A stretch of DNA of 64,000 bases, taken from positions 124,001-188,000 of the forward strand of contig JAIVFH010000013.1 of the NCBI GenBank assembly GCA_025765595.1, given 5' to 3'. This document shows positions 1 to 64,000 of the stretch, in pieces. The notes below the pieces were generated by a model. That model worked only from the letters and a program-made list of their open reading frames with translations, was not told the DNA's origin and did no database searches. The first letter of the stretch is position 1, and the number at the start of each line of letters is the position of its first letter. The position numbers were made by a program, and so were the translations under genes. The stretch is from Obelidium mucronatum. Its lineage: Eukaryota; Chytridiomycota; Chytridiomycetes; Chytridiales; Chytriomycetaceae.

Positions 1-960
1 ATTTCCGTTTGACTATTCCAGAAACTCCTCGTTTCACGGTTGATGGTATGTGGCCTCTTTCTATCATTAAATGGAAGGTTCTTGTTCATTATTTGTTTCA
101 CAGTCATTGGTGACACGGATAAGGGTCTTTCTGACGTTGACAGAGTCCTTGCCATGAATTCAGTTTCCAACATTGCCTCCAACTGGAGACAAGAAGAAGT
201 TGCGACCGCCAAAATTGCTGTTAGACAAGGAGACTTTTTCACCTACTTTGGTAAATGGAAGAACATGAAGACTCTTATTGGTACATGCTACTGTTGGTTC
301 TCTCTCGACGTCGCTTGGTACGGTCTTGCCCTCAACCAGTCTACTGTCCTGACTCTGATCAATTTCAACGGACCTGCCAAGATTTCAGTGTCTTCCACGG
401 TTAACGGAACTACTACGGTTTCCAAGATTACTCCACCTGTCGACATTTGGAACTTGTTCTACCAAGTCGCTGTTGGAAACTTGATTGTGGCCTTCTGTGG
501 AACTGTTCCAGGCTACTGGTTCACTGTCGCTCTTGTTGAAAAGCTGGGTCGTAAGCCAATTCAATACTTTGGATTCTTGGTCATCACCATCTGTTTGATT
601 GTCTTGGCCGTCTTCTGGGATACTCTATCCACACAACAAGTTCCCTTCTTGGTTATCTTCACAATTGCACAATTCTTCTTCCAGTTTGGGCCAAACACAA
701 CAACGTTTGTGATTCCTGGTGAAGTATTCCCAACGCGATTCAGATCCACTGGTCACGGTCTATCTGCCGCTGCTGGAAAGTGCGGTGCTATCATCGGTAT
801 CCAAGCCGTCGGACCCTTCTTCTCAAGTAATACTGTAATTGTTCTTTATGCGTTTGCCGGAATCATGTTTTCTGGACTTCTCGCCACCTGGTTGGTTCCG
901 GAAACCAAAGGAAAGACACTCGAAGAGCTTTCCAACGAAGATGACGTCATTGTCTTTTGA
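1..960 (+). CDS. PHO84-type phosphate:H+ symporter, C-terminal part
   Basis: This is the 3' part of a major-facilitator transporter that imports inorganic phosphate with protons across the plasma membrane. The window opens inside the gene. Exon <1..45 encodes the conserved RLTIPETPRFTVD stretch, a 58-nt intron follows (46..103, GTATGT...CAG), and exon 104..960 carries the C-terminal half. PHO84-family marks are GYWFTVALVEKLGRKP after the central loop and PGEVFPTRFRSTGHG in the last helices, with about six membrane segments visible. It lies head-to-tail with a PHO89-type phosphate transporter 0.66 kb downstream. The family assignment is firm; exact orthology to yeast PHO84 among its paralogues is not testable from the fragment. 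Confidence 0.9.
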
Positions 961-1206
961 ATCTAGATTTCTGTTTTCTGTTTTCCCCTTCCTTTTGTTA
1001 TGTTCGATTATTGTTTGTTATAAGTATAGAAAAACAGAATAAACACTGATGCATGTAGAATTTCTTCCAGTTGAAAAACACCACTCCTGATTAACTGAGT
1101 AGCAATTTCAATTTCCCAAATCAAATGAGCTGTAATGCAAATCAATCTTTATGGGCTTGATTCTGCGTGGCCCTCTTGAGAATCGTGTTATGGATGATTC
1201 CTTGTT

Positions 1207-1254
1207 AGTGGTGTTGTCCATCTGAGAAAAAGTGGTGTTGTCCATCTGCGAAAA
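1207..1254. repeat. Two-copy 24-bp tandem repeat
   Basis: A unit beginning AGTGGTGTTGTCCATCTG occurs twice with a 24-bp period and one mismatch in the spacer. It lies in the intergenic region upstream of the PHO89-like gene. No function is evident. Confidence 0.7.
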
Positions 1255-1555
1255 GGTGATCGGACCAGTGAGTTGACCCAAGTTGATATAATGTACCTTA
1301 TTTTCAACCGCACTTTCGCATTTGAAAGGGTGCGTGCACCTCCTGGAAAATTCATGGCGAAATGAGTATCAAAGATGAGTTTGAACTTACGCGTTAATTG
1401 AATTGGGAAAAGACTTTCTAGTTTAGGGCATTCAGTTCCTTCAGTTTCCAATATCATTTGAAGGCTTGCAACGATCTCATTACCAAAATTCGAAGTTGAA
1501 AATTTTGTAAAATTACAAGTTAAACAGAGGCGTGTGCCTTCAAGAGAGGAAAGAG

Positions 1556-1563
1556 TATATAAA
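1556..1563 (+). promoter_or_regulatory. TATA box of the PHO89-like gene
   Basis: TATATAAA lies 59 nt before the ATG at 1623 in an otherwise non-coding stretch, a plausible core promoter position. Confidence 0.5.
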
Positions 1564-1622
1564 GCACTTCGCGCTCTTCTCTTAATGCTTATAACAGCCT
1601 TCAACAACAAAACACAACAAAG

Positions 1623-3260
1623 ATGCCTCCAGTTCCTATGCCTGTTAACTCCTTCACCTGGATCTTCGGTCTGACCGTTGCATTCTCGTTCCTCGATGCC
1701 TACGCCATCGGTGCCAATGATGTTGCCAACTCCTTTGCTACATCTGTCGGTTCCCGTTCCCTTAAGTTGTGGCAAGCTTGCTGCATTGCTATCTTCACTG
1801 AGTTCATTGGTGCTATTGCTTTGGGTGCTTCTACTACTGGTACCATCAAGGATGGAATCATCGCTCTCAGCATGTTCGACAAGCGTCAAGATCTTTTGAT
1901 GGCTGCCTTTATGTGTGCCCTCATTGGTTCTTCCACTTGGGTCATGATTGCTACTCGTTTTGGTTGGCCAGTTTCTACTACTCACTCCATTGTTGGTGCT
2001 CTTATCGGTGTGGGTATCTCTGCTTTCGGAACTGACGCTGTTAACTGGGCTTGGGATGGAAAGGGTGTTGCTCAAATTGTTGCTTCTTGGTTGATTTCCC
2101 CAGCCGTTGCTGCCATTCTCGCTGCCTTGATCTATGGACTCACTCGCCAATTTGTTCTCAAGGCCAAGAACCCACTCCGTGCTGGTATCTACGCTATTCC
2201 ATTCTACTTCACTATTACCACCTTCATTGTTGCCTTCTACGTTGTCTCCAAGAACGGAAAGTCTACCCTCAAGATCACTGCCAACACTTTTGGAGGCCCA
2301 CTTACTGTCGCGGGTGACGTTGCTCTTTGCATGGGAATTGTCGGAGGTCTTGCCGGTTTCGTTCTCCTTGTCTGTGTTGGTTTGGCCATTCCATACTTCA
2401 TCCGTAAGCTTGAAAAGGAAGAAGACCTCAAGTGGTACCACTTCTTCTACATCATCTTTGTTCCAACCCAGCCAAAGAACGAGAAGCTTGAACACGACCT
2501 CAAGGTCCAATTCACCCCACACTTGCTCGAAGATGGTGAAAAGGTTGTTGCCAACGCCGATGTTGAACAAAAGGTGCACGTTGCTGAAGGCCAAACTGAT
2601 TCCAAGACTGTTATCGGTACCATCAAGGGAGGACTTATGGGAACTTACGAACTTGCCAAGAAGGGTCTCTTCCTTGACGTTGCTTCAGTCCAATCCGAAA
2701 ACGCCCAGGCTGCTCACGGTCACGCTACTTTGTACGACAACAAGGTTGAATTCTTGTTCTCCTTCCTCCAAGTTATGACTGCGTCCTTCGCCTCCTTTGC
2801 TCACGGTTCCAACGATGTTGCCAACGCTATCGGTCCACTTGCCGCTGTCTACGACTTGTGGACCACTGGTCAAGTCGCCAAGAACGCTAACGTTCAAACC
2901 TGGATGTTGGCTATGGGAGGTATCGCTATTGACTTGGGTCTTGCTCTCTACGGTTGGAGAATCATGATCAACTTGGGTAACAACTTGACCTACCACTCCC
3001 CATCCCGTGGTTTTGCCATGGAGCTTGGTGCTGCCTTGTCTGTCATCTCTGCCTCTTTCTTGGCTCTCCCAGTCTCCACCACCCAATGCATTGTCGGTGC
3101 TACCATTGGTGTTGGTCTCATGAACGGAACTGCTAAGGCTATTAACTGGAAGATGGTTTCTTGGACTTTGTTCTCCTGGTTGCTCACCCTTCCAGTCGCC
3201 GGTGTCTCCGCTGGATGCCTCTACGCGCTCCTCACCCGTGGACCAAGCTTCAACAAGTAA
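1623..3260 (+). CDS. PHO89-type Na+/phosphate symporter (PiT family)
   Basis: An intronless 545-residue PiT-family transporter that takes up phosphate, in fungi usually with Na+. It shows the duplicated family signature: GANDVANSF near residue 30 and GSNDVANAIGP near residue 397, each followed by a membrane-rich half, with a hydrophilic loop of about 100 residues (270-370) between them. The paired motifs WPVSTTHSIVGA and LPVSTTQCIVGA are also present. Length matches the family. The ATG at 1623 follows CAACAAAG and is the first in frame after a TATA box. Pairing with the upstream PHO84-like gene puts a high-affinity H+ and a cation-coupled uptake route side by side, which suggests co-regulation by phosphate. 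Confidence 0.95.
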   Translation: MPPVPMPVNSFTWIFGLTVAFSFLDAYAIGANDVANSFATSVGSRSLKLWQACCIAIFTEFIGAIALGASTTGTIKDGIIALSMFDKRQDLLMAAFMCALIGSSTWVMIATRFGWPVSTTHSIVGALIGVGISAFGTDAVNWAWDGKGVAQIVASWLISPAVAAILAALIYGLTRQFVLKAKNPLRAGIYAIPFYFTITTFIVAFYVVSKNGKSTLKITANTFGGPLTVAGDVALCMGIVGGLAGFVLLVCVGLAIPYFIRKLEKEEDLKWYHFFYIIFVPTQPKNEKLEHDLKVQFTPHLLEDGEKVVANADVEQKVHVAEGQTDSKTVIGTIKGGLMGTYELAKKGLFLDVASVQSENAQAAHGHATLYDNKVEFLFSFLQVMTASFASFAHGSNDVANAIGPLAAVYDLWTTGQVAKNANVQTWMLAMGGIAIDLGLALYGWRIMINLGNNLTYHSPSRGFAMELGAALSVISASFLALPVSTTQCIVGATIGVGLMNGTAKAINWKMVSWTLFSWLLTLPVAGVSAGCLYALLTRGPSFNK

Positions 3261-3380
3261 ATCGGGAACTTATATAATACGTGTTTTGTAGATTTGTTAA
3301 AGGAACAATAGAGTAAATTTGTGTTAAGTGATATTCCTTAGACTTCTCTTAAATACTTCATGATATTTGTGTCTCCCTTA

Positions 3381-4629
3381 TCAATTGGCACGTTGTAATG
3401 AGACTGGAAGCATTGAATCGCCCCAAGGCGATATTTGACTCCTTATGTCAATTGTCGGCATCTTTCTCCACACTTGCACAATATCATCCCACGAATCATG
3501 TGTGACATTTACTATGAAACTCGTATTGTAATTAACCAGAGCCCAGTTATTCATCCAAACTGCCTTATAAGTCCAAAGTGCCCATAGAGGAATTTTGGAA
3601 CTGAGTTTGTCCATGTGATTGACGCCCCTTTGAGAATCGGAAGGATCAGCAAAGTGCCACTCACTAATAAAGTAGGGAACGGGATAATTCTCTTTCACTT
3701 TGTCTTGAACATTTGCAATGAATCCGGAAATGGTTTGCTGACCCTCATATGTATGAAATGCGTAGACTACATTCTCCCACCCGTATTGCGAAGGATGGAT
3801 ACGATCTACTGAGAAGTATCGAATGAAGATGCGTTTTCGATCCTCTTTCCGCACGGCAGAGTAAAGCACTTGAGATAAGGAGATTTCCATATGATGCGGC
3901 CACTTCATTCGCTCCTTCAATACCAAGAATTCCAGGGACATTCTTAACGTGGCGCGTCAAATTCGACAGAAAATCAGCGGCTTTAGACCGATGTAGTATA
4001 CACATGGCTCGTTGCTCTGTCGACAATTTGGGATCATTCTGAGATATGGCCTCGAACCATACATCATATCCAAACCAATTGTGAAGGTCCAAAACAACAT
4101 AGAGCCCATTTGCGGTAATATTTCCAATAGCCCAGTCCAACCTTGTGAAATCAATCTCGCCTGTCGAATCTCGTATCCAAGTTCCGTTTTTCCATTGAAA
4201 GTTTCGATAATGTAGCGGCAATCGAACCATATTGAAACCCATTGAATTTATGAGATCAAAGTCTTGTATAGACATTGCGTGGTCAATGTAGATGTTCATG
4301 AGTTCACGGGTCTTTGCTTCACCCCACCGAGTGTCACTTTGGTTAAAGAAGGCAAATTCCACGCCGTCGGGTTTGATCCCACCAAATTGATTGTTGAGTG
4401 TGAACCATGTTCCGAGATTCACTCCGCGGCCATAGAATAAAGACCCGTTGGGGAAGCGGATGTTTGAACCATCCACAACAAGGTGGGGCAGCGGTTCCAA
4501 GGTGTTGCCAGAAGCTGCGCGTCCACCAGTGGTCGCAGTTAAAGGAACGACAGCTACGGCAAAGAATATGGCAACGAGGAGCATCAGCAGGAAAGACACG
4601 GCCAAGCTAACAGATGTAACAGATGCCAT
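3381..4629 (-). CDS. GH5-type exo-beta-1,3-glucanase-like, one frameshift
   Basis: A membrane-anchored glycoside hydrolase of the GH5 glucanase type, expected to act on cell-wall or substrate beta-glucan. From the ATG at 4629 there is a signal anchor (residues about 8-28), then GRGVNLGTWF, RLPLHYRNFQW and a segment ending GIEGANE with the acid/base Glu. A one-base extra shift near 3870-3890 moves the rest (SQVLYSAVR onward, with nucleophile in FISEW) to another frame that runs to 3381. No intron explains it. The alignment resumes exactly against the paralogue at 11158..12680, so one inserted base or an assembly error is likely. Both catalytic glutamates are intact. Convergent with the PHO89-like gene. 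Confidence 0.8.
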
Positions 4630-4662
4630 TAAACTAAAAAATGTTTTTAATGAGCAAGAAAA

Positions 4663-4734
4663 TGCCCCCTAGCGGGATTGAACCGCTGGCCTTGTCCTTA
4701 CGAGGGAGACGCTCTGCCACTGAGCTAAAGGGGC
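4663..4734 (-). tRNA. tRNA-Thr (anticodon CGU)
   Basis: A 72-nt cloverleaf on the minus strand, reading from 4734. The acceptor stem has 7 pairs with one or two G-U, the D arm is GCTC/GAGC, and the T arm is AGCGG/CCGCT with loop TTCAATC. The anticodon loop CTCGTAA gives CGU and decodes ACG (Thr). The anticodon stem has one C-C mismatch. The 3' flank after discriminator A is a T-run that can terminate Pol III. No intron. Confidence 0.9.
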
Positions 4735-4863
4735 TTGCTATCTTCAATATAGTAATTACTTAAGATCTCAAAATATTTCCAGTGCTTCTGTTATTTGTTT
4801 TTATTGCCAACATATCAAGAAGTCTATCAGGAACAACCCGCGATTTCCTAGCTCTGACATACA

Positions 4864-5237
4864 ATGGCTTCAAACTCTAATGCGTTTGTTGTATGCGTAT
4901 TTGGTCTATGGCGTTCAACCGGCCGTTATGACCTTTCATGTCTTTGCTCTGTGCTGCTTGTTCTTTGGTGCGCCCGAGGTAATTTTTGCAGTTTTTTTTC
5001 CTAGCTGTTTTTTGAGAAAACAGAAGAAGTTGCAGGTGGTTCGAAATGTCGAACGCTTAAGCGGAGGCGGACCTCGCCGCGGAGTGGTTGTGTCTGAGAC
5101 TTCAGACTTCAGAAATTGAAGGACAACAATTTGAAGGTGTGAATGCGGCGCGATTGTTGGAGGGTAGATTTGAGGAAGCTCCGTTGTTGAGTGTGATGGA
5201 CTTGGGTGATGATCCTGTACCAATGTATTCTGAGTAA
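4864..5237 (+). CDS. Possible small two-exon gene
   Basis: Unrecognised. An ATG at 4864 (context ACAATGG) opens 38 codons to 4978. Joining at a GTAATT donor to 5062 after TTAAG keeps phase and gives an acidic C-terminal stretch (LLEGRFEEAPLLS) up to a stop at 5237, 96 residues in all. A competing reading from an ATG at 4880 gives a hydrophobic peptide ending at 5119. Both rely on weak splice signals. It sits between the tRNA and the GST gene. Confidence 0.25.
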
Positions 5238-5380
5238 ACTGATATCTTTCCATTGTTTGCACCATTAATAATATTGAAATAAATAAGATGAAGTCAGCCT
5301 TTGGAACACACGCGTCAATCGCATCATCCAACAGGCATAAAAAGAACCACGGAAATTTCAAATCAAAACAAAGCACCAAA

Positions 5381-6106
5381 ATGACCAAAACAAACGACAA
5401 GATCATTCTCTACACAAACCACGGTTGTCCCTGGGCCCACAGAGCACACATTGCGCTGAACGAACTCGGTCTTGACTTTGAAGAAGTCATCATTGATCTC
5501 ACCATCCCAAGAGCGGAACGCACGGAATACCTCAAGATCAACCCCCGCGGCCTTGTTCCAACTCTCTCTTGGAATGGAGAAATAATTCCAGAGTCCGGAA
5601 TCGTTGCTCAATTCTTGGCCGATGCTTATCCCACTTCTGGCTTGGTCAAACCATCCAACACACCCGACGGTGCCTTACAGCGTGCCAAGTACACTGTGTT
5701 TGTGGATGCCTTCTTTTCCAAGTTCCAAGCTGAGCTGTTCAAGTTCTGGAGTGTCAAGACGGATGCCGAAGCGCTGCCAGTCTTTGAGGCAGCAGTCGCT
5801 GTTCTTGCCTTGGAAATTGAGCCACGCTTGGAGCATTTGACTGAAGAGAAGCCGTACTTTGGCGGAAGCGAGAAACTGACTCTGGTTGAAGTCCTTACTG
5901 GCTCGTTCCTTGTCCGCCTTGTCGCGTCGCTGCGGGCTGGAATTTACCCCGCGTCATTCCAAACTCAACTGGCAGAAAAGACTCCGCGCTTCTGGAAATG
6001 GGCGCAGCTTGTTTCAGTGCATCCAAGTGTCACAAGCATCTTTGACGAAGAAAAGATTGTTGGCTACACAAAGGCTCGTTTGGAAAAGGCTCGCGCGTCT
6101 GCGTGA
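5381..6106 (+). CDS. Glutathione S-transferase (omega-like)
   Basis: A 241-residue cytosolic GST that conjugates or reduces substrates with glutathione. The thioredoxin-fold N-terminus has CPWAHRAHIAL, where the Cys of CPW is the omega-type active residue, followed by NPRGLVPTLSW with the cis-Pro and ESGIVAQFLADAYP for glutathione binding. The C-terminal half is the all-helical GST domain. The frame is open from 5288, but the ATG at 5381 has a good context (CAAAATGAC) and leaves only a short N-terminus before the beta strand. No introns. The substrate is unknown. Confidence 0.88.
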   Translation: MTKTNDKIILYTNHGCPWAHRAHIALNELGLDFEEVIIDLTIPRAERTEYLKINPRGLVPTLSWNGEIIPESGIVAQFLADAYPTSGLVKPSNTPDGALQRAKYTVFVDAFFSKFQAELFKFWSVKTDAEALPVFEAAVAVLALEIEPRLEHLTEEKPYFGGSEKLTLVEVLTGSFLVRLVASLRAGIYPASFQTQLAEKTPRFWKWAQLVSVHPSVTSIFDEEKIVGYTKARLEKARASA

Positions 6107-6216
6107 TTTAATTTCCGTCGTTGAATGAATAAAAGCATGAAGTTTTAAAAGAGATCATGTTTAAAGTCTATCTAAATATTCAATAAAATAGTTCAAAATA
6201 CATATTATTTACGACA

Positions 6217-6965
6217 ATGTCAGACGGCGGCCCAATCAACCTCGCGGACCTTCCGCTTCAACAGCTGCAAGCCGTCAAAAACCAAATGGACGAAGTAAGC
6301 AGAGGAAACTGATGGAAGCATTGTGAGGGGGCTGATGGTGTGCAATGTGGTGAATTAGGAAATCCAACACTTGACTCAATCATACGCACAACTGAAGCAA
6401 GCCCAAGTCAAATTCAGTGATTCAATTGAAAGTCTGAATTCTATTGATGGACGGAAGGATGGTAAGAGGGCCTGGAGGGGCGTAGTTGTTTGTGACCTAA
6501 GCATCGAAAACAAACAGAGAAAATCCTGATTCCTTTAACAAGCTCACTATACGTGCCTGGAACTCTATCAGATGTTTCGAGAGTGATTGTCGATATTGGT
6601 ACTGGATACATGATTGATAAGGTTTGGGTTGCGCTCCTCAGCGCTTTTAAGCGCTCGATGCTAAAATGCCCGACACAATATCCGTTACTACCTTTCCTAC
6701 TCTGTGAAATTTCCAATAGTCTATTCCTGATGCAAAGGAGTTTTACAAAACCAAAGTCGCATTCTTGAAGCAAAACTTGGAAGGATTGCAGGAAACAATC
6801 ACGCAGAGAGAGAATCAGTACAAGGGTAAGAATTTATATCCTTCGTCAAATGAATGGTGGCTCATATTTTTATGTGGTTCTTCAGTCTTGATTGATGTCA
6901 TGAACATGAAGATGACTGAAGCGCAGCAGCAACAACAAGCTGCAGCCGCCGCAGCAAAGAAGTAG
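6217..6965 (+). CDS. GIM5: Prefoldin subunit 5
   Basis: An alpha-type subunit of the prefoldin chaperone, which hands unfolded actin and tubulin to the TRiC chaperonin in the cytosol. Five exons (6217..6294, 6359..6461, 6518..6621, 6720..6825, 6886..6965) join in phase to 156 residues, the usual size. N- and C-terminal coiled-coil helices flank the beta hairpins with PLTSSLYVPG and VIVDIGTGYMIDK, which are typical of PFD5. The C-terminus is Gln/Ala-rich (EAQQQQQAAAAAAKK). It ends 137 nt from the convergent TOM70 gene. Confidence 0.92.
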
Positions 6966-7102
6966 CCAAAGAAGTCAGGAAGAAATAAACTTATTGTAAA
7001 AGTGATTTTTATTTGATGCTCTTCGTGAAAGAAGCAATACATCGAGTGAGAAAAAAAAGCGGCCATACATGAAGAGACAAGAATAAAACAAAGTGATCAT
7101 TC

Positions 7103-9274
7103 TTAAAGACCTGCAGCCGCTGAAACACTTCGGAGCTTTGCGTATACGTCTGGGTACATTTTGGACACATACAACTGAGCAGCACAAGCCTGTGATATAA
7201 AGCGAAGCGATTTAATTGACTGAAAATGGCAAAAAAAAAGTAATGCTTTCACCTCGCGGCAAGAAATGGCATTCACGAGTTCCGGTTCTGTGCGGGTAAC
7301 CTTGATGGCAGAATCATAAGCGGCCAAGGCATCTTCCAGACGGTTTTGATGAATCAACAACTGCGCAAGTTGAATGTATGCAATGTCACAGGTAGGATCC
7401 ACTTCAGCTGCTTGAACACAGAACTTTTCGGCGTTTTCAGCATCGCCCTTTGATTGCAAGTACAGGATTGCTGTATTATCGAAGGAAATATTAACAAAAA
7501 ATCCACATTAAAAGGGAATAAAAATGCAGACTTACATTTGTTGATGAATGGCAATGGTGACGAACCATCCATCTCAATCGCCTTGTCGAAATACCGCTCA
7601 GCATCCTCAAACCGCCCCATATCCAACAATACTTCTCCATAATAGTTGTAAACTTCAGGAACCTCACTAAACTTCTTCAATGCCTTCAAAAATGTTTTTT
7701 CAGAGGTTCCGATTTCTCCACTCTTGTATTGTGCAACGGCAAGCTGAATATGGGCGTAAACAAAGTCATTATCGAGTTCCAAGGACTTTTGGTAGTCCAA
7801 AATAGCAGCAGAGACATCTCCAGTGAGGAATCGGACTTGTCCACGATGGTAGTAGAGGTCTGGGTTGGTGCTTGAGACGGATTCGGCCTTTTCGTATTCT
7901 CGAACGGCTGAATCGAGATCTTGACGTTCCATAAAGATTGATGCGCGTTTAATGAGAGTGTTCATGTTGGTTGGGTCAAGGCGGAGAGACGTGTCCAAAT
8001 GCTGCATGGCGGTGGGAACTTGATAAATAAGGGGGATAAATTAGTAATGCAGAACTACGCGAAGAAAAAAAAAAAGAACTCAACTGTCTCCCTTCAGGAA
8101 TGAAAAAGTTCCAAGAGTGTTTAAGGCAAATGCACGAATCTTGTCGCTGCTCATTTCGGCTTGAAGAGCGTCGCCGACCAGTTCAATGGCGCGTTCCCAG
8201 TCTTTGGCGAGGATTGATTCATAAGCTTTATGCAATAGAGCATCACCAGCAAGGTCGGAGGGGAATTCGGCAGCGACCGATGCACCAAAGTTCTTGGGAC
8301 GGAACGAATCCATGTAGGCTAAACAAAATCAAGAGGGAGCGGATGAGTACTAGTACAAAAGCAAAAGAGCCCCACCCTTGACAAAAGTCTCAGAAGGCAG
8401 ACGAGCAACTTTAGTTTCCATTGCCTTTGTTGCCTTGGCGGTCCCGACATCCTTCAAAATACGATCCGTGGTTGTAATACTGCTCTCCTTCTTGAACTCT
8501 TCCAACATGCAAATGGCAGTGTAATCATTCAAAGCCTTTTCCAAATCCCCAGTTGCACTGTATGCTTGAGCACGACGGTAAATAGCCTTGATGTAGCGAG
8601 GATCCAATGCGAGGGCAGAGTCACAATCAGAAATCGTCAAGGTGTGGTTGTCCAAGTTTGAATAACAAGCCGCTCGGTTGGCAAAAAAGACAGGGTCCGT
8701 GTTGTTGAGGGCGATGGCTTTGGTGTAGTATTCAATCGCTTCGGAGTACTTCTTTTCGCCAAAGAGACGGTTTCCAATAGTTTTGGCTTCTTTGGCCAGA
8801 GTTTCAGCGTCTTTTTCCTGTTGTTTACGTTTTGGTAAGGCCCTTCACACATGCAACGAATACACAAGTAAAACAAGTAACCTCCACGACGGCAGCAACA
8901 GCTTTAGCAGAATCATTCAAGGCTGGTGCAACTTGCGGCTTCAATCTTTGCATCGTCTGCTGCGATCTCCTTAGCGGCTTCCTTTGGCTTTGCAACTGTT
9001 GGGACTGACTTCAACCACATGTACCCTGAGCAGACATCTCTTTTTTTAAAAGACAAAAAATACCTTCAGGAACACTTGCATCGATCGACTCCTTCGATTC
9101 AGATTTCGCCAGGCCCTTAGTGGCAGGGACCTTGACCTTCTTGGCCTTCTTTGCAGAAGTGGATGAAGATGAGGAGGCCAGGATCCACACGCCAACAGCA
9201 ACTGCTGCCACTGAAACTGCTGCAACGAATGCGTTCTTTGGAGTCAACAGCGGGTTGGTTGAAAGGTCACTCAT
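7103..9274 (-). CDS. TOM70: Mitochondrial import receptor TOM70
   Basis: The outer-membrane receptor that binds carrier-type precursors with Hsp70/Hsp90. Seven exons read from 9274: 9064..9274, 8882..9004, 8376..8817, 8085..8318, 7536..8018, 7253..7470, 7103..7189. Residues 12-32 form an N-terminal membrane anchor, then a charged linker, then TPR repeats to the C-terminus (AKTIGNRLFGEKKYSEAIEYY is the first). All phases agree except inside exon 2, where one extra base near 8931-8940 shifts frame between the charged linker and the Ala-rich end of that exon. The gene is single-copy and conserved, so a sequence error is likely. About 598 residues after allowing for it, close to family size. Confidence 0.88.
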
Positions 9275-9509
9275 TTTTTCCAGTAACAAAAAGTGAAAAG
9301 GAGGGTGAGTCACCCTCGCGAGATACTGTTAACACTTAGTTTAGACTTGTGACGTGGTTTTCGCTTTCTGGGGGAGAGCAGATTTTCCACCTCTAGTGCC
9401 GTAAATTAGGATTGTCAATACTCAACCTTGTCATTGTGCTCTATATAGAGGGATCAAGCGCTTTTTCTTTACTCCGCTTGATTGTCGCGCTCGTCTTAAA
9501 GGAGTATCC

Positions 9510-9776
9510 ACTGAAATGGATGAAAGAATGTTGAAGGCGATGAAGAATGCCGGTTATATTGAGTGGTTTGGGGCAGCAATATTTCCTCATTGGTTACAAC
9601 ATCACTACATCATCGATTCCAGGAGAAGTACAATTCAAATGCAAGCGAAGCATATAGAAGGATCCGAATCAGATAATAGCTTTCTCAAGAAAACAAATCT
9701 CGTTGTAAATCGAGTTTTATTTACACAGTTGGCCCGTTGGCTCGATCCAATAACAACCGTGACCTTACACTATTAA
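9510..9776 (+). pseudogene. Inverted partial copy of the downstream hypothetical gene
   Basis: The plus-strand stretch DERMLKAMKNAGYIEWFGAA (from about 9516) matches DERMLKGLKKSGVIEWFGAA on the opposite strand near 9960-10020. The two copies face each other a few hundred bases apart. Only the C-terminal 40 or so codons are duplicated, with no upstream domain, so this is read as a gene fragment. Confidence 0.6.
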
Positions 9777-10638
9777 ACTCCACAATATTCACACATTTAA
9801 TACTACAATTACTGCTAGCATCTGTCGATACAGATAGACTTGATGTACTTCCATTTTGTTTGTCAATATTGTCATCCGAACACTGATTCTCACTTGGAAC
9901 AACACGGGGTGAAATAGAATCTTCATCTCGATGCTGTAGTGGTAAAGGTATGGAAGCTGCTCCAAACCACTCAATCACCCCGCTCTTTTTAAGCCCTTTT
10001 AGCATGCGCTCATCCAATTCATCCTTCGCCTTCGCCTCTTGGAGCCCAAGAACTTCATTAATAGCTTTCATTACGAAAGTTATTGACTCTAGATCGGGAT
10101 CTCTTCCTTTATAGCATGCGCTGAGCAACTGTTTCACAATGTACAAAAGAAGATCCTGAGCGCTCTTCCCTTGATACGTGATATACCCCGGTTTCGTTCT
10201 CTTTTTGCCACCAAATGGTTTAGGACTTGTTGGGTAAAATAGAGTTCCCGCTAGTGCGTAGATGAGGCGGTCTGGATGGGCTTTTGTGCTTGAGAACAGT
10301 GAATGGATTACGCAAGTTGTTTTGACGATTGCTGCCTCCAGAGAGACCTTCTCTTCTGCCGCTACCGAATTTGATAGAATCGAAGGTGCTGTGAATGGGC
10401 ATGTTACTCGTCGCTGGTGTCCGGGCAGTTTCTGGAAGATGAGAGTCGAGCGAACTAGTGTTTCTGGAGAGATAGTTCGGAGCATATTCTCAGGTGTAGA
10501 AGAGCGCGCGAGGTCTGAAAGTGAGGCGATCTCAAGGAATGCCTTCAGTTTGCGAGGGATCTGTTTGGTAGCTATTACTAAAGTAAAGATCCGCAGAAAA
10601 GAGTGGAACCAGTGCTTACAAAGAAACCGGTGATGCAT
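9721..10638 (-). CDS. Hypothetical protein, 305 aa
   Basis: Not recognised. A single open frame from the ATG at 10638 encodes a mostly helical soluble protein. The region SAQDLLLYIVKQLLSACYK followed by a Lys/Glu-rich stretch and IEWFGAA is the part duplicated in inverted orientation at 9510. The tail is Ser/Asn-rich. A splice-like GTAAGC...CAG near the N-terminus does not keep the frame, so the unspliced reading was kept; the true start may lie further in. Confidence 0.55.
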   Translation of the reverse strand: MHHRFLCKHWFHSFLRIFTLVIATKQIPRKLKAFLEIASLSDLARSSTPENMLRTISPETLVRSTLIFQKLPGHQRRVTCPFTAPSILSNSVAAEEKVSLEAAIVKTTCVIHSLFSSTKAHPDRLIYALAGTLFYPTSPKPFGGKKRTKPGYITYQGKSAQDLLLYIVKQLLSACYKGRDPDLESITFVMKAINEVLGLQEAKAKDELDERMLKGLKKSGVIEWFGAASIPLPLQHRDEDSISPRVVPSENQCSDDNIDKQNGSTSSLSVSTDASSNCSIKCVNIVEFNSVRSRLLLDRANGPTV

Positions 10639-11157
10639 GTTGAGTCATACAAATTGTTTGTTCCCGAGCCAATGATCGCTAACTGAACACTGCAAAACTA
10701 ACTGCATTTACACTAGATCTTTATGATTCATTGCTTGTTAAAACAGTTGCTTCAGATTAAGGGAAAGTGGATGCGTGAGACTTGATTTGCCATCAAGAAG
10801 CTTGATTTAGCCGAGCGTTTTTCGAAATACCATCATATATATACTTATGATACCGTGATAAACACATCTATTAGGTCTTGGTATCCCATAACAAATTTCT
10901 AACGAATATTGAAAGGCCGCCTGCCACTGCCGACCGATCACAATTTCATTTCAATAACCAGGTCATATTTCTCAAGTTGATACATTCAGAATAAGAGTTT
11001 CAATAAAAGTCTTAACCTTTTAACCCCTTGTCAAGTCGCATGTATCCCATCCCACCCCACCAGCCAGGCCCTTCTCGCCAAATGCCCCAAATTCCAATAA
11101 TAATCAAAAGCAATAAGAAAAAAGGGAGCATCATTTCGAATACCCGCTCTTGCACCA
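10639..11157. other. Intergenic, divergent promoters
   Basis: AT-rich sequence between a minus-strand hypothetical gene and the plus-strand GH5-like gene. A TATATATA run near 10835 is the only core-promoter-like element seen. No ORF or RNA gene is supported. Confidence 0.5.
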
Positions 11158-12680
11158 ATGGCCTCCAAACTCGTGTTCCTTCTGATTCTCATATCCGCCC
11201 TAGCACTGAGTCTAGTAGATGCACAAGGCGCCTTGCATCGCGACCGAAGAAGTCCTGTGATGGTCGATAAAAGAAACGGTACCTTTCTGGGTTTCCTACT
11301 TGCCTACACCTTTAACCGAACTCTCCAATAGACACAGCACATCTTTCGCCATACCCAGCACCTTCCACGCTGTCTTCGACGAGAAAAACCACAAAGACCA
11401 CGCGGACTTCGACCAAGAAGCAATCAAGGACAACTCGGAGACCCACAAAGACAACGAAAAAGACAACGAAGAAAACAACAACAAAGCACGCATCTACCGA
11501 TAAAACACAAACTCCATCAGTAACACCTTCTGTCTCCAAAACATCTACTATTCCCGTGAATCCCTCCACGTCGCCCGCCCCTCTAGCAACACTTCCTCCT
11601 ATCCTCGTGAAGAACAATACCCAGCTCCAATACACTAATGGAACGCGGTTTTCTGGTCGCGGAATCAACTTGGGACACTGGTTCACAATCCCAGCTTCTC
11701 TAGCCGGTCTACAAAACGTGTCTGAGTACGAGTTTTTCAACGTTAGCGACACAAGATGGAATCAAACGACAACTTTGGATCTAATGAACCTTTGGATTGA
11801 CAATGCAATGCAACCTCAGGATTTTTCGTTGATTCGGGAAATGGGTTTTAATTTTGTGAGGCTTGGATTACATTACAGAAATTTCCAGTGGGCAGATGGG
11901 ACTTGGATTCCACGAACGGAGGGAAATAAGACTTTAATTGAATTTGGACGGCTGGATCGCGCTATTCAAATGGCAACAGATGCTGGGTTATACGTGAGTT
12001 TGAGTTATCATTCCTGGTGGGGAAAGGACGTTTACGGAAAGGAGGCGATATCAATACCTGCAGGGCCCGATACTTTTCCGAAAGTATTGGTGGAACAGAA
12101 GGGATTGCAAGATAAGGCGAGTGATTTCTTGGGGAACTTGACATTTCATGTGATGAATGTTCCTGGAATCCTCGCGATCGAGTTATTGGATGAGGCGAGC
12201 CCTAGTTTTGGTCATAACCTGAGTCAAGTCTTGTATAATGCTGTGAGAGCTGTGGATCCCAATCGAGTTGTTGTCCGATACTTTTCCAGCGACCGTGTCG
12301 ATCCTGTGGATTATAATTGGGCGTCAACTGTTTATTCATTCAATGTGGCCGATGAAGGACTTTCTTCGAATGGACTGGGCATTTTCGAAGCTGGGGTGAA
12401 GGATAAAACCAAGGATGCTTTCAAAATTCCTTATTATGTGAGCGCATGGGAAATGAAGGATTGGGTAGACACGACTGCTGCTATTGAGTTTATGAATGGG
12501 TTAACTCCCAAGATTCAAATGTGGGCATTATGGACATACAAGGGTGTCTTTAACGAAACTCTGGGTGGCAATGATACTTTAGTCAGTTACCCTACACAAT
12601 ATCGAGTCAATTTGAGAACCGACTCATTTGATGCGATTCAAAGTGTGTGGAGGAAAAATGGGGGATGTCGATGCTGGTAA
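11158..12680 (+). CDS. Secreted GH5-like protein, probable pseudoenzyme
   Basis: Two exons (11158..11278, 11332..12680; 53-nt intron) give 489 residues: a signal peptide (about 1-22), a 90-residue Thr/Lys/Ser-rich basic linker, and a GH5-type barrel from GRGINLGHWF to the C-terminus. Against the paralogue at 3381..4629 the acid/base position reads ELLDEASPS instead of EGANEVAAS (Asn before Glu lost), and the nucleophile position reads VSAWEM instead of ISEW, an Ala in place of the Glu. The reading frame is clean, so selection has kept the protein although hydrolysis is unlikely. A binding or scaffold role on glucan is inference. Confidence 0.85.
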
Positions 12681-13026
12681 ACTATTGACAGACTGGGGGC
12701 GAAGCTTTTTGGGGTGAAGGAATCGGGTGTTCATATTTTCTTCTTATTTTTTTTTCCTTGATTGCATGTTTCACTGAATAATATTATGTATACTGTTTGT
12801 TTCAAAAAGAAAGACCCAAGGTATAGATGACGGTAGCCGAGTTCTGGTTTTGAAAAGGCCAGGGGAATGCGGTCCATCGTCGATTTCAGTCTTTATTCGT
12901 AAATAATAAGCGGCGTTCTTTTACATAATTGATAGTAGATAAGTATGGTCTTCAAAATTGGTTGAACGGTAAATTCATTTATTATGCCTCTCAAGGATTC
13001 ATAGAGATTGAGACAGAGAAATCGAA
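12681..13026. other. Convergent 3' flank
   Basis: Contains the 3' ends of the GH5-like gene and the convergent M43 protease. No coding signal was seen. Confidence 0.5.
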
Positions 13027-14113
13027 TTAGCATGGAGCGTACCAGACGATCCACTTGGAACCTTGACAGTAGTACATGGTCTTATTGTAGCACTGAGAAA
13101 CACCTTGGGTACAAGGAGCGCCAACAACTGGCCCACTACCGGAGGCGGTAGTGGTGGTAGTAGCCGCTTTGGTTGTGGTTGTGGTGGTGGTGGTGGCCTT
13201 GGTTGTAGACGCCGGCGCTTTTGTGGTAGTGGTAGTGGTGCGTGGGTTTGTAGTGGTGGGTGTAGGTGACAACAACGCCGGTGTTTCTGTAGGCAGCGTA
13301 TTGCGCCTGAATACGGGCATACTGTCCAGGAGTAAAGTTGGTCATGCAAGAGTCCACAGAGTAATCCATGTAGTTGGTAACTGGGTCAGCTCCAGGCCAT
13401 TGAGCGCCAGTACACGTGTCACGGTTGACTGGACATCCGGAGGCTGGGCTTGCTTCTGCTGGGGTATCGTCGACGTAGTCACCAGGGTTTGTGCAACCGT
13501 CTTGGAAGGTGTGGTAGAGACCAAGCCAGTGACCAACTTCGTGAGTAGCAGTTCTTCCTAGGTTGTAACTAGCCAAGGAGCCGCCTGGAAGAGATCCAAA
13601 GTGGACAAGGACACCGTCAAGCTTGGGACTGGAATTGTACGAGGATGGGAAGGTAGCAACACCAAGAAGACCAGCTGGAGATCCTGGCTTATTTGTGTAG
13701 ACGTTAAGAGTTTCAGGTCCTCCCTTGCGCAAAGTGCTCTTCATATTTTGGTAAGCCGAGAGGCCGGAACCTTCGGGACCTGCCACAAACCAGGCCGCAT
13801 TCTCTTGACGAGTTGTTCCAGCAAGAGTGAAAATCACTTTTCCGACGTAATCGGCATTGAGAACATCAATTTGCTGCTGAATGGTAGCATCAGAAACAGC
13901 ACCTTGGCCTCCACTGGTGATAACATGAAACCAAGTTGGGATCACAATTGGGGCAACATCAGCAGCAGCAAATGACTGGACGTTCTGGGAGACAAAGCTT
14001 TGGAAGTGAGATTCTGCAGCCAAGAGTTGGTTTCTTGGAAGGTTCTGGGTACCACATCGGGCAGATACAAATGGAACGAGGACCGCAGCCAAGTAGATCA
14101 CAACTGGAAGCAT
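13027..14113 (-). CDS. Secreted M43 metalloprotease with Thr-rich tail domain, one frameshift
   Basis: A secreted zinc protease of family M43 (cytophagalysin/pappalysin type). From 14113: signal peptide (about 1-18), pro-region, catalytic HEVGHWLGLYH with third zinc ligand downstream, and the Met-turn region NYMDYSVDSCM. After the last catalytic helix (RIQAQYAAYR) the frame shifts by one extra base near 13285-13310. It continues as a Thr/Lys-rich linker and a small Cys-containing domain (VSQCYNKTMYYCQGSKW) ending at 13027. The tail looks like a carbohydrate-binding module and recurs in the pseudogene at 15837. No intron fits the break. Confidence 0.82.
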
Positions 14114-14720
14114 GATTGGATTTTTATAGAAAGGGAGGAGGCAATGGCTGCTCCTTTTATTTCTTTCTGGGTGGCTCGGAACGCCACTTTTCTTTTTTTC
14201 GAGCTTGCACGTGACGTGTAAATACATCTTGTGATGTTCTGGTGCTACTCACGTGTTCCCCTATCGGATGAATTAAGAAGCCAGCTTATACCAGCCGCTG
14301 ATCAAATGCAGTATATACTGTAACAATATTGAGATCTACAGCTCCTTAATAGACGCGTCGACACTCGACACTGGTCCATAGAAACCAACACTAAATGGAA
14401 TTTTTCTGGGCTTGTATGGTGTTTGGTGGCTTCTTTGGTTTTTACGAAGTTATGTACGATGGATGCTTGCAGGAAGTCTCGTAGTGTATGGCATAAACAA
14501 TACTGACATTTCCTTTTAAAAAAAAATCTTCAAGGAGCAGGAAATGCAGAGTTTAATCTATTCTGTCACGGTTTCTGGCATACTTACAGAAAGCAAATCA
14601 TTTACAAGAGCTCTGAGCAAGTCAACATTGTATCAATATCGCCTTTACTTTCAAACCACCATAGACAAATCAACAATAAGGCAAACATAAAAAAATTCAC
14701 TCCTCTTGGTCCTTCACTTC
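14114..14720. other. Intergenic between two M43 genes
   Basis: Holds the promoter of the 13027..14113 gene and the 3' flank of the next one. No ORF with coding character was found. Confidence 0.5.
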
Positions 14721-15557
14721 TTATTGTCTGTAAGCGGCGTACTGAGCCTGAATTCGCGCGTATTGGCCAGCGGAGAAACCAGTCATGCAAGAGTCCACAG
14801 AGTAATCCATGTAGTTCTTTACCGGATCGAGTCCAGGGTATTGAGCTCCGGTGCAGGTGTCGCGATTTGCTGGGCATCCAGACGCTGGGCTTGCTTCGGC
14901 TGGGGTATCATCAACATAGTCTCCTGGAGCTGCACATCCACCCTGGAAAGTATGGTAGAGGCCAAGCCAGTGACCGACTTCGTGAGTCGCGGTTCTACCC
15001 AGGTTGTAAGAAGCCAAAGAACCTCCTGGGAGAGATCCATAGTGAACCAGAACACCGTCCTGCGAGGGGCTGGATGCATATGAGGAAGGAAAAGTGGCAA
15101 CACCAAGAAGACCAGCTGGAGATCCCGGCTTGTTTGTGTAGATGTTCAAAGTTCCTTTGCCGCCTTTACGAAGGGTGCTCTTCATGTTCTGATAGTCGGC
15201 AACACCGGCTCCAGATGGTCCAGCAACGAACCACTTGGCATTGTTCTGACGCGTTGTTCCCGCAAGCGTGAATTGTACCTTACCGGCATAATCTGCGTTG
15301 AGTACGGAAAGCTGCTTTTGTATCACAGCATCAGACACAGCTCCTTCGGTACCACTTGTGATAACATGAAACCAAGTGGGGACAACGATGGGAGCGGCAG
15401 CTGCTTCGGCAGCAAATGACAAGGCATTTTGAGAGACAAATTCTTGGAAGTGATTCTCAGCAGCCAAAAGCTGAGACTTTGGAAGATCAGCGGTACCGCA
15501 ACGGGCCGACACGAATGGTACAATGGTAGCGAGAGCGTACAACACGTAAAGAAGCAT
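14721..15557 (-). CDS. Secreted M43 metalloprotease, intact
   Basis: A complete 278-residue paralogue of the neighbouring protease, in tandem and in the same direction. It has a signal peptide (about 1-18), a mature start near RCGTADLPKSQ, zinc motif HEVGHWLGLYH at about 195, DDTPAEASPASGCP and a Met-turn region. It stops right after the catalytic domain (QAQYAAYRQ) and lacks the Thr-rich linker and tail domain of its neighbour. A minus-strand TATAAA sits at 15623..15628, 66 nt upstream. Likely an extracellular degradative enzyme. Confidence 0.93.
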   Translation of the reverse strand: MLLYVLYALATIVPFVSARCGTADLPKSQLLAAENHFQEFVSQNALSFAAEAAAAPIVVPTWFHVITSGTEGAVSDAVIQKQLSVLNADYAGKVQFTLAGTTRQNNAKWFVAGPSGAGVADYQNMKSTLRKGGKGTLNIYTNKPGSPAGLLGVATFPSSYASSPSQDGVLVHYGSLPGGSLASYNLGRTATHEVGHWLGLYHTFQGGCAAPGDYVDDTPAEASPASGCPANRDTCTGAQYPGLDPVKNYMDYSVDSCMTGFSAGQYARIQAQYAAYRQ

Positions 15558-15622
15558 TTTTTTCCTTGAAGCTTTGATATTTGCTTGTTGTTTGTGTTTT
15601 TCCTTCCTTGAATTTACTTGAA

Positions 15623-15628
15623 TTTATA
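15623..15628 (-). promoter_or_regulatory. TATA box of the intact M43 gene
   Basis: TATAAA on the minus strand, 66-71 nt upstream of the ATG at 15557. Confidence 0.5.
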
Positions 15629-15836
15629 CCCTTATGCTGGTGGCGTTCGAAGAAACGCGCCACTTGGAAACTCGTTCTTCAACCACGCAATAGACATGTG
15701 ACTATGAGCCCCGTGATTTGTGATTTAATCATTCAATCAACTCCTTCTGAGACACTCATTAATGAAGTGATGTGTCTTGGATTTACGCAAGAAACAAAAC
15801 AACACTCATTTATTTGTAAACAGTGGTCTTTTCAAT

Positions 15837-16240
15837 TTAACAGGATTGCCAATCAATCCAGACATGAGCTTGGCAAAAGTACAGCGTCTTATTGTAGCAT
15901 GATTGTTGGGCACCGCCTTGATTCTGCTCACGAGTGAACTCTACAAAGCAAGATTCCCACTTACAGTCCTTGCAAATTCGTAACCGGATCCATTCCAGGA
16001 AACTAGACTGGAATCTTGCAGCAGCAGGAGTGTCATCAACATAGTCATTGGGGAACGTGCAACAATCTTTGAATGTGTTGTAGAGAGCAACTTCACGCGT
16101 TGCAAGGCTGTACGGTGTCTTGGGGGTCCTCCAGGAAGTGTGCCGTAGTGAATGAGTACGCCATCAAGCCCTGGAATGTAACTGTACTCGGAAGGAAAAG
16201 TGTTAACTCCCAGAACACCTCCGGTTCAAATTTTCCGGAG
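15837..16240 (-). pseudogene. Decayed M43 metalloprotease lacking the zinc motif
   Basis: Reading the minus strand, recognisable fragments appear in order: a VNTFPSEYSY segment, DGVLIHYGTLPGG, a shortened block where the HEVGHWLG motif should be (only REV...LYNTF remains), DYVDDTPAA, then DPVTN and a tail domain with SCYNKTLYFCQ ending in a stop at 15837. Several frame changes and internal stops separate these pieces. Deletion of the HExxH block means no protease function. It keeps the tail domain seen in the 13027..14113 gene and absent from 14721..15557. Confidence 0.8.
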
Positions 16241-16567
16241 CTCTTCTGTGAAGTTTGGTATCTCGCTAGAAAGAAATGATAGTGTCCCCATGGGGGCCAG
16301 AGTTAAACCCGACAGGGTTGCTTTGTCAAGTATTTTTTTCAACACAGGAAAGGATAAGGATTGGATAGATGACTTGTTCCAACTACAGTAACGCTAACGT
16401 TGGCACAATTTTGGAAACTCTAAAAATCTCAATTTTCATTTGGAAAAAAATCTGTGCAATTTATTTCAACATTGTGAAGGTGCACGCCTCAAGAGCTCAA
16501 ATACGGTATCGCAAAAAATGTGCATAAAGAGCTGTCCTTTCGGTTATTAATATATGGTATCTTGACT

Positions 16568-17218
16568 TCAAAGGGCATTCATATCGACAATTGTCCCAAC
16601 CAGCGTTGTACCCGAAAACAAAGCCAAATTTCCTGTCGACAATAAACACAAATGTGTGCTAGTTCTCCCTTTTGCAGTAGAAGTCCACGTGTTTCCTGCT
16701 AGAATCGGTGTTGCGCCGTTATAAACCACAAAATTCCCATCTTTTTGATAATCAAAATGATAGTTTGGGTTGCTGGATTTCGCTTGAGCGCTTCCTGTCG
16801 TCCAGATTGGGGTATTTGGGGTGATGCTTGCGATAGTCGGGTCTCCTGCGTAAGCAACCACGTTTCCGTCCACTAAAATATTTTTTTTTGTAATGACTCT
16901 TTTAGTGGCAACACGCCTTTTTTTTGCGTCAAATTTGAAAAATAATAGAATACTTTGCATGGTCATATAAAGTCCTCCGGCTCGCATATAACTGCACTGG
17001 CCAATAGACTGTCCACGTGTTAAACAGGTTCCTCCATTCGCTGATGTTCCAACAGAAACACACTGGGTAGGAAGCGCCACTACAGCGATAGTGGATACGG
17101 CAGCAGGATTGGTGGATACTCTGGCTGTGCTTGCACTAGAAACGGGGGCTGCAATAGTCGGGGTTGCATAAAAGTCCACGAAAATAGCCACAAGTAGATT
17201 GATGTGACGCAATTTCAT
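16568..17218 (-). CDS. Secreted B-type (mannose-binding) lectin
   Basis: Two exons (16954..17218, 16568..16872) with an 81-nt intron encode 189 residues. Residues 1-24 form a signal peptide, followed by an Ala/Ser/Thr-rich segment and a Cys pair. The bulb-lectin fold then shows two QxDxNxVxY mannose sites: QMDGNVVAY, created exactly by the splice, and QKDGNFVVY. The intron length is a multiple of three without a stop, so an unspliced mRNA would still be translated but would break the first site. Likely a cell-wall or extracellular carbohydrate binder. Confidence 0.85.
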   Translation of the reverse strand: MKLRHINLLVAIFVDFYATPTIAAPVSSASTARVSTNPAAVSTIAVVALPTQCVSVGTSANGGTCLTRGQSIGQCSYMRAGGLYMTMQSILLFFKFDAKKRRVATKRVITKKNILVDGNVVAYAGDPTIASITPNTPIWTTGSAQAKSSNPNYHFDYQKDGNFVVYNGATPILAGNTWTSTAKGRTSTHLCLLSTGNLALFSGTTLVGTIVDMNAL

Positions 17219-17531
17219 TTGCGGAATAGATTTGTGGGAATCGTCCTTTCTCCAAGATGGAAGTCGACAATGAGATGAAAAAAAAACTGAGACGCGCTTT
17301 GCCCAAAGAGAGTGCAGGGTGCTTCGAGGAGTTCTATTAATATTCTGTGAAGGAAGACATTGTCTTCAATCTCTTGCTGCAAATCGATTGGGGGAAAACA
17401 ACAACAAAGACCCAATCAGATTTCAAGAAACTTTTCGCAATCTTACTCTGGGAGTTAGATCTTGGAATAGTCCCGGATTATTGACAAATGTATTCCCTAT
17501 ATTTCCGCTTTTCCCACGATTTTTCTGAAGC
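17219..17531. other. Intergenic, divergent
   Basis: Non-coding sequence between the lectin and the TKL kinase gene. No element is recognised. Confidence 0.5.
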
Positions 17532-20269
17532 ATGACCACCAGAGTTGATTCATCCCCTTCCACGTCACCTCAGCAATCTGTCGAGCATCATGTTCGTATT
17601 AAAAGAAAACCAAGGGGAAGCCCTGTTCTCAACTATCCATCTTAAACTGGGCAGCTGAACCACATCTCTTTCGTTCTGTCAAACACATCAAACCTGCTGT
17701 CCTCAGCGACCCACAACAAAGCATCCCTGAAGCGATGGATTAAACGAGCCGAAAGCATTGCTGATTCAATATCTTCACTGATAAAGTCAAAGCGGAACTT
17801 GCTTTCAAAAGAAGCAACTGGCGCCGTTTCTCTTCTGCTCGATTTAACTCAGAGCTTTGAACTTTTCGTCAAGAAACTTGGAACAGCAAAGGTTTGGTTG
17901 ATTGTTGTTGTTGTTGTGTGCGGTGGTGTTATTGGCTGATTGCTCCAACATCTCTCTCCTGCAGTTCATGCACAGCTATATCAACAAGGACACGGCGACC
18001 GCTAGAATATCAGTTTATAACCAAGAGCTAGCTTCTATTGCGCAGCAGCTTGCTTTGGCTGTGGAGGTGGATAACAATGCTTGGGCTGAAGAAGATCAAA
18101 ATGACAGAAGGCTGGATCTCCAAGAACTCGATCACACACTACAACATCTTGTAGATAATGACTACAAAATCTTGAATGTACTTGAACTCAAACAAGTTGA
18201 ATACTTTGAGGCGATTGAGGTAACGTAAGCCCACAAGGAATTCTCAAACCCTGAAATCACAACACAGGCCTTGCAAAAAAGCCTTTCTGATCACGTCGAT
18301 AAAGCACTTGAAAGAAATCTGGATCGTCTGTTTATGGAACGGGCACTCACCTGTCTTCGAAGAGCTAGTGAAGTTTCTCTTCCACCTGGAACCACCGCTC
18401 CACCGACCAAACAAAATAGCGCACCACCCCAATGGGTACTTACATCTTGGGAAATTGATATTGGTGACACAGTCGCCCAAGGCGGCTTCGCAGAAGTCTT
18501 GAAGGCAACGTGGTTGAATCACACGACGGTTGCAGTCAAGCGACTCCATATGCGGCTGGAAACATCAAAAATGCGGGACGATTTTCTACGTGAAGTTAAA
18601 ACTTGGTTTCCGTTGCGGCATCCGCATATTCTCCCTCTTCTTGGGGCTTGTGCTACGGCTGAGAGACCGTTCATGGTTATGCCGTTCATGCCTCGAGGAC
18701 ATTCGTTGCAGTATTTGGACTGGTGTGGTGTTAACCAAGGAAAGGACTGTGTGGAAGCGAAAGGAATCAAACTGCTCTATGAAGTTTCCTTGGGTTTACA
18801 GTACCTCCATTCACGAGGCGTCGTGCATGGTGATTTAAAAGCTGTCAATATTCTCGTGGATGAGCATGGGAGTGCAAACGTTGCCGATTTCGGATTCGCG
18901 AGTCTGAAGCAGTTTTCAAGCACTCGAAACACTTCAGCAGGAGGGTCCAATCATTTTGGAGGAACGTTGCGATGGATGAGTCCGGAGAGGCTACTGGGCG
19001 GGAGATTGGCGCCACCGGTGGACGTGTATGCATTTGCAATGACTTGCTACGAAATTTTGAGTGAAGGCGAAGTCCCTATGACTGGTAATTTCCTTGTACA
19101 TTATTCCTCATTTGTACTTAATCTGTCCTTTCAAAATGCTTCTTTTCAGAAATACCTGATGCCCTCCTGTATCAACATATTGTCCATTCGCATTTACGCC
19201 CTCAGATACCGCAGCCAAGCGCTAGCACAACGTATGCAAACACATCGAAACATCTTTTTCGCCTCATGAAAGCGTGCTGGGACCCGAACCCGCTGGCCAG
19301 GCCCTCTTTTTCTAGCATAGCCATTTCAATGAAGAGTATAACCACGGAAGCGCGAGGAAAAGGATCAACAGTAGAAAATATAGCAACAGCTGCCAGTGAG
19401 AGCTATGCGACTATACGCGATCCTGTACCATCTGTTTCCGATAGTTTGTTCCGAGTAGATCAACACTATCAGTACATGTCTCAAGAATCAGACGGAAGTA
19501 ACAGCGGAATCATTGGACTTGGCGGAGGTATGCTGACCAAAACCGTTCGAGGAACTCAACAGCATCCGTTCGACGGCGACGACATTAACCTAGAATTTGA
19601 GCCTGGGACTTGGGGTGCTCTAGGTAAAAATATTATTATTAAAGTGCACACTTACATCCATTGTTAAAACGCATAACCCAAAAAATAGTTAAGGATCTTC
19701 TCCCAATGTTTCCACGCTCACAGCAACAACGAATAAAGCAAGACATGCTTCTTTTCGGAAGGGAGCTGGTTCTTGCGGTCGCGGATGTTTATCCAACCGC
19801 AAATAACAGTGAATTCTGTGATTTCTTGTACAACCTCAAACTCGCTGCCGGATATGAAACCAGCACTGTTCATTTTATGGATTACATGGGTACCCCTTCT
19901 CGAACAAGGGCTGAGCAGATGGTAAAGGCCAATATCCATTTATCGCTCTCTCGATTGGGCGGAAAGACAAAACAACTGAGGCGAGGCGGCGCTACCACTG
20001 TGGGATCAATATCAAGCAAACCGCAATCATCGCAGGCTTCTGGGATATTCAGTGGGATATGGAGCACATTCTATAACTTGTACTATTCACCAATTTCTCT
20101 AGTGACTAAAGCGGAACCGCCCCTGCAAGTGCCACAGCGGAATTCAGATAGTACTGTTTATACTGTGGATACAAATGTATCAAACAATGTGAGCGTTGGT
20201 GTTGCTCTTGGGGATGGAAAGTTGAGGAATTCGCGTGTCCTTGGAGGTGCTGAAGGGCCGTTGAATTGA
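17532..20269 (+). CDS. TKL-family protein kinase with helical N-terminal domain
   Basis: A 791-residue multidomain kinase from six exons: 17532..17595, 17707..17891, 17965..18219, 18268..19084, 19150..19623, 19689..20269; all phases agree. Residues about 25-210 are purely helical, with motifs such as LLLDLTQSFELFVKKLG, and resemble the four-helix bundles (HeLo/MLKL-NTD type) found before fungal TKL kinases. The kinase domain follows: AQGGFAEVLKA, VAVKRL, HGDLKAVN, ADFGFAS and a PSF-type end. All catalytic residues are present, with HGD replacing HRD. The C-terminal 200 residues contain a second helical region and Ser-rich tail with no family I know. The first exon boundary is the least certain. 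Confidence 0.8.
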
Positions 20270-20302
20270 ATAAAAGAAAGAAACAAAGAAATCCAAAACA
20301 AA

Positions 20303-21215
20303 ATGCAGCTCCTCGCACCGCTGCTGGCGCTCGCGGCGCTGGCGCTCGGCCTCAAATTCGACTTGGCGTCGGCGCCGCCCGGCGGAACGCGGCGCTGCGT
20401 CAAGCAGTACATCACGGCCGAGACGCTCGTCGTCGGCCACTACGAGATTGGGCCCGATGCGCACAACTCGCAGCGCATCGATGTCGAGGTTTCTTTCTTT
20501 CTTTCTTTCTTTCTTTCGTTCTTTTCTCCTTGTTCTTTTTCTGATGCATCTCCGTGGATAGATCTTTGACGATGCACCAATTGCAAGCAAATACTACCGT
20601 GAGTTGCAACACTCTGCTGTCACTCACTCTCACTCACTCGCTCACTCTGGCTGCCAAAAATAATATATTCAAATCCCACAGACAAGAACAATGTCAACGA
20701 AGGATCGCAAAAGTTTACTTTCAACACTCACGAAACTGCAAACATCAACTACTGCTTCACAAACACAAACACTCAACAAGGTAATTCCTGTCTTCAGAAA
20801 GAGTATGTGTTTTAAATGGGATTTCTAACTCGGATCTTCCGTCTGAATTGGCCGTCCGTCCATGATATACCCGAAAAATAATATATAAAAAAAAGGCTAC
20901 CACGAATCAATGAACCAAAAACGTCTCATTTCCATCCACGTTGACACGGGTGCCGAAGCTGAAGACTATTCAGAAACAAAGAAATCCCTGGAACCATTGG
21001 AACTCGAAGTATATCGTCTCGAACGGATCTCGGAAGGACTTGTGAGGGAAATGGATCAATTAAAGGCGGATGAAGAGAAAATGAGAGACGTGAATGAAAG
21101 TACAAACTCGAGAGTAGCTTGGTTGAGCACTTTGAGTATTGTTGTATTGGTGGGTGCTGCGGGATGGCAGCTGCATTACCTGCGAACCTTCTTCAAGAGC
21201 AAGAAAGTTCTTTAA
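20303..21215 (+). CDS. p24/EMP24-family cargo receptor
   Basis: A type I membrane protein of COPII/COPI vesicles that sorts cargo such as GPI-anchored proteins between ER and Golgi. Four exons (20303..20488, 20562..20598, 20682..20780, 20896..21215) give 213 residues: signal peptide (1-16), GOLD domain with the Cys pair (RRCVKQYI and INYCFTN), a coiled-coil neck, a transmembrane helix near 183-205, and a short tail ending KKVL, a dilysine retrieval signal. It is closest to the delta (ERV25/TMED10) type. The first exon is notably GC-rich. Confidence 0.92.
20490..20517 (+). repeat. (TTTC)n microsatellite
   Basis: About seven TTTC units at the start of intron 1 of the p24 gene. The same motif in reverse complement recurs in an ABC transporter intron at 27311-27339. 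Confidence 0.9.
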
Positions 21216-21399
21216 AAAAACAATGATGAAAAACTGACGTGTTTTCTTGGCGTCATTATTGGTGCCTTTTGTTTTTCTTTTTGAATAAAAGGGTAAAAAA
21301 AAACAATTCTTCAAAGAGTCTATATTACCAAGTATATATTTTAATGATATTTTAATGTTTGTAATTAACTCCTATGAGGCCAAAAAAAGATGCCTCCAA

Positions 21400-28577
<7,178 letters not shown>

Positions 28578-28899
28578 CCTTTTTTTTGGGAAGCAATTTG
28601 CAAGTTGAATTGCAAATCAATCTTTGGTTAACACAATTTATTTTCCGACGCCACTCGGGAAGGTTTCCGCTATCACTACTATCATGAAGTAACTTCACTT
28701 AAAACAAAACCCCATGGGTTCAAAACAGAAAAAATCTGCTACCATTGGCTTGTTGGTGTGTCGGAACATCCACAACTGATGATGAGTAATGTAATCGAAT
28801 CACAAAAGTTCAAGTATAAGGACTATGAATTTTAATTTCGAATAACTTTAAAAGGACAACTGATAGAATGGCATTTGTTTCTTTTTTTTCGTTCGAGTA
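28578..28899. other. Intergenic
   Basis: Contains the ABC transporter promoter and the 3' flank of the EF-hand gene, both on the minus strand. No further element was seen. Confidence 0.5.
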
Positions 28900-31800
28900 T
28901 TACCAAATACCGCCGGCCGCACCATCAGCAGCAGTGATCATGTTGGCAAATGCTCGGTAGTTAATACGATCCATATTCTTGTCGAGGGTGAAACGGCGTG
29001 CAAGGACGGTAATCTCTGCATCATCCACAGGGAGATTGATCGACCCAAGCACTGAACGGAACTGATTTGTTGTAATGGTACCTTTCATATGGTGAAAATT
29101 CAGTAATCCCCATTGAAAGAACGAAAAAAAAGAAATAAAGGATATGGCACAAACCCTCTTTCACAAAGTCAAAGTCCTCCAAATATGACAAGACGTCTAT
29201 ACGTCTCTGTCGTACTTTCTCGCACAAGCGCACGACAACTCCATCAAGAATTTTTTTCTCCGATTCTGTCAAGGCATTTAGAGATGGATCGATGGATCCG
29301 TTCTCTCCCCCTGTGAATGGTGTTGGCTCCATCGTCGGGGCATTGATGAGACCTTTAAATGTAAACACAGACTCTACAGCATCCGAGAACTGGACATAGT
29401 TCACCATTCCGTGATCAAATTGGTTTTGATAAAGTGCCTCAAGCGTTTCCAATTCAGACTATTCATCAAGTTAGTTCGGCTAGAAGAAAAAAAGAACAAG
29501 TAGCTTACCTCAGTCAAATCCACATAAATAACCTTCAAAGCTCTTCTGAACTCGTTCTTGGTGATTTTCCCATGCTTCAAGTGATCAAAGTCCGCCATAA
29601 AATCAATTACTCGAATCCGCTCCGTTTTTGCCTTGAGTTTGATTCTCGTCAATAAATTGCTCACTTCAGAAGAAGTCAAAATCACTCTTGATTTTTTGGG
29701 TTTCTCCGACGATGTCATTGGAATAGGTCTGTCGCCTCTGTGCACAGTGCCCAACTGGAGAATACGTAGAATTTCCTTGTCGGTAGATACGGCTTGGGCT
29801 CCGGGGTTGACTAAAAGCGCCTCCAGCTCATTATTCAAGTCAAGAAGAAACATTAGATAGCAGATCCGTTCGGCACCGTTTTTGATGGGGTCGTGAAGGA
29901 CAACTTCCTCTGGTTCGCCACAGGATTCATCTTCATTAGCCTTTGTGGCTGCCGATTTCGACCATCGCTTGCAAAGAACTTCAAATTCGGCGTCTGATAC
30001 ATCCACTTTCAGGTATGTAAGACACTGTCTGAATTGGATTTTGGTGACGTGGCCAGTACAAAGCTTTAAGGGGATAAAAAACAAGTATCGTGAATAATCA
30101 AACGAGTCAGAGTATGCCCAAATACATACCTTATCAAAGTCCTTGAAGAATGGTTTAATTGCTGTACGTCTTGTTTTCCAATGTTCAGCAAGACTTCTCA
30201 TGGTCTTTTTCAACATGACGCGCTCTTCATCAGTTAGATGATCGGCACTCATGAATGGATTTCTGTTAATATTGGCGACTTCTGGAATCTTTGTAGGCTG
30301 TGATTCCAGGTTCGTGTCATTGAAAACTACAGTCATGGGAAAAATGGGGTCAATCTTGAAAAATAAAATAAAATAAATAACATGCAGACTGCTTACCCTT
30401 TTCGATATCTTGTTCAAAATCCTTCCACTTGCAACAGCCTTTCTTTCCAGCCTTATCCGCGTAAGCCTCAGCCAAGTCCTCGTATTCTTCAGGCGTCAAA
30501 CTCAATCCAATGCGGTTGATCCCACGGATAAACTCCTGTCTCGGAATAGAATAGCATCTTAATTTATCAAAGTCGCGGAAAAACTCTGCAACGCGGATTC
30601 TTTTTGTTGCGGCGTGGTAGCGAATTCTGTCCATGAGGGTCTCAAGAGTCGTTCGATGAGAGTTTGATTGGTTCTGACGGCGGCCAGCAGATGGGGACGG
30701 AGTCGATTGTGAATTTGACGAGGTTGTGGCGGAATGATAAGCTGGTTTCAGGAATTAAAAAGACAGCATTCACAGTGAAAAAAAATTGAAATAAGAAAAT
30801 CTCACTCTCTGGATCAATTGTTCTGATGAACTCCATGTAATTGACCTTGGACTGTTGCCGATCCTCGAATTTTCTGAACAAAATATGAAGATCATTGTCG
30901 CTGACGTCCAACTTCATGGTCGACAGAAGTCTGCTAAAATGAGATCTAGTAACGCGACCAATATTTCCAAGGTACTGGAGGTTGAAATGGGCATCGTTAG
31001 TTTTTAGTAGCAAAAAATCCAATCTTCAATTCTTTTTACCTTGTCAAAATCTTTAAAAAAGGGTGCAAGCAGAAGCCGTCGCTCCTTCATCAATGTTCTG
31101 AATCGAGCAATTATTTGCTGGCATCGCGCCTCCTCAACAGGAGACAATTCATTGCATCCCTGAACTAAAAAGTCTCTTGCAGGTGGGACTACTTCTGCCA
31201 AAGGATCGTTTTCAAGGTTGCTCTTTGTGAAAACTTTGGCAAACAAACGTTCGTTACAAATTTCAAACAAAAAACCGATGACACGTCACATACTTTCTTC
31301 GATTGACTTGCAGAACTTGCGGTACATAATACGACCTTCTTTGTCTTTATAAGCGGCGACAAGTGTGTTAATTTCAAGCTCATCCAAATGTAACTCAGTC
31401 AGATGCATTCCAGCTCGAAACTAAAGTAGAGTACATTTTCAGAGCATGCACCAAGGATATGTAGCCAAAACGAGCTTCACCTGGGCTTCCGTTACCAACC
31501 CAAAGTTGTGTCTATCGTAGTCCTTGAAGAATTCGATGAGTCGAAGCCTGTCTTTGTAGACCTCTTTTTTGATAATTTTAGTGGAGTTTTGGCGCAGCAA
31601 AAAGAACTTACGCTTCTTGATAAAGTCCTCAACATTCTGAACGCTGGGCTTTTCTGCCCAATATGCCCCAACGGCGTGCAGTAGCTCTTCAGTCCCCACT
31701 GGAACGTGTTCGTTTTCAATGTGCTCTCCAGGCACGAGTTTCGCAACAAGTTTCGCATGGTCAAGCTTAGTGCGTCTCTTTTCTTTATGGTCTTGAGCGA

Positions 31801-32840
31801 TGAGTGCAGGGCAGGAAATAAAGGAGTTGATATATGGGTTTGGGGAACAATTGCGGGGAAAGGAGAGGGCTGACCAACAAGATGTGAAGCAACTACACAC
31901 CTTTTCTGTTGACATCCGTGTTCATTTTGAAATAATTTACGGTTCCCGTGAAATTATCACTATATTGCCCCAAAAGAAGTTCTTCCTCTTCTAGGCTAAT
32001 AACGTTGGGTGGAATTCCACGACGGAACTGATTTTGTGTAATGTATCCACCATTGTACTTGTCAAAGTCCTTGAACCAAGATTTGACATCAGAGCCGTGG
32101 TGTTTGACATATTGCCGCAGGCGTTCAATTACGTCGTTTAAAACCGATTCTGACTTCGGTGTCAAAGGTGGTCTGACTGGCTTCACAACTAGAGTAAAAT
32201 GATCCATTAGTAAAGAATTTTTGTTTGGACAAGTAAGCCAACCTTCATGAGGTGCCGGAATATACAACGTCGGGGTCAACTCCAGCTTTTTTGCGCCAAA
32301 AACTACATATACAAGTAACGGGGAGTTAGAGTGTAGACGAAAAATGGTGAGACCATCCACCTTTGTCAATAGAATCGACAAACGCGACCCATTTAATTCT
32401 GCCACCCCCATCAACTCCTTGCCCTTTATAATGATCCATCAAGATTGTGTATTCCAGGTCTGTCAAGGGTGCTGACACAACACCGCGTTCCATTGCACCG
32501 CCCAAACATCTTCGAAACTGGGAAGTCGTGATATATCCCGAACGAAGCTTGTCGAAATCAGCAAAAAGATCAACAAGGCGGATTCTTTTTGCGAAAATAT
32601 GGGCACGGATTTTGTTTTCGACTGTTTCCACTGTTGGGGTTGTAGCGAGGGACGATGGAATTTCGCTGTGGGCCAAAGGCGCCTGAGTTGGAGATTGCGG
32701 CTTTTGTATGTTTTTTTTTTTGTTTTTAAATGGAAGAGTGGCAAGAGTAAAAGGCGTGAGCAGTTGTCTTTCAGCATTGTGATCAGAAAGTATGCTGCCC
32801 TTACCTTGTACGCCGCAGCAGCCGCAGCAGCAGGAGCCAT
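28900..32840 (-). CDS. Multi-EF-hand protein (EFCAB6-like), 14 exons
   Basis: A 1016-residue protein built from about eight repeats of a helix with FxDFDK followed by an EF-hand-like G-x-I/V-T-x-x-Q/EFRR turn. Examples are FADFDKLRSGYITTSQFRR, FKDFDKYNGGYITQNQFRR, FRDFDKLRCYSIPRQEF and FMADFDHLKHGKITKNEFR. Exons from 32840: 32805..32840, 32361..32700, 32243..32302, 31901..32188, 31612..31782, 31481..31563, 31294..31420, 31040..31233, 30806..30974, 30397..30741, 30130..30326, 29509..30063, 29155..29458, 28900..29081; all phases agree. Most loops lack several acidic calcium ligands, so a structural role is likelier than calcium sensing. Proteins of this kind are known from ciliated organisms; a flagellar role is inference. 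Confidence 0.8.
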
Positions 32841-32957
32841 TGTTCAAAGTGTTACCGCTTGGTGTTTAATAAGAGAATAGATCGCGTGTTCCGCTGAGTT
32901 CAGTTGGAAAGTCGCGTGGACAATCTTCGTTGATTTTTAGCAAATCTTTTTCACTCA

Positions 32958-33143
32958 ATGGACAACAACAGACTGCCCCCACCACCGCCGCCAGGCAGAG
33001 GGATCCCCGAGGAGCTCAAAGCGCAAATAGTGCTCAGCATGAGCCAGGAGTATTCGCTCGACGAGTACTTTGAGGAGTTCCAAGCGTCGCTGCAGTCAAA
33101 CAACACTGCCACGGCCGCCCTGGTGAAGTCCACAGAGTGTTAA
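32958..33143 (+). CDS. Small proline-rich-start ORF, 61 aa
   Basis: Not recognised. MDNNRLPPPPPPGRGIPEEL is followed by an acidic helix (SLDEYFEEFQ) and a stop at 33143. It lies 45 nt before the U2SURP start on the same strand and in the 347-nt divergent gap to the EF-hand gene. It could be a real micro-protein or an upstream ORF of the U2SURP mRNA. Confidence 0.4.
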   Translation: MDNNRLPPPPPPGRGIPEELKAQIVLSMSQEYSLDEYFEEFQASLQSNNTATAALVKSTEC

Positions 33144-33187
33144 CAACTCGGGTTTTCTAACCGAATTTGCATTCGGTCCAGCCAGCG

Positions 33188-35608
33188 ATGCCTGTCAAAA
33201 AGACGCCTTTTCAGCTCAAGAAGGAGGCCGAAGAGGCCAAGCGGAAGGTTTGCTGCTCTCAATCACACAGAAAAATAGCTCTTATAACCATGGATTCTTA
33301 AGCAAAACGAAATGGAGGCGGCAGCCGCCCTTCAGGAATTCGAGCGCTCGTTTGACACTGCCCACCAAGAAGCGCCCTCTCGAAGAGGTTTCGTCGCAAA
33401 GACGTGGGTCAAAGGAGGGGCGATCCAGAAGGAATTCTCAGAACTCGTTGAAGCGGAAGGAAAAAACGAAGCTGATGATGGGGATGGGCTTTACAGACCA
33501 CATCTTAAGTTTGAGCAGCAGTTCCAGCAGCAGCCGCGTTCACCCCCTCTGCCAGCACCTGTCCAGCACCAGCAGCAACGCGTAATTCCTCAACCTGGAT
33601 CAAAAAAGAGACAGCTAGACTCGTTCTTGCGGGAAATCAAACAGCAGCAGGAATCTGCACCACCATGTCAAAGACAGAGGTTCTCTGAAGTGTCTCAGCA
33701 TCATGGATCTCACGATACTGGAGATGGCCGCTCGGCTAATTTATTTGTCGGCAATTTACATCCTGCCGTCACCGAACGCCAGCTCCTGGAATTATTTGGT
33801 CAATATGGTCCAATTGGAAGCATCAAAATAATGTGGCCCAGAACGCAAGAAGAGATTGACCGTGGCAGAAACACTGGATTTGTCGGATTCATGAAACGGG
33901 AAGATGCTGACAAAGCTCTTAAAGCATTGGATTTGTTTTCTTTGGAAGGGCGAGAGTTGAGAGTGAGTTTTTCTTTTCAAACGATATCGGCGCTCCATTG
34001 ACACATAAAATGCTAAAGATTGGATGGGGAAAAGCTGTGCCTATTCCAAACCAGCCAATCTTCGTGCTGCCCAAGACTGGATCCAACAACCATATGCCAG
34101 AAACCCCAACAGTTACTACCGGACTTCCGTTTAACGCGCAAATACCACCACCCCCGGTTCTCAATACAACTTCAGCTCGAAGAAAGGCCAAATTGCAATC
34201 TCAAGTACCTCGTCGGCCGGAAGTTCGTGTTGTGATACCAACATCCAAGGAAACACTTATGAGAATCAACAGAACAATCCAATTTGTTCTCCTGCACGGC
34301 CCAAGTTTCGAAGCTGCTCTGATGGAGCGTGAGAAAGTAAATCCTGAATTCGCCTTCTTATTTGATCACACAGTAAGTTTTTTTTTTTTTGTGGTTTTTT
34401 TGTATCAACAATACGCAATAGATTCCAGAGCACGCATACTACCGATGGAAACTGTTTTCTCTTCTTCAAGGAGATTCGAAAACGTCATGGCCTGTGAAGC
34501 CATTTCAAATGTTTGACGAAGGAGCGACTTGGATTCCGCCAGCCATTCCCTTTGACGAACATGTAAACCAAACACCATTCACTGCCATACAGCCAAACTC
34601 AAACTAACATGATGAATAACTAACAGGGTCTAGAAAATAACACAGATACAGACACAGATTCTTCGGACAGTGATTCAGACGATGACGAGTCCTCCTACAA
34701 TCGCCGGCGGAAATCCCGCCGCCGTCAATCTGCAAATGGAAAACCAAACCAGCAACAACAGTCCCGAAAACAATACCTCCCACACCACAAACTCCGGCTC
34801 CAAACCCGTCTTCGAAATCTTGTCACAAACTCTCGCTCCCAAATCGCAACACTTATGATATTTTGCCTGTCGCATGCCTCTACAGACCCGTCCGCTATTG
34901 TCCAAACTATTTCAGAGAGTTTAGTGCATCCCGCCACGCCCCTCATTCCCAACAAACTCGCGCGCTTACATCTAGTCAGTGATATTCTTCACAACAGTGC
35001 CAGCCCTAGTGTTCAGCAGGGGTGGAAATACCGGGGTCTATTCGAAAAAAGCTTGGATGCAGTTTTCCGCCATTTCGGAGAATGCTGGAAAGGTGTTGAA
35101 GCGAGGCTGCGTGCAGAGCAATGGAAGCGAGGAGTTCTCGGAGTGGTTGGTGTGTGGGAACAATGGGGAGTCTTTGATCAAAGATTTACTGAAGGGTTAA
35201 GAAAGTCTTTTCAAGACGGATGTGATGGGGTGTCGCCGATTAAGCAAGCTTTGGAGGAGGAGAAAGTGAAAGCTATTCAAGATGAAATGGATGAGGACAT
35301 AGACGGAGTTCCCATGGAGTCTTCTGGTGGAGTTTCAATGGCGGCAGAGAAGACTCCAGTGGAGACAGAGAAGCCTCGGATTGCTGCATCTGGATTCAAG
35401 CCGATTGACGAGAAGCCAGCTGCAAGCAAATTTTCTCCAATTGGAGCTATAGCGTCCGCCACCTCCCACGTCCAAATTTCTACCCGCCATGGGCCAGAAA
35501 TTTGTGCCTTCGCCGGTATCTGTAGTACCCCCTCCGCCTGTTAAGAAAGCTCCCCGAGTTGTATCTGGTGCAGCAAGTGTTTTTCAAACCGAAAGTGACT
35601 CTGATTAG
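33188..35608 (+). CDS. U2 snRNP-associated SURP protein (SR140/U2SURP)
   Basis: A nuclear splicing factor bound to U2 snRNP. Five exons: 33188..33247, 33303..33962, 34019..34372, 34422..34562, 34627..35608. In order: a basic coiled N-terminus, an RRM (RNP2 NLFVGNLHP, RNP1 NTGFVGFM), a SURP module (RRINRT...FEAALMEREKVNPEFAFLFD), an acidic Ser/Asp stretch, and a CID domain (SDILHNSASPSVQQGWKYR). At about 35448-35455 one extra base puts the last 50 codons (PPPPTSKFLPAMGQKFVPS, stop at 35608) in another frame than the CID; a poor-donor 92-nt intron could also bridge it. About 805 residues. Confidence 0.88.
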
Positions 35609-35694
35609 AAATAAATCACTGCTTTCACGCCCACTATTGGATGAATTCACACTGAATATTAATTGGCGGAATCGAAATGGATGTAATTCCTTTT

Positions 35695-36933
35695 TTATTT
35701 GCCCTTACGTTTCATTCGCTCATGCGGTGGGACATATGAGTCCATACTGTTGTTTGCACCAATCAACTATCAAGTAAACACGTCAGGTTTAAACTGCATT
35801 CGCTCCAATGAGAAAATACATACATCTTTTGCAAAATTCTGCAACCCGACAGGCACCAATTTCATGGCTCGTCCCAAGTTGGCAATCAGAGGAATAACAA
35901 CTTCAACACTTTTTCCTCGCCCAAGAATAGCAATCATTTCAGAGGCAACGCGTTCGGGGGACAATGTCGGGAAGAGGTTGAATCGATATCGAACTCCTGT
36001 GAATAGCGCCGTTGAAATAAGGCCAGGATAAATAGCTGACACTTTGACGTTGCTAAAGTGGAATGTAATTTAGTTAAGATATCAGCCTTGGAAATACCGG
36101 AAATCCCTCGAAACAGCATACGTGTGCTTTGTCTCTTGAATCATGGCTTCAGTAAATCCAGAAAGACCAAACTTGGAAGCGCAATATTCGGCAACGCCCA
36201 TGCTTCCGCTGAGAGCCAATATTGAGCAGACATTCAACTAAAAGCAGCGTCTGATTCAGAAACTTTGGGTGTGAATACAATTGAAGGAATTCATTCGCAT
36301 ACAATATGTCCGTGGTTGCGCTCAATCATGAGTGGTAGAAATACTCGTGTTGTCCACATTGGACCTAACAAATTAACCTTGATAACATTCTGAATGACGT
36401 CAGGATCCATATCGATAAACTTTTTGCCTCCAAGAATTCCAGCATTGTTGACAATCATCGTAGGTATACCAACCTGTGTGAGGGGACATCATTCAAAGTG
36501 TGAGTTGACGTTTAAAGACGACAAGACTGTCATAACTTGTGCAACGATTATCCTTCCAGCCTCTTCGACATTTTTGAATTCTGAAACATCGCATTCAAAG
36601 AAGGTGACTTTTGCTGCGGAAGATGTCAGATTGAAGATCCTTTTTTAGCTATACAACCAACATGAATCGAAGCTTTCAGATGGTTTGTGCAGCGATAAAA
36701 CAACTATATGTTTTGGCTTTTGGCGAGATAAAAGAGTCTTTATGAAGGCGAGTCCGAGGCCTTGTGTTCCTATGGGATGGTTAAAGGAACTTGTCAGAAT
36801 CTGAAAAGGTACCTCCTGTAACCAGCACTATCTCATTGCTCCAATTCACTCTGACTGATGGATTTGAAAAGTAAGTTATCGCGCAAACAGAGACTAGAAT
36901 GGCCACAAGCGCTACGGCAATTTCAACATTCAT
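35695..36933 (-). CDS. Short-chain dehydrogenase (SDR16C-like)
   Basis: A membrane-anchored NAD(P)-dependent oxidoreductase; relatives act on retinoids, steroids or long-chain alcohols. Multi-exon, from the ATG at 36933: an N-terminal hydrophobic helix, the cofactor motif TGGTQGLGLAF (split by an intron at 36770..36812), VNNAG, the catalytic Ser near ILALSGS, the YCASK Tyr-Lys pair, and PGLISTALFTG. The last exon (SMDSYVPPHERMKRKGK, stop at 35695) joins in phase through GTATGT...TTGATAG. Exon limits in the 36400-36680 stretch are approximate. A lipid-droplet or ER location is inferred from the anchor. Confidence 0.82.
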
Positions 36934-37019
36934 CCCAACTTTATTCAATTGAATTCAATAAGGCACCAAAAGAAACAAACAAATCAGCTGAAATATTCTT
37001 TGTTCTTATTGCCTGATGA

Positions 37020-37656
37020 TCAAAATTTCTTGGCTGGTTTGATCACAGAAACCTCCTCTATTTGTTGTTATATTAAACGCCAGAAGGATGAGGAACCTTT
37101 TTGGCAACTCACTTGCAACGATTTGGGAAAACTTTCTTCCGTCAGCAGTGATAAAGTAGCCGAGCCGACCGCGAACTTGAACAAGCGCGCCAGTTTTAAC
37201 CGCACCAATCTTTTCTGGTTGATACTTCATTGTGTTTGCCAAATCGTCCGACAAGCGAAAGTCTTTAACCCTGTGCCAATCAACTTCTTCCGTCCAAGTT
37301 CCATCCAGTTTCTTCTTGCGGTAGTGGTTTGTTGCCAAGGAAAACGACCAAAGGTTGCCAAGTTGGTCTTGCGTATTTCCCCTTGTTCCCTTCAAAATTT
37401 CAAACGGCTTCAATTGCGGTGGGGCACCAACGTAACCAATAATGTTGACTTCATTTCTGGTAACGTAAGCTATGTTATAGGTGTATCGTTAGTCGTGAGG
37501 TCTTGTCAAGTTCTGTTTTACATCTCTGAAAACACAAAGCCAGATGCAGATTGATGGTTTATATTAATAACATAAGCATTGAATAGAAGGTTCGAAAAGA
37601 CTTGCACCAACCTTTTGAAACGCTCTGGCTGTAAGATCAAAGTTGAAGAAGCGCAT
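37020..37656 (-). CDS. RIM1: Mitochondrial single-stranded DNA-binding protein
   Basis: A homotetrameric OB-fold protein that coats single-stranded mtDNA during replication. Exons 37608..37656, 37113..37469 and 37020..37033 give 139 residues: a basic amphipathic start (MRFFNFDLTARAFQK) suited to mitochondrial import, then NEVNIIGYVGAPPQL, WSFSLATNHYRK, and RGRLGYFITADGRKFSQIVA. The last exon is only 14 nt. A microexon reading (AGAT between two introns) is also possible between exons 1 and 2. Size and motifs fit the SSB family. Confidence 0.88.
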
Positions 37657-37891
37657 TCTGTTGTTTATAGAATCCTTTTAACTTTTACCTTATAATAGTC
37701 CTTTTATTTATATGGTACTGTCGTGTCAATTGCCGAAATTTCGGAGAGAATCGATTCGGCATGTTGTAATCATTTTGTGAAAAAGACCAATATCAGCAGA
37801 TCTAGATCCAAGACCAGTAAAATTAAAGCAAATTGCATATAGTTCAACTTTCACGAAATAAAAATCTGACAATCCCCTCCTTAATTTTTCC

Positions 37892-38869
37892 ATGGGACAG
37901 GTACTGGCATCAACTCAGTCTTGGTTTGACGCGACCAATAATGCCATGGGCATGGTCAGCTTCGCGACTCTCATGATGATGTTCAGCAATAACATCTGGC
38001 AGCTTGACTTCACCCCTCGAACCTGGGTTCGTTGGATGGTATACTTTGATGTTGTCGCGTTCTTGATCTCATATGCTGGAACTTGTGCAAACGATCTTAT
38101 GCCAAACTGCTGGCAGAGAAACGCGTATAAAGTGGCAGCTGGAATTGTGTGGTAAAGTGTCCGTGTTCATGATCGTCTGTGCCCTCCACTTCATTGACTT
38201 CAACCGTAAATCTCATCAAACATCACAACTCAAAACCCCCCACACGTAAAAAACGCAGGTCTTTCAAAGATGGGCTCAAGTACGGATATATGGCATATAA
38301 AGCCGTTAAGCTTGGAGATATCAAGGCCGATTGGCCATACTATGCTACTCTAGTAGGATCTCTACTTCTCTACTGGATCTTTCTCCTCACTGGAAACGGA
38401 TTCGAAGGGCCAAAATGTACACCCCTAACCACGTCTATGGGACCAAAAGTCGCCCTGTATTTATATGTTTGTAACAAAATGCCAAAACCTGTAACCGAAA
38501 ATTAAAATTACCAAAAAACATTTCTAGTGGACTCTGGTGGACATCGTCGCGTCTTTGGTTGTTCTCAATAAAATGAGGAAGGCCATCAAGATGAGCAAGG
38601 ATGCCAAGATTGAAAACAAAGAATTTAACAGTATTAAATTCAAAGAGGAAATACGACTTTTGATTGCGTCAGTGGGAATGACGATCGTGACGATTTTAAG
38701 TATTATCAATGCTTTCAATCCGTCTTTCAATGTTCTTAGTATTTGGAGAATCGTGTTTGTGTACATCCAACTTCTCATGGTTTTGTCCCAAAAGGGCGCC
38801 TCAGGAGGAGGAAGCGAAACCACATCCCAATCACAGTCAATGAAATCTTCAAAGGGGACAAAAGCATAA
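37892..38869 (+). CDS. Multi-pass membrane protein, unknown function
   Basis: Three exons (37892..38151, 38259..38466, 38528..38869) give 269 residues in phase. Hydrophobic helices lie at about 18-38, 45-66, 78-88, 110-135, 150-172, 200-222 and 232-252, and the C-terminus is Ser/Gly/Lys-rich and probably cytosolic. The intron at 38152..38258 contains, one frame over, a stretch that reads as the missing half of helix three (VSVFMIVCALHFIDF). A one-base error with a different splice pattern, giving seven clean helices, is therefore possible. I do not recognise a receptor or channel family. Confidence 0.6.
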
Positions 38870-38964
38870 CATTAATTTTTTTTCTCTCCATTCACTCATC
38901 AACCATAAAACCCCACAAAATAAAAAACAAGAAAGAATAAGAAATTAACAATAAAGGCAATCTT

Positions 38965-41420
38965 CTAAACCTTGGCTTTCTTGGAAACTTGCTCGGCATC
39001 TCCACCCTTGTTCTTGTTCTTCTTTCCTTTCTTCTTTCCAGAAGCGGCAGCGGCAGCAGCAGGAGCGGCGGCAACAGGCTTCTCAGCCTCCGCCTCTTCC
39101 TCATCGTCACCTTCCTTCTTCTCATAAGCAGCATTGTGAGCCTTCTGAGCCCTTCCAGAAGGATCTTCAGGGCATCCCCAATCCTTTCGTGGAATCCATC
39201 TCACAACACTCTCCAAACAGGCTCTTTGTGGGAACAACTTCTCGAAAGCTCTACGGTACCAGACACCTTCCTTCGTTGTCGGTGCATCTTCCTTGTAGAT
39301 CCATCCGTTCTTGACACGGTCAAACTCGGCGTCAGAGACCACCTTCTCGGCATTATCCTTGAGACCGTCGATCCAGCTGTAACCAACACCGTCACTAAAT
39401 TGCTCCTTTTGGCGCCAGAGAATTTCGTCTGGGAGGTACGGAAGAGTTTCATCGGCAATGAAGTAGGCTGGGTTGGAAAGGTCGCTTGGCTTTGTAACTC
39501 CAGCCTTCTTTTGGAGAGCACGGAGTTGGTGAACATCGAAAGCCATACGGACAACGTGTTTTTCCATCTTTTGGCCGTAAGGGCTTCTTGGCCCACTGAG
39601 TTTTCTTTCTGGTCTGTAAGGTTTGAATCCATTCAGCACAAATGAAAAGAAAAAATTGAAACAAAATCTCCACTCACGGAATCTGAAGCATAGAGACGTC
39701 CAAGAACGCCTTGTCCAAGAATGGAACACGCGCTTCAAGACCCCAAGCCATGGTGGATTTGTTGGCACGGAGACAGTCGGAGGTGTGAAGGTTTTGAATA
39801 CGGGAGATGCACTCGTGGTGGAGACCTTGGGCACTTGGAGCAGAGTGGAAGTACAGGTAACCTATGCGTGGCAGGACAAATTCGTTTAGTTACAAATTCG
39901 TTTAGTTACGAAAGCAAGTTAAACAGAGAGGGAAAACCAACCGGCGTAAATCTCGTCACTTCCTTCACCAGACAGCACCATCTTCACACCCATGGCTTTG
40001 ATCTTACGACTCAACAACCACATTGGAGTTGAAGCTCGGATGGTTGTCACGTCGTAGGTTTCCAAGTGCCAAATAACGTCATTGATAGAATCGAGACCTT
40101 CTTCGACCGTAAAAGTGTACTCGTGGTGAACAGTCTTCAAGAAGTCAGCAGCACGGCGGGCGGCAGCCAAGTCGGGGGAACCCTTGAGACCAATAGAGAA
40201 GGAGTGAAGACGAGGCCAGGCAGAAGCGTGGGAGATGGCAGCTGTATCAAATAGATTATCAGCTTAAAGCACTGATCAAATGTGGACTTACACTTGGCAT
40301 CATCGTCATCTGAAGATTTTCCTTCTTCAGACATGATTCGCATGGCAATTGAAGAAATCAGGGACGAGTCCAATCCACCAGAGAGCAAAACACCGAATGG
40401 AACGTCAGACATTAATCTCTTCTTGACACTCATTTCCAAAGCGACTCTCAAAGCACCGTACATTTCCAACTCCTCCTTCAAGGATTGCTTTGGGGCGGCC
40501 CGGTTTTCTGGTGGGAAAGATTCAGCGGCATGTGAATACCAAGACGGCTTGTAGTATTGAGTTGTAGATTCATCTTTTGAGTTGTAGAAGTGTCCTGGAG
40601 GGAAGGCAATCACACGGTCACATTCGTCATGAAGGGACTTCATTTCAGAAGAAAACCAAACCTGTTTAACAATGAATGAGTGAATCTTCATTAGAGCATA
40701 CAATCAAGGAAGCACTTACAGAGTTGTCGGAGTATCGCCAGCCCTGGTACAAGGTAGTGATCCCGATAGGATCTCTTGCGGAAATGTACAAGTCTTTCTT
40801 GCTGTCATACAAAATGAAAGAGAACATTCCGTCAAGAAGAGGAATGAAGTCGGTTCCCATCTCCTCATACTTTTTTTTGATGTGGCGATGAGATTTAGAG
40901 ACCCTGATCTAACAAATCTAGAGACGATAAAAACATACCAGATACAGAATGACTTCACAATCAGAGTGAGTTTTGAATTCGTGCTTCTTCTTGAGGTTCT
41001 TGCGAAGGGAGACGTGGTTGTAGATTTCACCATTGACAGCAAGGATAACAGTTTCATCGGCGTTGGTCAGTGGCTGGGCTCCAGAGTCTGAATGAATAAA
41101 TAAAAACAGGCCTCTGTGAGCAATGCGTTGTCTTTTTTTTCTCAAGTGACAGCTGCAGATAACGACTGATAGTGACGCCATTGGCGCCTGTCGAATACGA
41201 ACCAACTCCGACAATTGCGAGACGCTCGTGGCACAAAATGTTGTTCTTGTGCTGCTTCACACCGCTCCAGTCAGGGCCTCGGTGTCGAATTCTAAAGGCA
41301 AATTAGCCAAAGCTGTTTGCTGATAACCCATGATCGGCACCTTTTAGAGAGCGCAATTGCTCGGTCTCTGAATGCTTCGTCGCGTGCATCAAATCCAAAA
41401 GCTCCAAAGATTCCACACAT
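38965..41420 (-). CDS. Asparagine synthetase (glutamine-hydrolysing)
   Basis: Makes asparagine from aspartate, glutamine and ATP in the cytosol. Eight exons from 41420: 41341..41420, 41203..41291, 40939..41087, 40720..40869, 40292..40661, 39942..40241, 39678..39861, 38965..39613; phases agree and give 656 residues. The N-terminal Ntn glutaminase begins [10 protein letters not shown] with nucleophile Cys2, then RHRGPD, RLAIVGVDSGAQPL and VNGEIYNH. The synthetase domain has the LLSGGLDSS pyrophosphate loop and [11 protein letters not shown]. An unusual tail of about 50 residues is acidic, then Ala-rich, then Lys-rich ([14 protein letters not shown]). Yeast ASN1/ASN2 are the counterparts. Confidence 0.95.
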
Positions 41421-41759
41421 TCTGGCAGCAAAGTGTTGTGGCAGTGGTGGTGATGGGTTTGTTTGAAGAAAAAATCAACAGATAACGAAGAAATCTAATG
41501 ATTCATCGTAAAGAATACAACACATGGCTTGCAAGCAAGCTTTCTGTAGTTTAGATTGGGCTGCTTTTGATAGCGTTTATTGTTTGAATTTGAATTCAAA
41601 AGAGTTGATGTGCTGGTTTTGGAAGCTTCATCAAGATTAATTGAAGCCTTCACTGCAAATCATAGGCAATTATATCACGAAGCAAGATTAAAGCATAGTT
41701 TGAAAGAGTTCAAAATACTTAGGTGCCGCCCCCAAACATTGTTTTTCTTTTTCTGCGTA

Positions 41760-43635
41760 ATGACAACCTCGACCCTTCCTCGCGTCTTGACAATTGCGGG
41801 TTCTGACTCCGGAGGTGGTGCCGGAATCCAAGCCGACCTTAAAACCTTTACCTCGATTGGAACATATGGAACTTCGGTGCATTACAGGCCCTGACTGCTC
41901 AAAACACAATTGGAGTACAGGGAATCCACCCTTGCCCACCTGAATTCGTTAGCACAGCAGCTTGATTCAGTTCTGGCAGACATTGGAACAGACGCTATTA
42001 AGACGGGGATGCTCTTTAACGCTGCCATGATCAATGTTGTTGTCGCAAAGATCCAGGAGTTTAACTTGACCAAATTCGTACTTGACCCTGTCATGATTGC
42101 AACCAGCGGAGACCGTTTGCTCGCTGAAGATGCTGTCGCTGCCATCACGGACCAGTTGTTGCCGTTGGCATTGGTTGTCACTCCGAATATTCCTGAAGCT
42201 CTCGTGCTGTGCAAAGCACTCCAAAAAGGTTATTCGGGTGTCATTGAAACTTTGGAAGACATGCATGCTGCTGCCAGAGTACTTCATGCAGCCGGGGTCA
42301 AAAATGTGTTGATCAAGGGTGGGCATCTTCCCCTTTCTCAGCCTCCTCGTGTAGCGGAGGGTGTCCAGAGTGTCATGATTGCTCCCAATGTGAAGAGAGA
42401 CAATGGTGAACACGTCAAATATTGCGTAGATGTTTTGTTTACTGGCGATGAGTTGATCGAGTTTTGGAAGGAATATGTTCCAACCAAAAACACTCACGGA
42501 ACTGGATGTACCTTGTCAGCGGCTATTGCTGCTCACCTGGCCTCAGGGAAATCTGGTACTTTGGTTTTAATTTTTCTGTTTTTCTGTTTTTCAAACCACT
42601 ACTGATGAGAATTATATAAGTTGTGCAATCCGTTCAAGAAGGACTGCTGTTTGTCACAAATGCGATTAGCACTTCTCTCAGCATCGGAGCCGGGCATGGA
42701 CCTTTGAACCATGTTTACTCCATTGTTCCAACGAAACCAGCTATGACAAAGTATGAATCTTAAGATGCATGCATCAGAGTTTAACAATATGTTTTTGAAA
42801 AATAGGGAAACTTTTATTCAACACCTGAAAGACTCGTGCAAAACTGATTGGGACGAATACATCAACCACGAGTTCGTCCGTGGACTTGCCGATGGATCCC
42901 TGAATCCAGAGTCATTCAAGCATTACATTCGTCAAGATTACATCTACTTGTTGCATTATGCTCGCGCCTATGCCTTGGCGGCTTTCAAGTCGAATCGTTT
43001 CGAAGACATTGTCGCAGCTTCAGGGGTTGCTTTGCATATCGCACAGGAGAGCCAACTTCACGTCAAGGTATTACTCTCAGTGAAAGCATATTTTTTATTG
43101 GTTGTGCTAAGATTATGTCATTTAAGTACTGCGAGTCGTGGGGTATTTCTTTGGAAGAACTCGAACGCACCAAAGAAGCAACTGCCAACTTGTCTTACAC
43201 TCGCTACTTTTTGGAAAAGGGATTAAGTGGTGATCTTTTGGATTTGTACATTGCGATGGCTCCTTGTTTGATTGGATATGGGGAGATTGGACTCAAACTT
43301 GCAAATGACCCAAACACCAAGAGAGGTACCAATTCAGTAATTCTTTTGGGGGTCTTCTCTCATACTTCCTAACATTTATTTCAATAAGAGGGCAACTTGT
43401 ACTGGGAATGGATTAGTAACTATGGAAAAGAGGACTTCCAAAGCGCTGTTGCTCTTGGAGAAGGTTTGCACTAGTTCTTCTATTGTTGGAGTAAGACTCA
43501 ATTTGCCACTCGATAGACCTTCTTTTCCGTCTGTACACAGAAATGGTTCCCTCATCCAACGCGAACCGTCTGCAAGAGCTATGCGACGTATTCAGGCAAG
43601 CCACTATTCTTGAAGTCAAATTCTGGGACAGTTGA
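41760..43635 (+). CDS. THI20: THI20-type HMP kinase / TenA fusion
   Basis: Bifunctional thiamine enzyme. The ThiD half phosphorylates hydroxymethylpyrimidine and its monophosphate; the TenA half (thiaminase II) salvages pyrimidine. Exons: 41760..42555, 42621..42750, 42806..43067, 43127..43325, 43389..43463, 43541..43635; about 518 residues. Marks are [55 protein letters not shown], then TenA motifs [29 protein letters not shown] and [10 protein letters not shown] segment of about 70 nt (41878-41950) coding [12 protein letters not shown] lies in another frame, bounded by two compensating indels with an in-frame TGA at 41892, so sequence errors are likely. A TPP aptamer follows the stop codon. 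Confidence 0.9.
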
Positions 43636-43765
43636 GTTGTTTTTCTTCTCCGTTTTATAGTAGGGAGTATTAAATCGTTTTGAAAATGTCAAGTGGGACT
43701 CCATATTCTGAGCTGAACGGGTGGACACTCCTGACCTTGTCTTTTTATTTCTATTTGTTTTTGTT

Positions 43766-43865
43766 AAGCAAAATTACGGGAGCCATTGCTGTTTTTATTT
43801 GGCTGAGAACATTAACCGTTTGGACCGGATCATTGGTAATTCTTGCGTCGGGCACGTTTTTGCTT
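43766..43865 (+). promoter_or_regulatory. TPP riboswitch aptamer in the THI20 3' UTR
   Basis: It starts 131 nt after the THI20 stop, on the sense strand. P1 is AAGCAAAA (43766..43773) with TTTTGCTT (43858..43865); P2 is CGG (43777) with CCG (43816); P3 is GCCA (43782) with TGGC (43800). The HMP-binding CTGAGA is at 43803..43808, P4 is CCG (43825) with CGG (43849), and the pyrophosphate-side GGTAATTC loop and GCG follow. P5 is weak here. AATAAA lies at 43871..43876, 6 nt past P1. The same signature downstream of THI6 supports the call. A role in 3'-end choice or mRNA stability is inferred from position. Confidence 0.82.
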
Positions 43866-43899
43866 GCATTAATAAACAAGGAGGACTTTGATGTTATCA

Positions 43900-46189
43900 C
43901 ATATAGTCGCACTTTTGAGGTTAACTCCGTGTTTGAAATGATGGAAAAACAAACACTGCAAACTCGATTTTTCATTGATAAACTTTTCAATGTGCAATAC
44001 ATCACAACAACACGCAATAAATACAGTGCTTCCAAAACGCACAACAATGCTATCCACTTGTCGCCTGAGCACGACGTCTCATCCATCCACAGGTCAACTT
44101 CAAAGAATGCATTTCCAAATCAAAGGGATTAAATCCACGCGCCGGGTTCTCTACATATTCGGGAAGGGAGTATTCCACCGTGCCCGCAAACGTTTTCACA
44201 ATCGCTTTCTTGGGATCCGAAAACTCCTCCATCAAGTCACAGTCTAGAACAACAAGGCGCATGGTTTCCATGTCGATAGCAAGGTTTTTGGGTTTAATAT
44301 CACAGTGGACAAATACGGTTCTCGTGCAAAAAGGCCACGTATTCGGTTAGTTGTTGGATCAAATCAAGCCAGGTTTTGTGCGATAACTGAGCTGAACGTC
44401 CAAACACATCTTCCAAGGGATTCAAGAACGGGAAAACAATAAACGTAATTTTCGGTGTCGGGACTCGGTATCATTTCCAAGGGCTTAATAGTAACGTTTC
44501 GTTTATCCTGAATCATGGCAGACAGCTTGTTGAGAAAGTATATTTCTCTAGGGCTCTGTGACTGTTTGATGATAACCGGCTTCCCAGAGTGGCGACAAAC
44601 TGGCAGTGGTGCAGTTCGGGATTGCAGGCTCACAGCCTGGAGGAGGCTCATCAATTTCGTAAGAAGGATTAAGGATTTGATACTGAATTTCCGCGATATC
44701 ACTTCCATGAAAACCACCAGCGCCGTTGGATCTCCAGCTATCACCACTTTGCCAACGAGGGTTTTTACGAGGGCTAAATGACGATCCTAGAGGCAATCTG
44801 AGTTCAACAATTTTTCGCTTGAATTTTGCGTTCTGAGCTACAGCTGGCTCCAACTGAATGATAGGCAGATTCCGAAGGTGGAATGCCAACTGCAACATAT
44901 CCGAAAAGTTGTGGCACCAATAAGCATTGACAAGATCGTAGTAGAACATGTTGCTGTCTTTGTAGAAGATGTACATCTTGAAGCAGTCCTTTGAAGTCAA
45001 CAGAAACGGGCAGCAATAGTTTTTGTAGTTCTCCTCATTAGAATCAATAACACGATCAGCAGGTTGTATAGACTCCCAAATCATGCGAACAATGCATACA
45101 ATTTTGACCAAATCAGTTGCAAAAACAGCATTCGGAGTATTTGTATTGACGTTGCCTTCACCAACAACTTGATACCGCCCATGCTGAATAATTTCGAAGT
45201 CAGTTTGAGGCCGGGTATGAAATAGGGCATTGCCCACTTGAAAATTGATTGGAAACTCCAGCTGCTATAAATGCCAAAAAGTAAAAGCATGTTATTCACC
45301 AAACCAAATAAACCTCAAACAATGACAGAACTACAAACCCTATTTCTGTTGTAGCCTCTCAAGTTGCGACTAAACGAATTATCTACAACTGGTCCAACCA
45401 AACGAATATGCAGAGCAGATTCGGTCAGGCCATCGGGAAGTGTTTCCTTGGAATCTTCCATAATGTAAACATACTGGAGTATTTCCTGCCAATTATCTTT
45501 GGTGGATTCGTCAACGAACTGCACATCGACATGGTCAAACAGTTTCCACGAGGCCATTGCGGTACAATCTTGCAAATATTTGATGCAGTCGTTTGCAAAC
45601 CGATCGCCTTTTGAAACTTTCAAGACACGCTTAGCTGAAATTGCAGCTCTGAATGCCTCGAGCATATCATATTTGGTTGGAATACCAGAATCCCTTGCCG
45701 AGATGTTGTTCCTTTCAAGGTCATCAACAGTAAACTTCCCTTTGGTCTTCATCGAAAATATAAGTTTGTCCTTCGCTTCGCCTGGACCATCTGTAGATCG
45801 GTTTGATAGCTTTCTCGGAATAGAAACAACACACCTGTGATTCCAGAATTCGAGTTCTTAATAGCATCTTTCAAAGCCTCTTCCTGAACTCTCAAAGCAT
45901 TTTCCTTGATGTTCAACTGAACCAGGAGCTGAGTTTGCTCAGCCAAAAGCGCAATCCGATAAGCTCTCAGTTCTTCATGACATCCGAACTGGCCTTTTTC
46001 TGCAGTCGTCCAAGTCATGTGATTGTTCGCCAGAAGAGTGCTGATATGGCCCAGTTCTGAATCCAAACTGGCCAGCAGATCCACGACTGCTTGCATAGAA
46101 CCCTTTGTTTTTGCAATTTCTTCTTTGAGGAGGGCCAGTTCGTCTGCCGCGGGTTGGTGCTCAGCAGGGACTTCTTCGTGTGAAGACAT
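43900..46189 (-). pseudogene. Kinase-like gene with several frameshifts
   Basis: From the ATG at 46189: a coiled-coil N-terminus (LLKEEIAKTKGSMQAVVDLL), an intron at about 45794-45837, a middle region with no known domain, a second intron near 45264-45340, then a degenerate protein-kinase C-lobe. Recognisable pieces are PVIIKQ (VAIK-like Lys), FLHENRIC, CDIKPKNLAID (catalytic loop), VVLDCD in place of DFG, and a LPEY/APE equivalent. These pieces sit in at least three frames between 44700 and 44060, with stops between them. Whether this is real decay or clustered sequence errors is open; the breaks are denser than elsewhere in the window. It resembles divergent fungal pseudokinases more than a housekeeping kinase. 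Confidence 0.55.
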
Positions 46190-46298
46190 AATTATTCTAC
46201 AAAGCAATCGAAAATGGATTTTGCACCGCGCTTACAATATAATTCTTCACAACTCAACGGAGACGTTGCGCAATCGAAACTGAATCTTAAGCTTGTAT

Positions 46299-47792
46299 TT
46301 AGGCCAACAACTTTTGAATCTTTCCAACAACATTCACCCATCCACCTTCCAACCCAACAAAGACACCTGCGCGAAAAATGACCCACAGCTTGAAATAAAC
46401 CCAAATCTGAGCAAACAAGTGAGAAAACAACTTTTTCAAAAAAGTGGTCGGTTTCTTTTGTGCAAGAAGTTTCAGTAGGCTCAGTTTCGTCGGAGATGAG
46501 TTGAAGGGAGGGTACATGAGCGCAGAGGCTGATTCCGTGATAGGTCCTGTGCTGCGCCAGACAAGACCGCGTTCGTGAGTAAACGCTGTTTTGTTGTTGT
46601 TTGGGATGAATGATCAGAAAAACAAAAGCACTCCAACTCAACTCATGAATCCGGCGTGCCCGTGACATTTCCCCATTCCAGAATTCCCAACGCCTCCAAA
46701 TGGCATATCTTCAACTGTTTGAAAATTAAATGCGTTATAATTTGACAAATAAAGCAAGGAAAAACTCACCAAAAAAATTCATCAAAAACCCGTTGATTAA
46801 AATCGATCCAGACAAAGTATTATCAAGAAACTTATTTGCAATCGCCTTGCTTTCCGTGCAGACATACATGGACAAGGGTCGAGGGCTGAGACAATTATTG
46901 AGCAAGAGAAACAAGAGTCAAGGACTTTGCACTAACCGACTCTTGATAATAGAAATTGCTTCATTTTCATTGGCGACTTCCACAATTCCCAAGAGCGGTC
47001 CAAAGATTTCATCTTCCATCAATGGGTCCGACAACTTGACACCCGAAACCACCGAAGGCGTAATAAAACAGTCCTCCACACTATGTTCGCCACCGTATTC
47101 AAGCTTCGAATGGGCTTGAGCTAATTGGCGCGAAAGGACTTTCAAAAGTCGTTGTGTGTGGTTTCTGTTGATGATTCGTGCATACGCTTTGCTTGATTTG
47201 ACGTCAGTTGATAGCATTTCAGTAAAGGACTTTTTGATTGCTTCTATGAGACTGTCTTTTGCATCCTTGTGGACAAGCACGTAGTCTGGGGCAACGCAAA
47301 TCTTGTTTTTTTCCAAACTTAAGGAAGAACTACAGCAAGAACAAGAAAAAAAAATTGCACACCTGGCCACAGTTTAAAGCCTTTGCCCAACACAATCGGT
47401 TTGCGATTACCGCAATATTTGCATCACTGTGAACGTACACAGGAGATTTGCCTCCCAATTCTACAGACAAGCCACTTTAAAAAAAACCTTAATGCATGCG
47501 TGGTGAAAAAAAGTTTACCTAAAGTAGCAGGAACAAGATGCTTTGCGCATGCTTGAAGAACAACCTTTCCAACTGAAGGGGAACCAGTAAAGAAGACGTG
47601 ATCAAACTTTTGCTCCAACAGCGCTGAAGTTTCTCCAACACCGCCAACCACAACTTTCACGGCTTCTGGATCAAGCACTTTTGGAACCCATTCAGCGACT
47701 AAAGATTCACATGCAGTTGATACTTCAGACGGCTGTGGAAGAAAAGAAATTCAAAGCGGCGACATTAGCGGGTGAACCGTCAGAACCAAAAA

Positions 47793-47831
<39 letters not shown>

Positions 47832-48335
47832 ACACCTTTGCAACAATACAGTTTCCTGCCGCCAACGCGTGAATAATTGGAACAAAGAGGAGATTGATTG
47901 GAAAGTTCCAAGGTGCAATAATACACACGACCCCAAGCGGCTCGTGGCGAACATGGGTCGTGTCCATCATCAAAGCCAGATTTGGTTTGCATTTTCTCGG
48001 TTTTGTCCATTCGTCAATATGGTCCAAAGCATACGAGCATTCGTTCACAGTTGCCCTGATTTCATTTGCTATCTCTGCCATGGGCTGTCACCAGTCCAGA
48101 ACAAGAGGTGAGCCGAGTAGATGACATGATTGAATGTGCATTTTTTTTTTTTACTTACGCGATTGAGGTCTTTCGCGAGTGCCGCTCCAATGACCTTCTC
48201 ATGGTCTGTGAGGAATCTGTACAGATTCTGCAGCTGCCTTTTCCGCCAAGCGATCGGTTTTGTTTTATTCGACTCGAAGGTCTTTCGGAGGCTGTTGACG
48301 ATGTGCGGGATTTCTGTGACTGGAGTGGTAGCCAT
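46299..48335 (-). CDS. Class-3 fatty aldehyde dehydrogenase, membrane-tailed
   Basis: Oxidises medium- and long-chain aldehydes to acids with NAD(P)+, like yeast HFD1. Eight exons from 48335: 48159..48335, 47836..48084, 47519..47732, 47363..47460, 46937..47301, 46770..46885, 46643..46714, 46299..46585; in phase, 525 residues. Motifs: APWNFPINL, FTGSPSVGK, ELGGKSP with the general-base Glu, NCGQICVAPDY with the nucleophile Cys, EIFGPLLGI, PFGGVGNSGMG. A C-terminal hydrophobic stretch (FAQIWVYFKLWVIF) fits a tail anchor in ER, peroxisome or mitochondria. Its ATG is 32 nt from that of THI6 on the opposite strand. Confidence 0.93.
47795..47830 (+). repeat. Poly(A) run of 36 nt
   Basis: Uninterrupted A run in an ALDH intron; on the coding strand a T run just after the GTGTG donor. 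Length is likely unstable and error-prone. Confidence 0.9.
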
Positions 48336-48367
48336 GTTTTGTGTTGTGAAACGAAAAAAAATCTGAA

Positions 48368-50129
48368 ATGCACAAAACGACAGTCACAAAGACCACCACC
48401 ACCACCACGACTTACTCTGGCGCATCGAACTCACCCAAAAAGAGTCTCAATCTTGCTGTTTACGTCGTTATCGATACGGCTGTGCTTCCAGCTACAGCGG
48501 ATGTCCGCTGCTATCGCTCGAGCCTCTTTGCAAGGCGGAGCAACAATTCTGCAACTGAGAGCAAAGAGTTTGGAAACCAAGCCGTTCATCGAATTGGCTG
48601 AAAAGATTAGAAATGAAGCAAGAAAATTCGGCGTTACTTTTGTTGTTAATGACCGAGTCGATGTTGCTTTGGCTGTTGACGCTGATGGAGTTCACTTGGG
48701 CCAGGTTTGAATATTCCTATACACAAAGCCCACGCAATTTCCTTTACTCCTCTGACAAAAGAAGAACCACAGGATGATATGCCCCTTGTCACAGCCCGAG
48801 CGCTCTTGGGTCCAACCAAGATTATTGGAATCACATGCGCGACATCCGCCCAAGTCATCGAAGCATGCAGCAGCCATCAAGCAGACTACCTTGGAACATG
48901 CGCAGTCTTTCCAACCACCACGAAATCCTATGATTCAGATTTTGTCCCCCTTGGTACAAACGGGTTACGCGAGCTGCTGGCGATTTCAACGCTTCCTGTG
49001 GTTGCGATTGGTGGGATCAATGAATCGAATGTGGAAACTCTGATTCAAGAATCGAGACATGTGGATGGGTCTGTTGTTGCGGGTTGTGCGGTGGTGTCGG
49101 CGGTTATTTGTGCAACCAACCCAGAACTCGCTACTCGCGCTCTGGCTGCCAAAATCACTCCTATCGTGTCAAAACTTCCCGCCATAACGCTCCAACTCAA
49201 CTCACGCTCCCCGCGTGTTCAAACCTTAGTCAACCAAATCGCAAACGCGCTCGCTTCTATCCGCAGAACAACGCCTCTTGTCCATTCCATCACCAACTAT
49301 GTAGTCATGAACGATAACGCGAATATCATCCTCGCTATTGGTGGATCCCCCATCATGGCACACAGTATCGATGAAGCAGCCGACATTGTCAGCTTCTGTG
49401 GATCTTTAGTTCTCAACATTGGGACACTATCCAACCACTGGATCCAAGCCATGCACATTGCTGGAAAGAAGGCAAACGAAATTGGGATCCCTGTGGTTTT
49501 AGATCCTGTTGGTGCAGGAGCTACCCCACTTCGTCAAAAGACTTGCACAGACCTTGCAACATTGGTTCACGCCGATATTATCAAAGGGAACGCGGGAGAG
49601 ATTTCGTTCCTTGCGGGTGCTTTAGCGGGGCATAGTGGTGGGGCTCAGTCTCGCGGTGTGGATAGCGATGGTAGTGTTTCAGAGCCGTCGCGTATTGTTC
49701 GCTCATTGGCGGGTAAAATCGGGTCAGTGATTGCAATGTCTGGGCCTGTTGATTATATTGCGGATCGCGAAGGAAAGGATGTTGTTACCATTCAAAACGG
49801 CAATGAGTGGTTGGGCAAGATTACTGGGACTGGTTGTGACACAACAACAATGGTGGCTGCTTTTGCCGCTGCCTTGGCTGCAGAGCTGGCTGGTGGTGAA
49901 AAATCTGCAGCTCGCTGGACTTCTCTTTCTGGTGAAGACGGAGGATTTGATCCTTACCTGGTTGCTGCTGTTGGTGGAATTTTGTGTATGTGTATTGCAG
50001 CTGAACAAGCCGTTGCTCAGCCAGGTGTAGTGAAAGGGGCCCATGAGCTTTAAGACGGCATTGTTTGATGCCGTCGCTAATTTGACGCCTGAAATGGTTC
50101 AGCGCCATGCTCGTATCGATTTAGCTTGA
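48368..50129 (+). CDS. THI6: THI6-type thiamine-phosphate synthase / hydroxyethylthiazole kinase
   Basis: Bifunctional last-step thiamine enzyme. The ThiE half couples HMP-PP with thiazole phosphate; the ThiM half phosphorylates hydroxyethylthiazole. Two exons, 48368..48704 and 48773..50129, joined as GVHLGQ|DDMPLVTAR. ThiE: YVVIDT, GGATILQLRAKS, NDRVDVALAV. ThiM: SITNYVVMNDNANIILAIGG, PVVLDPVGAGAT, GNAGEI, ITGTGCDTT. Two single extra bases interrupt the frame, one near 48500-48510 after TAVLPATAD and one near 50035-50045, after which FKTALFDAVANLTPEMVQR runs to a stop at 50129. Both sites lie in conserved sequence, so error is likely. About 563 residues. A TPP aptamer follows in the 3' UTR. 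Confidence 0.92.
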
Positions 50130-50175
50130 CCGCTGTTTTTCGATTTCTATTCTCTTTGTTTGAAGGTTTCGGATT

Positions 50176-50266
50176 GTTTATTTGCGGGTGCTATCTTATT
50201 TGGCTGAGATTTTATGAACCGTTAGGACCGGACTACATGGTAATTCATGCGTCGGGAAAAATAAAC
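50176..50266 (+). promoter_or_regulatory. TPP riboswitch aptamer in the THI6 3' UTR, P1 holds AATAAA
   Basis: Begins 46 nt after the THI6 stop, sense strand. P1 pairs GTTTATTT (50176..50183) with AAATAAAC (50259..50266), a perfect 8-bp stem whose 3' strand contains AATAAA (50260..50265). P2 is CGG (50185) with CCG (50219); P3 is GCTA (50190) with TGGC (50201). CTGAGA is at 50204..50209, P4 is CCG (50228) with CGG (50253), and P5 is CATG (50236) with CATG (50246) closing a GTAATT loop; GCG and GGGA follow. A GT-rich stretch (TGTGTGGTTGGG) starts just downstream, as expected for a cleavage/polyadenylation site. TPP stabilises P1 in known aptamers, so the signal would be hidden when thiamine is plentiful. 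That mechanism is inference. Confidence 0.87.
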
Positions 50267-50417
50267 TATTTGTGTGGTTGGGCCAAAACATTCATGTTTC
50301 AGATGTGTTCGCCATTCACTACAACTAAAGGATTTGTCAGGATGAAACGAGATCCGTGAATCTGTGGCGCAAAATTTGTTTCAACAAAGTACAAACATGA
50401 AACGTAATCTCAACGGG

Positions 50418-50424
50418 TATAAAA
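50418..50424 (+). promoter_or_regulatory. TATA box of the surface-protein gene
   Basis: TATAAAA lies 64 nt before the ATG at 50488, in a short non-coding gap. Confidence 0.5.
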
Positions 50425-50487
50425 TGGCAACCCCGGACCAGAAACTGAAGACAGAACAACCAACACTACAAAAAAAAAAGCAGCAAA

Positions 50488-51177
50488 ATGTCTCTTGGAA
50501 ACGCCACTATTACTCTCCCAGTCTTGAACTGTGTCGGTGATGCCATCAAGACAGTTTCTGCTACCTGTGGTGTCAACTTCACAAAACCAACTGAAACTGC
50601 TGACTGCTACTGTTCCAGCACCAGCCTGACTGCCGTCAAAAACGCACTCACAGTCTGCGCCGCCGCTGCAAAGTCATGAAGAAGCCGTTGCCAGCGCCGT
50701 AGCCTATGGAACCTTATTCACAACGTCTTGTGAATCCCACACTGTCAAGGACAGCGACTGCCGCACAAAGTTCGCGTCTACTTACGCTGCCTTGCTTCCT
50801 GGCCTCTTGACTGGAATTACTTCTGGAACTACTGCCGGTCTTGCTGCTGCTGTTTGTGGTGGCGACAAGCAAAAGGCGGCCAACGACTTTTTGAAGACTT
50901 GTGCCAAGTCCTCCATCTCGATTGACACCAACTGCGCCGCTGGTAACACCACCACCACCACCACTACCACCACTACGACGACGACTACCACCACTACTGC
51001 CACAAAAACCACTACTACTGCCAGCAACACTTCAGCTACCTACCTACGCAGTAGCCACTACTTTGAAGGCAACCTACTACTACAGGATACACTGCTGCTA
51101 CATCTCTTTACTCTGGTGCAGTAACCAGTGTCTTCAGTTTCGCAGTCCTTGCAATCGCTGCATCCCTTGCATTCTAA
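50488..51177 (+). CDS. Cys- and Thr-rich GPI-type surface protein, frameshifted
   Basis: No known family. From the ATG at 50488: a Cys-spaced domain (CVGDAIKTVSATCGVNF, DCYCSSTSL, then SCESHTVKDSDC and TCAKSSISIDTNC), a pure Thr stalk from about 50949, and a hydrophobic C-terminus (VFSFAVLAIAASLAF) ending at 51177 that looks like a GPI-attachment signal. Three single extra bases (near 50672, 51045 and 51085) must be skipped to read it through. A classical N-terminal signal peptide is not evident, so the start may be wrong or an upstream exon missing. Likely a cell-surface or zoospore-coat protein. Confidence 0.6.
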
Positions 51178-51444
51178 TTCAGCATGTTTTCGCTGAAAAT
51201 TCTTAAACCTGCACTATCGGTTTATTTCAATAAAAAAAAGTTGTTATTCTCAAAAAGATGTTTTACTTCGCCACATACGTACGGTTGCGATTTCTTTGTA
51301 AGTTTTGATGAACGTGTAATGCATGGCTGTAACACCGACGGCAGCACCAATATTGCACTACTACAACAACACATCAATTTTATACTATAAATATTCAAAT
51401 AATCATAAAATGGAAAATTCCTTCCAGGTCACTTTAAAGAAAAG

Positions 51445-52534
51445 CTACAATTCGTCTTGAGAATCTTCTTCCGACTCTTCATCCAAAGCAACGCGTTTTA
51501 AATCCTTCACTACAGCGCTAAGCTTAACGCAAAACGCTTTGGAGCCCAAATAACTTTTACCGACAGTTTCCACCACTGCAACTTCAGATGACAATGTAGA
51601 TTTTGATGCATCATTGTCAGTTGAGTTGTTGTTCGATAAACTTTCTAGTTGTACAACCATAGTTTTCGAACTAGGACCTAAAAAGTCCTTATCATACCAT
51701 GGCAGAGTGTTATTCTCCAGTTCTGAGCGAATCAAGTTGACGATTTCAGCACATCTCTTGTTTGAAGTGTTTTCTGAGCATTGCAGAGCAAGAAAGAGAC
51801 GTTGTTTAAGAGCTTTGGGAACAGGGGAGACAGTTTCGGTGATGTAAGCAATGATCAAAGCAGCTTGAAAGAGTGGGTTGAGTACTGCAAGAAAGTTTCC
51901 ATACAAGCAACATACCTGCAGCAACAGGGGCAGATTGTTTTGCCTCGCACACTTCTCCGACATACGCCAGCAGGATCACGTATTTTGCAATGTCGACGAT
52001 CGCGTCCAGCCTCTCCTTGTTCTTGCCGCTAGTTTTCGCAAGCAGCGCGTGGGCGCCCTTGTGCAGCCACACTTCGGGGTCGACGGGCGCAAGCGGCGCG
52101 AGGCCGAGTGCGGCGCGCATGCGGCGGGCAGCGGCCAGAATGCGGCGCGGGTGAGTCATGGTGTGCAGCGCCACGTCGACGTGCGACACGGCGAGCCGCT
52201 GCTGGCGCGCCGCGAGAAGCAGCGCGGCGGCGCCGAGCGTGTTGCCGCGCCGCTGCGGCTGCGTGTCGCCGCGCCGCGCTTCGTATTCGCCGGCGAGCCG
52301 CGCCGCTGCTGCGACACTCGCGCCAAGCCCGAGCGCGCCGGCCGCTGCGCGCACCGCTGCTGACAAATCCGCTGACAAATCCGCTGACAAATCAGCCGCC
52401 ATCGATGGCGCGCCGCCGCCGCCGTCGCCGACGAGCGCCGCCCCGCTGGCGCCGAGCACGTGGCCGCAGCTGGTGCACACAAGCTCGGCGGACTCTTCCT
52501 CGACAGCCTGCGCATCGCAGCAAGGGGGGATCAT
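51445..52534 (-). CDS. TFIIB-family transcription factor (BRF2-like)
   Basis: Two exons (51916..52534, 51445..51863) give 345 residues. The N-terminus has a zinc-ribbon-like pair PCCDAQ...LVCTSCGHVLG, then a first cyclin-type repeat (GNTLGAAALLLAARQQRLAVSHVDVALHT) and a second helical repeat (AALIIAYITETVSPVPKALKQRL), with an acidic C-terminus (EESEEDSQDEL). The fold order matches TFIIB/BRF proteins, which recruit RNA polymerase II or III; the particular member is uncertain. The first exon is very GC-rich compared with its surroundings and contains a 12-bp triplet repeat. Confidence 0.62.
52359..52394 (-). repeat. 12-bp repeat, three copies
   Basis: GCTGACAAATCC occurs three times in tandem (last copy one mismatch) inside the TFIIB-like gene, encoding three copies of a four-residue Ser-Ala-Asp-Leu unit. 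Confidence 0.85.
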
Positions 52535-53132
52535 GCGCTTGGGTTCAGCAAGGATGTTATTCTATTATTATTTATTTTAATTATTTGCGCTTTTGGATTT
52601 CTTCAATATCCAATCGCGCACTAGGCCAAAATCACCAGAATCCCCCTCTAGTCATCATGAATTTTTGTTACAAAGTCTCTCACGCAGCGGGCTTCATTGA
52701 AGGATTGAATCATACGTATTTCCTTCAGCTTTGTGCGAAGATTTGCATGGTAATAAAACTGATTTATTGCAGTCAATTAATGAAAAACAGTTCGAGTCTC
52801 TATTGAAAGTTTCATAAAGACGTTGCTCGTCGATGGTGTTAGAGTGGTTGCTTGATTCGACAGTCTGTTGCCAACCTAAAAATAGAATGCGTTAGGTTCA
52901 TCAGATATACTCCTTTGCTGCATATCAATGTGTAGCCAATATCTCGATCTATCGATTGGTGGAAGGCTAGTGGCGCTGCAAAGGGTGGGTGGCCGACGGG
53001 AAGGCAACGCGCAAATAGGTTGGCTGGAGCGCAAATGGATGGGAGCGCGCAAAAAATCGAGCGCTATTCGAATTATGCGCTGCGCTCACAATATTTCTTT
53101 TATTTTTTATTTTTATTTTTTATTTCTTAAAA
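52535..53132. other. Intergenic, divergent promoters
   Basis: Between the TFIIB-like gene and THG1. A minus-strand stretch around 52770-52880 following TTTTTAG reads open for some 50 codons and could be an unannotated exon. Nothing is conserved enough to call. Confidence 0.4.
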
Positions 53133-54230
53133 ATGGCAAAGTCAAAATACGAATACGTCAAGCATTTTGAGCAGCACCAAACCCTGCTAAGGAACACATT
53201 CATTGTTGTTCGTATAGATGGTTTGGGCGATCTCTTGGAAATGTCTCTGCAACCGGGTCTTTAAATGCTTTTCAAAGGTCACGGCTTCCACCGCTTCACT
53301 CAAGAACACAATTTCGAAAAGCCAAATGACTTGAGAGCTTTGCATTTGGCAAATGAAGCGGCGAAAGGTGTCATGAATGAAATCCAAGATGTTGTTCTTG
53401 GCTACGGTCAATCAGATGAATTCTCGTTTGTTTTGAAGAAGGATTCTACACTTTACAAGAGGAGAGAGGCCAAGATTATATCTACTATCGCTTCATTGTT
53501 TACCAGTTTTTATGTTTTGAATTGGAGCAAGTTTATGGGCAGTGGTGTCGAGTTACGGTATCCTCCTTCATTTGGTATGTATGGTGGAATAATGGAAGTA
53601 TGCGGAACAACCGGAATCTCCTCCTTTCAAAAACTGCAACTTCGGAACGAGTTGAGCGCGAGCGTACTCTCTCTCCTTTCAGAAAGCCACAACTTATCAA
53701 GAGTCCTACTCATTCATTCCTCAACATACATGTAGATGCCAGAGCAGTTTGTTATCCAACTGCCGAAAACCTACGAGATTACATGTCTTGGCGTCAAGCA
53801 GACTGCCACATCAACAACTTGGTACTAACATCTAATCAACAACTCGGATACACACTGACCACCATATCTCTCTCTCTTTCTTAAAAAAAACACACTCACA
53901 TAGTACAACACCACATTCTGGGCTCTCGTTCAAGACCCGAAATCCCCGCAAATAACAACAACACAAGCACAAGAAATCTTGAAAGACACCACATCTGCAA
54001 CGAAAAACGAAATCTTGTATAGCAGATTCAACATCAATTACAACACGCTACCCGAAATATTCAGGAAGGGTAGTGTTCTTGTTCGACGACGAATTTCAAC
54101 TCCAGTCAAAATGACAGAGGATGGGAAACAACAAGTGGAACGCATGAAAAGTATCGTTGTTGTGAGTCACGTGGATATTATTGGGAATGAGTTTTGGACA
54201 GATGGAGGTGGCAAGGGTATTTTGGATTGA
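53133..54230 (+). CDS. THG1: tRNA(His) guanylyltransferase
   Basis: Adds the essential G-1 to tRNA-His by 3'-5' addition. Exons 53133..53220, 53278..53574, 53736..53821, 53904..54230 join in phase to 265 residues, the family size. Marks: [13 protein letters not shown] (metal-binding Asp and nucleotide site), [12 protein letters not shown] (SDE), [32 protein letters not shown] with the conserved HINNLYN. An AT-rich leader (TATTTTTTATTTTTATTTT) precedes the ATG. It converges on a coiled-coil gene 13 nt away. Confidence 0.95.
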
Positions 54231-54243
54231 ATTCCCAATGTGT

Positions 54244-54885
54244 TCAAAAGGGGTCTTCATTGGAAATAAAAGGTTGGTGTAGCCAACACGATACATAAAC
54301 CATTCCTTTACTGGAGTCTTGGAGACTATATACATTGGTGCCGATCGATGATTTCAGTTCGTATTCCTTGTTGAACGCAGTTACTCTCCTTTGGAAATCT
54401 GCATGGAACCAAAAACACACATTTGTTAAGAAACTGTCAAAAAGTTCTTTGAATAAAAATCGTCCCCTCCTACTTTGAACTTTCGCCAACGTTTCAATGT
54501 CTTGCAAAAGATGTGAATAGTCTCTCACGAAAGCCGCCAACACTGCATTCATGTCAGCCACTATCCCACCCATCAGCTTGAGTATCGATAACAGACTCGT
54601 TCTTGCTGATGCAATATCCTCGTATGAATGTGATACTGCTGAAGCTGCTGTAGATGATGGCTGCCAATCAACCATCTCTAACGTGTGAGAACCAAACACA
54701 TTTGCCCGCTGCAAAGAGCTCTGTGCACATGAAATAACCCAATTTGTGATTGTTTGAAGGCAATCTTGCCCGTCGTTATTCAGTCGGCAAAATCTGGTTT
54801 CTAGATCTTTTAGTCGCTGTTCGGTTTTCTGCATTCTTCTTTTTTTTAATTTGAGATATTCTGTAATAACGGGTATACACTTCAT
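54244..54885 (-). CDS. Coiled-coil protein, unknown
   Basis: Exons 54474..54885 and 54244..54398 (75-nt intron) give 188 residues. The N-terminal 50 residues are a charged helix (KKRRMQKTEQRLKDLETRF), and more amphipathic helices follow around SILKLMGGIVADMNAVLAAF. No catalytic motif or membrane segment. Size and pattern would fit a small subunit of a tether, kinetochore or autophagy complex, but no family is recognised. A downstream Met (at 54834) is an alternative start. Confidence 0.6.
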   Translation of the reverse strand: MKCIPVITEYLKLKKRRMQKTEQRLKDLETRFCRLNNDGQDCLQTITNWVISCAQSSLQRANVFGSHTLEMVDWQPSSTAASAVSHSYEDIASARTSLLSILKLMGGIVADMNAVLAAFVRDYSHLLQDIETLAKVQSRRGRFLFKELFDSFLTNVCFWFHADFQRRVTAFNKEYELKSSIGTNVYSLQDSSKGMVYVSCWLHQPFISNEDPF

Positions 54886-55125
54886 GCAGCTAAATATATC
54901 GAAATTCGCATATTGTATATATAGGAACAGCTCAAAAAAAATACATCATTTTTGATGTGGTGGTTTGCTGACGTTGGGCCAATCACGTACCAGATCTGGA
55001 AACACCCAAAAATAAAGGAAGGAAAAAGGAATTGCTTCCAAAAAAACAACTGTCGCTCCTTCACGCTTTCATCTTCAGCCTTTTACTGCCAGTGATTTTT
55101 TAATTGTTTGGCCAGGTGACTAAAG

Positions 55126-57121
55126 ATGGAAGTAATCAGACTTCTTGATAGCAAAGGAGAACGCGTCCTTGACTCAGTTTCCGCGGAATACGAAGACTCA
55201 TTCTGCTTGGAAACATTTGGAGACTTGATTGCAGCACATGACGACTGTGAACCAAAAGGGACTCGGTCTTTTATTATTGCACGGGTTCAAACGTGGGATC
55301 ATAAGCAACCTGATTCGAAATTCTTTTCGTATTATAATGCGTATCATTTGAACAAGATCCTATTTCAGACTCAGGTATGTAAAAAAAAAAAACAAGGGCC
55401 TTATTTTCAACCCAAGAAGGTAATTCACAAAAAAAAACAAAACCAATTTAAAACTCAGATTTACTTGGACAAGAAACTCATCCACCGATTGAATGTTCTT
55501 AACCCTTTATCCAACACTGATATTATTGGGAACGTTCAATACTTTATGGTCAAGACCTCTCGCAAATCCACATGTAGAATGTCGAAAGCAGCCGCTGCAG
55601 CAGTCATATCAAAGAACCCAGACCCAGCAAGACCCGCCAGCAGTATCAGCGTAAATCCGCCACTCTTTCCTCCCACAGTAACCGCTACCACCACGTCTGG
55701 CACCAAGAAACCCGAAATCTCAATCAAAACAGCACCAAAATTCCTTGCCCCACATCCAAACAGCAACAATGATCTCCCTCCACCCAGTCCATCCGTCCAA
55801 AAAATTGAAGCAGGGGATCCAAGTTCCTGGACAATATCATCGCCCAGCGTTGCAAATGTTTTCGACGAAGAAAATATCTCTGGGCCCAGAGCTCCAAACA
55901 ATACACCATCTTCAGCCACTGCCGGCGGAATCGTTGGAAAATTGGCGAAAAGATTATCTCATTTGACCACCACAACTACAACGACAAAGCAGCAACAACA
56001 GAAAGGCCACAATAACCTGAACAAGGTTGACATTGAAACTGGACAGAACCATCCTCAAAGCTATACAATCAAAGCCCTCGTCAGTCCAGTACACTTGCAA
56101 CAGCAACCTCAAATGTCGCTTGGACGTGGCCTCCAAAACGCGAAAGTTGGTATCCCTGAAGGTTCAATCACACGGTTTGCTAGACCCGTGTCCATGAACG
56201 ATGCTGCTTTGATACCAGCAACACAAAAGTCAAGACGAAGAGCTTTATCATATTTAAATGCCATGAATGCGACTGGACAGGCTGTTAGTTTCGAGGACTG
56301 GGTTTTGATGGTGAAAGGGGATAAAGCGGTGGGACAACAACAGGAGACATTGGATTACGATGTAGTCAATCCGTTTGGCTCCCCTAAGCAATCGTTTCCA
56401 ATCAAGGAGGAAACCGAAGATGAGCAAGAATCAGAAGGCGTCACAACCTACGACGCTTTCTTATTCGCCACCGACGACGACTTTTTGGAAAGCTCCAAAG
56501 TCCGTGCAATCTTTCGAGACAATGCAGTCGTTGCAGACGAAGCGAAATTGTTTGAAATGACACCCGTGACAAGTGAACCACCTGAAAGCCCGGAGTTGAG
56601 AAGATTTGAAACGGATGAAGAGGTTTCCGCTTGTGAATGGTGTTTCCCAAGTGAAGAAGAGTTGAGAAAGTTTTCGTCATTGCCGAGGTTCTTTCACAAG
56701 TATAAGTGTTATATGATTCTGGCGATTTTTATTGCGATCATTGCGTTGTTGTAAGTATCTTTCCTGAATTGTTTTTTTTTTTTAGTATTAACCCACGTTT
56801 TTAATTACTTCCCTTCATGAATCATCCACTCTTCAGCGTTGTTTAGTTAAGCATCACCTTTTGAATTGTAATATCTGTTGTGAGCGAAACTGACCCTTTT
56901 TCTTCGTCTTTAGCACCCTCAAACTTTCAAGTGGCTTTGTGGACTCTACTCCAAACACGCCACTTCCCTCAAGAATAACACCATTCGTATACCCGAAAAC
57001 CACTACCACAAGTGTCAGAACTTCCAAAGGAGCTGCTTTCAATACAAATGTTCAAACCACAGCTACATCAATTGTTGGGGTGAATCCCATGGTTTCACCT
57101 CCAAGTCTAACAAAATTCTAA
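55126..57121 (+). CDS. Single-pass membrane protein with conserved N-terminal domain, unknown
   Basis: Exons 55126..55374, 55459..56750 and 56914..57121 give 582 residues. Residues 1-110 form a compact domain (RSFIIARVQTWDHKQPDSKF, NPLSNTDIIGNVQYFMVK), followed by about 350 residues of low-complexity Ser/Pro/Thr/Gln sequence, an acidic patch, and one transmembrane helix (YMILAIFIAIIALLF) interrupted by the last intron. The short C-terminal side is Thr/Ser-rich. Topology looks like a large cytosolic N-terminus with a lumenal or outside tail. The first intron (84 nt) is in frame and stop-free. Function unknown. Confidence 0.7.
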
Positions 57122-57343
57122 ATGTTTTTCTTTCCATGTTATTTTTTTTTTCGCACATGTACGAGCTTCTGAATACAGCAAATTCATAATTTTATGATGA
57201 ACGTTTATTGTTGACGCCAAAAAACCTTGGGCGCAGTGCTGTTGAAACTACAGTTTTTTTCTTAAAGTAAAAAGAAGTCATAAAAAAAAAACAGAAAAAC
57301 TCTTCCACAAAATCCACCTCCCCGCTTTCTTGAAATAGAGAAA

Positions 57344-59527
57344 TCACTCGTCCTCTTCCATGTCCCCAGAAGGAAGTTCAAAGTGTTCACCAAAGTCGTA
57401 CGCATCTGCAGACTTGTTTGCGCCACGTCTTTCGGCCTTCTTCTTCTGCTTGGCAGCCTTCTTTTTGTCCTTGTTGGTTTGCGGGTTCAACAGCTGTTCA
57501 GCAAGATCGCGAACTGGTGCTTTTGATTCTGAGCCAGCGGCAGACTTGGATCGTTTGGCTGCCGCAGCCGCTTTTAGCCGGTTGATGTCGAGAGCGATTG
57601 GTGGGGCTGCAGGCGCACTCAATGCGGGCGTTGAGTCCATTTCCTCGTCAGATTCTTCTTCCTCTTCATCCTCTTCTTCGTCGTCTTCTTCCATTTCATC
57701 CTCTTCATCTTCTTCCTCGTCTTCATCAATCTCATCATCCTCCAAATCAACGTAATTGTCATCGTCCATCAAATCAGCAGCAGGTCCACTACTCTTCATG
57801 GCAAGCATTCGTCCCATCGAGTCTCTCGTACCAACAGTCTTCAGTAGCTCAGTTTCCACGTCCACAATTTCTGGCATTTCAAACTCTCTTGTCCATGAAG
57901 TAACGAGACTACTCGAGACATGGGATGTAACTGCAACACCGGAAGTTGTTGGTGGGAGTGTGTAGAAGGGCACACGGCCGGCATTCCAGTCTTGGAGGAC
58001 GCTGCGGGCTGTGCTTTCGAGGTCTGGGCTGCCTCCCTAATTTTTTTGAAGGAAAGCAAAAATTAATATCATGGAAAGATGGGAAGTTTTTCTTTTTCTT
58101 TTAAAACCTTTCTGAGACGACCACGAAGTTTGGCAAGATGAATCAAAAAGTCACGGGTGTTTGCGAATGGTGGGATATCATACAAAAGCTGGATCTGTTC
58201 TTTGCTGCAACGAGACAAAATCAATTCGACTTTTTTTGTTGTTAGTTTTGGATTCGAAAATAATAGACATAAACAAATCAAACCTGGCGTAATAGGATCA
58301 TCAATCAATTCGGATTTAACGCAGTTTCTCAAAAGCACTTCAGCTTGAGCTTTTGGATCATCCGAGGGGCTCTCTTTACTAAATACAATACCAGGGCAAT
58401 CCAACAGCTTGATGTTCTTGTCCAAGTGGATCTGTTGAGCAACTTTGGTCACACCAGGAGAAGCGCCCACATTGCAAGCTTTGCTTCTCTTCAAAGAGTT
58501 AATGACACTGGATTTTCCAACATTGGGGAATCCAACAACTCCCACAGTGATACTGGTTTTGATGTTATTGTTTCGGCAGTAGTTTTTCAAAAGTTTGACC
58601 AAGTTGTCGGCACCGAGACATTCACTGCTGTTGAGGAGATCAGAGCTTGCCTTGTCGGTAGGGATGTTGCTTCTGCCCAGATTCGTGCGTTGGGATTGAG
58701 TGCTTGCTTTGAAAGCAATGGTTGGGAATTCGTTACGGAGATACTTTAACCACTTTTCAACGACATCACGAGGAACCAAATCTAAAGTTGGGGGTTAGTA
58801 GAGTTGAGGAAACCCAAACGAAGCTTGCAACCCCTACCAATTTTGTTCAAAATCAGAATGATTCTCTTGTTGATACCCGCATTCAGAATCATTTCTTCAA
58901 TCAGTTTTGGTCTGCAGCCCATAGGGTCTCGTGCATCCAAGACTTCCAAAATAACGTCGGCCTGCTCCACAACTTTTCTGAATTCTCTGTAGTAAGCTTT
59001 CTTTGAATTATCTTTGCGTCCTGTTGCAGCCAATTCATCGGCGGTTTTCCCGAAATCACCAGAAGCCCCTTCGTGTTCAAACTCGTAGGACGAGGCCCTT
59101 CTGTTTGCGTCTTTGACCAAGTTTGCCAACGCTTGCTTATCAGACAGCTTTCCCTTTTGCTTTGCCTCGCGCAAAAGCCTCTTTTCCTCTTCCGTCTAAA
59201 GAAAAACAAAGGGTGTGAACACCTTGCTTCCCCTTCTAGAGTTTAAAAACGGACTCAACTCTTCGCTTGGTTTCTTCAATCTGTTGAAGAAGCTTATCTT
59301 TGAAAGGAAGTAGCGATGGAATACCCGGATCTTTCTTGAGTCCTGTGTATGTGTGTGAGGTTGAATACAATCTCAGATCTGTCTGTACCCAACCCAACTC
59401 AACTCTTTGGACTTGGATTGTTCCTTGCTTCCTTACGGCTCTTTCTGCCGTGTTCGACAACCTTTGCTCTGATCTTGTATTGCTTCGATGCTGGTGCTCG
59501 CTTGCTTTTTGCTCTTCGTGCAACCAT
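57344..59527 (-). CDS. GRN1: Nucleolar circularly permuted GTPase (GRN1/GNL3)
   Basis: A nucleostemin-family GTPase for 60S ribosome maturation. Six exons from 59527: 59404..59527, 59260..59342, 58838..59195, 58284..58781, 58108..58229, 57344..58036; 625 residues in phase. A basic N-terminus ([12 protein letters not shown]) with coiled coil carries the nucleolar signal. The permuted G motifs follow in the order NKID (G4), GFPNVGKSS (G1), GVT (G2) and DCPG (G3). The C-terminus has a long Asp/Glu run (about 57640-57750) and a Lys-rich end. The family's usual layout is complete. Confidence 0.93.
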
Positions 59528-59663
59528 TTCTTTACTTTTAAAAAAAAACAAAAAGAAAAAAATACTCAAACAATAAAAACATTGAATAATTAAAATAAAT
59601 TGAGTCAAGAGGGTAGAGGACAAATGCGACAAATCAATCAACTTGAAAGCGAAAGACTAAATT

Positions 59664-62369
59664 TCAAACAGCGGCTTCTTCGGCCTTTGATGCCCCCCCA
59701 ACAACAGCCTTGTCCGTAGAAACAATGCTGTTCTTCTTTTCTGCTGCAAACTTGGCAAGATCCTGACGCGGTCCCTCGTACTGCGATGATTCCTGATCTG
59801 GTTCTCCATCCGGAGACTCAGGTCGTGGCCCGTCGACCGATGTTTGAGTTGTTCGACCCTTTGCTGCAGATAATCGTCCAGCTGTTACACCCGCGTTGGA
59901 GGGCTTTCGTCCTAAAGACTCTCTCTTGTCTCCGTTTTCCTCGTCCCCAAATGTTTTTAGGGTTCCGGCTTTGATCAAGGCGCTCATTGTGTTATGGTAA
60001 GCTGTGGTCTTGAGAAACTTTGGTACAGAGTCTGTCGCCATCAGCTGGAAAATATGATTCTCAGCAACATCAAACAAATCCGCGCGGATATTTAAGCTAG
60101 TCGTTTTCTCCAACAGTGCCAATCGACTCATGAGCATATTTTCGGTTCCTGGTAAAAGCACAGTCTTGGGTTCAATCATGTCCTCCTTAATGATACTGTC
60201 GGGATTAATAAGTTCAAAAAACGGCATGAGATCTTGAGTTGCAATTGTGGCTGTAATGTTTTTCTTGCGGATAATTCCTACATTGATTTCATACGGGCCA
60301 TCGTCAACAATATACTTCAGATACATTGCCATAGCGTGGGCTACAATTTGCCATAGAGGGGGTGTCATAGAACTAGCACTCGTTTTGGAAGTCGTGGAGG
60401 TTTTCTTTTCATCTCCCCCTCCGCCTTGAGAAGTCTTTTCCTCAAAAATTGTTTCAGTATTGTATCGAATAGTCTGACCGGGAATAACCACTGCTCCAGG
60501 TGGTGCATACAGTCTCCTGAATGCGTCCGCATCTCTCCAAAAATTGAAGTTCTCTTGTGAGTACATGAAGTAGTTGTACTTGCAAAACTCGTCGCAGAGA
60601 GCTCCATTTTCCAGAATCATTACTAAACGCAAATTGTGAGTTTTTTCTTTCAGTTGGAGAACCATGGGGTCTCGCGGAAGATTTGGGTCCATGGGAAGGT
60701 ATTCAGGAGCATCTTTGTGGTTGGCAGCAGCGAGCTTCTTGATGGCGTGAACCTTGGGACGGGCAGCGGAAATAATCTTGGTGATGGATGAAGTGTCTAT
60801 CGATCCTTTTCCTTCGTTTCCTGGCCCTTGACTGTTGGATTGAGCTCCGCCAGAAACACTAACAGAACTGGGAGCTAAGCTGGTGGTTTTGGAACGAGTC
60901 GCATTTCCATCCATGGATATCAAGTTGGTATGACAACTTTCCCAGCCATATAAGTCTGCATCGTCGCCATCGGTAGCAATGTAGTTCAACGATTTAGATG
61001 CTGAAGCTGATTCTGTCACCATAATAAATTTTAAAATATTAGTTTTTGACTCAAAATCCTATAGGGCCTGCTTAATTTTAAAACTTAACTGCTCTTATTT
61101 CCACCTTCAGACTCCATGGAACCAGCATTAGACTTTCTTTCTGCATGAGCATCTGTAACTGATGCTCTACCACTGTGGTGTGTGTTTGATGTTCTAATGG
61201 CTTCTGGATGCTCGCTCTTTTTTCTAAAAAAGTTCTCGACAGCGCCTCTGACTCCAGGTGTGTCCACCGCAAGATCCCATCCAAGCAACTTGGCGCCTAA
61301 CAGTGTCGGTTGGTATACTGCCTTGGGGCTATCCTTAATAATATGATCCATATTTGGGAGCTGAATGTTGGCTGGGCTTCCAGGAATCGGGGTGACTGCA
61401 TCATCTGGATTCACACACATTATCCAATTGCTGTTTACAAAGTAGGAGGCGATTGCTATGGCTTCGAGGCGAGAAACTACACTCGTAGCATCGGAAGAAC
61501 CCAGTCAACGCAACTGGAGCCGGCAAACGCGTGTGTGTAGCCCTTTAAGCGGATGGTTTTGTCCTTCAAAAACAAGGGCCATATATTCACAAGCCCGCTG
61601 CTCTCAGAGGATTCAACTTCAGGAGTTCCCTTCTGTATAAATAACATTTGGGTTTTCGAATTTGTGAAAGTTTGGGATCTGTTTCGTTTTTTTTTTTACA
61701 CTGGTTAGACTATTGTTATGAAGAAACAAACAAAAAAGAAACGAGAGCAAGAAGAAACCTTATCCCCTAAACAATATCTGAAAGCGACATTCAGAGTGAC
61801 TGGGCACTGAACAAGATTCCCATCATTATCACGGTCCACGTAAATCAAATTCGATCTGACTACAGGATCTCGTCCCAACACACTCTCAGGCGTCTCCATG
61901 CTCAACCGCTTTGCCTTGACATCCCTCAAAACAAGCGCGCCCTTCACACTCAGACAATAAATGCTTTTGGTTTCAACTCATTATCTCGGGGTTTCTCCAT
62001 ATTGACAATCAATTGAGCAAAAAGCACCCCTGAGAGACACTCGTGGGCCTCGGATTTATCAAAACCGAGCGTGTCCGTCATTGTGGTGACTGCGTTTTCT
62101 CCGCGAAATGATTTGGGGTATATTTTGAAGTGGTGTTTGATGTCTTCGAGTTGGATTACTTCCATGAGTTTCGCGAATAGATGAAAGGGCGTCTGTCGGG
62201 TAAGGAGAAGGGGGGGTTGGTAAAAATTACATTTTGAAAGGAAGTTTATGGGTGTGGTTTTTTGGTGATAAAAGCTGCCACCTCCTCCACTCTTTTTTTG
62301 ATACAAATGATCGCTATCTCTTACGTCCTCTTTCTCTTGACGAACGCGTGTGCCCTTTGGCATCATCAT
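59664..62369 (-). CDS. DEP-DEP-RGS regulator of G-protein signalling (SST2-like)
   Basis: A GTPase-activating protein that turns off heterotrimeric G-alpha. Four exons from 62369: 62325..62369, 61759..62192, 61090..61632, 59664..61012. A first DEP domain (HLFAKLMEVIQLEDIKHHF, ECLSGVLFAQLIV), a second DEP-like domain (FAGSSCVDWVL, SRLEAIAIASYFV), a linker, then an RGS box (DEFCKYNYFMYSQENFNFWR to HIFQLMATDSVPKFLK), and a low-complexity tail. One missing base near 61962 (in an A run) and one near 61490 break the frame; each restores phase exactly at the next splice site. About 790 residues. It likely tunes chemosensory signalling. Confidence 0.85.
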
Positions 62370-62731
62370 ATACAATGTTTCTTACATTATGCCCTCCCTT
62401 TACAGATGTAGTCATCTTCAATCGAAGCGCCGAGATTAACTGATGGCTAATGTAATAACGGATGACTGCGGATCCCCCCAAAAAAAGCGATAGTTTTGGC
62501 AGCTCCTGATTCCTAGTGTTGGTCTCCTTTGAGTTGGATTCCGAGAACAAAGACGGGATTGTTTTCAAAAAAAAAGAAAAAGGAACGCGACACTAAGTTC
62601 TAGAAGGACAGACCAAATTGGAAGGGCAAAACTTGGAAGGGGAACTATTTGATTGGTGGAAGCAAACAACGACAGAGAAGCGGTAATAAAAGTATGGTTT
62701 TTATGTCTTGTGCGTAACCTTCTACAAATTC
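62370..62731. other. Gap between minus-strand genes
   Basis: Upstream region of the DEP-RGS gene. Short ORFs here have no coding character, and no promoter motif stands out. Confidence 0.4.
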
Positions 62732-63347
62732 GATTGGATAATGTATGGATCAGAAAGTCTCTTGATCTGCGCCTGATTCGTCTCGCCATAACCCCTATCC
62801 ATCAATACGACAGCCCATTCTTTCGAATACGCGATAGCTTCTTGGATCTGCGCTTCTGTTTCAAAAACTGTAAATCCATCCTGGTGTGTGGAATATCTGT
62901 TGACTGGAATCCAATCCCAGGTGGATGGATGCTGGCTGTTTCGAGAGAGACGGAATTCATAAAGAGGATCATATGTAATGTCCCATACGTCGGCCCTATT
63001 CTTTTGGTTTCAACGTGTAATAGCCAACAGCCCAAGCGTTTCTACCATGAATGCGCGAGACGGACCACTCGACATGTCTCGGTTCCTTCTGAAGCAATAA
63101 TAAGCGGTTTCGAGAACTTGCAGATGCCCTCTATTTGTGGGTGGGATGGGGGGTGGTTAACTGTTTTGCATACTGTTTTCAAAAAGAGACCTCTTGGATG
63201 TATCTCAATCGACCAGATGTCGTCAACTGGCTCCTTCTGAGCAGAAGCAACCGGCAATGGTTTGGAAAGCACATTCATGAACTCCTTGTAGAATCCATGG
63301 TTGTCAAGCAGAGTAAAGATGGTGTCCCGAAGTTGTTGATGACTCAT
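62732..63347 (-). CDS. Hypothetical protein, frame-broken
   Basis: Not recognised. From the ATG at 63347 a first frame gives LRDTIFTLLDNHGFYKEFM and a region with IEIHPRGLFLK. Further coding-like sequence (WDITYDPLYEFRLSRN, WDWIPVNRYSTHQDGF, AYSKEWAVVLMDRGYGE) continues in another frame to a stop at 62732. At least two single-base shifts near 63050 and 63010 separate them. No homologue elsewhere in the window. Confidence 0.45.
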
Positions 63348-63749
63348 TCCAAGTGTGTTTTTTTGTGCGCAAACCTCCCATCAAACAAACACCATTAACG
63401 TGATAAAATGATCAAATAATTATATACCGTGGCCTGATCCCGCATAATCTGTAACATGTCTTTTCCAGCTTGCAATCAAAACTACCATAGAGAAACTTTT
63501 GAACTTTGCTAAAACAATGGAAGACAGAAGCAGTGGTGCCTTTACATTACAGCAAGGAGCCTGCACAAGCCGAGCTTCCGTGAAAAGGTTTCGGGCCGAG
63601 GAGGCGTCGTTCCTCTTGCATGTGAATACCCAGTGACAATCACTTAGGCTGCTGCCGCGCCACCCAGCGATAGACTTAAAAGCAGGCCCTCTCTCTGAAG
63701 AGAAACACCATCCCAAAAAACCAGAAAAAGTTCAAACCCAAGCATCATC
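63348..63749. other. Intergenic, divergent promoters
   Basis: Between the broken hypothetical gene and the M43 gene at the window end. No ORF of interest. The AACCCAAGCATCATC stretch before 63750 is the M43 leader. Confidence 0.4.
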
Positions 63750-64000
63750 ATGCGATCCTTTGTAGTCTTTCTCGCTGCCACCCTTGTCCCCTTGGTTGCG
63801 GCCCGATGTGGTACTGCCGATTACCACACCACAAGATTGTCGCCGCAGAATCACACGTGCAAAGCTTTGTCGCTTCTCAGCACTTCCAGTCCTTTGCCGC
63901 CGCTGGCCCCATTATTGTCCCTACATGGTTCCACGTGATCACCAACGGAGCCGAAGGCGCTGTTTCCGACGCGGCAATCCAACAACAGATTTCCGTACTC
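63750..64000 (+). CDS. Secreted M43 metalloprotease, N-terminal part, one frameshift
   Basis: Fourth member of the M43 family in the window, cut by the window end. Residues 1-18 form a signal peptide (MRSFVVFLAATLVPLVAA), then RCGTAD as in the copies at 13027 and 14721. After about codon 29 the frame moves (one base missing or two extra near 63830) and continues with SFAAAGPIIVPTWFHVIT and AVSDAAIQQQ, colinear with the paralogues. The catalytic motif lies beyond the window. Confidence 0.8.

Follow-up and report, generated by a model that had tools for sequence, protein, structure and literature searches.

In the 3′ UTR of Obelidium mucronatum THI6, a TPP-type aptamer lies over a likely poly(A) signal, at positions 50176-50266 on the plus strand of the window (the whole 64-kb stretch of DNA that was analysed). 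TPP is predicted to hide the AATAAA hexamer of this signal and to lower the amount of THI6 mRNA, a reading to which we give a probability of about 0.5. The aptamer match in the 3′ UTR was confirmed by a search with the Rfam model RF00059, and the element is treated here as a predicted riboswitch. At least three further genes of the same genome carry an aptamer of this family behind their stop codons.

THI6 (thiamine-phosphate synthase / hydroxyethylthiazole kinase; Pfam TMP-TENI and HK) occupied 48368..50129 (+), with an intron at 48705-48772 and a TGA stop codon at 50127-50129; the intron and the start were read by eye. The best protein match was from O. mucronatum, a chytrid (Chytriomycetaceae), with 100% identity across 94% of the query. 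The reading frame had a single break, in a G run at 50036-50039, and the annotated O. mucronatum protein (P0001) spans this break and shares the stop codon. The annotated model omits about 30 nt at the G run, losing residues that are kept by the relatives P0002-P0004. Behind the stop codon, the 3′ UTR begins with 46 nt (50130..50175, +) that are U-rich and hold no AATAAA. The aptamer begins at the end of this stretch, and the original prediction had given the same distance.

The aptamer matched RF00059 with 50.8 bits (E 9.4e-8 in a search over the 48.3-Mb genome) and aligned with model positions 1-105, which is the full length of the model. The score is slightly below the curated gathering cut-off of 54.3 bits, and a default Rfam scan of the window listed only a tRNA because the aptamer fell under that cut-off. 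The original prediction had named five helices, the CTGAGA motif, the TAAT loop and GCG..GGGA, and all of them, including P2, P3, P4 and P5, were present in the RF00059 alignment. It had also described a perfect 8-bp P1 that buries AATAAA, and this too was borne out: 8 of 8 pairs form between GTTTATTT (50176-50183, +) and AAATAAAC (50259-50266, +), and the predicted poly(A) signal AATAAA (50260-50265, +) is wholly within the 3′ strand of the helix. The next AATAAA on the same strand is at 51229, 969 nt further on. The THI6 aptamer thus resembles the RF00059 TPP riboswitch in its CTGAGA and GCG motifs, its TAAT loop, its helices P1-P5 and its association with a thiamine gene, but differs from it in its position behind the gene and in its score under the gathering cut-off.

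Two properties of the THI6 element carry little weight. The P1 helix by itself is weak evidence for an aptamer, and a helix of the same length was found in 865 of 20000 shuffled flanks. Folded in isolation, the element closed P1, P2, P4 and P5, without a gain in stability over its shuffles (z -1.2). Two further aptamers likewise showed no extra stability, which makes three of the four described below (z -1.2, 0.4 and -0.6), and isolated-fold stability was left out of the evidence for the aptamers. A GT-rich element right behind AATAAA had also been pointed out. The 30 nt in question (50266..50295, +) do consist of 60% G+T, but this is not exceptional when compared with 15 control AATAAA sites, where the mean was 47% and the range 30-67%.

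Searched genome-wide, RF00059 returned four clear matches (E 8.0e-10, 9.4e-8, 1.4e-4 and 2.5e-4), and the next match was at E 6.0. This fifth match, obtained in a search at E <= 10, scored 19.1 bits and was on contig C50. There are at least four aptamers, a lower bound because 49 of the 1532 first-look candidates were scored. All four were on the same strand as a thiamine-type gene and behind its stop codon, 46-130 nt away, and none of the four was ahead of a thiamine-type gene. The hosts are THI6, THI20, an MFS transporter gene and a gene for a DUR31-like symporter. In the UQ_con search, the score patterns within the contig pairs C74/C352, C12/C257, C101/C303 and C57/C266 were almost alike, which suggests haplotype duplicates or recent copies in the assembly.

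THI20 (HMP-P kinase ThiD fused to TenA; Pfam Phos_pyr_kin and TENA_THI-4) is in the same window, at 41760..43635 (+). Its TENA_THI-4 match extends to the last residue, and the stop codon is at 43633-43635. The frame is broken in the assembly near 41870-41940. The aptamer in its 3′ UTR (43766..43865, +; 37.9 bits, E 1.4e-4 genome-wide) begins 130 nt past the stop codon, has AAGCAAAA/TTTTGCTT as its P1 and carries GGGC in place of GGGA. An AATAAA follows the P1 helix at 43871..43876 (+), and its predicted partner, once the aptamer has formed, is a U-rich tract directly upstream of P1.

The third aptamer, on contig C24, was found 129 nt behind the stop codon of the MFS transporter gene (Pfam Sugar_tr and MFS_1), which is divergent from a second copy of THI6. 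The coordinates of this locus are C24:330703-330813 (L005, minus strand) and L005 6412-8124 (+). In Rhizoclosmatium sp. JEL0117, which provided the best match to the MFS transporter outside Obelidium, relatives of the transporter and of THI6 have adjacent locus tags, so the pair seems to be kept. Because of its divergent arrangement with the second THI6 and the adjacency of the relatives in Rhizoclosmatium, the transporter is a candidate importer of thiamine or of a thiamine precursor. In an isolated fold of the MFS aptamer (L001 1507-1606, minus strand), the 5′ strand of P1 paired behind P2 and AATAAA was left open, a possible anti-P1 helix.

The fourth aptamer, on contig C11, was found 105 nt behind the stop codon of the symporter gene. 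The symporter protein itself had no Pfam match over the cut-off; a homologue has the PF00474 (SSF) domain, and a relative bears the name “Urea active transporter”. Protein searches with the host genes also brought up homologues in Rhizoclosmatium, Siphonaria, Podochytrium, Chytriomyces and Entophlyctis. The symporter appears DUR31-like, a label given from resemblance and not from a tree. A link of both transporters to thiamine is suggested by the second THI6 beside the MFS gene and by the resemblance of the symporter to DUR31. The annotated proteins of the MFS transporter and the symporter (P0138 and P0121) are equal in length to our models (453 and 536 aa), and this agreement fixes both stop codons. 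The P3 stem of the symporter aptamer has a pyrimidine-rich insertion of about 90 nt, read by eye at about L006 5505-5597 (+). The insertion ends in TTTCCTAG/G, which resembles a 3′ splice site, and an intron may split the aptamer.

Counted from the last base of P1, the first AATAAA is at -6 nt in THI6, -1 nt in the MFS gene, +6 nt in THI20 and +37 nt in the symporter gene. The hexamer is fully inside P1 in THI6 and overlaps it by 2 nt in the MFS gene; it is outside P1 in THI20 and the symporter gene. Burial is complete in THI6, predicted in THI20 (via the U-rich tract), partial in the MFS gene and absent in the symporter gene. Three of the four hexamers fall within -8..+6, an outcome with a probability of 6e-5 at the local AATAAA rate, for an interval that was picked post hoc. 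The interpretation that TPP binding would hide the poly(A) signal was upheld in part: AATAAA is in the P1 helix of THI6 and all four aptamers are behind stop codons, but full burial was found in THI6 alone. Since this is so, strict, direct masking is no rule across the four genes, and the graded offsets also argue against strict burial as what they share. A TPP-folded aptamer beside the poly(A) signal is the more likely shared principle.

The mechanism that we infer, beyond the presence of the aptamer and of AATAAA in its P1, would work as follows. With TPP scarce, P1 would be open, AATAAA would be read, and THI6 mRNA would be cut, polyadenylated and stable. With TPP plentiful, P1 would close and cleavage at the AATAAA site would fail; the read-through transcripts would be degraded and THI6 mRNA would fall. 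In THI20 a helix outside P1 would close over AAUAAA. More generally, the same step might be exerted from close by in the MFS, THI20 and symporter genes (-1, +6 and +37), with partial or no direct pairing, and proximity or some other route may apply to the two transporters. The expected outcome is feedback repression of salvage and uptake genes, and a lower mRNA level when TPP is plentiful has the sign that fits such repression.

Folding predictions were made in five sequence contexts per gene, with P2-P5 (the aptamer core) held formed and no constraint placed on P1. In THI6, the mean pairing of AATAAA rose from 0.12-0.31 in the free state to 0.62-0.95 with the core forced, in five out of five contexts, and P1 pairing with the core forced was 0.38-0.89. 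In THI20 the corresponding values were 0.21-0.87 and 0.92-0.96, again in five out of five contexts. In the MFS gene, AATAAA pairing increased in the two contexts that extended 70 nt downstream (from 0.02 to 0.21 and from 0.16 to 0.53), there was no clear rise in the three that extended 25 nt, and P1 was mostly open even with the core forced (0.01-0.42). Pairing of the symporter AATAAA was unchanged in the two contexts that reached it. Forming the core cost 3.5-9.1 kcal/mol over the four genes, which the binding energy of TPP could cover.

When the innermost three pairs of P1 were enforced as well, the THI6 AATAAA was fully paired in six out of six contexts, two of its bases being fixed by construction. 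Under the same constraint, the MFS hexamer had its AA paired, plus part of its AAA across a U.U mismatch. Pairing in the free state varied with the context. In other contexts the free-state pairing of the THI6 AATAAA was 0.48 and 0.76, and the mean over 15 control AATAAA sites was 0.49. The THI6 site is thus no less paired than the controls, and its predicted “open” state is not robust. The folding models have the THI6 AATAAA hidden once the aptamer closes, and they do not indicate an unusually open free state.

Whether the hexamer acts as a poly(A) signal bears on the reading that the aptamer affects mRNA stability, export or termination and leaves the poly(A) signal untouched, or that AATAAA has no such role and overlaps an A+T-rich P1 by coincidence. 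A shuffle test on the first 200 nt at each of 48 gene ends, with three aptamer genes dropped, showed the hexamer to be enriched about twofold (16 occurrences vs 7.5 expected). Its reverse complement TTTATT was equally enriched at the same gene ends (19 vs 9.6 expected). A count of all hexamers over 51 gene ends gave 20 AATAAA vs 23 of the reverse complement, and 36 stricter gene ends gave 15 vs 16. These control ends were defined by long open frames instead of by the annotation, and some will be wrong. Given enrichment on both strands, the counts do not prove AATAAA to be the poly(A) signal, and we regard its use as such in O. mucronatum as plausible and predicted.

The lack of strand specificity speaks for another action of the aptamer or a coincidental overlap, as do the differing offsets (-6 to +37) and the symporter gene, where direct pairing is missing. 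An A+T-rich P1 can also hold AATAAA by chance: at the local rate, the probability that one or more of four helices bury it fully is about 0.014. However, the first AATAAA of each of the four genes comes after the aptamer core and is unique within 320 nt of the stop codon (THI20 has a second at 380), whereas 33 of the 48 control genes had no AATAAA within 300 nt and 15 had one. We consider an action on stability, export or termination, or a coincidental overlap, to be rather unlikely.

An aptamer behind the stop codon could also act through splicing, as in plant THIC, where TPP would alter the use of a splice site within or close to the aptamer and so remove or keep the poly(A) signal. Plant THIC (PMC10226581) likewise has its aptamer in the 3′ UTR, and TPP would lower its expression via 3′-end formation. 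As described in that source, its poly(A) site is in a 3′-UTR intron that is spliced out, whereas in O. mucronatum the AATAAA lies either within P1 or past the aptamer, with no conspicuous intron signal. Splice sites were scanned over the first 260 nt after each stop codon, with a model trained on 10 introns from these genes. The best hypothetical intron in the THI6 3′ UTR has its donor GTAATT in loop L5 and its acceptor 201 nt past the stop codon, and it would remove AATAAA. Its score of 12.7 is within the range of the 10 introns (11.4-16.6), but equally high scores were reached by 7 of 48 control 3′ flanks for THI6, 30 of 48 for THI20, 48 of 48 for the MFS gene and 29 of 48 for the symporter gene. 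The AGGG acceptor that plants and algae have in P2, as given in PMC9544697, is missing from all four P2 stems. A plant-type layout, with a poly(A) signal between stop codon and aptamer, was rejected: in none of the four genes did an AATAAA fall between stop codon and P1, and among five variant hexamers tried there was one ATTAAA, in THI20. Splicing of the plant kind is an unlikely explanation.

The aptamers might also be relics without a regulatory role, as was concluded for diatom THIC. Conserved 3′-UTR aptamers that give no thiamine response are known from a diatom (PMC9544697). Two of the four O. mucronatum aptamers score just 37-39 bits, and the THI20 P1 is no better than shuffles. A P1 of matching length was obtained in 865 (THI6), 3154 (THI20), 394 (MFS) and 2 (symporter) of 20000 shuffles, the THI20 helix falling outside the offsets that this test covers, so that P1 is well supported for the symporter alone. 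Against this, CTGAGA, GCG and the TAAT loop are kept in all four divergent copies, all of which are able to pair up a P1 of 7-9 bp, each from a sequence of its own. Motifs that are kept, with a P1 formed from different sequences, suggest selection on structure, and loss of function in all of these aptamers seems quite improbable to us.

That the aptamers belong to the 5′ regions of downstream genes is very improbable. In favour of it, THI6 and the symporter gene are each followed by a gene on their own strand. No frame behind the THI20 aptamer (four of the six of at least 100 aa being on the minus strand) has a Pfam match over the cut-off that could name a neighbour. Against it, all four genes ahead of the aptamers are of thiamine type, and the symporter gene is followed by one with an F-box domain and no link to thiamine. 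At THI6, a TATAAA (50418..50423, +), a candidate promoter element, separates the aptamer from the next frame (ATG at 50488, read by eye), which speaks against a place in the 5′ UTR of that gene. A 5′-UTR role is ruled out for the MFS aptamer, since the downstream neighbour, an SPT8-like gene, is convergent, and it is unlikely for the THI6, THI20 and symporter aptamers.

The preferred reading, in which a TPP-folded aptamer acts on the poly(A) signal, differs in several ways from the systems on record. According to PMC9544697, alternative splicing is the route taken by previously characterised eukaryotic TPP riboswitches. The original prediction had placed fungal TPP riboswitches in 5′ regions and had reserved 3′-UTR aptamers for plant THIC. 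This was too narrow. All putative diatom TPP aptamers are reported from 3′ UTRs (PMC9544697), prasinophytes have 3′-UTR TPP aptamers (PMC4260697), and a fungal survey lists a 3′-UTR match at eIF5B of Postia placenta that its own structure check did not validate (PMC5882874). The Postia host is not a thiamine gene, unlike the hosts in O. mucronatum. The fungal types I-IV of the same survey have the same aptamer and similar targets, among them a urea-type transporter, but are described there in 5′ UTRs or introns. The 5′ or intronic splicing type (I-III) was considered for O. mucronatum and rejected, all four aptamers being behind a stop codon. For 156 medically relevant fungi, a 2024 survey likewise reports aptamers mostly in 5′ UTRs, sugar-transporter genes included (PMC11683625). 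The Candida DUR31 riboswitch (PMC5997356) also targets a transporter of the sodium-solute-symporter type, to which our symporter is likened by resemblance; it is described in an intron near the 5′ end, where it controls splicing, whereas the O. mucronatum symporter aptamer is behind the stop codon. The words chytrid, Batrachochytrium and Spizellomyces are absent from the main text of PMC5882874. We found no literature report of a chytrid TPP riboswitch, in a search that did not cover Moldovan et al. 2018 or the supplements of the surveys.

Direct masking had been put forward as a new route, and this held in part. The natural fungal set appears to be new, but an overlap of P1 with a poly(A) signal has already been proposed for diatom THIC and has been built synthetically. 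In THIC of Phaeodactylum, P1 overlaps with AACAAA, the predicted poly(A) site, and alternative polyadenylation was proposed; the 3′ RACE reported in the same source showed no substantive difference (PMC9544697). Diatom THIC resembles the O. mucronatum case in its 3′-UTR position, its A-rich P1 and the predicted poly(A) signal that overlaps P1. It differs in kingdom and gene and in that source gave no thiamine response, while O. mucronatum has a canonical AATAAA fully within an 8-bp P1. The synthetic switches of Sporing et al. 2020 (PMC10353319) place AAUAAA in the P1 of a 3′-UTR aptamer so that the ligand hides it, as would be the case in THI6. Those described there were designed, respond to guanine or tetracycline and were used in HeLa cells; the O. 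mucronatum sequence is natural. What appears to be new is a natural fungal set of 3′-UTR aptamers that includes one textbook case of AATAAA in P1, and with it a presumed TPP-dependent control of 3′-end formation. The broader proposal is that chytrids moved their entire TPP riboswitch set behind the genes and use a natural, splicing-free switch on the poly(A) signal to block 3′-end formation. We offer it tentatively, at somewhat less than even odds.

The thiamine pathway of O. mucronatum gives these genes a setting. NMT1/THI5 (PF09084) had no match in the O. mucronatum genome, whereas 12 out of 14 control genomes had one. The Thi4 model (PF01946) was matched in part four times, at 24-31 bits and over 37-53 of its 235 positions, and two of these matches were over the cut-off; the four look like FAD-binding folds and not like Thi4. 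With no THI5 and only partial Thi4 matches, the switched genes are probably salvage and uptake genes, in an assembly that may be incomplete, and O. mucronatum probably depends on thiamine precursors from outside.

If the preferred reading is true, a natural switch that acts straight on a poly(A) signal would be an added mechanism for eukaryotic TPP riboswitches. Evolution would then have reached what synthetic biologists built, and the engineered poly(A)-signal riboswitches would have a natural equivalent in THI6. A single genome with four such genes, at graded AATAAA distances, would make a clean system in which to relate RNA structure to 3′-end formation. With THI5 and a full THI4 seemingly missing, the switch would have control over the salvage and uptake of the vitamin, in a fungus that probably relies on outside precursors.
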